A stretch of 46,707 bases of DNA from Ensifer adhaerens. GTDB lineage: Bacteria; Pseudomonadota; Alphaproteobacteria; Rhizobiales; Rhizobiaceae. The stretch's first letter is position 1. Every line of letters begins with the position of its first letter. The stretch lies in NCBI RefSeq assembly GCF_001270265.1, contig NZ_LGAP01000043.1:1-46707 (forward strand). The letters run 5' to 3'. Shown here one piece after another: positions 1 to 46,707 of this stretch. The notes beneath the pieces are model-generated. The model did no database searches and was not told the origin of the DNA. It saw only the letters and a list, made by a program, of their open reading frames with translations. Made by a program: the position numbers and the translations under genes.

Positions 1-111
1 CCGGGAGCCTCCCACTACGAGGAGAATTACCGCCGACGCATCCTGACTAATCTCCAGCGGAGGGCAAAGTCGCTTGGGTATGTCCTACAGCCCGCGCCAA
101 CGCCCGCCTGA
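1..111 (+). CDS. C-terminal fragment of a CDS cut by the window edge, possibly transposase
   Basis: Frame 1 is open from the first base to a TGA at 109-111 and encodes 36 residues. The peptide is rich in Arg, Tyr and Asn (YEENYRRRILTNLQRRAKSL), a composition I associate with the C-terminal tail of some insertion-sequence transposases. No start is present because the gene enters from the left. The transposase assignment is by resemblance only, and a fortuitous open frame is possible. 112-286 holds nothing I recognise. Confidence 0.3.
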   Translation, partial: PGASHYEENYRRRILTNLQRRAKSLGYVLQPAPTPA

Positions 112-286
112 TTGTTTCTTAGGAATGTCGCATATTTGGGCGCTGGACCGAGGCAGGGCACACTCTTCTGGACTGGGTCCATCACTCAACCGGGGCCGAT
201 CACTCGGAGTTCCATACCGCGACTTTCCCGGAACCTCCAATACCGTTGCGCTGATTGCCATCAGGACGCTGCGCTGGAACCGCTTC

Positions 287-580
287 CTAAGCGGCGACAC
301 CCTCCAGCGTCATGATCCGCGTCTTGGCGCAGCGCTCGCGGATCGCCTTGAGACGTTGATATTCCGGCGAGTTGTACCACTCGAGCAAGGAATGCATGTC
401 CGGGAACTCGACGATGACGAGCCGGTGCGGCTCCCAGTCGCCTTCGAGTACCCGGGTCGAGCCACCGCGGCCCAAATATCGACCGCCATAGCGCGCTTCC
501 GTTGCCGGCACCTCCTGTATGTATTGCTCAAAGGCCGCGGCATCCGTGACCTCGACATCCGCAATCAGATAGGCTGCCAT
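287..580 (-). CDS. DUF1330 family protein
   Basis: Encodes 97 residues beginning MAAYLIADVEV. DUF1330 proteins are small dimeric alpha/beta-barrel (ferredoxin-like) proteins with no agreed function. The pattern AAYxIADVEVTD near the start, the central RYLGRGG and the downstream WYNSPEYQ are typical of the family, and the length is normal. The ATG at 580 is preferred over one six codons upstream because a strong AAGGAG-type ribosome binding site lies just before it. The gene is divergent from the riboswitch-led operon. Confidence 0.85.
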   Translation of the reverse strand: MAAYLIADVEVTDAAAFEQYIQEVPATEARYGGRYLGRGGSTRVLEGDWEPHRLVIVEFPDMHSLLEWYNSPEYQRLKAIRERCAKTRIMTLEGVAA

Positions 581-718
581 GGTAGATCTCCTTTCCACAC
601 CGGCGCTATCGAAGGATACGCTCGTTGGCCGTTCCGGGCGAGTTCGCTAGCGAACCCGGCAGACAAAGGGAGGCCTTTGCCGCCCTTCGTTTCTGCCATA
701 TGTTTTTGTTGAGCTATG

Positions 719-740
719 TAATGTTATTTCGTAACAAAAG
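719..740. promoter_or_regulatory. candidate Zur-like operator
   Basis: An interrupted palindrome TGTTA-TTTCG-TAACA lies at 722-736. Its extended left half AATGTTAT resembles the half-site of alphaproteobacterial Zur boxes. It sits in the promoter region between the divergent DUF1330 gene and the cobalamin riboswitch, about 90 bases upstream of the aptamer. The assignment rests on motif resemblance alone. Confidence 0.3.
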
Positions 741-824
741 CGCATGACCAAAAGCCGCATGTTGATATGCCTTGCCCGAACCGTTCCGGCGGTTGTCACC
801 TCCGCCGAAGTGTGCGACGAAGGC

Positions 825-1017
825 TTTGATGGTGCTGCGACCGCGACAATGCGGAAGCGGCTGAAAAGGGAACACGGAACGGACGACCCGAATGGGGCCG
901 AAACCGTGGCTGCCCCCGCAACTGTGAGCGGAAAGCGCATTCACACCATGTCACTGGCGATCAGCCGGGAAGACGTGGATGCGCCGCGACCCGCGAGCCA
1001 GGAGACCTGCCATCGAA
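825..1017 (+). promoter_or_regulatory. cobalamin riboswitch
   Basis: The conserved blocks of a class I cobalamin aptamer are present in order: an AAAAGGGAA block near 863, a long GC-rich block with GCAACTGTGAGCGG near 918-932, GGAAGAC near 967, and the B12 box AGCCAGGAGACCTGCC at 996-1011. The closing stem P1 can form between 825-832 and 1010-1017. It precedes an operon for DUF1636 and an ABC uptake system, so it probably shuts that operon off when adenosylcobalamin is abundant. GGACGGGG at about 1033-1040 could be the sequestered ribosome binding site. Confidence 0.93.
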
Positions 1018-1047
1018 CCGATCAACCACAACGGACGGGGTGTTCCG

Positions 1048-1170
1048 ATGGAAAAGAACTGGTTTTTGCGCGACGGTCATCCGTCATCAGACCGCTTTGC
1101 CACATTCTCTCCGGACCAATCCGGCGGAGAAGAGATATGGCCAATCCGGCATCCCGACAGCATAAGATAA
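1048..1170 (+). CDS. possible 40-codon leader ORF after the riboswitch
   Basis: An ATG at 1048 is preceded at good spacing by GGACGGGG and opens a 40-codon frame (MEKNWFLRDGHPSSDRF...) ending at 1170. It overlaps the start of the DUF1636 gene at 1137 in another frame. The first good ribosome binding site after the aptamer therefore serves this small frame, so riboswitch control could reach DUF1636 by translational coupling. The peptide has no recognisable domain and may not be made. Confidence 0.25.
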   Translation: MEKNWFLRDGHPSSDRFATFSPDQSGGEEIWPIRHPDSIR

Positions 1171-1550
1171 CGGTCTGCACCGATTGCCGCTTCACCGGCG
1201 GCCCCTGCCGGCCGGGCGCGGATCTGATCCAGCGGCTGAACCGCAGCATCGCCGCGCTCGGCGAGCCGCTCGACCGGGATTTTTCCATCGCCGGGACGGT
1301 CTGCATGGCCGCCTGCACCAGGCCTTGCACCATCGCTTTCCAGGCAACGGGAAAGGCGACCTACCTCTTCGGCGATATCTCGCCGGAAGAAGATATCGAC
1401 GATCTCGTTTCCTTCGCGACTGCTTATGCCGGGCGCAACGATGGCATGACGCGGGCGGCCGAGCGGCCGCGCGGGCTCAACGGCAAGACGCTGGCGCGCA
1501 TTCCGGCAGCGCTGCTGGTCTCCGAAGACATTGGTGGGCATTTCCAATGA
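1137..1550 (+). CDS. DUF1636 putative metal-binding protein
   Basis: Encodes 137 residues. Six cysteines fall in two clusters: C14, C17 and C24 (CTDCRFTGGPC), and C56, C60 and C64 (CMAACTRPC). This is the pattern of the DUF1636 family, small thioredoxin-fold proteins predicted to bind metal or a 2Fe-2S cluster. The family is often encoded beside B12-regulated or metal genes. It is the first full gene after the cobalamin riboswitch and is followed 22 bases later by the ABC ATPase, so it probably belongs to the uptake system. The ATG at 1137 follows a GGCGGAGAAG ribosome binding site. Its exact role is unknown; storage or reduction of the imported cofactor or metal is inference. Confidence 0.85.
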   Translation: MANPASRQHKITVCTDCRFTGGPCRPGADLIQRLNRSIAALGEPLDRDFSIAGTVCMAACTRPCTIAFQATGKATYLFGDISPEEDIDDLVSFATAYAGRNDGMTRAAERPRGLNGKTLARIPAALLVSEDIGGHFQ

Positions 1551-1572
1551 GCGCGCGGGAAGGGACGAGCCG

Positions 1573-2382
1573 ATGAGCTGCACCGCGACAGGGGCCGGCC
1601 TTCGGGTCCGCGCCCTGGATTGGGGCCCGCGCCCGAACCTGCGGCTGGTCCGCGAGGTCGACTTTGCCATTGTGCCCGGCAGCCGCCTTGCCATTCTCGG
1701 CCCGAACGGCGCCGGCAAGACCTCGCTGCTGCGCTGCCTCTATCGCTCCGCCCAGCCGACGGCGGGCTCGATCGAGGTCGATGGCGTCGACATCTGGGCG
1801 ATGACGGCGCGCGAGGCGGCCAAAATCATTGCCGTCGTGCTGCAGGAAATGCCCAGCGATTTTCCCTTCAGCGTGCGCGACGTGGTGATGATGGGCCGCA
1901 TTCCCCGGCGGGAAGGCATGAGCGGCTGGACCGCCAGGGACCGTGAGACGGTGGCGCATGCGCTCGAGCATCTCGATCTCACCCACCTTGCCGGACGGCA
2001 ATTCTCCACACTTTCGGGCGGCGAGAAGCAGCGGGTGCTGATTGCCCGGGCTCTGGCCCAGCAGCCGCGCATCATCATCCTGGACGAGCCGACCAACCAT
2101 CTCGACATCCGCCACCAGCTCGAAATTCTCGACCTGTTGCAGACGCTGCAGCTGACGATCGTCACCACGCTGCACGACATCAACCTGGCGGCCGAGTTCG
2201 CCACCGACGTGGCGATCCTGACGGAGGGGCGCATGACGGCCTTCGGCTCGCCCGAAGACGTGCTCAACCCGCAGGCGCTTTCCGCCGCCTTCGGCGTTAC
2301 CGCCACTGCCCACAACAATGCCGTTACCAGCGGTTCGCGCTTTTCCTTTTCACTCGCTCGACAGGGATCGATGCCATCATGA
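1573..2382 (+). CDS. ABC transporter ATPase, FecE/BtuD family
   Basis: Encodes 269 residues and energises import of an iron-siderophore, haem or corrinoid-type ligand with the next two genes. Walker A is GPNGAGKT (43-50), the signature LSGGEKQRV (147-155), Walker B IIILDEP (167-173), and the switch histidine H201. The ATG at 1573 is chosen because of the GGGAAGGGA site upstream. The stop overlaps the next gene's start (ATGA), which shows translational coupling. Riboswitch control makes corrinoid or cobalt-related transport likelier than siderophore transport, but the family alone does not decide. Confidence 0.9.
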   Translation: MSCTATGAGLRVRALDWGPRPNLRLVREVDFAIVPGSRLAILGPNGAGKTSLLRCLYRSAQPTAGSIEVDGVDIWAMTAREAAKIIAVVLQEMPSDFPFSVRDVVMMGRIPRREGMSGWTARDRETVAHALEHLDLTHLAGRQFSTLSGGEKQRVLIARALAQQPRIIILDEPTNHLDIRHQLEILDLLQTLQLTIVTTLHDINLAAEFATDVAILTEGRMTAFGSPEDVLNPQALSAAFGVTATAHNNAVTSGSRFSFSLARQGSMPS

Positions 2383-3332
2383 AGACCTTTTTCGCCAGCT
2401 CCGCCCTTTTGCTCCTGACGCTTGCCGCAACGCCGGCGCTTGCCTATCCCGTCACCGTCAAGAGCTGCAACCGCGAGGTGACCTTCGATGCGGCGCCCAA
2501 GCGGGCCGTCGCCAACGACGTCAACCTCACCGAAATGATGCTGGCCCTGAAGCTGCAGGACCGCATGGTCGGCTATACCGGCGTTTCCGGCTGGAAGACG
2601 CTGGATGAAAAGCTGCGCAAGGGCGTCAAGGCGCTGCCGGAGCTCGCGGAGAAATACCCGACCAAGGAAGTGCTGCTCAATGCCGACGCCGATTTCTATT
2701 TTGCCGGCTGGAACTACGGCATGAAGGTCGGCGGCGAGGTGACGCCGGAAACGCTCGCGCCCTTCAAGATCAATGTCTATGAGCTGACCGAATCCTGCAT
2801 CCACATCATGGCCAAGGGCAAGCCTGTCATGGACGACATGTTCGTCGATCTCCTCAATCTCGGCCGCATCTTCGGCGTCGAGGACCGGGCTCAGGCGCTC
2901 GTCGACGGCTATCGCCGCGATCTCGACAAGATCACTGCGGGCATCGGCGGCATCGAGCGCCCGACCCGGGTCTTCGTCTATGATTCCGGTGAGGAGAAGC
3001 CGTTCACCTCGGGCCGTTTCGGCATCCCGACGGCGATGATCGAGGCGGCTGGCGGCGTCAACGTCATGGACGATGTCGAGAAGAGCTGGACGGAGATTTC
3101 CTGGGAGCCGGTGATCGACAAGAACCCGGAAGTGGTGGTGATCGTCAACTATGGCGAGGTGTCTGCCGAGCAGAAGATCGCCTTCATGAAGAGCAATCCC
3201 GCCTTTAGGAATATCGATGCCGTGAAGAACGACCGCTTCGTGGTGCTCGACTATGTCGAGGCGACGCCGGGTCCGCGCAACATCGACGCCATCGCGCGGC
3301 TCGCCAAGGCCTTTCACGCTCAGGCGATGTAA
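2379..3332 (+). CDS. periplasmic binding protein of the ABC uptake system (BtuF/FecB-like)
   Basis: Encodes 317 residues with a clear signal peptide (residues 1-22, ending TPALA). The mature protein has the features of cluster A-II, helical-backbone binding proteins: an early RAVANDVNLTEMMLALKL segment and a C-terminal region reading EVVVIVNYGEV. Such proteins bind Fe-siderophore, haem or cobalamin. The start overlaps the ATPase stop by four bases. The permease gene follows after a palindromic repeat. The ligand is not evident from sequence; corrinoid is inferred from the riboswitch. Confidence 0.88.
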   Translation: MKTFFASSALLLLTLAATPALAYPVTVKSCNREVTFDAAPKRAVANDVNLTEMMLALKLQDRMVGYTGVSGWKTLDEKLRKGVKALPELAEKYPTKEVLLNADADFYFAGWNYGMKVGGEVTPETLAPFKINVYELTESCIHIMAKGKPVMDDMFVDLLNLGRIFGVEDRAQALVDGYRRDLDKITAGIGGIERPTRVFVYDSGEEKPFTSGRFGIPTAMIEAAGGVNVMDDVEKSWTEISWEPVIDKNPEVVVIVNYGEVSAEQKIAFMKSNPAFRNIDAVKNDRFVVLDYVEATPGPRNIDAIARLAKAFHAQAM

Positions 3333-3340
3333 CCGGGAAC

Positions 3341-3394
3341 CTGCTGCACAATTCCTTAAGTCGGCATCGATTTAAGGAGGAAATTATGCAGCAA
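3341..3394. repeat. RIME-like palindrome, short copy
   Basis: An imperfect palindrome begins CTGCTGCACAATTCCTTAAGTC and closes with GATTTAAGG...ATGCAGCA. It shares the core CTTAAATCGG/CGATTTAAGG with copies near 9014, 10760 and 28171 but lacks the accompanying CTACAGCG hairpin. It separates the binding-protein and permease genes of one operon and may act as an mRNA hairpin. Confidence 0.75.
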
Positions 3395-3490
3395 GTTTGG
3401 ATGGTTACAGCTTCTTTGGCGCCGTAGCGGGAGCGTGCCTTGCGGCCTGCTTCCGCCCTTTCATCTGCAACATCTGACCAGGGACGGACT

Positions 3491-4495
3491 GTGAAGATCA
3501 CGACCGCCTTTCTCGCGGCGCTGCTGCTGTTGTGCCTGACGATCACTGTCGCCGTCTCATTGGGCTCAGCGCCGATCCCGGTCTCGACCGTCTGGTCGAT
3601 CATCGCTTCGAAACTGTCTCCCGGCAGCGTCGAGGTCGCCTGGTCGGCCGGCCGCGAAAGCATCGTCTGGGATGTGCGTCTGCCACGCGTCGTCCTTGCC
3701 GGGCTTGTTGGGGCCGGGCTGGCGCTGACCGGCGCCGTGCTTCAGGCCGTCACCCGCAATCCGCTTGCCGACCCGCATCTGCTCGGCGTCTCTTCCGGCG
3801 GCGCGCTCGGCGCAATCATCGCGCTCCTGCACACCGGCCTGATCCTCGGCCTTGCCACCGTGCCGCTGTTTGCCTTTGCCGGCGCGCTGGTCGCGACCGC
3901 GCTCGTGGCTCTCGTCACGCGGGTGCTCGGCACCAACGCCGACAGGCTGGTGCTTTCCGGCGTTGCTGTCGCCTTCACCTTGACGTCGATCGGCAACCTG
4001 ATGATTTTCCTTGGCGATCCAAGGGCGGTGCACACCGTGATCTTCTGGATGCTCGGCGGCCTCGGGCTCGCGCAATGGCCGCACCTTATCTATCCCGCCG
4101 TGGTGCTGGCCGCCTGCCTTAGCTATCTCGTGCTTCGAGCGCGCGAGATCAACGCACTTGCCATGGGCGACGAGACGGCAACGACGCTCGGCATTCCCGT
4201 CCGCCGGTTTCGCCTCGTGCTCTTCGTCGTCACGGCACTTCTGACCGGGGTCATGGTCGCCTTCTCCGGCGCGATCGGCTTCGTCGGGCTGATGGTGCCG
4301 CATTTCGTGCGGCTGTTTGCCGGCAGCGACAATGTCCGGGTCATCCCGCTTTCCGCCCTCGTCGGCGCGCTGGTGCTGATCTCGGCCGATCTCGTTGCCC
4401 GCGTCGTCATGGCGCCCGAGGACATGCCGATCGGCGTCGTCACCGGGCTTGTCGGCGGCATCGCCTTTATTGCCATTCTGAAGCGGCGCGCGTAA
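3491..4495 (+). CDS. FecCD-family ABC transporter permease
   Basis: Encodes 334 residues from a GTG preceded by GGGACGG; a longer TTG start at 3440 would add 17 residues without a signal. It is a highly hydrophobic inner-membrane protein with about nine or ten membrane spans. Family motifs include the early RLPRVVLAGLVGAGLALTGA, then NPLADPHLLGVSSGGALGA, and the C-terminal GAIGFVGLMVPHFVRL, where EAA-loop-like contacts with the ATPase lie. It completes the riboswitch-controlled importer. The order ATPase, binding protein, permease is unusual but complete. A 7-bp hairpin (AATACCA...TGGTATT) lies just after the stop. Confidence 0.92.
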   Translation: MKITTAFLAALLLLCLTITVAVSLGSAPIPVSTVWSIIASKLSPGSVEVAWSAGRESIVWDVRLPRVVLAGLVGAGLALTGAVLQAVTRNPLADPHLLGVSSGGALGAIIALLHTGLILGLATVPLFAFAGALVATALVALVTRVLGTNADRLVLSGVAVAFTLTSIGNLMIFLGDPRAVHTVIFWMLGGLGLAQWPHLIYPAVVLAACLSYLVLRAREINALAMGDETATTLGIPVRRFRLVLFVVTALLTGVMVAFSGAIGFVGLMVPHFVRLFAGSDNVRVIPLSALVGALVLISADLVARVVMAPEDMPIGVVTGLVGGIAFIAILKRRA

Positions 4496-4556
4496 TACCA
4501 GCGCAGGTTGGTATTAGCCATCTGCATCGAAAGATGCGATTGCCGCCTATTTCCAG

Positions 4557-4691
4557 GGTCAGGAACTCAAGTCCTGATCCCGGGGTCAGGACCCTAGGCC
4601 CTGATCCCGAGGTCAGGACCCTCGGCCCTGATCCCGAGGTCAGGACCCTAGGCCCTGATCCCGAGGTCAGGACCCTAGGCCCTGATCCCCG
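4557..4691. repeat. five tandem 27-bp palindromic units
   Basis: Five copies of a 27-bp unit begin at 4557, 4584, 4611, 4638 and 4665. The core is GGTCAGGACCCTAGGCCCTG followed by ATCCCGA, and each unit is itself a near-perfect palindrome around CTAGG. The first copy is the most diverged. The array lies between the permease and the DUF924 gene and yields an artefactual repeated reading frame on the minus strand. It could be a protein-binding array, transcript hairpins, or simple slippage expansion. Confidence 0.9.
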
Positions 4692-4724
4692 GGGCGATCG
4701 TCCCCACTGCGACATGAGGAGCGA

Positions 4725-5285
4725 ATGACCTATCAAGCTGAGGCCTGCACCCCGGATGAAGTGCTGAAATTCTGGTTCGAGGAACTGTCGCTCGACCATT
4801 GGTTCAAGCCGACGCGCGAACTCGACGAACATTGCTTCCAGCGCTTCCAGTCATCGCACCTCGCGCTTGCGCGGGAGATCGGCGACGTCTGGCGGGCGAC
4901 CCCGGAGAACCGGCTGGCGGCGATCGTGCTTCTCGATCAGCTGCCGCGCAACATGTATCGCGCCACGCCGCTCGCCTTTGCGACCGATGGTCTGGCGCTC
5001 CGGGAAGCCAAGCTCGCCGTCGGCGCCGGCGCCGACATGGCGGTTCGTCCGGAATGGCGGGCGTTCTTCTACATGCCCTTCGAGCATTCGGAGAACTTGA
5101 CGGACCAGACCATGGCGTTGAAGCTCTTCACCGAGCTCGGCGATCCCATGTATATCGACTATGCGATCCGGCACCGCGAGGTGATCGAGAAATTCGGCCG
5201 CTTCCCGCATCGCAACGCCTTCGTCGGGCGGACGTCGACGGCGGCCGAACTGACTTACCTGGCGCAGCCGGGCGCAGGATTCTGA
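4725..5285 (+). CDS. DUF924 family protein
   Basis: Encodes 186 residues, the normal length for DUF924, an all-helical TPR-like family of unknown function. Recognisable family signatures are the N-terminal DEVLKFWFEE, the central LDQLPRNMYRATPLAFATD, and the C-terminal FGRFPHRNAFVGR. It is cytosolic, with no signal or membrane segment. The start follows GAGGAGCG at good spacing. It is probably monocistronic, as a hairpin follows its stop. Confidence 0.9.
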   Translation: MTYQAEACTPDEVLKFWFEELSLDHWFKPTRELDEHCFQRFQSSHLALAREIGDVWRATPENRLAAIVLLDQLPRNMYRATPLAFATDGLALREAKLAVGAGADMAVRPEWRAFFYMPFEHSENLTDQTMALKLFTELGDPMYIDYAIRHREVIEKFGRFPHRNAFVGRTSTAAELTYLAQPGAGF

Positions 5286-5301
5286 CGGTTTGAGGGGCGG
5301 C

Positions 5302-5323
5302 GAAGGCATGATTTCCCATGCCT
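5302..5323 (+). terminator. hairpin after DUF924 gene
   Basis: An 8-bp perfect stem AAGGCATG / CATGCCTT with a six-base loop lies shortly after the DUF924 stop. There is no long T-tract, so it may be a weak terminator or a processing hairpin. It also contains the ATG at 5308 that could otherwise start the next gene, which argues against that start. Confidence 0.45.
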
Positions 5324-5424
5324 TTGCATCTTTCCGCCGTCTTTCGTATTCAAACCGCATTGTGACGACCGCCAGGGGCGATTCCGCATCCGGGGCGTGG
5401 TTTGGGCTTTTGAGGGTTTTGAAA

Positions 5425-8220
5425 TTGCATTTCGTGGGAAAGTTGCTCGCTGTTTCTGTCTGCCTGCTTTCGCTGGCCGGTGCCGGCGCCGTCGTGGCGC
5501 AAGATGCCCAGCCGGCGCAGACGACGACGCAACCTGCCCAGACGCCTGCTCAAGCCCCGGCCCAGAGCAATAATCAGCCGGCGCAGAACGGCGCCCAGCC
5601 CGCCCAGGGCGGCGCGCCTGCGCAGAACGTGCAGCCGGCCGCCGATGATGGCAAGGCGCAGCCGGCACCGAATGCGCAGCAACCCGCAGGCGGCGCGGCG
5701 CAACCCGCCCAGAATGCGCCGACACCCGTGCAGGACGCGGCGCAGTCGAACGACGCCACTATTGCGGCCGATGCCGGCCAGAGCCAGACGGCGGAGCAAC
5801 TGGCCAATGCCGGCAAGGAACTGAAGCGGCTGAGGGACCTTATTGCCAAGGCCAGTGACGACGACATCGCGCTTGCCGAACTCAAGGTGCAGGTCGATGC
5901 GGTCGGCAAGCAGATCATCTCGACCTCGATCGCCACGCGCCCGCGGCTGGACGAGATCAAGGCGCGGCTGACCGAACTCGGCGATCCGCCGGGCGAGGGG
6001 CAGCCGCCGGAAGCCGACATCGTGACCGCCGAGCGCAAGCGGCTGCTTGCCGAGCGCGGCGAGATCAATGCGCTGACCGGGGAGGCCGAGAGCCTTTCCG
6101 TCCAGGCGACGAAGCTGTCGAACGGCATCACCGCCACCCGGCGCGCGCTGTTTTCCAACACGCTGTTGAAGAACACCGATGTGTCGATCGAGATGTTCGA
6201 TGAGGCGCTGTCGGCGACGGCGAATGAAACCAAGGTGCTGTCGCGCAGCACCATGAGCTGGCTGACCTTCGTCTGGAACTACAAGCGGATTCCATTGCTG
6301 ACCGCGATCTTCCTGTCGATTTGTGCGGCAATGGTCTTCCTCGTCGGCAGCAACAAGCTGTTTTCGCCCTATATCCATCACGACAAGTCCGATGAGGAAC
6401 CAAGCTATTTCCGGCGCCTGTCGGTTGCCTTCTGGTCGACGCTCATTCCGACCATTTCGACCGGTGCCTTTGCCGTATCGAGCTTCTTCTTCCTGCACAG
6501 TTTCAATGTGCTGCGTTCCGATATCACGCCGATCATCGCGATTGCGCTTGCGGTGACTGTGGTCGGGTTCTTCGTCACCACGCTCGCCAATGCGGTGCTG
6601 TCGCCGTGGGATTCGCGGTGGCGCCTGGTGCGCGTATCGGACCGCGGCGCCAAGGTGCTGTTGATCACCATCTTCGCCATGGCGCTGGTCAACGGCCTGG
6701 ACTACATGTTCGGCGGCGTCAGCGAGGCGCTCGGCTCGCCCGTCGTGCTGACGGTGGTGAAGAGCTTCATCGCCTCGGTCGTCATCGGCCTGATCATCAT
6801 TGCCTCCGCCTGGATCAAGCCGACGCTCAAGCGCGACGAGCCCTTCGATGCGCCGGGCCGCCCCTGGCCGCGTATCGTCTCTATCGGGCTGATGCTGACC
6901 GGCGCGTCGCTGATCATCGCGGCTGCTTCCGGCTATGTCGGCCTGTCCCGCTTCATCGCCACTCAGATCATCATCACCGGCGCCATCCTCGTGATGATGT
7001 ATATCGGCTTCCTCACCGGCAAGGCGGTCTCTCGTCAGGGTGCCTTTGCCGAAACCTTGGCCGGGCGCTATCTCGAACGCCGCTTCAAGCTGGAACAGGT
7101 CGGGCTCGACCAGGTTGGCCTGATGGCCGGCCTCGGCATCTACGCGCTGGTGATCCTGTTCTTCATCCCGCTGATCCTGCTGCAGTGGGGCTTCCAGGTC
7201 GCCGACATCGAATCCTGGACCTATCGCGCCGTCACCGAGATCAAGATCGGCACCATCACCATCTCGCTCATGGGCATCATGGCGGGCGTCCTGTTCTTTG
7301 TGCTCGGCTATATCGTCACCCGCTGGGTGCAGCGCTGGATCGACGGCAACGTCATGGCGCGCAGCCGGGTGGATGCGGGCGTCAGGAACTCGATCCGCAC
7401 CGGCATCGGCTATATCGGTGTCGGGCTTGCCGGCCTGATCGGCGTTTCGGCGGCCGGCATCGATCTTTCCAATCTCGCGCTTGTCGCCGGTGCCCTCTCG
7501 CTCGGCGTCGGTTTCGGCCTGCAGAACATCGTCTCGAACTTCGTCTCGGGCCTCATCCTTTTGGTCGAGCGCCCGTTCAAGGTCGGCGACTGGATCGTCA
7601 GCGGCACGACCGAGGGCTTCGTCAAGCGCATCTCGGTGCGAGCCACCGAGATCGAGACCTTCCAGCACCAGTCGATCATGATGCCGAACTCGCTGCTGAT
7701 CAACGCGTCGGTGGGCAACTGGACCCACCGCAACAAGCTCGGCCGTTCGGAGATCGCGGTGACCGTCACCTATGCCAGCGACCCCCGGCGGATCATGGAT
7801 CTGCTCGCCGAGATCGCCGGCGCCCACCCGATGGTGCTGAAGAACCCGTCGCCAACCGTCGGCTTTACCGCGTTTGGCGAAGAACGCATGACCTTCGAGC
7901 TTAGGATCTACGTGGCCGATGTGCTCACCGGCGGCGGCGTGCGCAACGACCTTCGTGTCGCCATCTACGAGCGCTTCCGCGACGAGGGCATCGGCGCGCC
8001 GTTCCCGCTGAAGATCGAGGATGTGCCGATCGAGGACCAGACCGGCATCGAGAGCCACGAACCGGAGACGGTCGGCGAGCCCAAGGGCGCAACGTCGGCC
8101 GAGGCGAGGGCTGCTGCCCCAAAGAAAGAAGCTGCCTCCGCCGCACCGCTTGACGAAGAAAGTGAAGAGGAAGGCGGCAAGCGCCGCGCTTCCAGCCGCC
8201 GCTCAAACCCCAACCGCTGA
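5425..8220 (+). CDS. large MscS-family mechanosensitive channel with DUF3772
   Basis: Encodes 931 residues from a TTG at 5425, eight bases after TGAGGG; an in-frame ATG at 5308 is less likely because it lies in a hairpin and would give an atypically long signal N-region. In order: a signal peptide ending VVAQ, a long Gln/Ala/Pro-rich stretch built on PAQ repeats, a charged coiled DUF3772 periplasmic region, many membrane spans, and a C-terminal MscS core. The core carries the pore-helix pattern ALSLGVGFGLQNIVSNFVSG and the beta-domain ERPFKVGDWI. The C-terminus is acidic then basic. Such channels release solutes on hypo-osmotic shock. The PAQ tract may span the periplasm or bind peptidoglycan. 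Confidence 0.9.
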   Translation: MHFVGKLLAVSVCLLSLAGAGAVVAQDAQPAQTTTQPAQTPAQAPAQSNNQPAQNGAQPAQGGAPAQNVQPAADDGKAQPAPNAQQPAGGAAQPAQNAPTPVQDAAQSNDATIAADAGQSQTAEQLANAGKELKRLRDLIAKASDDDIALAELKVQVDAVGKQIISTSIATRPRLDEIKARLTELGDPPGEGQPPEADIVTAERKRLLAERGEINALTGEAESLSVQATKLSNGITATRRALFSNTLLKNTDVSIEMFDEALSATANETKVLSRSTMSWLTFVWNYKRIPLLTAIFLSICAAMVFLVGSNKLFSPYIHHDKSDEEPSYFRRLSVAFWSTLIPTISTGAFAVSSFFFLHSFNVLRSDITPIIAIALAVTVVGFFVTTLANAVLSPWDSRWRLVRVSDRGAKVLLITIFAMALVNGLDYMFGGVSEALGSPVVLTVVKSFIASVVIGLIIIASAWIKPTLKRDEPFDAPGRPWPRIVSIGLMLTGASLIIAAASGYVGLSRFIATQIIITGAILVMMYIGFLTGKAVSRQGAFAETLAGRYLERRFKLEQVGLDQVGLMAGLGIYALVILFFIPLILLQWGFQVADIESWTYRAVTEIKIGTITISLMGIMAGVLFFVLGYIVTRWVQRWIDGNVMARSRVDAGVRNSIRTGIGYIGVGLAGLIGVSAAGIDLSNLALVAGALSLGVGFGLQNIVSNFVSGLILLVERPFKVGDWIVSGTTEGFVKRISVRATEIETFQHQSIMMPNSLLINASVGNWTHRNKLGRSEIAVTVTYASDPRRIMDLLAEIAGAHPMVLKNPSPTVGFTAFGEERMTFELRIYVADVLTGGGVRNDLRVAIYERFRDEGIGAPFPLKIEDVPIEDQTGIESHEPETVGEPKGATSAEARAAAPKKEAASAAPLDEESEEEGGKRRASSRRSNPNR

Positions 8221-8387
8221 TAAACGGAGCGTTCAGCCGCTATTCAGCCTGCCCGCGATAAAAAGCATGCAATTCTTCTTTTGACGGTCTAGGCTGTCAC
8301 GGGCTGAAGAGGTGGCCGGAGCCACCGTCGCAATCCGACGGGGCGGCTGGCTGGACAAAAGGGCGGCGCCGCGGGCGACGATGGGCG

Positions 8388-8651
8388 ATGAAGACATTTG
8401 TGATTGCTTTGCTTTCCGGCGTGCTGGCGGCAGCGGCGGTTTCGGCCGCGACTGTCACGAACAAGGATGGCGAGACTGCTGTTCTGGTTGTCGTCGAGGG
8501 TGAAAGCCGCATGGAAGTGGCGATCGACGCCGGCGCCACGGAGATGATCTGCCCCAGCGGCTGCTTCGTCACCACACCGAGCGGCGACCGCATCGGCCTG
8601 CAGGGCGACGAGAATGTCGAGATCGTCAACGGTTCGGCGATCGTCAAGTAA
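8388..8651 (+). CDS. small secreted hypothetical protein
   Basis: Encodes 87 residues with a signal peptide (1-20, ending VSAA) and a small mature domain with a CPSGC cysteine pair. It has short beta-strand-like segments (TAVLVVVEG, MEVAIDAG), which suggests a compact periplasmic beta fold. I do not recognise the family. It follows the channel gene by about 170 bases and ends just before a good terminator, so it is probably its own unit. Confidence 0.7.
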   Translation: MKTFVIALLSGVLAAAAVSAATVTNKDGETAVLVVVEGESRMEVAIDAGATEMICPSGCFVTTPSGDRIGLQGDENVEIVNGSAIVK

Positions 8652-8675
8652 AAGCACCTCTTCATAACGGAATTT

Positions 8676-8712
8676 CGAACGGCGTCGGGATCACCCGGCG
8701 CCGTTTCCGTTT
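8676..8712 (+). terminator. rho-independent-like terminator
   Basis: AACGGCG...CGCCGTT stem with an inner CGGG/CCCG, followed by a T-rich TTCCGTTTC tail, about 30 bases after the stop of the small secreted protein gene. Confidence 0.6.
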
Positions 8713-9013
8713 CGAGCGATCGTCGGCAGGCAAGCCGGCGGGTTTCCTGAGAAGCGCTCTCGTACTGGCGCCTGCTGCACGGCTGTGAAAATTGACGTCC
8801 ACGGTGCCGTAAACCGAAAGGGCTAGAACGCCCTAATCCCATTTGGCAATTGAATGAAATGCCGCCATGGCCCGTTAATCCAGGGACGAGCCCTACACGT
8901 GTTTTCGTGCAGAACGGGTGTTGGAGTGGCGGGCCGACCGCATTGACAGGGTCGGCAATGGACCGCACCCTTCAGACCATCGGCGGATGCGCGGCGGCGG
9001 GGCAGGCGACTTA

Positions 9014-9117
9014 CTACAGCGCCGCGTGTATCATCGTACGCGCAAAGGTCGCTGTAGCGCTTTGAATTGCTGCATGTTTTTATCCTTAAATCGGCAACGG
9101 TTTAAGGAAACAGGCAA
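9014..9117. repeat. RIME-like composite element, copy 2
   Basis: Two adjacent palindromes: CTACAGCGCCGCG...CGCTGTAG, then GCTGCATGTTTTTATCCTTA...TAAGGAAACAGGCA. The architecture (two palindromes, about 105 bp) is that of rhizobial RIME elements. The right arm is decayed. The rest of the 8713-9152 gap shows nothing else I can name. Confidence 0.8.
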
Positions 9118-9152
9118 TAGGGACATGGATGGGCATGTCCGGGGGGTATGAC

Positions 9153-10706
9153 ATGCATTGCCTTCGCATGGTCATGACGGTCTTCCTGGTGCTGATCTGT
9201 TCGCAGGCGCTTGCCGAAAAGCGGGTGGCGCTGGTCATCGGCAATTCGGCCTATCAGCATGTGCCGACGCTGCCCAACCCCGACAACGATGCCGGCGACA
9301 TGGCGGCCAAGCTGAGAGATCTCGGCTTCGAGGTCGTCGTTGGCCGCGACCTCGATCTTGCCGGCGTCCGCAACACGATCCGTGATTTCGTCGGCAAGCT
9401 CGACGGCGCCGACCTGGCGCTGTTCTACTATGCCGGGCACGGCCTGCAGGTGAACGGCGAGAATTACATCGCTCCTGTCGATGCCAAGCTTCTTTCCTAT
9501 ATCGACCTCGAATTCGAGGCGGTGCCGATGAACCTGATCCTTTCGGCGATGGAGCGCAGCACCCGGGTCAATCTGGTGTTTCTCGATGCCTGCCGCGACA
9601 ACCCGCTGGCGGTCAATCTTGCTCGTTCGATGGGCACGCGCTCCAGCTCGATCGGCCGGGGGCTGGCAAAGGTCGGCACCGGCATCGGCTCCTTGATCGC
9701 CTTTGCCACCCAGCCCGGCAACGTCGCGCTCGATGGCGCCGGGCGCAACTCGCCCTTCACTGCCGCTCTGCTTCGCCATCTCGGCAAACCGGGGCGGGAC
9801 ATTACCCGCGAGTTGATCGACGTGCGCCGCGACGTGCTGGAGGCGACCGGCGGCAAACAGGTGCCCTGGGACAATTCCTCTCTGACCGGCGAGGTGGTGC
9901 TGAAGCCGTCGACGACGCCGGAACCCGCCGCATCGGGCGTGAGCGGCAAGAGCGACAATGCCGCCGAGCTGGCCTATTGGGACACGATCAAGGATTCGAG
10001 CGACCGGGACCTGTTCGACGCCTATCTGCAGCAATATCCCGCCGGTACGTTCGTTTCTCTGGCCAAGGCGAAGATCAGGATCATCGAGCGTGCGGCGGGC
10101 GAGGCGGCTGCAACCGAGCAAGTGGCCGCACTGACACCGCCGACCACCGAAACGCCGGTGCTTGAAACGGCCGAGACCGACCGCGAACTGGTACGCTCGA
10201 TCCAGAAGGAGCTGAACCGCGTCGGCTGCCGCGCCGGCAGCGAAGACGGGCTCTGGGGTTTGGGCAGCCGCCGGGCGCTGGAGCAGTTCGCCAGGCTCAG
10301 CAAGGTCGAGCTTGCGGCCCTCGAACCGTCTGGTGACGTGCTGGTGCGGCTGCGGACGCAGAAGGCACGGATCTGCCCACTCGTCTGCGCCCAGAACCAG
10401 CAGCTGAGGGGTGGTCGCTGCGTCGACATCAAGCGCGATGCGAAGCTGCCGGAGCCATCGACGACGCGCAGCACCGGCGAGACGCCGGCCAAAAAGACAC
10501 CATCGAACGCCATCACTGCGCCTGATGACGCCAAGCGAAAGAGTTTTGCTGGCTGCCCGGCCAGCGCCCAGCTCGCCGCCCGGCAGACGTTGGAGCGCGG
10601 CACGGGGCGCGGACGCACGGTGAGATCGGCCACGCATTCCTGTGGCCGCACCTTCGTTTGCCGCCGGGCCGCCCGTGGGCAGCCCTGGGATTGCGACTGG
10701 CGGTGA
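9153..10706 (+). CDS. caspase-like (C14) protein with C-terminal peptidoglycan-binding-like domain
   Basis: Encodes 517 residues, with a signal peptide (1-21, ending QALA). A caspase p20-like domain spans about 23-250, with catalytic-dyad positions H96 in YYAGHG and C147 in LDACRDN, both intact. A linker follows, then a segment (about 340-400) resembling a peptidoglycan-binding-like helical repeat, then a Cys-rich tail (CPLVCAQNQQLRGGRC, and further cysteines at the end). Bacterial orthocaspases cleave after basic residues; this one should act in the periplasm. ATG 9153 follows GGGGGG at about six bases; an ATG eight codons upstream is possible. Confidence 0.88.
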   Translation: MHCLRMVMTVFLVLICSQALAEKRVALVIGNSAYQHVPTLPNPDNDAGDMAAKLRDLGFEVVVGRDLDLAGVRNTIRDFVGKLDGADLALFYYAGHGLQVNGENYIAPVDAKLLSYIDLEFEAVPMNLILSAMERSTRVNLVFLDACRDNPLAVNLARSMGTRSSSIGRGLAKVGTGIGSLIAFATQPGNVALDGAGRNSPFTAALLRHLGKPGRDITRELIDVRRDVLEATGGKQVPWDNSSLTGEVVLKPSTTPEPAASGVSGKSDNAAELAYWDTIKDSSDRDLFDAYLQQYPAGTFVSLAKAKIRIIERAAGEAAATEQVAALTPPTTETPVLETAETDRELVRSIQKELNRVGCRAGSEDGLWGLGSRRALEQFARLSKVELAALEPSGDVLVRLRTQKARICPLVCAQNQQLRGGRCVDIKRDAKLPEPSTTRSTGETPAKKTPSNAITAPDDAKRKSFAGCPASAQLAARQTLERGTGRGRTVRSATHSCGRTFVCRRAARGQPWDCDWR

Positions 10707-10759
10707 GTGCACCGCGCAAGCCGTCATGGTCACGAGACGACCAGAGCGGCGGGTGACAT

Positions 10760-10865
10760 GACAGCGCCGCGCGCCAAGTATGGCGTGCCAAGGACGCTGT
10801 AACGCTATAAATTTGCTGCATAATTTTCTCCCTAAATCGGCTCCGATTTAAGGAATTATGCAGTA
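10760..10865. repeat. RIME-like composite element, copy 3
   Basis: Same two-palindrome organisation as the copy at 9014: ACAGCGCCGCGCG...CGCTGT followed by TGCTGCATAATTTTCTCCCT...AATTATGCAG. It lies just after the caspase-like gene and abuts a different element starting at 10865. Confidence 0.8.
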
Positions 10866-10965
10866 GAGCGTTTCCGGTACCGACGGAATCGTGGAAACGC
10901 TCTATCTCTTTGTTTGTACGCAATTCCGGACGCAGAACCGCTCTGCACTTTTGCTGGAATTGCTC
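10865..10965. repeat. second RIME-like class, loop AACCGCT..GCACTTTTGC
   Basis: First palindrome AGCGTTTCC...GGAAACGCT, linker CTATCTCTTTG, second palindrome GCAATTCC...GGAATTGC whose loop contains GAACCGCTCTGCACTTTTGC. The same linker style and loop recur at 31263-31370 with different stems. It forms the leader upstream of the next gene. Confidence 0.8.
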
Positions 10966-10985
10966 TGGGAGGAGGACGGTTGTCC

Positions 10986-11678
10986 ATGGTGAATGAGCTT
11001 CCTGCACTGCGCCCGGGGGACGCCGCCCCAGCGTTTTCGCTGCCCGCAGCCAATGCCGAGGACGCGGTCTCGCTTGCGGGCCTGCGTGGCCGGCCCTTCC
11101 TTATCGGGCTGTTTCGCGGTCTGCATTGTCCGTTCTGCCGGCGTCAGCTGCGGCAGTTTTCCGCGCTCCAGCCCGCCTTGCTCGAGGCGGGCGTCGAGAC
11201 GCTGGCCGTGATCAACACGCCGGTGGAGCGGGCGCGGCTCTATCTCCAGTTCCAGCCGACGCCGGTGACGGTGCTGTGCGATCCAGAGTGCCGCACGCAT
11301 CGCGACTTCGGCGTGCCACGCGTCGTCTTCGCGGCAGCCGACAGCGAGGAGAAGCCGCAATGGCCCTTCCACACCACCTTCGAACAGTTCGCCGCCGCGC
11401 GTATCAACCCGTTCGGCGAAATGGCCGAGCCGACGCAGCCGATGGAGGCCAATACCGTGCTCAATGCCAAGGATGGCTTCGAGCTGCTGGACGTCGACCG
11501 CTCGATTTTTGAGAACCACGGCACCCAGCTCGTCGGCCATTTCCTCGTCGATGCATCGGGCAGCATTGCCTGGGCTGAGGTCGAGGCGCGCAACGGCCCG
11601 GAGGGCCTCGGGACCTTTCCGACTGCTGAGCGGATCATCGCCGCCGCAAAAGATATCGCGATTTCTTCAGCCAAGTAG
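10986..11678 (+). CDS. AhpC/TSA-like peroxiredoxin family protein
   Basis: Encodes 230 residues with a thioredoxin-like fold of the AhpC/TSA type. The N-terminal part reads LRPGDAAPAFSLP, the strand-loop FLIGLFRGLHCPFCRRQL carries a CxxC pair, and VSLAGLRG is typical of the family. The CPFC pair is more thioredoxin-like than the single peroxidatic Cys of classical peroxiredoxins. It is probably a cytosolic thiol peroxidase or reductase with unknown substrate. ATG 10986 follows GGAGGAGG. It is longer than typical AhpC because of an extra C-terminal helical region. Confidence 0.82.
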   Translation: MVNELPALRPGDAAPAFSLPAANAEDAVSLAGLRGRPFLIGLFRGLHCPFCRRQLRQFSALQPALLEAGVETLAVINTPVERARLYLQFQPTPVTVLCDPECRTHRDFGVPRVVFAAADSEEKPQWPFHTTFEQFAAARINPFGEMAEPTQPMEANTVLNAKDGFELLDVDRSIFENHGTQLVGHFLVDASGSIAWAEVEARNGPEGLGTFPTAERIIAAAKDIAISSAK

Positions 11679-11880
11679 GGCACGGCGATGATGGACGCCG
11701 CCGTGGCGAAAGCGACGGCCTCCTGCATGCGCGATGTTTCAGTCGCGCCGATGACCGAAGCTTGATCTAGCGCTGCCTGAGTGGCCGGCACACGGCTGCA
11801 TTTCGGGGCTTGATTTTACCGCCGCAATCGCAACGATCCGGCTACCTTCAAACACTGCTCGCCGCCAGAGGATGCACCCC

Positions 11881-12642
11881 ATGAAACTGCAGCTGATCCG
11901 CAACGCCACCCTGAAGCTCGACTATGCCGGACGCACCGTCCTGATCGATCCCTATCTGGCGCCGAAACACAGCCTGCCATCCTTCGCCAATCGGTCGGAA
12001 AACCCGATGGTCGAACTGCCTGTCGCGATCGAGACGATCCTTGATGGCGTCGAGCTGGTCATCGTCTCGCACCTGCATTCGGACCATTTCGACAGCGTGG
12101 CCAAGGAGCGCCTGCCGAAGCATCTGCCGATCTTCTGTCAGCCAGGCGACGAAGGGGAGATCCGCGCGGCGGGTTTTACCGATGTTACCCCGCTCACCGA
12201 TCGCGCCAGCTGGCAGGGGCTGACGCTGACGCGGCGCGAAGGCAGCCACGGTCTTGGGCCGGTCGTCGAGCTGATGGGCCCGGTCATGGGCTTGACGCTT
12301 GAGGGCGAGGGCGAGCCTTCGGTCTATTGGGCCGGCGACACCGTACTCTATCCACCGGTGGCAAGCGTGATCGCCGAGACGAGGCCGGACATCATCGTCA
12401 CCCATTCCTGCGGCGCGCGCTGGGACGGCGACCTGATCGTCATGGACGCGCAGGAAACCGTCGCCGTCTGCGAAACGTCAGGCGATGCGGTGGTCGTCGC
12501 CACTCACATGGAGGCGCTCGACCACGCCACGATCAGCCGGCGGGATCTGCGCGCGGCGGCCGAGGCGCGCGGCATTTCCGCGGCGAAACTGCTGATCCCG
12601 GCCGATGGCGATGTGCTGGTGCTGGACAAGTCCGCGAAGTGA
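11881..12642 (+). CDS. MBL-fold metal-dependent hydrolase (UlaG-like)
   Basis: Encodes 253 residues. The metal-binding motif HLHSDH gives H64, H66, D68 and H69, with further ligands plausible at the WAGDT and ATHMEALDH segments. The fold is the metallo-beta-lactamase fold of the UlaG/lactonase-like branch, and the substrate is unknown. ATG 11881 is preferred to ATG 11872 because AGAGGA lies eight bases before it. It is cytosolic and apparently monocistronic. The 11679-11880 gap holds nothing I recognise. Confidence 0.87.
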   Translation: MKLQLIRNATLKLDYAGRTVLIDPYLAPKHSLPSFANRSENPMVELPVAIETILDGVELVIVSHLHSDHFDSVAKERLPKHLPIFCQPGDEGEIRAAGFTDVTPLTDRASWQGLTLTRREGSHGLGPVVELMGPVMGLTLEGEGEPSVYWAGDTVLYPPVASVIAETRPDIIVTHSCGARWDGDLIVMDAQETVAVCETSGDAVVVATHMEALDHATISRRDLRAAAEARGISAAKLLIPADGDVLVLDKSAK

Positions 12643-12698
12643 TTGGCTCGCCCCAGCGTCTGCCGTTGTCACACTGTCCTTTCGATAGGAGACGCGCT

Positions 12699-12974
12699 TC
12701 ACGGACGATGGGCCGAGCCCCGCTGCCCGGCGATCAGTCTTAGCCACGGCCCGGAATGGAAGGCACTCATCAGCCCGTACATTGCGACCATTCCCGTCAG
12801 CGGAGACGCCGGCGAGGCTGTGCAGAGCATGCCCTGCTCGCCGGCACTCAGGATGCCGGTCAGCAGCGCCATGATCGCGAAGGTCGGACTGGCGAGGAGT
12901 GAAAGCCGATCGGCCAAACCAAGCGCTATCGCGCTTCGCCACCCTTCAATCGTTCCGGTTCTGTGCGACGACAT
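12699..12974 (-). CDS. small membrane protein, unknown
   Basis: Encodes 91 residues. A hydrophobic segment (LLASPTFAIMALLTGIL) and a second amphipathic stretch ending SPLTGMVAMYGLMSAFHSG are followed by WLRLIAG. I have an impression of similar short proteins in other rhizobia but no family name. It is divergent from the HTH gene at 13084. No strong ribosome binding site is visible at this ATG, so the start is uncertain. Confidence 0.5.
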   Translation of the reverse strand: MSSHRTGTIEGWRSAIALGLADRLSLLASPTFAIMALLTGILSAGEQGMLCTASPASPLTGMVAMYGLMSAFHSGPWLRLIAGQRGSAHRP

Positions 12975-13083
12975 TTTCGGCTATCCATTCGTTGGTCGGT
13001 GTTGTGGGGCGCGTGGCTATCCTTCGGTTACAGTTAGCGCCGGGTGCCGAGAGGACGGGAGTTACAAGTTTGGCGGGATTGCC

Positions 13084-14304
13084 ATGGACTCACTGATCAC
13101 GGCTGCAGCGCGGGCGCTGGCGGCAGGCGATCCGCTCGGCGCGCTGAAACGCGTAGCACTTCGCGACGACGCGCCGGCGCTGGCGCTGCGCGGGATCGCG
13201 ATGGCGCAGCTCGGTGATTTCACGCGCGCAAAGGTTTTGCTGAAAAGCGCTGCTCGCGCGTTCGGTCCGAGGGAGGCGGTGGCACGGGCGCGATGTGTCG
13301 TCGCCGAAGCCGAGATTGCGCTCGTTTCGCGCGATCTCGGCTGGCCAGCGAAGGCGCTCGATACGGCGCGCATGACGCTCGAGGCCCACGGCGATCGCGC
13401 CAACGCGGCTCACGCGCGCAATCTCCAGGTCCGCCGTCTGGTGCTGATCGGCCGCCTCGACGAGGCCGAGCGGGCGCTTGCCGGTTTCGACCCGGCGCCG
13501 TTGCCGCCCGCGTCGCGGGCCGCCCATGCTCTCATTGTTACGGGCATCGCCATTCGGCGCTTGCGCACCAAGGTGGCGCGTCAGGCGTTGGTGCAGGCCC
13601 GAGAGGCGGCGCGCGAAGCGGGTGTCCCGGCACTGATCGCCGAAGTCGAAGGCGCATCTCTCGCCCTCGACACACCGGTTGCACGCCTGATCGCCCGTGG
13701 CGAGGAGAGGGCGCTGTTGCTCGAGGAGGTCGAGGCGCTGCTGGCGTCCGGCGCACTGGTCGTCGATGCATGCCGCCATGTCGTGCGGGTAGATGACAGG
13801 ATCGTGTCGCTCGCGACGCGCCCGGTTCTCTTTGCGCTCGCCCGGACGCTGGCCGAAGCCTGGCCCGGGGATGCGCCGAGGAGCGTGCTTCTCGCCCGCG
13901 CCTTCCGGGCCAGGCACGCCGATGAATCGCACCGCGCCCGGCTGCGCGTCGAAATCGGGCGGCTTCGGGCAGAGCTACGGGATGTGGCAGAGGTAAGCGC
14001 GACGGCGCGCGGTTTTGCGCTCATGCCGCTGCACGCCCGGGAGGTCGCCGTGCTGACGCCACCAGCCGAAGGACAGCATGGCGCGGTGCTTGCCTTTCTC
14101 GCCGATGGCGAGGCGTGGGCGAGCTCGGCGTTGGCGATTGCGCTTGGCGCCAGCCCGCGCACGGTGCAGCGGGCGCTTGACGCACTTAGCGCCGCCGGCA
14201 AGGTGCAGTCGATCGGGCAGGGGCGCGCGCGCCGCTGGATGATGCCGCCGATGCCGGGTTTCCCGACAGTGTTGTTACTCCCCGGTCCGCTGCCGAGCGA
14301 TTAG
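13084..14304 (+). CDS. HTH-containing regulatory protein, unknown family
   Basis: Encodes 406 residues. The bulk is Ala/Leu/Arg-rich helical sequence suggestive of TPR-like or repeated helices (e.g. LAQLGDFTRAKVLLKSAARAF-type repeats). A C-terminal winged-helix-like segment follows (HGAVLAFLADGEAWASSALA, then ALGASPRTVQRALDALSAAG), with a good recognition helix. It is probably a transcriptional regulator with a ligand- or protein-sensing N-terminus. It ends six bases before the beta-propeller gene, so the two are co-transcribed and probably functionally linked. The start at 13084 follows GGCGGGA. The upstream frame is open but is not needed. Confidence 0.7.
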   Translation: MDSLITAAARALAAGDPLGALKRVALRDDAPALALRGIAMAQLGDFTRAKVLLKSAARAFGPREAVARARCVVAEAEIALVSRDLGWPAKALDTARMTLEAHGDRANAAHARNLQVRRLVLIGRLDEAERALAGFDPAPLPPASRAAHALIVTGIAIRRLRTKVARQALVQAREAAREAGVPALIAEVEGASLALDTPVARLIARGEERALLLEEVEALLASGALVVDACRHVVRVDDRIVSLATRPVLFALARTLAEAWPGDAPRSVLLARAFRARHADESHRARLRVEIGRLRAELRDVAEVSATARGFALMPLHAREVAVLTPPAEGQHGAVLAFLADGEAWASSALAIALGASPRTVQRALDALSAAGKVQSIGQGRARRWMMPPMPGFPTVLLLPGPLPSD

Positions 14305-14310
14305 GATGAA

Positions 14311-14982
14311 ATGATGAAACGAAGCTCCGCCGAAATTCTCCGCGAATATGGCCCCTTTCCCGGTGCCGACCACGTGCATGGCGTTACCTTCGACGGCCAT
14401 CACGTCTGGTTTGCCTCCGGCGATAAGCTGAATGCGCTCGACCCCGAGAGCGGGCAGACGGTGCGCTCCATCGAGGTCGCCGCCCATGCGGGCACGGCGT
14501 TTGACGGGCAGCACCTGTTCCAGATCGCCGAGGATTGCATCCGGAAGATCGATCCGAAGACCGGCCGCGTGCTTTCGACGATCCCGGCTCCGGGCAATGG
14601 CGGCGATTCCGGCCTTGCCTGGGCGGAAGGCACGCTCTGGGTGGGGCAGCATCGGGGTCGAAAAATCCATCAGATCGATCCGGAGACGGGGGCCATCCTA
14701 CGCACGATCGAGTCCAACCGCGTCGTCACCGGCGTCACCTGGGTCGACGGCGACCTGTGGCACGGCACCTGGGAAGGGGACGACAGCGATGTCAGGCGCA
14801 TCGATCCGCAAACGGGCGAGGTGCTGGAGAGGCTGGACATGCCGGCCGGCACGGGCGTGTCGGGGCTCGAGGCCGATGGCGGCGATCGCTTCTTCTGCGG
14901 CGGCGGCGCAAGCGGCAAGGTCAGAGCCATCCGTCGGCCGAAGCGAACTGCCGCAGCCAACCGCAGTGCCAGCAGCAAATAG
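14311..14982 (+). CDS. glutaminyl-cyclotransferase-like beta-propeller protein
   Basis: Encodes 223 residues made of repeating blades of the type LWVGQHRGRKIHQIDPETG, with IDP.TG recurring at least four times. This is the pattern of the beta-propeller 'glutaminyl-peptide cyclotransferase'/Vgb-like group. There is no signal peptide, so it is probably cytosolic. Catalysis is not established for such bacterial members. It is co-transcribed with the HTH gene (gap of six bases). Confidence 0.75.
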   Translation: MMKRSSAEILREYGPFPGADHVHGVTFDGHHVWFASGDKLNALDPESGQTVRSIEVAAHAGTAFDGQHLFQIAEDCIRKIDPKTGRVLSTIPAPGNGGDSGLAWAEGTLWVGQHRGRKIHQIDPETGAILRTIESNRVVTGVTWVDGDLWHGTWEGDDSDVRRIDPQTGEVLERLDMPAGTGVSGLEADGGDRFFCGGGASGKVRAIRRPKRTAAANRSASSK

Positions 14983-15045
14983 TCCATCCTCATCCTAGGG
15001 GCGCCGATCGCACTGAGCCGCTCATCGAGCGCTCGGCAACGCCCC

Positions 15046-16455
15046 TCAAGGTATCGCGAAAATGCTGATCTCGTTGGTGATGCCGCGCAGCGTGACGTTG
15101 TGGGTCATCGGGTTGAGGCCGCGGTCGCTGAGCAGGTCGGCGGCGGCCGGATGCTTGAGCACCGCGCTGGTGGCGAAGATCTCCTGGGCGGTGGCGAGGT
15201 GCTGCACCCGCGAAGCGATGTTGACCGTCTGGCCGAAATAGTCCTGCCGTTCGTTGAGGCTGACGGCGATGCAGGGCCCTTCGTGGATGCCGATCTTCAA
15301 CAGGAGGTCCTCGCTGCTGCGCTCCTGGTTGAGCTGGCGCATGGCGTCGCGCATCCGCATGGCCGCGGCAATGGCGCGGTCCGGTGTCGGGAAGGTTGCC
15401 ATCACGGCGTCGCCGATCGTCTTGACCACGGCGCCGGCCTCGGCGGCCACGATCTCGTTGAGCACGCTGAAATGGGTCTTCACCAGGTCGAAGGCGGCGA
15501 GGTCGCCGACGCGCTCGTAAAGCTCGGTCGAGCCGCGCAGGTCGGTAAACAGGAACGTCAGGCTGGTGATCTTAAGGCGCTGATCGACGTCGATCGTATC
15601 GGTGCGATAGATGTCGCGGAACGTCTGGTTGGAGAGCAGCCGCTTGGCCGTCAGGAAGGGGCGCCGGCGCCCGAGCAGCGCATGCAGCGCTTCGCCGGCG
15701 ATGCAGACGCTCGGCAGGGTGCGCACCTCCGCATGGTTTTCCACCTGGATGCGCAGCGGCCCCGGCTGCAGGCTGATGGTCTCGTTGTGCCGGTGCGTGC
15801 GGTCGAACACCAGGGACAGGTTTCGTTTTTCCTTCGTCGGCTCTCCCGATACGTCGAGGAACTGCGCCGCATGGGTCACCGGCTCGAAGATGATGACGAA
15901 CTCCGCCGGAAGCTGCAGCGCGATGACCGCCTTTTCACCGGGCGGCAATTCGAGCGTCTCGATAAGGAACTCCTCGACCTTTTCCTCGAAATCATCGTCC
16001 GGCAGGTCGACGCCGGACCCCCAGTAGATCTGGCGGAAATATTCGGCGGCCGGCAGCTCGTGCGGATTGTGGGCCTCGATATGGCGGACACGCGGGCTGA
16101 CGGTAAAGGTGACCTCGATCATCTCGTCCAGCGTCGGCTCATAGCCGGCGGCGCAGAGCGCGCAGGTATAGGCCTCGCTCTGCACGGTTTTCAGCGACGT
16201 GTTGGCGTCGAGCACGCCGCCGCAGCCAGGGCACAGCACATTCCAGGACAGCTCGAACAGTCCGAGGCGCGAGGCGTGCAGGAAGCCGGCGATGGTTTTT
16301 TCTTCGTCCAGCCCGTATTCGGCGGCAAAGGCGAGCGCATTGATGCGGCCGAGCTTGCGGTCCGGCGCGTCGCGCACGTGCCGCTCGAGGGCATCGGCGA
16401 AGGCGGGTGCCACCGACTGGCGCAGCACGTCGAAGAGGGCCTGGGTTTCGCTCAT
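15046..16455 (-). CDS. class III adenylate/guanylate cyclase with DUF5939-type N-terminus
   Basis: Encodes 469 residues. The N-terminal region has a zinc-ribbon-like cluster C75, C78, C98 and C101, within a DUF5939-type sensor region to about residue 285. The C-terminal class III cyclase domain (about 295-469) has metal aspartates D305 (FTDLRGST) and D349 (KTIGDAVM), and transition-state residues N412 and R416 (VNIASR). Catalytic residues are complete. The purine-specifying position in FGQTVN is Gln/Thr rather than Asp, so ATP preference is not certain. It is soluble. It is divergent from a cyclic-nucleotide-gated K+ channel, which suggests a sensor-effector pair. Confidence 0.9.
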   Translation of the reverse strand: MSETQALFDVLRQSVAPAFADALERHVRDAPDRKLGRINALAFAAEYGLDEEKTIAGFLHASRLGLFELSWNVLCPGCGGVLDANTSLKTVQSEAYTCALCAAGYEPTLDEMIEVTFTVSPRVRHIEAHNPHELPAAEYFRQIYWGSGVDLPDDDFEEKVEEFLIETLELPPGEKAVIALQLPAEFVIIFEPVTHAAQFLDVSGEPTKEKRNLSLVFDRTHRHNETISLQPGPLRIQVENHAEVRTLPSVCIAGEALHALLGRRRPFLTAKRLLSNQTFRDIYRTDTIDVDQRLKITSLTFLFTDLRGSTELYERVGDLAAFDLVKTHFSVLNEIVAAEAGAVVKTIGDAVMATFPTPDRAIAAAMRMRDAMRQLNQERSSEDLLLKIGIHEGPCIAVSLNERQDYFGQTVNIASRVQHLATAQEIFATSAVLKHPAAADLLSDRGLNPMTHNVTLRGITNEISIFAIP

Positions 16456-16666
16456 GGTGGTATCTTATACTGAAACAGGCACGCGGTCAGCGCCTTGTCT
16501 TGGGCGCGCTGAGAAGCTCAACCGGCTCTTCGACCAGCCGATGGGAGCCGGTGCCGCGTCGACGCTTTTGCCAAGGTCAACTCTGCTCCAGGGCCGTCTC
16601 GTTGGCCCCTTTGCGCTTGGCCTGAAGCATCTTATTCTAAGAGGGTGTAGGCCGCGGGAGCGTTGA

Positions 16667-17734
16667 ATGTCGGTACGGCCGTTCTCGAAGATTTCTGCGC
16701 CGCTCGGCGGGCTGCTCGCCGCGGTCGGGCTTGTGGCGGTCGCTGCACTCACCACACCGGACATGACCGGACGAACCAGGCTCAATTTGGAGGTCCTGCT
16801 CGCTCTCATCTGGGCCATCTATGTCCTGCAACTGATCGATACGCTGATCGCGCAGCGCGCGAGAGACGTTCGCGACAGTCTGCCGGCGGTTGCTATCGAT
16901 GTGCTTGCTGTCTTGGTTCCTCTCGCCGCGGTGCTGTTCGTCGGCACGCGCGATCAGAGCCTCTACTGTGCCATCTGGCTGCTGAAGCCTCTGCGCGGAT
17001 CGCCCTTCTTCCGGCTTATGGGCAGGGTCCTGAGCAAACAGGCACGTAACCTGATCGGCATCACCTCGATCTTCGGCATCGTTCTTTTCGGCGCGGCGCT
17101 CACGGCCTATCTCATCGAGCGCGACGTCCAGCCGGACACGTTCGGCAGCATCCCCCAGGCGATGTGGTGGGCGGTGGTGACGCTGTCGACCACCGGCTAT
17201 GGCGACAAGATTCCGCAAAGCTTCGCCGGCCGCGTTCTTGCCGGGCTGGTCATGATGTGCGGCATCGGCATCTTTGCGCTCTGGGCCGGCGTCCTCGCCA
17301 CCGGCTTCTACGAAGAAGTCCGTCGCCGGGACTTCGTGCGCAATTGGCAGTTGGTGGCGGCCGTGCCACTGTTTCAGAGGCTTGGCTCGGCCGCGCTCGT
17401 CGAGATCGTGCGGGCGCTGAGGCCCCGCGTCGTGCCGGCGGGCGCTGTCATCTGCCGCAAGGGCGAGACCGGCGACCAGATGTTCTTCATCGTCGAGGGT
17501 CGCGTCAGCATCGCGACACCGAACCCGGTGGAGCTTGGCGCCGGCAGCTTCTTCGGCGAGATGGCGCTGATTACGGGCGAGCCCCGTTCGGCGACCGTCA
17601 GCGCGGCGACCGAGGTCTCGCTGCTGTCGCTGTATTCGGAGGATTTCCAGATGCTGTCCAGCAGCAACCCGGAGATCGCGGAGATCATCCGCAAGACCGC
17701 GCTCGAACGGCGCGGCGCGACGCCGAAGGCTTGA
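16667..17734 (+). CDS. cyclic-nucleotide-gated K+ channel, MlotiK1-like
   Basis: Encodes 355 residues, the same length as Mesorhizobium MlotiK1, to which it looks highly similar throughout. It has six membrane spans (S1-S6), the selectivity filter TTGYGD at 175-180, and no charged voltage-sensor array of the classical kind. The C-terminal cyclic-nucleotide-binding domain (about 240-345) carries the phosphate-binding cassette FFGEMALITGEPRSATV with R307. In MlotiK1 R307 contacts the cAMP phosphate. The function should be cAMP-gated K+ flux in the inner membrane. The start follows GGGAGCG. Confidence 0.95.
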   Translation: MSVRPFSKISAPLGGLLAAVGLVAVAALTTPDMTGRTRLNLEVLLALIWAIYVLQLIDTLIAQRARDVRDSLPAVAIDVLAVLVPLAAVLFVGTRDQSLYCAIWLLKPLRGSPFFRLMGRVLSKQARNLIGITSIFGIVLFGAALTAYLIERDVQPDTFGSIPQAMWWAVVTLSTTGYGDKIPQSFAGRVLAGLVMMCGIGIFALWAGVLATGFYEEVRRRDFVRNWQLVAAVPLFQRLGSAALVEIVRALRPRVVPAGAVICRKGETGDQMFFIVEGRVSIATPNPVELGAGSFFGEMALITGEPRSATVSAATEVSLLSLYSEDFQMLSSSNPEIAEIIRKTALERRGATPKA

Positions 17735-17760
17735 CGGACCTGTATGGCCATTGGGTCTTA

Positions 17761-18022
17761 TACCAAGTCTCGATGATAGAAACCTATAGGATGGTCCATG
17801 GCTGATCTCTGGCTAGGCGCGGTGCGCAGGTCGATGCTGACGCATCGGGCAAGCATCGCAACGACGCCAGAGATCAGCCATGGACCACCTTCGGCAGGCT
17901 TCTCGGGCTTTCTGGCGGCGTCGAGATCCTTGACCGATGCATGAGCATCGCTCCGCGGACCTCTCCTGGCCAGAAAACCCGATCGAGCCTGTCCTATAGG
18001 TTCCTATCACCGAGACTTGGTA
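17761..18022. mobile_element. MITE-like nested inverted-repeat element
   Basis: A 262-bp element with 31-bp terminal inverted repeats (TACCAAGTCTCGATGATAGA... and its complement), matching at 29 of 31 positions and bounded by TA on each side, as for Tc1/IS630-type targets. Inside, 17793-17812 and 17867-17886 form a perfect 20-bp inverted repeat (GGTCCATGGCTGATCTCTGG). No transposase is encoded, so it would move only in trans. It lies between the K+ channel and the double-receiver gene. Confidence 0.75.
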
Positions 18023-18143
18023 TTATGCCCAGACCCGAACGCAAGCGCGCCTAAGCGGCCATTTCACCGCCCGCTCATTAACAGCCGGGAAAGTCTTTCT
18101 CCTCTAGCATGGCTTCGGGGACACTCTTTCTTATAGGCGATCA

Positions 18144-18977
18144 ATGTCATTTTTCGGCGTTTCCGGAATGTACTATTCCGGTGAATCTCTTGCTGAGCAC
18201 CGCATCGTGCTTGCCGAGGACTCCAACCTGTTTTCGTCGATGGTCTCGAAGCGGCTGAAAGAGCTGTTCGACATCGACGTCATCGTCTGCCGTGACTATG
18301 ACGATCTGCAGTTTGCCGTCGAAAATGCGACGTTTCCGGCGTCGCTGGCCATTTCCAACATCAATCTGCCCGGCGCCGAAAATGGCGAGGCGCTCAACTA
18401 TCTCATCGAGATGAGCGTGCCGACCGTGGTCTTCACCGGCTCGTTCCAGGAATCGACGCGCGAGAAGATCCTGGCCATGGAGATCGTCGACTACGTCATC
18501 AAGGACAGCGTCTTTGCCGTCGACATGCTGGCGGAATCGGTTTGCCGGTTCCTCACCAACCACAAGCACCATGTGCTGATCGTCGATGACAGCCCGACGG
18601 CGCGCGCGCTTCTGACGACGCAGCTGAAGCGCTACAACTTCCGCACCAGCTCGGCCGAGAACGGTGCCGTTGCCCTCGAAATCCTCAAGAACAATCCCGA
18701 TATCGGCCTCGTCATCACCGATTACAACATGCCCGATATCGACGGCTTCGAGCTGACGCGGCGCATCCGCAGCGCCTATGGCCCGCATCAGCTGCGCATC
18801 ATCGGCGTTTCGTCCTCGACCAACCGGCTCCTGTCGGCGCGCTTCCTCAAGGCCGGCGGCAACGACTTCGTCGTGCGCCCCTTCGTCAACGAGGAGTTCT
18901 ATTGCCGCGTCAACCAGAACCTCGACACGCTGACCAAGATCAAGACCTTGAGCGAAAAGGTAAAAGTCCCGGCGTAG
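18144..18977 (+). CDS. double-receiver response regulator, first receiver degenerate
   Basis: Encodes 277 residues: receiver A (about 20-140) and receiver B (about 143-265), with no output domain. In receiver A the phospho-acceptor position is N72 (ISNINLPG), while the acidic pair E25/D26 and K120 remain, so it is a pseudo-receiver. Receiver B has D148/D149 and D193 (ITDYNMPD); its conserved lysine is R245 (VRPF). It is a paralogue of the receivers in the GGDEF protein downstream. It probably relays phosphate or binds a partner. It ends in a hairpin about 140 bases downstream. Confidence 0.88.
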   Translation: MSFFGVSGMYYSGESLAEHRIVLAEDSNLFSSMVSKRLKELFDIDVIVCRDYDDLQFAVENATFPASLAISNINLPGAENGEALNYLIEMSVPTVVFTGSFQESTREKILAMEIVDYVIKDSVFAVDMLAESVCRFLTNHKHHVLIVDDSPTARALLTTQLKRYNFRTSSAENGAVALEILKNNPDIGLVITDYNMPDIDGFELTRRIRSAYGPHQLRIIGVSSSTNRLLSARFLKAGGNDFVVRPFVNEEFYCRVNQNLDTLTKIKTLSEKVKVPA

Positions 18978-19117
18978 GCCGGCGGCCGATCCCGCCGCGC
19001 TCGCCGGCTGAAGGGTCAGCGGGCACAGCGCCTGGACCTTGACCGCCGCCTTCGATTGAAGACGATGGCGCTCTTCCGTCGGGCATTCGCGCCGGCGCCA
19101 TTGCAGCTTTCCTGCGC

Positions 19118-19148
19118 TTGCGACCCGCAAAATTGCCCGGGTCGCAAG
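19118..19148 (+). terminator. hairpin after double-receiver gene
   Basis: TTGCGACCCG...CGGGTCGCAA stem of about ten base pairs with a short loop. No T-tract follows, so it is a possible weak terminator. The rest of 18978-19386 shows no gene. Confidence 0.4.
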
Positions 19149-19386
19149 AAAAGACTCCTTACGGTTGCCGCATTAACGAAATTGCAATCCGGACCGTCTT
19201 CAATCGGCCGCAATAAAAAGTGGGGAACCCGGTCACGCCTGGTCATGCCAAGACGAAACGTCTGGCGCGATCCGTGCCGGGTATATCAGTATATTGGGAG
19301 CCAGCGTCACCCTCCAGGGGACAGCACGCCTGCGGCTCGAAATCGGGATTTGCAGGGACGTGAGATTGCGCCGCACGCCGGGTCGG

Positions 19387-20688
19387 ATGAATTCTGTGCA
19401 GAAGCACAGCGACAAGCGCATGCTGCTCATCGAAGATTCCCGCATGTTTGCCACCGCGCTGAAATACGGCCTGGAGACGGTGCATGGCATCCGGGTCAGC
19501 CATTGCGCCTCGCTGGAAGCTTTGCGTCAGGAGATCGCGGCAGCGCCTGACAGCTTCTCGCTTGCCGTGCTCGACCTCAACCTTCCCGACGCGCCCAATT
19601 GCGAGGCGCTCGACTTCATCCTCGCCAATCATGTGCCGGCCGTGGTCTTCACCACGGCGTTCAACGACAGCACGCGCGAGCAGATCCTCGGTCGCGGCGC
19701 GCTCGATTGCGTCATCAAGAACCAGCCGGAATCGATCAATCTGCTGATCGGTGCCGTCGACCGGGCTTTGACCAACGGCAAGACGACAGTGCTGCTTGCC
19801 GATTCCGACACGCCGTCGCGGGCCGAGCTTGCCGACATCCTGCGCCGGCAACGGATTTCGGTCTGCGAGGTCGCTTGCGCCGCCGATGCGCTGCAGGTGC
19901 TTGATTCCGGCGAGGCGATCGATCTCGTCATCACCGATCTGGACCTTGCCGACATGACCGGCGCGGCGCTGCTTGCCGAAGTGCGCCGGCGCCAGGGCGA
20001 CGAGGCGTTGCCGGTGATCGCGCTTTCCGACAGCGGCGACCGCCGGATCGGTGCGCGTTTCCTCGAGGCGGGTGGTACCGACTTCATCCAGAAACCGTTC
20101 CTGGAAGCCGAGTTCAACGGTCGCATCGCCCATGCCGCCGGTATCCAGAAACGGCTGCAGACGCTGCAGCGCCAGGCGGCGAGCGATTATCTCACCGACA
20201 TCTACAACCGCCGCCATTTCTTCCTGACCGGCCCGCGCCTGGTCGAGCAATGCCTGCGCCGCGGCGAGACGACCGCGATCGCCATTCTCGACATCGACCA
20301 TTTCAAGCGGCTGAACGATACCTATGGCCACGAGATCGGCGACGTCGTCCTGAAGCATGTCGCAAAACGGCTGACGACGCTGGTCGGCGACGAACACCTG
20401 CTCGCCCGTCTCGGCGGCGAGGAGTTCGGCATCCTGTTCAACGGTTTCGACGTCCAGCGCGCTTTCGCCTTCTGCGAGAAGCTTCGCATCGAGCTGTCAA
20501 AATCGCGCATCGTTGCGGACGACGAAGAACTGTCGATCACTGTGTCGATCGGCCTTGCGACGATCGAGGCGCCGGAATCCTTCGAGAACTATCTGCATGC
20601 GGCCGACCAGTTTCTCTACATGGCCAAGCATGCCGGGCGAAACCGGGTGATCTCCGAGCTGGCGCTGCTGGATGCGCTGGCGTCGTAA
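19387..20688 (+). CDS. diguanylate cyclase with two receiver domains (PleD-like)
   Basis: Encodes 433 residues: receiver 1 with D63 (VLDLNLPD), receiver 2 with D184 (ITDLDLAD), and a GGDEF domain from about 265 with active-site GGEEF at 343-347. The layout is that of PleD. The RxxD inhibitory site upstream of GGEEF is absent (VGDEH there). Receiver 2 has an ADSD acidic pocket rather than the usual DD. It should make c-di-GMP upon phosphorylation. No strong ribosome binding site precedes ATG 19387, so the start is tentative. It is a paralogue, over the receivers, of the gene at 18144. Confidence 0.92.
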   Translation: MNSVQKHSDKRMLLIEDSRMFATALKYGLETVHGIRVSHCASLEALRQEIAAAPDSFSLAVLDLNLPDAPNCEALDFILANHVPAVVFTTAFNDSTREQILGRGALDCVIKNQPESINLLIGAVDRALTNGKTTVLLADSDTPSRAELADILRRQRISVCEVACAADALQVLDSGEAIDLVITDLDLADMTGAALLAEVRRRQGDEALPVIALSDSGDRRIGARFLEAGGTDFIQKPFLEAEFNGRIAHAAGIQKRLQTLQRQAASDYLTDIYNRRHFFLTGPRLVEQCLRRGETTAIAILDIDHFKRLNDTYGHEIGDVVLKHVAKRLTTLVGDEHLLARLGGEEFGILFNGFDVQRAFAFCEKLRIELSKSRIVADDEELSITVSIGLATIEAPESFENYLHAADQFLYMAKHAGRNRVISELALLDALAS

Positions 20689-20869
20689 TTGGCAGCAATC
20701 TGCCGTTTTTCTGACGGTCCGGCGGGCGGATTTGTTCTCGCATAACGGCGCGGTAGCGTTTCTTGCCGGTGTGCCCGCAATAAATCCCTGGGCGTTGTCG
20801 GCCCTGACATCGGCGAAACGTCCTCTAGTTAGCTGGACATGTTGCAGCTATGCGAAGAGGAGTCTGCAG

Positions 20870-21352
20870 ATGACGAATGTCGTTTCAAACCTCTGGTTCG
20901 AGAAAGACGCGCTCGACGCCGTCGAGTTCTACATCTCGGTCGTCCCCAATTCGGCGATCATCCGCACGACGACGCTGCCGGCGGAGTCGCCGAGCGGTCC
21001 GGCCGACAGCGTCAAGTTGATCGAGTTCACGCTGGGAAACCAGCAATTCATGGCGCTCGAAGCCGGGCCGCTCGACCCGTTCAATCATGCCTTCTCGATC
21101 GTGATCCAATGCGACAGTCAGGAGGAGATCGATCGTCTCTGGAATGCGCTGCTCGAAAACGGTGGTGAGCCCGAGCAGTGCGGCTGGATCCGGGATCGTT
21201 GGGGGCTCTGCTGGCAGATCGTGCCGAGGGCGCTGGGCGACATGATCGCCCATTCCGACCGTGATCGCGCCAGGCGGGCGGCGGAGGCTATGCTCGGCAT
21301 GATCAAGCTCGATATCGCCGCACTCGAACGCGCGTTCCATAGCCACGGGTGA
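20870..21352 (+). CDS. VOC/PhnB-like (glyoxalase-fold) protein
   Basis: Encodes 160 residues. The N-terminal NLWFEKDALDAVEFYISVVPNS and the segment FTLGNQQFMALEAGP match the VOC superfamily, PhnB/'3-demethylubiquinone methyltransferase' branch. The CGWIRDRWGLCWQIVP segment is typical of the branch. The specific substrate is unknown. The ATG at 20870 follows AGAGGAG; longer upstream frames are not needed. It is probably monocistronic. Confidence 0.87.
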   Translation: MTNVVSNLWFEKDALDAVEFYISVVPNSAIIRTTTLPAESPSGPADSVKLIEFTLGNQQFMALEAGPLDPFNHAFSIVIQCDSQEEIDRLWNALLENGGEPEQCGWIRDRWGLCWQIVPRALGDMIAHSDRDRARRAAEAMLGMIKLDIAALERAFHSHG

Positions 21353-21453
21353 AGAGCCGCCGGGGGAAAGCCCGGTAGGGAGGGGCAAGGGCTGAAGGTT
21401 TGACCGGCGCAGCGACACCGGTCTTGGCCCCTGTTCGGACGACACGGTGCGGG

Positions 21454-22053
21454 CTATTTCCTTGCCTGTGGATAAATCGTCTCGCCGCGCTTCAGCATCT
21501 CGACGAAGGTCTCGATCTTTTTCCGGCGCCCGGCCTCCGTCTTCATGTTGTGGGTGCGGAAGGCGAGCGCGAAGCGGTTCTGCTCGCTCAGCTTTGTCAG
21601 CATTTCGCGGGCCAGAGGCTCGGCGTCGATGGCCGCCTGCAGGTCGTCCGGGATCTTCATGTCCTTGCCGCTGCCATAGGCGCGGTCCCAGCGGCCATCG
21701 GCCTTGGCGGCTTCGACCTCCTTCAACCCGTGCGGGGTCATCCGGCCCTCGGCGATGAGCCTTGTGACATTGTCGACGTTGATCTGGCTCCAGATGCTTT
21801 TCTTGCCGCGCGGGGTGTAGCGCTGCAGGAAGCTCCGGTCGTCGAGGCCCTTGCGCACGCCGTCGATCCAGCCCCAGCACAGGATCACGTCGATCGCTTC
21901 CTTCGGCGTGATCGATTTCAGCCCGGAGCTTACCTTGTGGATCTTGATCCAGACCTCGGTTTCGCTGGCATGATGGGCGCCGAGCCAGGTGTAGAAGCGC
22001 TCCGCGTCCTCGAATTCGTGGACCTTGTCGGGATCGATAATCACGGGTGCCAT
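21454..22053 (-). CDS. YdeI/OmpD-associated family protein
   Basis: Encodes 199 residues beginning MAPVIIDPDK. The segments FYTWLGAHHASETEVWIKI, CWGWIDGVRK and KSIWSQINVDNVTRLI are the hallmarks of the YdeI/DUF1905-related family, which is abundant in soil bacteria and has no established reaction. ATG 22053 is used because AGGAG lies upstream and the upstream extension is low-complexity. It is a cytosolic, monocistronic gene. Confidence 0.9.
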   Translation of the reverse strand: MAPVIIDPDKVHEFEDAERFYTWLGAHHASETEVWIKIHKVSSGLKSITPKEAIDVILCWGWIDGVRKGLDDRSFLQRYTPRGKKSIWSQINVDNVTRLIAEGRMTPHGLKEVEAAKADGRWDRAYGSGKDMKIPDDLQAAIDAEPLAREMLTKLSEQNRFALAFRTHNMKTEAGRRKKIETFVEMLKRGETIYPQARK

Positions 22054-22211
22054 AGGGCAAATTGCTCCTGATCGTGGGGCTCTGAGCTCAAACGGAACGC
22101 TGCGGCGTCCCGTGATTCCCAGGGCCGTGACATTCAAGGCAAAATCGCGAGTGCGCAAGCCGGCCGGCGGATCGAGTGGTTCTGCACGGTGCAGGCACGG
22201 TGAACTCTGCT

Positions 22212-23120
22212 CCCGTCATCCTCGGGCTCGATCCGAGGATCCATCTACGACATAAGGGACACTATTGCGCCCACGACCTGGATGCTCGGGTTAAACCCGA
22301 GCATGACGGCGAGGAGAATTGCCTGCGACTGCCCCCAGGATCCTGTCGGTGGAACAAAAGGGCGGATAATTCCGCATCTGAACCGTTGCCATGCAGATGC
22401 CCGAGCTCTTCTCCCGTCATCGTCGGGCTCGATCCGAGGATCCATTTTACGGCGCAAAGGGCGCTATCGTGCTGGCGACTTGGATGCTCGGGTTAAACCC
22501 GAGCATGACGGCGAGGAGAATTGCCTGCGACTGCCCCCCGGATCCTGTCGGTGGAACAAAACGGCGGATGATTCCGCATCTGAACCGTTGCCATGCAGAT
22601 GCCCGAGTTCTCCTCCCGTCATCGTCGTGCTCGATCCGAGCATCCATTTTACGGCGCAAAGGGCGCTATCGTGCTGGCGACTTGGATGCTCGGGTTAAAC
22701 CCGAGCATGACGGCGAGGGGAATTGCCTGCGACTGCCCCCCGGATCCTGTCGGTGGAGCAAAAAGGCGGATGATTCCGCATCTGAACCGTTGCCATGCAG
22801 ATGCCCGAGTTCTCCTCCCGTCATCGTCGGGCTCGATCCGAGGATCCATTTTACGGCGCAAAGGGCGCTATCGTGCTGGCGACTTGGATGCTCGGGTTAA
22901 ACCCGAGCATGACGGCGAGGGGAGCCTGCGACTGCCCCCCGGATCCTGTCGGTGGAACAAAAGGGGCGGATGATTCCGCATCTGAACCGTTGCCATGCAG
23001 ATGCCCGAGCTCTCCTCCCGTCATCCTCGGGCTCGACCCGAGGATCCATCTGCGACACAAGGGACGCTTTTTCGCCCGCGACCTGGATGCTCGGGTTAAA
23101 CCCGAGCATGACGGAGCGGA
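22212..23120. repeat. tandem array of about 202-bp units
   Basis: Units start near 22212, 22413, 22615, 22817 and 23017 (spacings 201, 202, 202 and 200). Each contains CCCGTCATCNTCGGGCTCGA, then a palindrome ATGCTCGGGTT/AACCCGAGCAT, then ATGACGG. The first four units also carry a near-identical spacer (CGGATCCTGTCGGTGGAACA and onwards). The last unit is partial. The outer CCGTCAT/ATGACGG ends form an inverted repeat, so this looks like an interspersed rhizobial palindrome amplified with its spacer. Reading frames inside are shadows of the repeat. Confidence 0.92.
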
Positions 23121-23156
23121 AGGCTGGCGACTCCGTAGCGCCGCAGCTTGTTTCCA

Positions 23157-23186
23157 GCAAAAAGGGCGGAAGACCCGCCCTTTTGT
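23157..23186 (-). terminator. terminator of the GlxA-family regulator gene
   Basis: AAAAAGGGCGG...CCCGCCCTTTT: reading on the minus strand this is a GC stem followed by a T-run, placed just after the regulator's stop. Confidence 0.75.
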
Positions 23187-23201
23187 GTGGTCGTACAGTT
23201 C

Positions 23202-24206
23202 CTACCGCGCCATCTGCAGCGTCAGCTTGCGGTCGGCGCGCTCCTGCTGCGGCGAGCGGTTGTAGAGTTCGCGATAACACTTGGAGAAGTGCGACGCGGA
23301 GACGAAGCCGCAGGCGACGGCCACTTCGACCACCGGCATCGAAGACTGGATCAGGAGGTGGCGAGCCCGGTCGAGCCGGATTTCCAGATAGTAGCGGGCA
23401 GGGGAGCGACCCATTTCCTGGCGGAACAGCCGTTCGATCTGACGGCGCGACAGGTCGGCGCCCTCGGCGATCTCCAAGAGCGACAGCGGTTCGGCAAGGT
23501 TACCTTCCATCAGTTCGATGATCGACAGCACCTTGGCGTTCTGGACGCCGAGACGGGCGCGCAGCGGCAGTCGCTGGCGATCGTGGGGCCCACGCACGCG
23601 GTCGGTCAGCGCCTGTTCGCAGACGCGGTTGACGAGATTCTCGCCGAAATCCTGGTCGATCAGGTTCAGCATCATGTCGAGCGAGGCGGTGCCGCCGGCG
23701 CAGGTGTAGATGTTGCTGTCGATTTCATAGAGGTCGGCATAGACGTCGACCTGCGGGAAGTTCTCGGAGAAGCCCGGCAGGTTTTCCCAATGAATGGCGC
23801 AGCGCTTGCCCGTCAAGAGGCCGGCCGATGCCAGCACATGGGCGCCGGTACAGAGGCTGCCGACGGCGACGCCGCGGTTGTAGACCTCGCGTAGCCAGGC
23901 ATTGACGGACTTGTTGTTGAAATCCTCGACATAGATGCCGGAACAGACCAGCACCATCGACGGACGGTTTTCCCCACCGAGGAACTTGCGTTCGTCGGCC
24001 AGCGACGAGTTGACCTCAAGGGCGATGCCGCTCGAGGAGAGAACCTTTTCGCCGTCGGTCGATGTGAGGCGCCATGTATAGGCCTCATAGCCGAGCATGC
24101 GGTTGGCGATGCGGAGCGTTTCAATGGCGGCCGAAAACGGCAGCATGGAAAAGTTCGGCACCAGGAAGAAGACGAGAGAACGCTTTTTGGTCAAGGGCTT
24201 GTTCAT
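23202..24206 (-). CDS. GlxA-family (AraC) transcriptional regulator
   Basis: Encodes 334 residues. The N-terminal DJ-1/PfpI-type amidase-like domain (about 10-200) has the nucleophile-elbow-like GSLCTGAHVLA. The C-terminal AraC helix-turn-helix domain (about 230-325) has SLLEIAEGADLSRRQIERLF and VAVACGFVSASHFSKCYR. This domain pair is that of GbdR/CdhR, which regulate glycine betaine and carnitine catabolism in Pseudomonas. The start ATG 24206 follows GGAAG. It lies about 4 kb from the corrinoid demethylation genes and is a plausible regulator of them. The ligand is not proven. Confidence 0.87.
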   Translation of the reverse strand: MNKPLTKKRSLVFFLVPNFSMLPFSAAIETLRIANRMLGYEAYTWRLTSTDGEKVLSSSGIALEVNSSLADERKFLGGENRPSMVLVCSGIYVEDFNNKSVNAWLREVYNRGVAVGSLCTGAHVLASAGLLTGKRCAIHWENLPGFSENFPQVDVYADLYEIDSNIYTCAGGTASLDMMLNLIDQDFGENLVNRVCEQALTDRVRGPHDRQRLPLRARLGVQNAKVLSIIELMEGNLAEPLSLLEIAEGADLSRRQIERLFRQEMGRSPARYYLEIRLDRARHLLIQSSMPVVEVAVACGFVSASHFSKCYRELYNRSPQQERADRKLTLQMAR

Positions 24207-24272
24207 GTGGCTTCCCATGCTTGGCGATGCCGTATATTCGTCGCTTGGAAGATACCTTCCGGCTTGTCTGTT

Positions 24273-24338
24273 TGCGACATTGGCATGGAAAGCAGCGACC
24301 GCAAAGACATTTCGCATTGCGACATGGGGCGGGAAAGC
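24273..24338. promoter_or_regulatory. two direct repeats upstream of the GlxA-family gene
   Basis: TGCGACATTGGCATGGAAAGC at 24273-24293 and a closely similar copy, TGCGACATGGGGCGGGAAAG plus C, at 24318-24338 lie 45 bases apart in the promoter. Direct repeats of this type suit an AraC-type regulator (autoregulation). A related string, CCGACATGGAAAG, lies upstream of the activator gene near 30624. Confidence 0.45.
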
Positions 24339-24585
24339 CGCTGCCGAGCCGGCTTTGCGGCTTTTGTAAGGAATGCGACAGATTTGCCGGCGCGACTGAC
24401 GTAATCTGACAAGAAACGCCAGAGGTGCGTAATTTTCGCAAAGAACGCCTTTGGGTTGTGTTTGCCGATTGCGACGCGCGAATGGTGGGAATGCCAGGTG
24501 TCGGTATCGGACAAATTCTCCCGAAGAACGGTTCACGGCGTTTTAGCGCCCGGCTGTATCCGCCAAGGCCTTCAAGAGAAGCCGC

Positions 24586-24622
24586 AAAAGAAGAAGGGCA
24601 CCGCCTTCTCGACGGTGCCCTT
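24586..24622 (-). terminator. strong terminator of the DUF1127 gene
   Basis: On the minus strand GAAGGGCACCG...CGGTGCCCTTC followed by TTCTTTT: a GC-rich stem and T-rich tail, about 50 bases after the stop. Confidence 0.85.
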
Positions 24623-24674
24623 CAGCGGTTCGCACTCGGGGTCTTGGGTCCCCGAGAACAGGTCAGTCGGTCAT

Positions 24675-24878
24675 TCATTGTTCCGTCTTGTGCACCGCAT
24701 CGTCGACGGAGGGAAAGCCGATGTCCTTCATCGTGTCGTAGGACAGATTTTCAAGCGCACGTTCGTTGGCATAACGCTTCCAGGCAGCCCAGGCGCGTGC
24801 ACGAAGATTGAAGAGACCCGGGATGGACGAGTGGGAGGATGCCCGCTCCGAGGTCTGGGATAGATGGATAGTAGACAT
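24675..24878 (-). CDS. DUF1127 protein, small and basic
   Basis: Encodes 67 residues. The core reads RAWAAWKRYANERALENLSY, then DTMKDIGFPS, which is the DUF1127 motif (a short basic helix followed by L.D.GI-like). DUF1127 proteins have been linked in rhizobia and relatives to phosphate and nitrogen stress and RNA-level regulation. ATG 24878 follows AAGGAG. Its terminator is strong, and its gene lies beside a second small basic protein and a LysR gene. Confidence 0.9.
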   Translation of the reverse strand: MSTIHLSQTSERASSHSSIPGLFNLRARAWAAWKRYANERALENLSYDTMKDIGFPSVDDAVHKTEQ

Positions 24879-24975
24879 TTCATGGCTCCTTCTGAGTGCC
24901 TCAGAGGTCGCGACCACGATCTATATATGTCGCAACCCTAATCATCATTCAAACGAATATGTTTGATGTCTTTCA

Positions 24976-25296
24976 TCAAACATGGTGATCAATCAGCGTC
25001 TCGCCAAAGATGAGGTCGTTGCGGACCCGTTTGGGTAGTTTCGCCAATTCGCGTTGGGCTTCCACCCGATTCCGGGCGATGCGTTTTGCCAGTCGTTTTC
25101 GCGCAATGCCGTCGATCAGCGATTGCACACGGGAGAGCAACGACAGCACGAGATCGCCGTCGGCATTGGCCTGTCTGGCAGGCAGGGTATCTGCCATTCG
25201 CACGGCATGGTCGGGAGTGCGGTTCATCTTGGGTTTCACCTTGCTCACGTGCCGGATGTCCTGCGGGGCAGCGAAGACCATTGTTGTCGCGGACAT
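24976..25296 (-). CDS. small basic protein, DUF1127-like C-terminus
   Basis: Encodes 106 residues. The C-terminal half (RKRLAKRIARNRVEAQRELA, then KLPKRVRNDL) resembles the basic helix and L.KLP.R-type turn of DUF1127; the N-terminal half has no recognised domain. It is divergent from the LysR gene 113 bases away. GGAAGGAAA before ATG 25296 supports the start. The family assignment is tentative. Confidence 0.6.
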   Translation of the reverse strand: MSATTMVFAAPQDIRHVSKVKPKMNRTPDHAVRMADTLPARQANADGDLVLSLLSRVQSLIDGIARKRLAKRIARNRVEAQRELAKLPKRVRNDLIFGETLIDHHV

Positions 25297-25409
25297 GACT
25301 GGTTTCCTTCCTTACCGTCCTTGCAACTTGACTATCGGTCTTTGTTGATGTTCAATCAAACGAAATGGATTGAAGCAATCTGTCAGTTTTATTGAATAAG
25401 GATGCCGCC

Positions 25410-26333
25410 ATGAACATGATGATGCGCCACGCGCTTCCGCTCCTGGAAATGGACGTGTTGAAGACTTTTGTCGCCATCGCCGAGACTGGCAACTTCACCA
25501 CCGCGGCCGAAACGGTCTACCGCACGCCGTCGGCGGTTTCGATGCAGATCAAGAAGCTGGAAGAGTTGCTCGGATGTACGCTCTTCCTGCGCGATGCGCG
25601 CTCGGTGTCGCTGACGCCGAAAGGAGAGATGCTGCTGGGCTTTGCCCGACGCCTGCTGGCGCTCAACAACGAGACGGTGTCGCGCTTCCTGCTGCCCGAC
25701 ATGAACGGCGTCGTGCGCGTTGGCGCGCCCGAGGATGTCGGCGAGCGCATCCTGCCCGAAGTGCTGAAGCGTTTTGCCGAATCCTATCCGAATGTGACTG
25801 TCGACGTGTCGATCGGCATGAGCGGCGCCATGCGCAAACGCGTCGACGAGCATCGCCTCGACATCGCCATCTTCAACAGCCTGACCGATGTTGCGCCGAC
25901 GAACGGCGAGATCCTGATGCAGGAGAAGCTCGTCTGGGCCGGCGCCAAATGCGGCAATGCCCATCTTAGGGATCCGCTGCCGGTGTCGATGTGGGAGGAT
26001 GGCTGCGTCTGGCGGGCCGATGCGGTGGAGAAGCTGTCGCGCGCTGGCCGCAGGTTCCGCATCGCCTTCCTCAGCGCCTACACGACCGGGCAACGGGCTG
26101 CAGTGCTGGCTGGCCTCGCCATCGCGCCGCTGCCGCGTTATCTCGTCCACGGCGATATGGTGCAGCTTGGCGAGCGCGACGGCCTGCCGGACCTTGGTCA
26201 CTACGATATCGGCCTGCAGGTGATCGACGGCGCGTCGGCGCCGGTGCTGGCGGTGGCAGATCACGTTCGCGAAGCTTTCGCCGAATTGAGGATGCAGTCG
26301 GGAGAGGTGCGGCTTGCGTCAGCGGTTGCCTGA
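25410..26333 (+). CDS. LysR-family transcriptional regulator
   Basis: Encodes 307 residues. The N-terminal winged helix (about 10-70) has VLKTFVAIAETGNFTTAAET and PSAVSMQIKKLEELLGCTLF. A periplasmic-binding-like effector domain follows from about 95. The ATG at 25410 has AAGGA upstream; an earlier TTG adds six residues. The layout, divergent from a DUF1127-like gene, recalls alphaproteobacterial LysR regulators such as VtlR that control DUF1127 genes, but that link is inference. Confidence 0.9.
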   Translation: MNMMMRHALPLLEMDVLKTFVAIAETGNFTTAAETVYRTPSAVSMQIKKLEELLGCTLFLRDARSVSLTPKGEMLLGFARRLLALNNETVSRFLLPDMNGVVRVGAPEDVGERILPEVLKRFAESYPNVTVDVSIGMSGAMRKRVDEHRLDIAIFNSLTDVAPTNGEILMQEKLVWAGAKCGNAHLRDPLPVSMWEDGCVWRADAVEKLSRAGRRFRIAFLSAYTTGQRAAVLAGLAIAPLPRYLVHGDMVQLGERDGLPDLGHYDIGLQVIDGASAPVLAVADHVREAFAELRMQSGEVRLASAVA

Positions 26334-26394
26334 CCGAGCGGCCGGCTCCGGCCCTATCGTCAACCATTGACCTTCACGCAGGGGATGGCGTGCC

Positions 26395-27048
26395 ATGGCA
26401 CGAGATGACCAGCCGCGCCCCATTCTGGATCCGATCGATCGCCTGTCGGAGATCATCTTCGGGCTGCTGATGGCGCTGTCCTTCACCGGCACGATGAGTG
26501 TGGCGGTCGGTGGCGGCGGCACGGTGAACGCGATGCTGGTCGCCGCCTTCGGCTGTAACGTCGCCTGGGGCATCGTCGATGGCGTCATGCATGTGTTGAC
26601 GACAGCGGTGGAAAGGGTCAAGCGCCGCGGCTTTGTTGCTGCTTTGAGGAGCGAGCCGCTCGCCAGCGCGCGCCAGCTGTTTCTCGACAGCCTGCCCGAC
26701 GATGTGCGTCTCGTGGCTTCGGAAAACGAGGTGGAAGCAATTCTGCAGCGCGTTCGCACGTTGCCCGCGGACCCGCGGAGAGCGGTCGTCACCGGCCGCG
26801 ATCTCAAGGCGGCGCTCGCCATCTTCGCACTCGTCGTCATTTCGACACTGCCGCCCAGCATTCCGTTCCTTTTGATCGAGCGCATCGATGTCGCCATGCG
26901 CGTTTCGAACGGCATCGCGCTGGTGATGTTGTTTGCGATCGGCGCTCAGCTTGGCCGCTACATGGGCCGCAGCCCGTGGCCAATGGCTTTCGCCATGACC
27001 GCGATCGGTGCTGTGCTGGTGGCAATCACGATTGCGCTCGGCGGGTAG
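26395..27048 (+). CDS. integral membrane protein, VIT1/CCC1-like
   Basis: Encodes 217 residues. Two hydrophobic regions of about two spans each (IIFGLLMALSFTGTMSVAV and AFGCNVAWGIVDG at the front; AIFALVVISTLPPSIPFLL and later at the back) flank a charged cytosolic loop. The AWGIVDG and ERIDVAMRVSNGIALVMLF segments resemble the VIT/CCC1 family of Fe/Mn transporters, but the family's metal-binding Glu array is not evident. Function is open. It may be co-transcribed with the LysR gene (gap of 61 bases). Confidence 0.65.
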   Translation: MARDDQPRPILDPIDRLSEIIFGLLMALSFTGTMSVAVGGGGTVNAMLVAAFGCNVAWGIVDGVMHVLTTAVERVKRRGFVAALRSEPLASARQLFLDSLPDDVRLVASENEVEAILQRVRTLPADPRRAVVTGRDLKAALAIFALVVISTLPPSIPFLLIERIDVAMRVSNGIALVMLFAIGAQLGRYMGRSPWPMAFAMTAIGAVLVAITIALGG

Positions 27049-27229
27049 AAAAGGGTCCGACGCCACCGGCGCGGCTCGGGCTCGTATCTAGATTCATGTC
27101 CGGCCTGTAACAAACTGAATTCTAATGCATTTTTTATGACGCGATGCTCTCGCGCGGGGTCGGCAGGAGCATCGGGTGGCGGCGATGGCGTTCGGCTTGC
27201 ATATCATAAGTATCGGCTTATAATAAGGC

Positions 27230-27541
27230 ATGACTTATGAAGGCAGAGTGCTTGCCGCGCTTGCGGATCCGACCCGGCGGGCGATCATCGAGAAACTCGC
27301 GACGGGCGGCCGCTCAGTTGCTGATATCGCCCGGTCATTGCCGGTGTCGCAGCCGGCGATATCGCAGCATCTGAAAGTGTTGAAGGAGGCGGGGCTGGTC
27401 AACGACGTGCCATTGGGCACGCGGCGAATCTATGCCATCGATCCCGACGGTCTCGGGCCGCTGCGGCAATGGCTCGACCGATTCTGGGGCGACCAGCTAG
27501 CAGCTTTCAAGGCAATTGCAGATCGTGACGAGACGAGTTGA
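27230..27541 (+). CDS. ArsR-family winged-helix repressor
   Basis: Encodes 103 residues. LAALADPTRRAIIEKLA and SVADIARSLPVSQPAISQHL are the ArsR HTH signature. There is no cysteine metal site, so this belongs to the redox-/metal-independent branch that typically pairs with SRPBCC (AHSA1) proteins, as here. A likely ligand cannot be named. It is followed after 53 bases by the SRPBCC gene. Confidence 0.92.
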   Translation: MTYEGRVLAALADPTRRAIIEKLATGGRSVADIARSLPVSQPAISQHLKVLKEAGLVNDVPLGTRRIYAIDPDGLGPLRQWLDRFWGDQLAAFKAIADRDETS

Positions 27542-27594
27542 AACATTCAGCCTCGCGATGACCGTGAGTGCATAGTGTAGTGGGAGGCCGTGCC

Positions 27595-28062
27595 ATGCAT
27601 GTCATCCAACCGGCTCCGGTGCGCAAGGCCGTCACGGTCCGCGCTGACCAGGAGCGCGCTTTCGATATCTTCGTTTCAGCGATGGGCGATTGGTGGCTGA
27701 AGAGCCATAGCCTGACGACAAGCGGACAGAAGACCGTCGTGGTCGAGCCGTTTGCTGGCGGTCGCTGGTACGAGATCGGCAATTCCGGCGAAGAGAAGCA
27801 ATGGGGGCGGGTGCTGGCCTGCGAGCGGCCGAGGCGCATCCTCTTTGCCTGGCAGCTCAACGCCGACTGGGTGTTCGATCCCGATTTCCGGACCGAGGTG
27901 GAGGTGACCTTCGAACCCACGACGGATGGCGGCACGATGGTGCTGCTCGAACATCGCGATATCGGCAATTATGGCGACAAGGCGAGCGAAGCCCGCGCGG
28001 CGCTCGATTCCGAAGGCGGATGGGCAGGGTTGCTGGCGGCGTTTGCGGCAAAGGCTGCGTGA
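27595..28062 (+). CDS. SRPBCC (AHSA1) domain protein
   Basis: Encodes 155 residues with the Bet v1-like AHSA1 fold: IFVSAMGDWWLKSHSL, VVVEPFAGGRWYEIGNSGEE and the C-terminal GWAGLLAAFAA helix. The start follows GGGAGG. Genes of this type are typically operonic with ArsR regulators, as here. The bound ligand and activity are unknown. Confidence 0.88.
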   Translation: MHVIQPAPVRKAVTVRADQERAFDIFVSAMGDWWLKSHSLTTSGQKTVVVEPFAGGRWYEIGNSGEEKQWGRVLACERPRRILFAWQLNADWVFDPDFRTEVEVTFEPTTDGGTMVLLEHRDIGNYGDKASEARAALDSEGGWAGLLAAFAAKAA

Positions 28063-28084
28063 CGCGTCGCGGTTTAAAGCCCTT

Positions 28085-28382
28085 GCGGACCGGGCCCCTC
28101 ATCCCGCTGCCGCGACCTTCTCCCCGCGGGCGGGGAGAAGGGATGTGCCGAGCCCGATCGTATCTACAGCTACTGCATGTTTCCTTAAATCCTAGCCGAT
28201 TTAAGGATAAAAACATGCAGCTTCAAAGTACTACAGCGACCTTTGCGCGTCTGATAAGACGCGCGGCGCTGTAGGCTCGCGATTGCCGCCGCTTGCCGGC
28301 AGCAGCCGTCAAGTGGCGATCCCTGCGAGGTGACCACGTTCAATCTCCCCGCAAGCGGGGAGAGGGTTAGGGTGAGGGGCGA
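28085..28382. repeat. interspersed repeat with RIME-like insertion
   Basis: GCCCCTCATCC at the left end and GGGTGAGGGGC at the right form an inverted repeat flanking two CTCCCCGC...GGGGAG hairpins (CTTCTCCCCGCGGGCGGGGA at 28109 and TCTCCCCGCAAGCGGGGAGA at 28344). A RIME-like element at 28171-28274 lies inside. A solitary end (GCCCCTCATC...GCCGGCCACC) occurs near 46515. Confidence 0.6.
28171..28274. repeat. RIME-like composite element, copy 4 (inverted)
   Basis: TACTGCATGTTTCCTTAAAT...ATTTAAGGATAAAAACATGCAG followed by CTACAGCG...GCGCTGTAG. The order of the two palindromes is reversed relative to the copies at 9014 and 10760, so this copy is inserted in the opposite orientation. Confidence 0.85.
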
Positions 28383-28448
28383 GCGAGGGTAGCGGGCGTG
28401 AGGACGAAAACCGCTCGGGATTCCGGGACTGTCCTGTGCCGGGCCGGC

Positions 28449-30521
28449 CTACTCCCGGCTGCGCCGCCGGCGACGGCCGCCGGCTTCGCCGTCGTCGCCG
28501 GTCACCTTGCGCTCCGGCAGGGTGACGACCGCAGACAGTTTCGGGAAGGCGTCGACCTTGTTCGGCATCGCCATCGCGTTGATGAAATGCTCCTGAAATT
28601 TTGATTCAAGTGCGGTCTCTATCTTCTCGATTTTGCTGACGGTTTGCTCGATCTCGCGGCGGTGGCCGCGGTTCAGGAGCGCCATCAGCGCGCCGGTGCC
28701 GGCGGCATTGCCGACCGCTTTCACCTCATCAAGGTCGCAGTCCGGGATCAGGCCCAGCACCATGGCGTATTTCGGGTCGATGAAGGAGCCGAAGGCGCCG
28801 GCAAAGCGGATGGTGTCGACATGGTCGATATCAAGCTTTTCCATCAAGAGCTTGATGCCGGCATAAAGCGCCGCCTTGGCGAGCTGGATGGCGCGGATGT
28901 CGTTCTGCGTCACGGTGATGCGCTGTTCGCCCTGGTGCAGCAGATAGGAGAAGGTGCGGCCGTTGGGGATGATGCGCGGGCTTTTCGCCGCCATCGCGCC
29001 ATCGACGACGCCGTCCTGCGAGATGATGCCGGAGAGATACATCTCGGCGACGATCTCGATGATTGCCGAGCCGCAGATGCCGGTGACGCCGACGGAAGCC
29101 GCCGCCTCGGCAAAGCCGTCCTCGTCGGACCATTTGTCGACGCCGATGACGCGGAAGCGCGGCTCCAGCGTCTCGGGGTCGATGCGCACGCGCTCGATCG
29201 CGCCGGGGGCGGCACGCTGGCCGGAGGAGATTTCCGCACCTTCGAAGGCGGGGCCGGTTGGCGAGGAGGCGGCGACGACGCGATCTTTGTTGCCGAGTAC
29301 GATCTCGGCATTGGTGCCGACATCGACGAGCAGCATCATCTTGTCCTGGCGGTAGGGCCCTTCCGAAAGCGTCGCACCGGCCGCATCGGCGCCGACATGT
29401 CCGGCGATGCAGGGCAACATGTAGAGCCGCGCGCCGCGGTTGACGTCGATGTCGATTTCGTGCGCCCAATATTGCAGCGCGCCGGAGACGGCGAGCGCAA
29501 ACGGCGCCTGGCCGAGTTCGGTCGGATCGATGCCGAGGAACAGGTGGTGCATGATCGGGTTGCCGACGAACACCATGTCGAGAATGTCGTGACGGTCGAC
29601 GTCACCTTCGGCGCAGACCTTGCCGATCAGGCTGTTGACCGCTTCGCGCACCGCCTTGGTCATGGCCTCGCGGCCATCGGGGTTCATCATCACGTAGGAA
29701 ACGCGGCTCATCAGGTCTTCGCCGAAGCGGATCTGCGGGTTTGACGTGCCCGAGGAGCCGACGATGCGGCCCGACAGCAGCGACACCAGGTGCATGGCGA
29801 TGGTCGTCGAGCCGATGTCGCAGGCAACACCATAGGCCTCGTTCTTCAGGCCCGGCCACAGGCCGACGATGAAGGGGCGCGAGGAATCCATGTCGCGGTG
29901 GATCGCGGCGGTGACCGCCCAGTTGCCCTTGCGCAGGATGCCCTGGATCTGTGGGATCAGGTGCGGCGCGATCAGCAGGTCCTTCCAGCCCCAGTCCTTC
30001 TCCAGCATCACCTTCAGCCGGTCGAGATCGCCGAGCGGCTTGTGCATGTCGGGCTCGTCGACTTCGACGTAGCAGAGCTGGACGGCGGCGTTGCGCTCGA
30101 TCACCCGGTCGCTCGCCGCCTTGCGCACCACCTGGGCGTTGATGACCGTGTCCTGCGGCACGTCGATGACGAGATCGCCGAGGATATGGGCGGAACAGGA
30201 GAGGCGGCGTCCGTCGGGCAGCTCGCGCACGGAGGCGTAGCGCTGCTCCTTCGGGCCAACAGGCGAAATATGGTCGTTGGAGGAGACGATCTTGTGCTTG
30301 GCGAAGTTGCCTTCCTGCACCTCGATCTGACAGCGCCCGCAGGTGGCGCGGCCGCCGCAGACGCTTTCGACATAGACCCCGAGCGAGCGTGCGGCATCGA
30401 GAACCGGCGTGCCGACCGGGAAGCGGCTGCGCTTGCCCGACGGCATGAACAGAACGAGGGGGTCCTTGTGCGCGGCTTCGGTCATGTTGGTCTCGATTTC
30501 GGAAGTGCCTTCGATGCGCAT
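28449..30521 (-). CDS. reductive activator of corrinoid protein (RACE), 2Fe-2S + ASKHA ATPase
   Basis: Encodes 690 residues. An N-terminal 2Fe-2S ferredoxin domain has C55, C61, C64 and C109 (CGGRATCGRC ... SCS). A linker follows, then an ASKHA-fold ATPase region with the phosphate-1 loop DIGSTT (235-240). This is the architecture of RACE proteins, which use ATP hydrolysis to return Co(II) corrinoid to Co(I). The C-terminus is Arg-rich (GGRRRRRSR). The start ATG 30521 is the first in-frame Met with a GAGGA upstream; MTEAA at 30485 is the alternative. It is the last gene in the minus-strand group. Confidence 0.93.
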   Translation of the reverse strand: MRIEGTSEIETNMTEAAHKDPLVLFMPSGKRSRFPVGTPVLDAARSLGVYVESVCGGRATCGRCQIEVQEGNFAKHKIVSSNDHISPVGPKEQRYASVRELPDGRRLSCSAHILGDLVIDVPQDTVINAQVVRKAASDRVIERNAAVQLCYVEVDEPDMHKPLGDLDRLKVMLEKDWGWKDLLIAPHLIPQIQGILRKGNWAVTAAIHRDMDSSRPFIVGLWPGLKNEAYGVACDIGSTTIAMHLVSLLSGRIVGSSGTSNPQIRFGEDLMSRVSYVMMNPDGREAMTKAVREAVNSLIGKVCAEGDVDRHDILDMVFVGNPIMHHLFLGIDPTELGQAPFALAVSGALQYWAHEIDIDVNRGARLYMLPCIAGHVGADAAGATLSEGPYRQDKMMLLVDVGTNAEIVLGNKDRVVAASSPTGPAFEGAEISSGQRAAPGAIERVRIDPETLEPRFRVIGVDKWSDEDGFAEAAASVGVTGICGSAIIEIVAEMYLSGIISQDGVVDGAMAAKSPRIIPNGRTFSYLLHQGEQRITVTQNDIRAIQLAKAALYAGIKLLMEKLDIDHVDTIRFAGAFGSFIDPKYAMVLGLIPDCDLDEVKAVGNAAGTGALMALLNRGHRREIEQTVSKIEKIETALESKFQEHFINAMAMPNKVDAFPKLSAVVTLPERKVTGDDGEAGGRRRRRSRE

Positions 30522-30683
30522 TCTGTTCTGTCTTTCCTCAGGGCCGCTTCTGTCCGATGGACCGAAGCATGGGTAAACGGCTTCAGACTGCACCGGAATG
30601 CTGCCTGATAGTTGTCAGATCCCGACATGGAAAGATCTGCGAGCATCATTTCGTCAGGGTTGCGCTCGTGAGGGCGTGTCCGT

Positions 30684-31031
30684 TCACGACGTCTTGCGCG
30701 ACAGGCGCCGGGCATTGCCGCGCACGCGCTTGCCGTAGGGTTTCAGGGCGGCGGCAGCGATCGTCGTTCCGCCCAGGCCAAGCGACGCGCCTCCGCCGGT
30801 CATCAGCCGCACCGTATTGTCGAAGGCGGCGCGCCACAGCGCCATGTTTACGGCCATGACGCTCTCGGCAGTGGCGGCCATCTTTTCGGAGACCATGCGG
30901 TTAAGCTCGGTCGAATCCTGGGTTTTTCCGGTCAATGCCGCCAGTTGCATTTCGTGCAGCCGAAGCGCCATGACGAAAGGGGCCTCGAACCAAAGCGTGA
31001 ACGTGTCCAGATGAAGTCGGCGCGTTGTCAT
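30684..31031 (-). CDS. small hypothetical protein, helical
   Basis: Encodes 115 residues of mostly alpha-helical character (TLWFEAPFVMALRLHEMQLA, then MAATAESVMAVNMALWRAA) ending in basic RRLSRK. It resembles the phasin-like small proteins of rhizobia in composition but I cannot assign a family. It lies between the activator gene and the methyltransferase genes on the same strand, so it may be part of the corrinoid pathway unit. Confidence 0.6.
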   Translation of the reverse strand: MTTRRLHLDTFTLWFEAPFVMALRLHEMQLAALTGKTQDSTELNRMVSEKMAATAESVMAVNMALWRAAFDNTVRLMTGGGASLGLGGTTIAAAALKPYGKRVRGNARRLSRKTS

Positions 31032-31078
31032 CGATGATCCCTGCTCTTGGGCCGCAACAGCGGCGCTCGGATGCCTGA

Positions 31079-31264
31079 CTATGATGCCTTGGTCAGTTTG
31101 GCGACTGCGATTGCCCAGGCAAACGCTGCCGCCAGTGTTGTCGAGCCCACCCAGAAAAGGATATTCGCGACCCGCTTCTGAGAGCCAGGATTGATCTTAT
31201 TCGCCGTCAACGCAACAAGCATGACGGCAAACACCGCGAGGTTTACCAACAGGACCGGCAGGAC
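31079..31264 (-). pseudogene. small membrane-protein ORF truncated at its 5' end
   Basis: An open frame of 61 codons to a TAG encodes two hydrophobic stretches (LPVLLVNLAVFAVMLVALTA, then VANILFWVGSTTLAAAFAW). Reading upstream, an in-frame TAA appears within the palindromic element that starts at 31263, so the original N-terminus seems to be lost. Internal TTG or ATG starts exist, so a short protein is still possible. No family recognised. Confidence 0.35.
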
Positions 31265-31370
31265 TTAAAGCGCGTCGCGATCTCCAGGATCCGCTCGTCG
31301 CGCTTTAAGTTCTATTTTTCGAGCATGTCGTTATTCGCAAAACCGCTGCGCACTTTTGCGCGACATGCTT
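31263..31370. repeat. second RIME-like class, copy at 31.3 kb
   Basis: ACTTAAAGCGCG...CGCGCTTTAAGT, linker TCTATTTTTCGA, then GCATGTCG...CGACATGC with loop AAAACCGCTGCGCACTTTTG. Loop and layout match the element at 10865-10965, but both stems have different sequence. Confidence 0.8.
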
Positions 31371-31486
31371 TAGGTCCTGAGCGCACCGTAGAACCTTTCA
31401 AACTCGTCCGCACCCTCAAACAGTGCGTATCTGGCGATGAGGGCCAAGGGGACAATCAGGGCCAAGAGGCGCAGAAAGCTTCTCAT
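31370..31486 (-). CDS. possible 38-residue membrane peptide
   Basis: ATG 31486, frame MRSFLRLLALIVPLALIARY..., stop TAA at 31370-31372 at the edge of the palindrome. One hydrophobic segment followed by a charged tail (EGADEFERFYGALRT). AGGGG lies 12-16 bases upstream. It is downstream of the pterin methyltransferase gene on the same strand. Short peptides like this are easy to misread, so confidence is low. Confidence 0.35.
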   Translation of the reverse strand: MRSFLRLLALIVPLALIARYALFEGADEFERFYGALRT

Positions 31487-31531
31487 GGCCGGGTTGTCCC
31501 CTTCATATGCCGCGCGGTGGCGAGCAAGAAC

Positions 31532-32497
31532 CTATTCGAGCGCCGCAGCAACGCCGGTGCGCGCAGCACGGCCGCCACGGCGTCCGCCAGCTGCAGCAGC
31601 GACCGGAGCGGCTGCAACCACGTGGCCGCCTTCGGCCGGCTTGTGGTCGCGGTAGGTCTTGATCCAGTGGGTGCAGTTCGGGTCGGTGCCGTTCAGAACG
31701 TTGGCGGCGCGGACGGCCTCCATTTCCTGCGGGCGGCAGGGGTTCATGATCGCCGACGTCATGCCGGCGCCGATGACCATCGGAATGAAGCCCGCGTTGA
31801 TGCCGTGGCGGTGGGGCAGGCCGAAGGAGATGTTGGAAAGGCCGCAGGTGGTGTTGACTTTCAGTTCCTCGCGCAGGCGGCGCAGAAGCGCAAAGACCTG
31901 CTTTCCGGCGGTACCCATGGCGCCGATTGGCATGACCAGCGGATCGACAATGATGTCGTGCGACTTGATGCCGTAGTCGGCGGCGCGCTCGACGATCTTC
32001 TTGGCGACCGCGAAACGCACATCAGGATCTTCCGAAATGCCGGTTTCGTCATTGGAAATGGCCACAACCGGCACGTCGTACTTCTTGCAGAGCGGCAGGA
32101 TCGCCTCGAGCTTTTCCTCTTCGCCGGTGACGGAGTTGACGAGCGGCCGGCCCTTGGCGACGCGCAACGCTGCCTCGATGGCGGCAGATACCGAGCTGTC
32201 GATCGACAGCGGCACGTCGACGAGGCCCTGAACGATTTCCAGTGTCCGAACCAGGAGCGGCGGTTCGGTCTCGTTCGGGTTGACGGCGGTGACGCCGGCA
32301 TTGACGTCGAGCATCGTCGCACCCGCGGCGACCTGTGCCAGCGCATCATGGATGACGGTGTCGAAATTGCCTTCGATCATTTCCGCTGCCAGCTTCTTGC
32401 GGCCGGTCGGGTTGATGCGTTCGCCAATGACGCAGAAGGGCTGGTCGAAACCGATGATGATTTCGCGGGTTGCGGAAGCGACGATGGTACGGGTCAT
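31532..32497 (-). CDS. methyl-corrinoid:H4F methyltransferase (pterin-binding, AcsE/DHPS-like)
   Basis: Encodes 321 residues, a TIM barrel of the pterin-binding family: GERINPTGRKKLA, MLDVNAGVTAVNPNE and VPLSIDSS are the signature strands, and the family's conserved Asn and Asp residues are present. AcsE and MtgA-type proteins pass methyl groups between corrinoid protein and tetrahydrofolate. The C-terminus is an Ala/Gly/Arg tail with GGRRGGRAART. It probably moves methyl groups from the corrinoid protein at 38251 to H4F. The start at 32497 follows GGATC and is the natural N-terminus of this family. Confidence 0.92.
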   Translation of the reverse strand: MTRTIVASATREIIIGFDQPFCVIGERINPTGRKKLAAEMIEGNFDTVIHDALAQVAAGATMLDVNAGVTAVNPNETEPPLLVRTLEIVQGLVDVPLSIDSSVSAAIEAALRVAKGRPLVNSVTGEEEKLEAILPLCKKYDVPVVAISNDETGISEDPDVRFAVAKKIVERAADYGIKSHDIIVDPLVMPIGAMGTAGKQVFALLRRLREELKVNTTCGLSNISFGLPHRHGINAGFIPMVIGAGMTSAIMNPCRPQEMEAVRAANVLNGTDPNCTHWIKTYRDHKPAEGGHVVAAAPVAAAAGGRRGGRAARTGVAAALE

Positions 32498-32596
32498 GTA
32501 AGATCCTTTGATCCTGTGGCGTCGGGCTATGTAATCTCACCCGTTGATCGATGTAAGGCGCGGGATCGAACCCGCGCCGGTTTGTCTGCAATTGCC

Positions 32597-33688
32597 TCAG
32601 TGGGGATGGTGGGCGGCGGCCTCGGCCATCTCCTGCTGGTTTTCTTCCTTGCCTTCGCGAATGTGCTCCATGCGGGAGGCGACAAGTGCATCGGTCGGCA
32701 GCGTCTCGTGCTTCCAGGGCTTGCGGCCCTTCAGCACGCCCGATTCATGCACGATCTCTGCGACATATTCTTCCTGACGATAGGCCATGACGTGGACGCC
32801 GGAGACGCCTTCGATCTCCTTGACCTCGTTGATAATGTCGATGCAGAGCTGCTTGCCTTCCTTTTTCTGGTCCTGGGCACCTTCCAGCCGCGTGATGATG
32901 CTGTCGGGAATGTGGATGCCCGGCACGTTGGAGCGGATCCAGCGGGCGGTCTTGGCTGACGCCATCGGCCCGACGCCGACCAGGATGAAGCATTTTTCGT
33001 GCAGGCCGAGATCGCGCACCTTCTTCATGTACTCGCGGAACATCGGCACGTCGAAGCAATACTGGCTCTGCACGAACTGTGCGCCGGCCTCGATCTTCTT
33101 GGCCAGCCGATAGGGGCGGAAGTCATAGGGCGGGGCAAAGGGGTTGATGGCGGCACCAAGAAACACCTGTGGCGGCGTCGTCAGCTTGCGGCCCGAGAGG
33201 AACTTGGAATTGTCGCGCATGATGCGCACGGTTTCGAGCAGCGACATGCAGTCGAGGTCGAACACCGGCTTGGCGCCCGGCTGATCGCCGGCCTGCACGC
33301 CATCGCCGGTCAGGCACAGGACGTTCTGCACGCCCATGGCCGAGGCGCCGAGCACGTCGCCCTGGATGGCGATGCGGTTCTTGTCGCGGCAGGCAATCTG
33401 CATGATCGGCGCATAGCCCATGCGCGTCAGGAGCGCGCAGATGCCGACCGACGACATGTGGCAATTGGCGCCCGAAGCATCGACCGCGTTGATGCCGTCG
33501 ACCCAGCCGTCGAAAATCGCGGCGCGCTCGTAGACGTCCTGCGGGTTGGCGCTGTCGGGCGGGTTGAGTTCGGCGGTCACCGCGAATTCGCCGCGGCGCA
33601 GCACGCGCTCGAGCCGTCCACGCGAGGAGTGACCGGGCAAGGGATCGAGCGGCGCGCCGGGATCGTGTGGGTTGTAGTCGGGGCTCAT
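32597..33688 (-). CDS. metF: methylenetetrahydrofolate reductase
   Basis: Encodes 363 residues. FAVTAELNPPDSANPQDVYE, DGINAVDASGANCHMSS, GDVLGASAMGVQNVLCLTGD and VFLGAAINPFAPPYDFR are MTHFR (FAD-binding TIM barrel) segments. It should oxidise methyl-H4F to methylene-H4F in this context; MetF runs the other way in methionine synthesis. The start overlaps the stop of the next upstream gene (ATGA at 33685-33688), so the two are coupled. The pairing with a MetV-like protein resembles the anaerobic MetF-MetV complex. The C-terminus is rich in Glu/Gln/Ala/His. Confidence 0.93.
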   Translation of the reverse strand: MSPDYNPHDPGAPLDPLPGHSSRGRLERVLRRGEFAVTAELNPPDSANPQDVYERAAIFDGWVDGINAVDASGANCHMSSVGICALLTRMGYAPIMQIACRDKNRIAIQGDVLGASAMGVQNVLCLTGDGVQAGDQPGAKPVFDLDCMSLLETVRIMRDNSKFLSGRKLTTPPQVFLGAAINPFAPPYDFRPYRLAKKIEAGAQFVQSQYCFDVPMFREYMKKVRDLGLHEKCFILVGVGPMASAKTARWIRSNVPGIHIPDSIITRLEGAQDQKKEGKQLCIDIINEVKEIEGVSGVHVMAYRQEEYVAEIVHESGVLKGRKPWKHETLPTDALVASRMEHIREGKEENQQEMAEAAAHHPH

Positions 33689-34293
33689 GCCTGGTTCTCT
33701 TTTGCCTGAGCTTCGCGGAGGGCTGCGGCTTCCGCCGTCACCCGCAGCCAAGAGGAGGTTTCGCGCAGCGACTGGTTCACCGGCTTCTGCACGTTCATGA
33801 TCGCATCGCCCTTCACCATATTCTGCGAGCCTTTCCACGCCTGCACCCAGACGCAGGGCATATCCGGCTCGACCTCGCAATTGCCGTTGGCGCGCACGCC
33901 GCCGCAGGGGCCGTTGCGCAGCTGCTTCGGACAGTTCATCGGGCAGGACATGCCGGTCGATGACAGTGCGCACTGACCGCACATGCGACAGTCGAAGAGA
34001 AAGCCTTTGACGTGGCGTTCGACGAAGGTGACGGGTCGCTCCACCCTGTTGTAGCCGATCGCCTTCCACAACGGATGCAAGAGCAGGAACATGTCGGCAA
34101 AGCGGTTGTAGAACCATTCGAGGAAGCGCGAATGGCGCACGGCCCATAGGCGAACGGTATATTTGTGGCGCGAGCGGCGGCTGGGGGAGACGCCGGCTGG
34201 GGTATAGGCGCCGGTCGCGGCCTTGGCAGCGGGTGCGGCGTTGCCCTTGACGATCTTCGTTTCGATTGCGTCTGCGACCTTCGGGTCAGCCAT
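33685..34293 (-). CDS. MetV-like Cys-rich protein (MTHFR C-terminal-domain family)
   Basis: Encodes 202 residues. The Cys-rich segment CRMCGQCALSSTGMSCPMNC, followed by CGG and further Cys, matches the zinc/cluster-binding domain of MetV-type proteins that complex with MetF in acetogens. The N-terminus is basic (PSRRSRHK). It may supply electron-transfer or structural partners to MetF. ATG 34293 follows GGAGG. It overlaps both its neighbours, MetF at the 3' side and the 'virulence factor' gene at the 5' side, so it is transcribed and probably translated with them. Confidence 0.88.
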   Translation of the reverse strand: MADPKVADAIETKIVKGNAAPAAKAATGAYTPAGVSPSRRSRHKYTVRLWAVRHSRFLEWFYNRFADMFLLLHPLWKAIGYNRVERPVTFVERHVKGFLFDCRMCGQCALSSTGMSCPMNCPKQLRNGPCGGVRANGNCEVEPDMPCVWVQAWKGSQNMVKGDAIMNVQKPVNQSLRETSSWLRVTAEAAALREAQAKENQA

Positions 34294-34588
34294 TGTCGCG
34301 GCCTCCTGCCTTGACCAGGGCGACCAGGCGCTCGCGATCAAAGGCCGCTTCGAGTTCGGAAGCGGCACGGTCGGCTTCCGCTTCCAGGTCGTCGGAAACC
34401 GGCACGGGGTCGGCCTTGCGCCATTCGGCGAGATAATCGTCGGTTTCGGCAGCACCAGTGCGCATGGCGCACATGTCGATCGCCTCGGTGAAGCGCAGCG
34501 AAAGCTCGCGCTTTGCGGTCGTGCGGCCCCGTTTGATGATGACCTGGGCCGGGATGTCGCGCCAGTAGACGATTATGCGATCTGCCAT
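34286..34588 (-). CDS. 'virulence factor' domain protein
   Basis: Encodes 100 residues. MADRIIVYWRDIPAQVIIKR and ELSLRFTEAIDMCAMRTGAA fit the small family labelled 'virulence factor' in domain collections, whose role is unknown. It overlaps the MetV-like gene by eight bases, in an operon with MetF. Its recurring place with corrinoid genes suggests an accessory function. The name should not be taken as evidence of virulence. Confidence 0.82.
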   Translation of the reverse strand: MADRIIVYWRDIPAQVIIKRGRTTAKRELSLRFTEAIDMCAMRTGAAETDDYLAEWRKADPVPVSDDLEAEADRAASELEAAFDRERLVALVKAGGRDNG

Positions 34589-34628
34589 CGGGTGTCGTTC
34601 TCCTCTTCTGCGACAATGCTTATGTCCC

Positions 34629-34657
34629 GGCGTCGTGGCTCACCTCGCCACGACGTT
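34629..34657. promoter_or_regulatory. palindrome upstream of the MetF-operon
   Basis: CGTCGTGG...CCACGACG, an eight-base-arm inverted repeat around CTCACCTCG, lies about 45 bases upstream of the 'virulence factor' gene. It could be an operator or a hairpin in the 5' untranslated region. Confidence 0.35.
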
Positions 34658-34846
34658 GGATATGTCCAAAAACGACGCCGGCGTAGAACGTTGAAAACAC
34701 CCAGCACTCTACGCGTTGCCGCGATGCGAGCAAGTCCGGGGCACGGTAAGTCCATCTATTGGGGAGTGCTAGAAATTTCAGGGGCTTAGAGCCTTCGAAC
34801 GGCCAAATGTGGTGACGCGACAGTTGTCGCGCTCCGCCCAATTTTC

Positions 34847-35650
34847 CTACCAGATGCCGCGCCGAATTCCGTTCCAGAGCCATGTCCAGATTGGCGGGTG
34901 ATACCATTGTTGCGACGGGCCTGCGACATCGAGCGATCGCAGCTTGCCTTGCAGAGCATCGTCGATTGCGGCAATGGCGATGTCGGTGGAGGCGGCCGTC
35001 TGCAGCAGCGGATAGGTGTGCATCGTGTCGGCTTCTGTGGGCGTCTGGCGCGACTGGTAGAGAATGCCGCCGGTGTCGACGCCTTCGTCGACGAGATGCA
35101 CGCTCGCGCCGAAATTGCCGACGTCGTCGTTGATCCGCGCCCAGTAGCCGCCCATCAGCCCGCGATAGCGCGGATTGATGCCGGCATGGAAATTGACGAC
35201 CGGGCAGGGCATTGCCGCAAGCGTCGCCTTCGTCAACATGCGGCAACTGATGAGAAAGACGACTTGCGGGGCGAGCTGCCGGATCTCGGACACGGCGCCG
35301 GCGTCGTTCACCGAAACGATCTGCTGCATCCGCACCCTGGGATCCGGCACGCCTGAGACACCGTAGAGCCTCAGGATCTCGTCCGCTCTTTGCCGGGTAA
35401 AGCGCTTGCCGAAACGCGAGGCGATCATCGTCGCCAGTTGCCCGATCGCCGTCGGCCAACCGAGCTTTCGCGCCCGCCGGCGCAGGAAGAGACCCTTGGA
35501 TTCCGGCTGTTCCTCGAAGACGACGACATCGTCGAAGCGCGCCGAAAGCGCGTTGATCATGATCCATGGATTCTCGCCGCCCGCCGTCACCACGACGACG
35601 CGGCCCGGCCGCTTACCGGTGACCATGATCTCGTTTTCTGCGTCCGCCAT
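34847..35650 (-). CDS. formyltransferase family protein
   Basis: Encodes 267 residues. VVVVTAGGENPWIMINAL at the front and NFHAGINPRYRGLMGGYWA, followed by GASVHLVDEGVDTGGILY, are the formyltransferase (PF00551-type) signature with the N-H-D catalytic triad (Asn in NFHAG, His, and the downstream Asp). It should transfer a formyl group from 10-formyl-H4F to an amine; whether it works on a sugar nucleotide or something else is unknown. It lies between the corrinoid genes. ATG 35650 follows AGAGG. Confidence 0.83.
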   Translation of the reverse strand: MADAENEIMVTGKRPGRVVVVTAGGENPWIMINALSARFDDVVVFEEQPESKGLFLRRRARKLGWPTAIGQLATMIASRFGKRFTRQRADEILRLYGVSGVPDPRVRMQQIVSVNDAGAVSEIRQLAPQVVFLISCRMLTKATLAAMPCPVVNFHAGINPRYRGLMGGYWARINDDVGNFGASVHLVDEGVDTGGILYQSRQTPTEADTMHTYPLLQTAASTDIAIAAIDDALQGKLRSLDVAGPSQQWYHPPIWTWLWNGIRRGIW

Positions 35651-35899
35651 GCCGGCCTCTGATGCGTTGGTCGTTGCAGATATGGCGGCTGCCAAGTTAC
35701 CGGCGACTTAATGCTGCTAGCGCGGGCAACCGAGGGCGTCACAGGCGGTGTGTCGTTTCTCGGCTTGTTGTCCGTCTGATCGCTGGACTGCTGCGCTCGC
35801 CTGATGAGCAGAAGCTGCGCAGCCCGACCGCTCTTTAGGGCGTGTTCAGCTTTTTGTGTCACCTCTCATGCGTCCGTTTCACAAGCCGGAGAGTCGAGG

Positions 35900-37129
35900 A
35901 TGGGCGTCGTGACGCTAGGGGACGTTGATCGCCAGATCGGCCGCGGGTTCAAGTTCCTGCGCTTTTCGCCCGATATCGAGACGGCGTTCCTTCACGACTA
36001 CGCCGCAAGCCGCATCAGACTTGCGGCTGTCTGGGCAATCATCGGCACGCTGATCTACGACAGCGTCTTCTTCGGCGACGCAACGATGATGCCGGATGTG
36101 TTCTCTGAACTCGTCACCGTGCGCTTCGGCATCTTCACGCCCTTTGCCCTCTTCAGCGTGCTGGCACTCAGGCGCTGGCCGAGCGCGCGCAACTACGATC
36201 TGTTGTCCATCTCTGTCGCGGTGCTCGGTGTGTCGCTGCCGATGTCGGTCGCCGTCTTCAGCAACAGTCCCTACCTGTTCGTCTACCAGAACGGCAATGT
36301 CGCGGCGTTCCTGTTCTTCGTCGTCGCACTCCGGCCTCGAATTTTGACTATCTTGGTCGGTCTGGCACTGATGTGTGCAGTGCAATTCACAACGACGAAG
36401 CTGAACGGCACCTTCGACGATGTCACCTATACCGGGATCGTCACCTTCTATGTCACGCTGACGATTTTCCTGGCGATGAGCGCCTATTTCATGGAGCACA
36501 AGGATCGGCTGAATTTCCTTCACCAACTGCGCGGCAGCCTGCTGCATGCTGAGCTGGAGCGCAAATCTGAGCGCGACGAACTGACCGGTCTCTTCAACCG
36601 CCATTCGCTGGCGCGGGTGCGCCAGACAATCTGGAGCAGGCAGAGTGCTGCCGCCGTGGCGGTGATCATGCTCGATATCGACCGCTTCAAGCTCTTCAAC
36701 GACGTTCACGGCCATATCGAAGGCGACGATTGCCTGCGTGCCGTCTGCCATTGCATCCTGCTTGAGGTTGGCAGCGCGGGCGAAACCTTCCGCTTCGGTG
36801 GCGAGGAAATCCTGGTGCTGATGACTGATGTCGAACAGGAGCAGGCAATCGAAACGGCAGAGAGGATCAGGGCGGCGATCGAGGCGCTTCGCATCCGCAA
36901 CCGTGGCCTTGGCGACGGACAACTCGTCACGGCAAGCCTTGGCGTCGCCTTCGGCAATGCCGACGAAGCCTCGCTGGAAGACCTGCTTCGAGCGGCGGAT
37001 GCTGCGCTCTACCAGGCGAAGCGCGATGGCCGGAATACCGTGTCGATCTTTGACGTCGCGCGGCGCGGTCCGACCGGCTCAGGCCCAGGGGACGACACGG
37101 CCCGGGCTCCGATCCCGCTGGCGAGCTGA
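35900..37129 (+). CDS. membrane-bound diguanylate cyclase
   Basis: Encodes 409 residues. Six hydrophobic segments (about 40-200, e.g. AAVWAIIGTLIYD, FAVLAL..., LTIFLAMSAYF) form an N-terminal membrane sensor. The C-terminal GGDEF domain (from about 225: DELTGLFNRHSL) has active-site GGEEI at 300-304; the last residue of the signature is Ile rather than Phe, which is tolerated in active cyclases. No RxxD site is seen. The start follows GGAGAG. It is opposite in strand to the surrounding corrinoid genes and may be unrelated to them. Confidence 0.92.
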   Translation: MGVVTLGDVDRQIGRGFKFLRFSPDIETAFLHDYAASRIRLAAVWAIIGTLIYDSVFFGDATMMPDVFSELVTVRFGIFTPFALFSVLALRRWPSARNYDLLSISVAVLGVSLPMSVAVFSNSPYLFVYQNGNVAAFLFFVVALRPRILTILVGLALMCAVQFTTTKLNGTFDDVTYTGIVTFYVTLTIFLAMSAYFMEHKDRLNFLHQLRGSLLHAELERKSERDELTGLFNRHSLARVRQTIWSRQSAAAVAVIMLDIDRFKLFNDVHGHIEGDDCLRAVCHCILLEVGSAGETFRFGGEEILVLMTDVEQEQAIETAERIRAAIEALRIRNRGLGDGQLVTASLGVAFGNADEASLEDLLRAADAALYQAKRDGRNTVSIFDVARRGPTGSGPGDDTARAPIPLAS

Positions 37130-37177
37130 CCTCCGCCGCTTCCCTTGCCTTGAATTGCACCAGGGGGCGGTTGAGGG

Positions 37178-37798
37178 TCAAGCGCCCAAGAGCGACGTCG
37201 TCAGGTCGCCATAGCCCGTGAACCGGTATTCGTATTCGAGGCCGAGATAGTCGGCGGCCTCTTTGGCCTTTGCCTGCAGCGCCTCGTCCTCCTGCTGCGA
37301 GAGATAGACGAGCTTACGGTAGTGGCCGAAATACATGTCCCTGAGCTCCGGATGGCGCTTGAGGCCGAGCGGTTCGATGACGAAGGCCTCGAACTGGCGG
37401 GCGAGGAAATCGGTGAGAAAGAAGGCGGTGATATCGTCGTCCCAGCGGCTGGCGAAGGCGTCGTTGCCGGCGAAGAAGGAGTAGCAGTGCGGGCCGGGGA
37501 TGCGCTCGACACGTTCTTCTTCGCAGAGCCGGTCCAGGTGGCCGCCGGTGCCGCAATCGGCATAGGCGACGAAGATGCGCTCAAAGCCCTCCTGCCGCGC
37601 CTTGGCGATCGCCTCCCTGACACCCGGCGTGATCTTGTCGGGGGTGTTGTGCCAGATGGCGGGCAGACAGGTCAGGTCGACATGGTCGAGCTTGTTGGCC
37701 TGACAGATGGCGAGGATTTCGCGCGCGATGGCGCCACAACCGATGACGTGAACTTTTTCCGGTTGTGCACGTTCTATTGCGCGCGATACTTTTTCCAT
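37178..37798 (-). CDS. DUF1638 family protein
   Basis: Encodes 206 residues. VHVIGCGAIAREI, CLPAIWHNTPDKI, and YADCGTGGHLDRLC are hallmarks of DUF1638, which recurs next to MttB-type methyltransferase genes and is of unknown function. Its Cys-rich character (CGAIA, DCGTGG, CLP) hints at metal or corrinoid binding. The start at 37798 follows GGAATCGAG. It precedes the entericidin gene on the opposite strand. Confidence 0.88.
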   Translation of the reverse strand: MEKVSRAIERAQPEKVHVIGCGAIAREILAICQANKLDHVDLTCLPAIWHNTPDKITPGVREAIAKARQEGFERIFVAYADCGTGGHLDRLCEEERVERIPGPHCYSFFAGNDAFASRWDDDITAFFLTDFLARQFEAFVIEPLGLKRHPELRDMYFGHYRKLVYLSQQEDEALQAKAKEAADYLGLEYEYRFTGYGDLTTSLLGA

Positions 37799-37837
37799 CT
37801 CGATTCCATCCAGTGATCAACGTGAAGGAAACTGGCC

Positions 37838-37996
37838 ATGAAAACACAAACTCTTGCCACCGTCGGCGCCATTCTCATCGCCCTTACGACGCTGAGCGCC
37901 TGCGGCAATACGATCCGTGGCATCGGCCAGGATACCGCAAACACCGTCAACGCGACACAGGCGGCCGGCAAGAAGGTGGTCCGCGCCGCCAACTGA
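37838..37996 (+). CDS. entericidin-like lipoprotein
   Basis: Encodes 52 residues. It has a type II signal with lipobox LSAC (C22 lipidated), and the remaining mature part GNTIRGIGQDTANTVNATQA is the entericidin EcnA/EcnB pattern. Entericidins are small membrane lipoproteins tied to stationary-phase bacteriolysis in enteric bacteria; the role in rhizobia is not known. GAAGGA precedes the ATG. Confidence 0.85.
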   Translation: MKTQTLATVGAILIALTTLSACGNTIRGIGQDTANTVNATQAAGKKVVRAAN

Positions 37997-38192
37997 GCCT
38001 CCGTCTGAGGCGCCGCGCGCCGAGTTCGGGCTCGATCCGCTTTGATGCCCGGGCTTCTCGCTTGATGTTCCGCGCCCGTCGCGGCGAGGAACATAAAGAG
38101 ACAGTTCGGACGCGCCGATTTTCCATCGACATCGCCGCATGGTGGGCGGTTGCGCCGCATCGCAAAATCCCACCGTTTTCATGCCAGCAAAT

Positions 38193-38231
38193 GAAAAGCC
38201 GGCCGCGAGCGTCATTGCTGCGGCCGGCTTT
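38193..38231 (-). terminator. terminator of the corrinoid-protein gene
   Basis: On the minus strand AAGCCGGCCGC...GCGGCCGGCTT followed by TTC: an 11-bp GC-rich stem shortly after the stop of the corrinoid-protein gene. Confidence 0.8.
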
Positions 38232-38250
38232 CCGTGTTCGTGAAGCAGGC

Positions 38251-38949
38251 TCAGCCGGCAGCGAGCAGGTTGTGCTTGCGCTTCATGAAGTCCTTGGCGG
38301 TTTCGACCGCGATCGCCGCGTCGCGGCAATAGGCGTCGGCGCCGACGGCCTTGCCGAATTCCTCGTTGAGCGGCGCGCCGCCGACGAGAACGACGTAGTC
38401 GTCACGCAGTCCTTTTTCCTTCAGCGTATCGATGACGACCTTCATGTAGGGCATGGTGGTGGTCAGCAGCGCCGACATGCCGAGAATGTCCGGCTGCTCG
38501 CGCTCGATCGCTTCCAGATAATTTTCGACCGGATTGTTGATGCCGAGGTCGACGACGTCGAAGCCGGCGCCTTCCATCATCATGCCGACGAGGTTCTTGC
38601 CGATGTCGTGAATGTCGCCCTTGACGGTGCCGATGACCATCTTGCCGAGCTTCGGTGCGCCGGTTTCGGCGAGCAGCGGCCGCAGAATGAACATGCCGGC
38701 CTTCATCGCATTGGCCGACAGCAGAACTTCCGGCACGAACAGGATGCCGTCACGGAAGTCGACGCCGACGATGCGCATGCCTTCGACCAGCGCCTGGGTC
38801 AGGACGTCGTAGGGCGTCCAACCGCGCTTGAGCAGGATGTTGGTTCCGTCCTCGATCTCCTCCTTGAGGCCGTCATAGAGGTCGTCATGCATCTGCTGCA
38901 CAAGTTCCTCGTCGGAAAGGTCCTCGAGAATGATTTCATCGTCTGCCAT
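38251..38949 (-). CDS. corrinoid (cobalamin-binding) protein, MtbC/MtgC-like
   Basis: Encodes 232 residues. The N-terminal helical cap (about 1-95) and the Rossmann-type B12-binding domain carry DIHDIG with H114 as the base-off cobalt ligand (D112, H114, G117), then SALLTTTM and LVGGAPLN. This is the methyl-carrying partner of MttB-family methyltransferases. It is divergent from that methyltransferase gene (start 337 bases away), so both can be regulated by the intergenic region. Confidence 0.95.
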   Translation of the reverse strand: MADDEIILEDLSDEELVQQMHDDLYDGLKEEIEDGTNILLKRGWTPYDVLTQALVEGMRIVGVDFRDGILFVPEVLLSANAMKAGMFILRPLLAETGAPKLGKMVIGTVKGDIHDIGKNLVGMMMEGAGFDVVDLGINNPVENYLEAIEREQPDILGMSALLTTTMPYMKVVIDTLKEKGLRDDYVVLVGGAPLNEEFGKAVGADAYCRDAAIAVETAKDFMKRKHNLLAAG

Positions 38950-39171
38950 AGTAGGGTTCCTCGGTTCCTGGCACGGCCGGGCTAAAATCCGGACACGTTC
39001 ACCAATCAATAGCGGTCGACGTGTAAAAATCTGTTTTCGAAAGCGACGTCGCATATGACAAAAAGCGACGGGAGGGCGGCTTCTTTCGAGGCCTGTATAT
39101 TCTTAACAAAAACAATATATTCGCGCCATGCGGTTTTTGGCCGGCCATGACGCAGATCGCAGTGTTCGAGT

Positions 39172-39190
39172 TGCGCCACTCGTTGGCGCA
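39172..39190. promoter_or_regulatory. perfect inverted repeat between corrinoid-protein and methyltransferase genes
   Basis: TGCGCCA-CTCGT-TGGCGCA, seven-base arms with a five-base spacer, lies 96 bases upstream of the methyltransferase ATG. Another palindrome, GCGACGTCGC, lies at 39043-39052 nearer the corrinoid-protein gene. The 38950-39285 gap contains no other gene. Confidence 0.4.
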
Positions 39191-39285
39191 TTGAGACCCG
39201 TACAGTCCCTGCGGCTTGGTAGCATTAGGGCCAATTGGTGCTTGAAGGCGCAAGATATCGAAATGCGCGGGAGAGGAATGAGTAA

Positions 39286-40860
39286 ATGAGCGACGTGACA
39301 GAACAGGACGCGGTTGAGGGTGGCGGTCGCCGCTCGCGTGGCGAGGGGCGGGGAGCGGCGGCACGGCGTGCCTCGCGCACCGGCGGCGGCCCGGGGCCGT
39401 CTCTGCCCTATATCCAGCGCAAGATTCGCGAATACGAGGTCCTGGACGAGGAGGGCCTGCAGCTCATCGAGCGCAATGCCGATACGATCCTGGAGGAAAT
39501 CGGCATCGAGTTCCGTGATGACGCCGAGGCGCTCGAACTCTGGAAAGAGGCCGGCGCCGATGTGCGCGGCCAGCGCGTTCACTTCCCCAAGGGGCTCTGC
39601 CGCGAACTTCTGAAAACCGCACCGTCCGAATTCACCTGGCACGCCCGCAATCCTGCGCGCAGCGCCCAGGTCGGCGGCAAGGCGACGATCTTCGCGCCGG
39701 TCTATGGCCCGCCCTTCGTCCGCGATCTCGAAGGCGTAAGGCGTTACGCGACCATCGAGGACTTCCGCAATTTCGTGAAGCTCGCCTATATGGCGCCGTC
39801 GATGCATTCGTCCGGCGGCACGGTCTGCGAGCCCGTCGACATTCCGGTGAACAAGCGTCACCTCGACATGGTCTACAGCCACATCAAATATTCCGACAAG
39901 CCGTTCATGGGATCGGTGACGGCGCCCGAGCGCGCCGAGGACACGATCGCCATGGCCAAGCTCGTGTTCGGCGACGAGTTCGTCGAAAACAATTGCGTCA
40001 CACTCAACCTGATCAACGCCAACTCGCCGATGGTCTTCGACGAGACCATGGTGGGCGCGCTCAAGGTCTATGCCCGCCACAATCAGGCCTGCGTGCTTTC
40101 GCCGTTCATCCTGTCGGGCGCCATGAGCCCGGTGACGGTTGCCGGCACGCTGACGCAGATTCTTGCCGAAGTGCTGGCCGGCGCCTCGTTCACCCAGCTG
40201 ATCCGCAAGGGCGCGCCGGTGCTGTTCGGTACCTTTGCCGCCTCGATCTCGATGCAGTCGGGCGCACCGACCTTCGGCACGCCGGAGCCGTCGCTGGTTT
40301 CCTATGGCGCGGCACAGCTGGCCCGCCGCTTGAAGCTGCCGTTCCGCACCGGCGGTTCGCTCTGCGGCTCCAAGGTTCCGGACGCTCAAGCCGCGCACGA
40401 ATCGGCCAACACGCTGAACATGACGCTGCTCGCCGGCACCAATTTCGTGCTGCATGCGGCCGGCTGGCTCGAAGGCGGTCTTATTTCTTCCTATGAGAAG
40501 TTCATGATCGACCAGGACCAACTCGGCATGATGCAGAAGATGGCCGAAGGCGTGGATCTCTCGGAGAACGCCCAGGCGCTGGACGCCATCCGTGAAGTCG
40601 GTCCGGGCAGCCACTATCTCGGCTGCGCCCACACCCAGGCCAATTTCCAGACGGCTTTCTACCGCTCGCCGCTCGCCGACAACAATTCCTACGAACAGTG
40701 GGAAGTGGAAGGCGAAAAGCGCATCGAGCAGCGCGCCAATGCGCTCGCCCGCAGCTGGCTGGAGCATTACGAGGCACCCTATCTCGATCCGGCAATCGAT
40801 GACGCGCTCAAGGCCTTTATTGAGGAGCGCAAGAACTCGATGCCAGACGCCTTCACTTGA
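39286..40860 (+). CDS. MttB-superfamily corrinoid methyltransferase (non-pyrrolysine)
   Basis: Encodes 524 residues with no in-frame amber codon, so it does not use pyrrolysine. The N-terminus is Arg/Gly-rich (GGGRRSRGEGRGAAARRASR). The following TIM barrel has LPYIQRKIREYEVLDEEGLQ, IGIEFRDDAEAL, and SHYLGCAHTQANFQTAF, as in the trimethylamine:corrinoid methyltransferase (MttB) family. Non-Pyl members demethylate glycine betaine, proline betaine, carnitine and related compounds. Substrate here is unknown. GAGAGG precedes the ATG. It is divergent from its corrinoid protein gene. Confidence 0.95.
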   Translation: MSDVTEQDAVEGGGRRSRGEGRGAAARRASRTGGGPGPSLPYIQRKIREYEVLDEEGLQLIERNADTILEEIGIEFRDDAEALELWKEAGADVRGQRVHFPKGLCRELLKTAPSEFTWHARNPARSAQVGGKATIFAPVYGPPFVRDLEGVRRYATIEDFRNFVKLAYMAPSMHSSGGTVCEPVDIPVNKRHLDMVYSHIKYSDKPFMGSVTAPERAEDTIAMAKLVFGDEFVENNCVTLNLINANSPMVFDETMVGALKVYARHNQACVLSPFILSGAMSPVTVAGTLTQILAEVLAGASFTQLIRKGAPVLFGTFAASISMQSGAPTFGTPEPSLVSYGAAQLARRLKLPFRTGGSLCGSKVPDAQAAHESANTLNMTLLAGTNFVLHAAGWLEGGLISSYEKFMIDQDQLGMMQKMAEGVDLSENAQALDAIREVGPGSHYLGCAHTQANFQTAFYRSPLADNNSYEQWEVEGEKRIEQRANALARSWLEHYEAPYLDPAIDDALKAFIEERKNSMPDAFT

Positions 40861-40967
40861 AAGGGTCCCGAACGAGCCAGGGAGCAAGGCGGCGCGGCGC
40901 AGGTGGCTGACATGATCCAGAAGGAGGTCTGGCGCCCGCATTACGATCTACAGGGGCCGAAACCGAA

Positions 40968-41672
40968 ATGACGGCGCCTTCCGCACCTGCGGACACTGTT
41001 CTCGAAATCGTCCGTGCGGCTCTTGAGCCGCACGGACTTTTTTTGCGTGGCACGCTGAATTTCGCTTCCAGTGATGCCGCGCCGCTGCTGGCGGATGGCC
41101 GGCCTGCGGCAAGCGTGGTGCTGATCGGCAATATCGGCGGCTCGCTGTGGCAGCCGTTCGTGCGCTGGCGTGAGGAAGCGCCGGATCGCGGCGGCGCCGA
41201 CCCGCTCGACACTTGGTCTAAGGCGGTGATCGGCGAGATCGCCCGGGCAAATGGGGCGACGGCCTATTTCCCGTCCGATCCGCCGTGGCAGCCGTTCCAG
41301 CAATGGGCGATGCGGGCGGAAGGGCTGAAGGCTTCACCGCTCGGCATTCTCATCCACCCGCGCTACGGCCTATGGCACGGCTATCGCGGCGCGCTGGCTT
41401 TCGCCATGGCCTTACCGGCCGATGGCGAGCGGACGACCGCGCATCCCTGTGACAGCTGCGTGGAAAAACCGTGCATTGCCGCCTGTCCCGCCGGCGCGCT
41501 CGAGCGCCTGCAATTCGATGTCGGCCGCTGTCGCAGCCATCTCAGGACGGAGGCGGGCAGGAGCGGTTGTCTCAAGCGCGGATGCCTTGCGCGCGATGCC
41601 TGTCCCGTCGGGCGGGACTATCGCTATCCGCGCGATCAGCTACACTTTCACATGGCTGCGCTCAGCCTTTGA
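40968..41672 (+). CDS. ferredoxin-like protein, QueG-type 4Fe-4S segment
   Basis: Encodes 234 residues. C-terminal cysteines CDSCVEKPCIAACP, followed by C..., CLKRGCLARDAC, resemble the 4Fe-4S region of QueG, a cobalamin-dependent reductase; the N-terminal half (about 1-120) has no separate recognised domain. It follows the methyltransferase by 107 bases on the same strand, so it may be its electron donor or a corrinoid reductase. No B12-binding motif is visible in it. The N-terminal part lacks the QueG substrate domain as I know it. Confidence 0.8.
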   Translation: MTAPSAPADTVLEIVRAALEPHGLFLRGTLNFASSDAAPLLADGRPAASVVLIGNIGGSLWQPFVRWREEAPDRGGADPLDTWSKAVIGEIARANGATAYFPSDPPWQPFQQWAMRAEGLKASPLGILIHPRYGLWHGYRGALAFAMALPADGERTTAHPCDSCVEKPCIAACPAGALERLQFDVGRCRSHLRTEAGRSGCLKRGCLARDACPVGRDYRYPRDQLHFHMAALSL

Positions 41673-41802
41673 GCCACCTCGTTCCGCCTTGGCGCGCAAA
41701 GATGGTGCAAATCTCCAAAATGACTAAAATTGGAGGTGTCGTGGAAAGATAATATTATCGAATTTATAACGATCTGGACGGCGTGGCGTTGGAGTCCATC
41801 GT

Positions 41803-42354
41803 ATGAGAGGTAGCCCAGTCGTATCCGTGAGCAACTATCCTCCGCAGCTGTCGCGCGAGGAAGTGGAAGCGCAGATCTCACGCCTCGACAGTATTCACGC
41901 CGCCAACAGCCAGGTGCTGGAGGGCGCTTTCAAGCGGCTGCTGGCAATCGGCGCCGGCCATGCGGCCGTCATCGCCGCCTGCATCGCCGGCTTCGATGCA
42001 CTGGTGGACCGCTCTGTCCTGGCAAGCGACCTTCTGCCCGACGCGATCGACCTGCTACGGAAATTCGCGCTGACCGTCAGCGCGCTCGGCCTGTTTCTCA
42101 CCTTCTGGGCAATCGGCAATAATTTCGCCGAGGTGCGGAAGGAAGCCAAGCGCCATGCGGTAAAGCTTGCCACGACGCTGCGTGAAAAACGGCTCTTACT
42201 TTCGCTGTCGCAGGACGTGCTCAACCGCGATCCCAAGACCTATGTGCTTGCGGGTGTCGGCGGTTTTGCTTGCCTCTGCGTGATCTTCGGGCTGGCCGCG
42301 GCGGCCGGGTGTTATGGGCTTGTCATAGCCATGGGGCTGCTTACCGGCGGTTGA
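41803..42354 (+). CDS. membrane protein of unknown family
   Basis: Encodes 183 residues. The N-terminal part is soluble and helical (LSREEVEAQISRLDSIHAAN). Three hydrophobic segments follow (LAIGAGHAAVIAACIAGF, LTVSALGLFLTFWAIG, VGGFACLCVIFGLAAAAGC). I do not recognise the family. No strong ribosome binding site precedes the first ATG. It is probably not part of the corrinoid operon, given the AT-rich gap (41673-41802) with a CTCCAA/TTGGAG hairpin. Confidence 0.65.
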   Translation: MRGSPVVSVSNYPPQLSREEVEAQISRLDSIHAANSQVLEGAFKRLLAIGAGHAAVIAACIAGFDALVDRSVLASDLLPDAIDLLRKFALTVSALGLFLTFWAIGNNFAEVRKEAKRHAVKLATTLREKRLLLSLSQDVLNRDPKTYVLAGVGGFACLCVIFGLAAAAGCYGLVIAMGLLTGG

Positions 42355-42409
42355 CGCAGGAGCCGGCGGCGCTGGCTTCGCTCAGACGATCCTGTCAGGC
42401 GGGTTTTGT

Positions 42410-42793
42410 CTATTTGTCGATCTTCCAGGCGCATATCTTGACCGTTTCACTGACCCAGCACGCTCCATCGCGTACCAGCTTGCCAAGGGGGGAGTGGGCG
42501 TGGGTGGAACTTGGGTGCGCATTCCAATGGGCCTCTGCCATGTTGGGGCCATCCTCGATCGATTTGAAGACGTAGGCGAAATAATCCTTGCCCTGAAGGA
42601 CAAATTCACCCCCGCCAATCGGTCGGAACTCGCATGTCCCGGTAATATATTTGACGCCTTTAACCTGCAGCAGGCATCTCGCCGGCATGATCACTTCTTC
42701 GGTTGCTGTGCTGGTCTCTTCGGCCACTGCGATGGAAGCCAAACCGACGGTCGTTGCGCAGAGTGCTGCACGTGCAAAGCTGGTGAACTTCAT
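42410..42793 (-). CDS. secreted small protein, unknown
   Basis: Encodes 127 residues, with signal peptide MKFTSFARAALCATTVGLA ending AVAE. The mature part has four cysteines (CLLQVKG, CEFRPIGG, CWVSETV, CAWKIDK) that could make two disulfides. I do not recognise the family. It is divergent from the glycosidase-like gene. Confidence 0.7.
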   Translation of the reverse strand: MKFTSFARAALCATTVGLASIAVAEETSTATEEVIMPARCLLQVKGVKYITGTCEFRPIGGGEFVLQGKDYFAYVFKSIEDGPNMAEAHWNAHPSSTHAHSPLGKLVRDGACWVSETVKICAWKIDK

Positions 42794-42861
42794 CGTGGAC
42801 CTACAGGCTTAGGTTGAATGGTGTTCAGTTGACACGATTCGAGATGCAGTGCCCCCCGAAT

Positions 42862-42909
42862 AGATTGCGGCGGCTCCTCCCTGATTATGCGCCAGAACCG
42901 CCGCAATCT
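42862..42909. repeat. perfect 12-bp inverted repeat between divergent genes
   Basis: AGATTGCGGCGG and CCGCCGCAATCT separated by 24 bases. It lies between the secreted-protein gene (start 42793) and the glycosidase-like gene (start 42949). It could be an operator or a hairpin in one or both leaders. Confidence 0.6.
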
Positions 42910-42948
42910 CGGTCATGCTTGGTGGCTGATTCGATTGGACCTTTCGAC

Positions 42949-43698
42949 ATGCCACTTTTCCCAAAGCCTTTTCTCGTCGGTGCTGTTCTCTCCGCCGGTC
43001 TTGCCGGGCCGGCGCTCGGCGCCTGCCGCGACGTCAGCCATCTCGGGCAGGACTATATCGCCTGCACCGTCGACCCGGCCGACAACGACATCCGTCTCTA
43101 CAACAAGGACCAGGCGGGCGTTCCCTTCCGCTCCTTCCGAGCGCTGTCGCTGGAACTGCGCCATCGCGACGAATACATGCTCTTTGCCATGAACGGCGGC
43201 ATGTATCACGACGACCTGTCGCCGGTCGGCCTGCATATCGAGGAGGGGCGCGAGCAGGCGCCGCTCAACACCAACACCGGCTGGGGCAATTTTCATCTGC
43301 TGCCCAACGGCGTCTTCTATGTCGACGGCGGCAAGGCCAGCGTGATGGCGGCAGAGGCCTATCGCGCGGCCGATATCCAGCCGCGGTTTGCCACGCAGTC
43401 CGGGCCGATGCTGGTAATCGACGGCGCGCTGCATCCGCGCTTTCTGCCCGACAGCACCAGTCTCAAGACCCGCAACGGCGTCGGCGTGACGGCAACGGGT
43501 GAGGTGGTCTTCGTCGTCTCGAAAAGGCCGGTGCGGTTTCACGACTTCGCGACGCTTTTCCGCGACGAACTCGGTTGCCCCAATGCGCTCTTTCTCGACG
43601 GCACGATCTCCAGCCTCTACGCGCCTGAGATCAACCGGCACGACCGGCTGTTTCCGATGGGGTCGATGATCGCCGTGGTCGGAAAATTCCCGCGCTAA
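42949..43698 (+). CDS. phosphodiester glycosidase-like (DUF2233) secreted protein
   Basis: Encodes 249 residues with a signal peptide ending PALG|AC. The segments LFAMNGGMYHDDLSPVGLHI, NTNTGWGNFHLLPNGVFYV, QSGPMLVIDG and NALFLDGTISSLY are the DUF2233/NAGPA fold pattern, which includes phosphodiester glycosidases. It is likely periplasmic. The natural substrate is unknown. ATG 42949 is used; a longer frame from 42814 would place the signal peptide internally. Confidence 0.87.
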   Translation: MPLFPKPFLVGAVLSAGLAGPALGACRDVSHLGQDYIACTVDPADNDIRLYNKDQAGVPFRSFRALSLELRHRDEYMLFAMNGGMYHDDLSPVGLHIEEGREQAPLNTNTGWGNFHLLPNGVFYVDGGKASVMAAEAYRAADIQPRFATQSGPMLVIDGALHPRFLPDSTSLKTRNGVGVTATGEVVFVVSKRPVRFHDFATLFRDELGCPNALFLDGTISSLYAPEINRHDRLFPMGSMIAVVGKFPR

Positions 43699-43705
43699 CT
43701 CTTTC

Positions 43706-43741
43706 TTTGGGCCGCGACATTTTTTTCGTCGCGGCCCCAAG
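43706..43741 (+). terminator. terminator of the glycosidase-like gene
   Basis: TTGGGCCGCGAC...GTCGCGGCCCCAA stem with a seven-T run in the loop, just after the stop. Bidirectional function is possible. Confidence 0.7.
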
Positions 43742-43768
43742 GAAATGTCGTCGTGCAACGTCTAAGGT

Positions 43769-44323
43769 TTGAAACAGGTGGGAGCGGGCACGCCATTGGA
43801 CGCTGAACTCGTCGAGAAAGCGGTGTCTGGAGACAGACGGGCGTTCGGCCAATTGGTCGAGCGGCACTATGATTTTGTCCATGCCGTCGCCTGGCGCTGG
43901 TCGGGCAATGCTGCGGATGCGGAAGACATCGCCCAGGACGTCTGTGTGCGGCTGGGCTCCGCCATCCGTGGCTTTCGCGGCACCAGCCGCTTCCGCACCT
44001 GGCTCTACACCCTGACGCTGAACGCGGCCCGCGACCACAAGCGTCGCCAGATGCGCGACACCAACAGGATGCAGGCCTATGCCAGCGAACAGGCCGTTCT
44101 CGGCGGCGGCGAGGCCCCGGAAGACGACCGCCAGGAGGCGCTCTGGACGGCGGTGAGGGCGCTGCCGGAAAAACAATGCGACGCGGTGCTGCTCGTCTAT
44201 GCCGAGGGGATGAGCCATGCCGCTGCCGCCGACGTGCTCGGATGTTCGGAAGCGACCGTATCCTGGCACGTGCACGAGGCGCGCAAGCGGCTGAAGACAT
44301 TGCTTGGCAAGGAGGCCGTGTGA
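43769..44323 (+). CDS. ECF sigma-70 factor
   Basis: Encodes about 184 residues. Region 2 is LVERHYDFVHAVAWRWSGNA and AEDIAQDVCVRL. Region 4 is ALPEKQCDAVLLVYAEGMSH and LGCSEATVSWHVHEARKRLK. It lacks the regions 1 and 3 of housekeeping sigma, as ECF factors do. The frame opens with a TTG at 43769; a TTG at 43796 has a better-spaced GGGAG and is the likely alternative start. It ends three bases before the VWA gene, which is therefore its probable partner (possible anti-sigma or output). Confidence 0.92.
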   Translation: MKQVGAGTPLDAELVEKAVSGDRRAFGQLVERHYDFVHAVAWRWSGNAADAEDIAQDVCVRLGSAIRGFRGTSRFRTWLYTLTLNAARDHKRRQMRDTNRMQAYASEQAVLGGGEAPEDDRQEALWTAVRALPEKQCDAVLLVYAEGMSHAAAADVLGCSEATVSWHVHEARKRLKTLLGKEAV

Positions 44324-44325
44324 TC

Positions 44326-46458
44326 ATGACCGACGATTTCGACAAGCTCTCCGGACTGACCCCGCCAAAGGCCTCGAACGAGGCACGGGCGCGGGCGCTT
44401 GCCGCCGCCATGCAGGCCTTCGACACGGCAGAAGAAAATTCGACCGCCACCCAAGGATCCGTGCGGCCGGTTCGTCAAAGCTCCATCTTCAACCGGATAT
44501 GGAGCCCCATCATGAACAGGAAACTGCTTGCCGGATCGGCGCTGGCCACACTGCTGGTCATCCCCGCCGCCGCCTTCCTGACGCTTGAGTTGACGCGCAA
44601 CACCACCCTGCCGGGCGACATCGGCACGGAGATTGCGGTGAAGGAGGAGCCGAAGCAGAAGGCTGTGCCGCAGCCGACGCCGTCCTCGACTGCAACAGCG
44701 GCGGACGAAACCCTCGCTGCGGCGAAAAAGCAGGAAACCTCCGGCCTTGCAGCCCCGGAGCCGGCCGCCACCGACGCTAAGGGACAGGCACCGACCAGCG
44801 AGCCGGAAATCGCCAAGTTGCTTGCCCGCACCCGCGAACAGAAGGCCGTCGAGGTTCAATCCGCGCCCGCCGCCGAGGCCGAGGCGGATGCTATGGCCAA
44901 CCAGATGATGAGCGACAGCGTCGCACCGCTCTCAGCAGCCCCAGGCGCACAGAACCGGATGACCTTTCTGCCGGCGCCCGTCATTGCGCCGGAGATGCAG
45001 ACGGCACCCCAGGAAAACCGCGAGCGCTTCGGCAAGGCCGACAGCAATCCGGTCAAAAGCGTTGCCACCGATCCGGTCTCAACCTTCTCGGTCGATGTCG
45101 ATACGGCATCTTACGCCTTCGTGCGCCGGTCGCTGATGGAGGGCCAGATGCCGGAGCGCGATGCCGTACGGGTCGAGGAGATGGTCAACTATTTCCCCTA
45201 TGACTGGCCGCGTCCGGCGACAGCTGCCGAGCCGTTCAAGGCAACGGTGACGGTGACGCCGACGCCCTGGAATGGCGGCACCCGGCTGATGCATGTGGCG
45301 ATCAAGGGCTATGACGTGGTGCCGGCAGAGGCGCCGAAGGCAAACCTGGTGTTCCTGATCGACGTTTCCGGCTCCATGGACGAGCCGGACAAGCTGCCGC
45401 TGTTGAAAGCCGCCTTTCGGCTTTTGGTCGAGAAGCTGAAGCCCGAGGATACGGTGTCGATCGTCACCTATGCCGGCAATGCCGGCACGGTGTTGGAGCC
45501 GACCGCAGTCAAGGACAAGGCGAAGATCCTTGCGGCGATCGACACGCTGCAGCCGGGCGGCTCCACGGCCGGTGCCGAAGGCATCGATGCGGCCTATCGG
45601 CTGGCCGAAAAAGCTTTCGTCAAGGGCGGCGTCAACCGCGTGATGCTGGCGACCGATGGCGACTTCAATGTCGGCCCGGCCAGCGACGATGAGCTCAAGC
45701 AGATGATCGAGGCCAAGCGCAAGAGCGGCATCTTCCTCTCGGTGCTCGGCTTCGGCCGCGGCAACTACAACGATGCCCTGATGCAGACGATCGCCCAGAA
45801 CGGCAACGGCACGGCCGCCTATATCGATACGCTGGCCGAGGCGCAGAAGACGCTGGTGGAGGAGGCGGGCTCGTCGCTCTTCCCGATCGCCAAGGACGTC
45901 AAGCTGCAGGTCGAGTTCAACCCGGCGGCAATCGCCGAATACCGGCTGATCGGCTACGAGACCCGGGCGCTCAAGCGCGAGGATTTTAACAACGACAAGG
46001 TCGACGCCGGCGACATCGGCTCCGGCCACAGCGTCACGGCGATTTACGAGGTGACGCCGAAGGGAAGCCCGGCAGTGCTGAACGACGATCTGCGCTATAA
46101 GACGGCGGAAAAACCGGCAGCCGATGCCACGACGAAAACCGGCGAACTCGCCTTCCTGAAGATCCGCTACAAGAAGCCGGATGGCGACCGCAGCGAGCTG
46201 ATCACCACGCCGGTCACCGAGGCGAACGCCGTACCGTCGCTGGCAGAGGCGCCCAACGACGTGCGCTTCTCGGTGGCGGTGGCATCTTTCGGGCAGAAGC
46301 TGTCAGGCGTCACGGCGCTGTCGGACTATTCCTATGATGCCGTCATCGACCTTGCGGCAGCGTCCAAGGGCGCGGACCCGTTCGGCTATCGCGGCGAGTT
46401 CGTCAATCTTGTGCGGCTCGCCAAGGGGCTTTCGGGCGGTGGCAGTTCGGCTAATTGA
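44326..46458 (+). CDS. membrane-anchored VWA domain protein (YfbK-like)
   Basis: Encodes 710 residues. The N-terminus is soluble; one membrane span lies near 66-87 (LAGSALATLLVIPAAAFLTL). A long Ala/Pro/Gln/Glu-rich linker follows, then a YfbK-type N-terminal region (TDPVSTFSVDVDTASYAFVR), and a VWA domain with intact MIDAS DVSGSM (D345, S347, S349) and TDGDFNVG. The C-terminal DUF3520 part continues to the end. The N-terminal cytosolic tail before the span resembles an anti-sigma arrangement for the upstream ECF sigma. ATG 44326 follows AAGGAGG. Confidence 0.9.
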   Translation: MTDDFDKLSGLTPPKASNEARARALAAAMQAFDTAEENSTATQGSVRPVRQSSIFNRIWSPIMNRKLLAGSALATLLVIPAAAFLTLELTRNTTLPGDIGTEIAVKEEPKQKAVPQPTPSSTATAADETLAAAKKQETSGLAAPEPAATDAKGQAPTSEPEIAKLLARTREQKAVEVQSAPAAEAEADAMANQMMSDSVAPLSAAPGAQNRMTFLPAPVIAPEMQTAPQENRERFGKADSNPVKSVATDPVSTFSVDVDTASYAFVRRSLMEGQMPERDAVRVEEMVNYFPYDWPRPATAAEPFKATVTVTPTPWNGGTRLMHVAIKGYDVVPAEAPKANLVFLIDVSGSMDEPDKLPLLKAAFRLLVEKLKPEDTVSIVTYAGNAGTVLEPTAVKDKAKILAAIDTLQPGGSTAGAEGIDAAYRLAEKAFVKGGVNRVMLATDGDFNVGPASDDELKQMIEAKRKSGIFLSVLGFGRGNYNDALMQTIAQNGNGTAAYIDTLAEAQKTLVEEAGSSLFPIAKDVKLQVEFNPAAIAEYRLIGYETRALKREDFNNDKVDAGDIGSGHSVTAIYEVTPKGSPAVLNDDLRYKTAEKPAADATTKTGELAFLKIRYKKPDGDRSELITTPVTEANAVPSLAEAPNDVRFSVAVASFGQKLSGVTALSDYSYDAVIDLAAASKGADPFGYRGEFVNLVRLAKGLSGGGSSAN

Positions 46459-46504
46459 GGCTCGGCGGCGCGCGTGCTTTGGCATCACGCCTTCGCAATC
46501 AGAG

Positions 46505-46707
46505 TCTGGCGCCGCCCCTCATCTGCCTGCCGGCCACCTTTGTAACTTCCCTATCACCGCATTCGCAGGTGTAATGGACAATGCGGTAGCGGGCGAAAGA
46601 CCGAAGCCCCTTTGGGACAGCAAGCCCGGGGGAGAGCTTGGGTCCTCGCCCGCCGTTCCATCGAACCCGAACAGTCGCCAGGGCCGCTTGCGCAAGCGAA
46701 GCCCGAT
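46505..46707. other. intergenic region with structured-looking RNA candidate
   Basis: 46459-46560 has a solitary repeat end (GCCCCTCATCTGCCTGCCGG). From 46589 to 46653, GCGGGCGA..., GACC, and AAGC can pair with GCTT, GGTC and ...TCGCCCGC in that order, forming a three-segment stem-loop of about 65 bases without a T-tract. A perfect 14-base palindrome, CGCTTGCGCAAGCG, lies near 46687. No gene is seen. It could be a leader, an ncRNA or a repeat. Confidence 0.35.

Follow-up and report, generated by a model that had tools for sequence, protein, structure and literature searches.

A putative rhizobial mtg locus for corrinoid-dependent betaine demethylation in Ensifer adhaerens

Overview of the locus

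The window, a stretch of 46,707 nucleotides from Ensifer adhaerens, carries what we consider, with a probability of roughly 0.8, to be an mtg locus of rhizobial type. It would encode a modular demethylase that depends on corrinoid and works in an aerobic host, and through it the methyl groups of betaines would be oxidised via folate. MtgB would take a methyl group from glycine betaine, the most likely substrate, or from a closely related compound and pass it to the cob(I)alamin of MtgC; from methyl-MtgC it would reach H4F through MtgD, and a MetV-MetF pair would convert the resulting methyl-H4F to methylene-H4F, followed by C1 oxidation. Corrinoid that slips into the cob(II) state would be re-reduced by RACE and DUF1638, and the protein encoded behind mtgB at 40968..41672 probably also serves corrinoid handling or reduction. 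The host is taken to be aerobic from its relatives, and experiments on this strain were not found in the open-licence PMC literature.

The same kind of system has already been published for marine relatives (Mausz et al. 2025, PMC12478193), and the locus would extend a B12-dependent betaine demethylase that was long tied to anaerobes, and recently to marine bacteria, to many rhizobia, bacteria that live in association with plants rich in betaines. The original prediction had pointed to an anaerobe-type gene set in an aerobe-like genome; the set is confirmed, while the surprise at finding it in aerobes has gone with that publication. All six genes it named are correctly identified and placed, with scores far above chance, and the tests run agree with its route from a betaine-type donor via corrinoid and methyl-H4F to methylene-H4F; DUF1638, mtgE nearby and a CblC-like iron-sulfur protein had escaped it.

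Directly observed in this analysis are the identities of the genes, their conservation and their co-occurrence. The check on gene order that had been proposed bears out that the cluster stays together in related genomes: with mtgB as bait, 80 loci were found among the matches listed, and these include mtgC and DUF1638 in all 80, mtgD in 75 and RACE in 69. Co-occurrence was counted in 144 Alphaproteobacteria, 32 with MttB and 112 without, for which the Fisher p values ignore shared ancestry.

Methyl transfer and the substrate

The 524-aa product of mtgB (39286..40860, plus strand) is a non-pyrrolysine quaternary-amine:corrinoid methyltransferase of the MttB family that matches PF06253 (MTTB) with 768 bits, its score against the NCBIfam model lying below that model's cut-off. 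The frame is open, without an in-frame stop, and in the alignment a Leu faces the pyrrolysine X of trimethylamine MttB; a PF06253 methyltransferase lacking pyrrolysine is likewise what the aerobic MtgBCD demethylases contain. PDB 4yyc is matched over the full length with 1123 bits. The identity to D. hafniense MtgB is 44% over 468 residues, and Y140, N244, R354 and H390 are the same as four of the residues for which contact with glycine betaine has been predicted in that enzyme (positions 94, 199, 309, 345 and 353 in the numbering of PMC6855144), the fifth, F353, being Gly in the window protein; these predictions come from docking in other species.

The corrinoid carrier gene mtgC (38251..39054, minus strand; true start probably near 38949, judging from the sequence) encodes a protein with B12-binding_2 and B12-binding domains (PF02607 and PF02310) and the DIHDIG motif. 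Its best NCBIfam match is MtgC itself, at 212 bits and below the model's 370-bit cut-off, and the genome has no other stand-alone PF02607 protein. The mtgD-type methyl-corrinoid:H4F methyltransferase (31532..32497, minus strand) has a PF00809 (Pterin_bind) domain and scores 399 bits against NCBIfam PRK07535 (cut-off 259). The B12-binding and pterin-binding functions reside in separate genes, as in the aerobic MtgBCD demethylases.

The genome holds two further MttB genes (C8 and C12), and it is possible, if on balance rather unlikely, that the window MtgB takes another quaternary amine such as proline betaine, carnitine, butyrobetaine or a plant betaine, with one of these paralogues acting as the glycine-betaine enzyme and all three sharing the single MtgC. 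For its three MttB genes the genome has a single RACE and a single stand-alone protein of the MtgC type, the C8 paralogue retains the same four predicted contact residues, and Eubacterium is described as pairing one MtgC with a number of MttB enzymes that differ in specificity (PMC12478193). Two observations speak, not strongly, against this reading: the window copy adjoins mtgC in 80/80 loci listed, for which mtgB was the bait, and this fits a common substrate; and glycine betaine raises two MttB proteins in Ruegeria (PMC12478193). The genome also contains a reductase resembling GbcB (393 bits; cut-off 500), so that the same cell may have a second, oxygen-dependent betaine route, and eleven matches to the GcvT-domain family PF01571, among which there could be dimethylglycine and sarcosine enzymes.

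Corrinoid reactivation

The RACE/RamA-like reductive activator (28449..30593, minus strand) combines a 2Fe-2S domain with an ASKHA domain (Fer2 and the RACo linker, middle and C-terminal domains; PF00111, PF17650, PF17651 and PF14574). It is present in a single copy and its NCBIfam score is below the cut-off of that model. Every one of the 32 MttB genomes has a RACE, G006 and G062 being included on partial matches, compared with 2/112 of the others. DUF1638 (37178..37798, minus strand; PF07796, 103 bits), presumed to be a partner in corrinoid reactivation, was found in 29/32 and 1/112 genomes, respectively, the MttB genomes without a match being G006, G062 and G093. A RamA-like activator together with DUF1638 also marks the aerobic MtgBCD demethylase (Mausz et al. 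2025).

Relation to methionine synthesis

A stand-alone PF02574 module (mtgE/bmt) lies at 26028-26861 of contig C44, which is separate from contig C38 in the assembly; the C38 tail and the C44 end are colinear with all four relatives compared, and in 75/80 of the mtgB-bait loci listed a relative of this module follows downstream of mtgB, encoded on the other strand. Both observations would favour a locus whose main function is that of a split methionine synthase (mtgC, mtgD and mtgE) as in Phaeobacter, where RACE and DUF1638 are needed for methionine (PMC5764234), with mtgB as a side branch. We regard this as improbable. A search for MetH in the genome returned a 1277-aa frame with its own activation domain, and in S. 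meliloti a bmt mutant supplied with methionine is reported still to use glycine betaine (PMC12478193). Given the full MetH, methionine synthesis as the sole role was rejected; the locus probably serves it here only to a small extent or under certain conditions.

Oxidation of methyl-H4F

Two genes resemble the MetFV-type methylene-H4F reductase: metV (33685..34293, minus strand; start probably at 34293 as read from the sequence), encoding the iron-sulfur subunit (DUF5981; PF12225, 96 bits; NGPCGG signature and eight Cys), and metF (32597..33688, minus strand), encoding a catalytic subunit of 363 aa (MTHFR; PF02219, 116 bits) whose best NCBIfam match, PRK08645, stays under its cut-off. The start of metF, originally set at 34147, is most likely 33688 and gives a 4 bp overlap with the end of metV. 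The order of the genes, with metV upstream, the NGPCGG signature and cysteines for iron-sulfur clusters are those of the MetFV type; a sequence search of the PDB with MetV returned chance matches only. Among the 80 loci listed metF occurs in 64 (with a corrected query) and metV in 67, and mtgD and DUF1638 are kept without a metF match in 12, nine of which also lack metV. These 12 loci, together with the presence of MetV in only 13/32 MttB genomes, indicate that MetFV is not indispensable.

Acetogen MetFV runs reductively (PMC8515935) and MtgD bidirectionality has been suggested for Ruegeria (PMC12478193), but a reversed direction, in which MetFV would make methyl-H4F and MtgD would load MtgC for biosynthesis or reductive methylation, is very unlikely, since the characterised MttB enzymes in the papers cited take methyls from amines, MetF2 is the most increased protein on betaines in Ruegeria (PMC12478193), and the fairly high-potential acceptor that oxidation requires, given a methylene-/methyl-H4F couple of -200 mV (PMC8515935), should be available in respiring cells. 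For oxidation of betaine methyls, the direction that we prefer, the acceptor may differ from NAD(P)H, as the electron partner of C. ljungdahlii MetFV does (PMC8515935).

A formyltransferase-like gene (34847..35695, minus strand; PF00551, 48 bits) is an optional member, in 43/80 loci listed; like the 40968..41672 protein, it was absent from the earlier description. The phasin-like gene between mtgD and RACE (30684..31031, minus strand; NCBIfam phasin PhaP6, 53.5 bits, below the cut-off of 100), in 44/80, is probably a passenger, and the diguanylate cyclase at 35804, in 4/80, is a local insert.

A CblC-like iron-sulfur protein

The gene at 40968..41672 (plus strand) encodes a protein with a CblC/MMACHC-like predicted fold and a C-terminal eight-cysteine region, which we presume to be a cobalamin-handling partner. 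Its predicted model matches MMACHC structurally, above unrelated folds, at 14-16% sequence identity to the human protein. In sequence searches the Pfam MMACHC family (PF16690) reaches 11.8 bits with the window protein, below the cut-off of 27; of 25 aligned members of the 40968..41672 family, 10 match PF16690 with E values no higher than 1, the lowest being 0.029, and a PDB search with the 40968..41672 family returned iron-sulfur proteins only (best E 0.081). To our knowledge the eight-cysteine region is no feature of MMACHC. A plain ferredoxin was rejected because no Pfam family exceeds its cut-off for the window protein and the structure resembles MMACHC, and a general partner of MetH because the family occurs in 7/69 genomes with a MetH activation domain and no MttB versus 23/32 with MttB.

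The family is present in 79/80 of the mtgB-bait loci listed. Other results weigh against a close tie to mtg genes. At E < 1e-20 it is missing from 9/32 MttB genomes and present in 8/112 without MttB; from 41 genomes with a match of whatever strength, this count leaves out G099 (E 2.5e-14) and nine others whose matches all have E values over 1e-7. Flanks were examined for 28 of the 30 strong matches outside the own genome (G006 and G050 left out), with neighbouring frames called by a crude script: an mtg-type gene lies in five (L151, L157, L158, L169 and L175) and was not found in the other 23, some of which are short stretches, nor was an mtg match found around the weak matches L166-L168. We tentatively suggest, while holding it rather doubtful, that the protein is a dedicated CblC-ferredoxin hybrid, a third reactivation module that would bind cobalamin in a CblC-like pocket, reduce or dealkylate it with its own clusters and so load or rescue the MtgC corrinoid in air. 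The locus brings up two conserved parts, MetFV for methyl-H4F oxidation in an aerobe and, if so, a CblC-like iron-sulfur protein for keeping corrinoid reduced in air; were the hybrid real, the two together would mark out a distinct aerobic form of this pathway. The two conserved partner genes seem, from a look at the open-licence PMC literature, to be little described.

Comparison with known systems

The closest likeness is to the alphaproteobacterial systems of R. pomeroyi DSS-3, whose growth on glycine betaine requires mtgC and mtgD (Mausz et al. 2025, PMC12478193), and S. meliloti, in which mtgBCDE, two reactivation modules and a cobalamin operon are co-localised (PMC12478193). Both share with the window a PF06253 MtgB, a B12-binding MtgC, a pterin-binding MtgD, a nearby MtgE, a RamA-like protein, DUF1638 and a metF paralogue (PMC12478193). 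The main text of that paper, as far as available to us, makes no mention of MetV, ferredoxin, iron-sulfur or formyltransferase. Unlike R. pomeroyi, the host here has a full MetH, a combination with mtgBCD known from some Hyphomicrobiales (PMC12478193).

The split synthase of Phaeobacter inhibens similarly has its B12-binding, pterin-binding and homocysteine modules in separate genes alongside RACE and DUF1638 (Price et al. 2018, PMC5764234), but that organism is described as lacking MetH, which the present genome possesses. The same authors had no explanation for RACE and DUF1638 in S. meliloti, given its MetH (PMC5764234); an mtg demethylase locus would account for them, and offers an answer for bacteria with a normal MetH more generally.

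The MetV-MetF pair resembles C. ljungdahlii MetFV in having metV directly upstream of metF, the NGPCGG signature and cysteines sufficient for two clusters, and the gene overlap recalls Moorella (PMC8515935); the C. ljungdahlii type is found mainly in anaerobes (PMC8515935), whereas here the pair lies beside mtg genes and presumably acts oxidatively. For the 40968..41672 protein the nearest known systems listed are human CblC/MMACHC, the reductive dehalogenases and QueG. D. hafniense MtgB (PDB 2qne) is linked to the window enzyme by the identity and the four kept contact residues given above, but D. hafniense is an anaerobe, whereas the window comes from a presumably aerobic host in which the methyl-corrinoid:H4F enzyme is PRK07535-like.

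Organisation of the mtg locus

The contig carrying the mtg genes (C38, 1-46707), which makes up the whole window, belongs to a genome of 7.46 Mb. Its MttB-family methyltransferase, MtgB, is up to 99% identical to Ensifer and Sinorhizobium records, which marks the source as a bacterium of Ensifer/Sinorhizobium type. The mtgB gene (39286-40860, plus strand) is oriented divergently from mtgC (38251-39054, minus), which encodes the corrinoid protein and on whose side lies the gene for a DUF1638 protein (37178, minus), a presumed partner in corrinoid reactivation. A GGDEF protein (35804) and a formyltransferase-like protein (34847-35695, minus) are also encoded here, and the minus strand continues with metV (33685-34293, DUF5981, MetV-type), metF (MTHFR, from 32597 to a most likely start at 33688), the pterin-binding methyltransferase gene mtgD (31532-32497), a phasin-like gene (30684-31031) between mtgD and RACE, and the reductive activator RACE itself (28449-30593); the end of metV shares 4 bp with the start of metF. 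On the plus strand, 107 bp behind mtgB, a gene at 40968-41672 encodes a presumed cobalamin-handling protein (hereafter the 40968 protein) with a predicted CblC/MMACHC-like fold and an eight-cysteine region. All six genes named in the original prediction (mtgB, mtgC, mtgD, metF, metV and RACE) are real, and its reading of the region as a pathway of demethylation and C1 oxidation is correct in outline; the locus is both real and conserved.

Some 27 kb away from the mtg genes, a cobalamin riboswitch (813-1028, plus, 119.5 bits) is followed, up to 4495, by a DUF1636 gene and by the ATPase (1531), periplasmic protein (2379) and FecCD permease (3440) of an ABC system that probably imports B12 or cobalt. 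The window also encodes a caspase-domain protein (Peptidase_C14, 9129-10706), here in a rhizobium.

Conservation among rhizobia

With mtgB as bait, and hence present by construction, we kept the best 80 of at least 584 confirmed places, each spanning 10 kb on either side and labelled in the records as rhizobial (Rhizobium, Sinorhizobium/Ensifer, Shinella, Neorhizobium and others). The comparison of gene order proposed earlier finds the genes staying together: among these best 80 of at least 584, mtgC and DUF1638 occur in all 80, the 40968 protein in 79 (absent only at L048), mtgD in 75, metV in 67 and metF, counted with its corrected start, in 64. RACE is found in 69; seven of the 11 loci missing it run out at metF or mtgD or only slightly beyond, and the misses at L006-L008 and L015 cannot be judged from a 10-kb reach. 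Twelve of the 80 keep mtgD and DUF1638 with no metF match, nine of them also without metV. In the same best 80 of at least 584, the formyltransferase appears in 43 and GGDEF in four; the former, lying within the mtg locus, could use 10-formyl-H4F from the pathway. The phasin-like gene, present at 44 of the 80 loci, hints at a link to PHB storage.

No homocysteine module (PF02574, mtgE/bmt) was found inside the window; the genome holds four matches, namely MetH on contig C56 and proteins on C44, C49 and C7. MtgE is probably part of this locus, separated by a contig break, because 75 of the best 80 of at least 584 loci carry a relative of the C44 protein on the opposite strand downstream of mtgB, and because in four close relatives (L004, L006-L008), where it sits 8-9 kb behind mtgB, both a 3.6-kb stretch near the window end and the end of C44 match colinearly. 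The C44 stretch between these matches contains an acyltransferase gene and is unmatched in the four relatives.

Co-occurrence in Alphaproteobacteria

Six queries were run against one set of 144 alphaproteobacterial genomes, with tallies that ignore shared ancestry. MttB occurs in 32 genomes, RACE in 34 (those 32, of which G006 and G062 give only a partial hit, and two others), DUF1638 in 30 (29 with MttB), the 40968 protein at E <1e-20 in 31 (23 with MttB, eight without) and MetV in 15 (13 with MttB, two without), 11 of which have it no more than 5 kb from DUF1638. The MetH activation domain is found in 82, of which 13 have MttB. Since G107, which lacks MttB, carries RACE on one contig and 40968-type, MtgC-like and DUF1638 genes with genes of another kind on a second, corrinoid methyltransferases of other kinds may also make use of the reactivation set. 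In that second stretch (L151, 6681-11028) the three genes are interleaved with two further genes alike at their N-termini; our guess is that the stretch might encode another type of corrinoid methyltransferase system.

Substrate of MtgB

PDB entry 4yyc, presumably the S. meliloti protein, matches window MtgB along its full length (1123 bits), and the D. hafniense enzyme is 44% identical. PMC6855144 identifies structure 2qne as the D. hafniense MtgB, and PMC9842639 likewise gives 2qne the name MtgB. In the D. hafniense enzyme, the docking-predicted glycine betaine contacts Y94, N199, R309 and H345 correspond to Y140, N244, R354 and H390 here, the fifth predicted position, F353, being Gly; in the alignment with trimethylamine MttB the pyrrolysine column holds Leu. 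The residues are consistent with, but do not prove, a carboxylate-bearing betaine as substrate, most likely glycine betaine. Two paralogues are encoded elsewhere: the one on C8 (53998-55488), adjoined by a divergent LysR-type regulator, keeps all four contact residues, and the one on C12 (566049-567530) has Ala in place of Tyr. The genome encodes a single stand-alone corrinoid protein of this type, MtgC, so all three MttB enzymes may depend on it.

Comparison with known systems

In aerobes, MtgBCDE, a RamA-like protein, DUF1638 and MetF2 have been described by proteomics and knockouts (PMC12478193), and the S. meliloti locus is mentioned there; our placement of mtgE agrees with that account. 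MetV, ferredoxin, iron-sulfur and formyltransferase do not occur in the main text of that paper. In Phaeobacter, RACE and DUF1638 are important for growth without methionine, and their presence in MetH-bearing S. meliloti was called unexplained (PMC5764234); an mtg demethylase locus would explain it.

The MetV encoded here has the NGPCGG signature and eight cysteines, and 19 of the 32 MttB genomes in the 144-genome survey lack MetV. Given the potential of NAD+, electron flow from methyl-H4F to NAD+ would be uphill, so methyl-H4F oxidation would plausibly use an iron-sulfur partner that passes the electrons on to an acceptor of higher potential. The methylene-/methyl-H4F couple lies at -200 mV (PMC8515935), and metV stands upstream of metF and overlaps it, as described there for MetFV-type reductases. 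By that account such reductases are found mainly in anaerobic bacteria, whereas the metV-metF pair seen here accompanies mtg genes in members of the Alphaproteobacteria.
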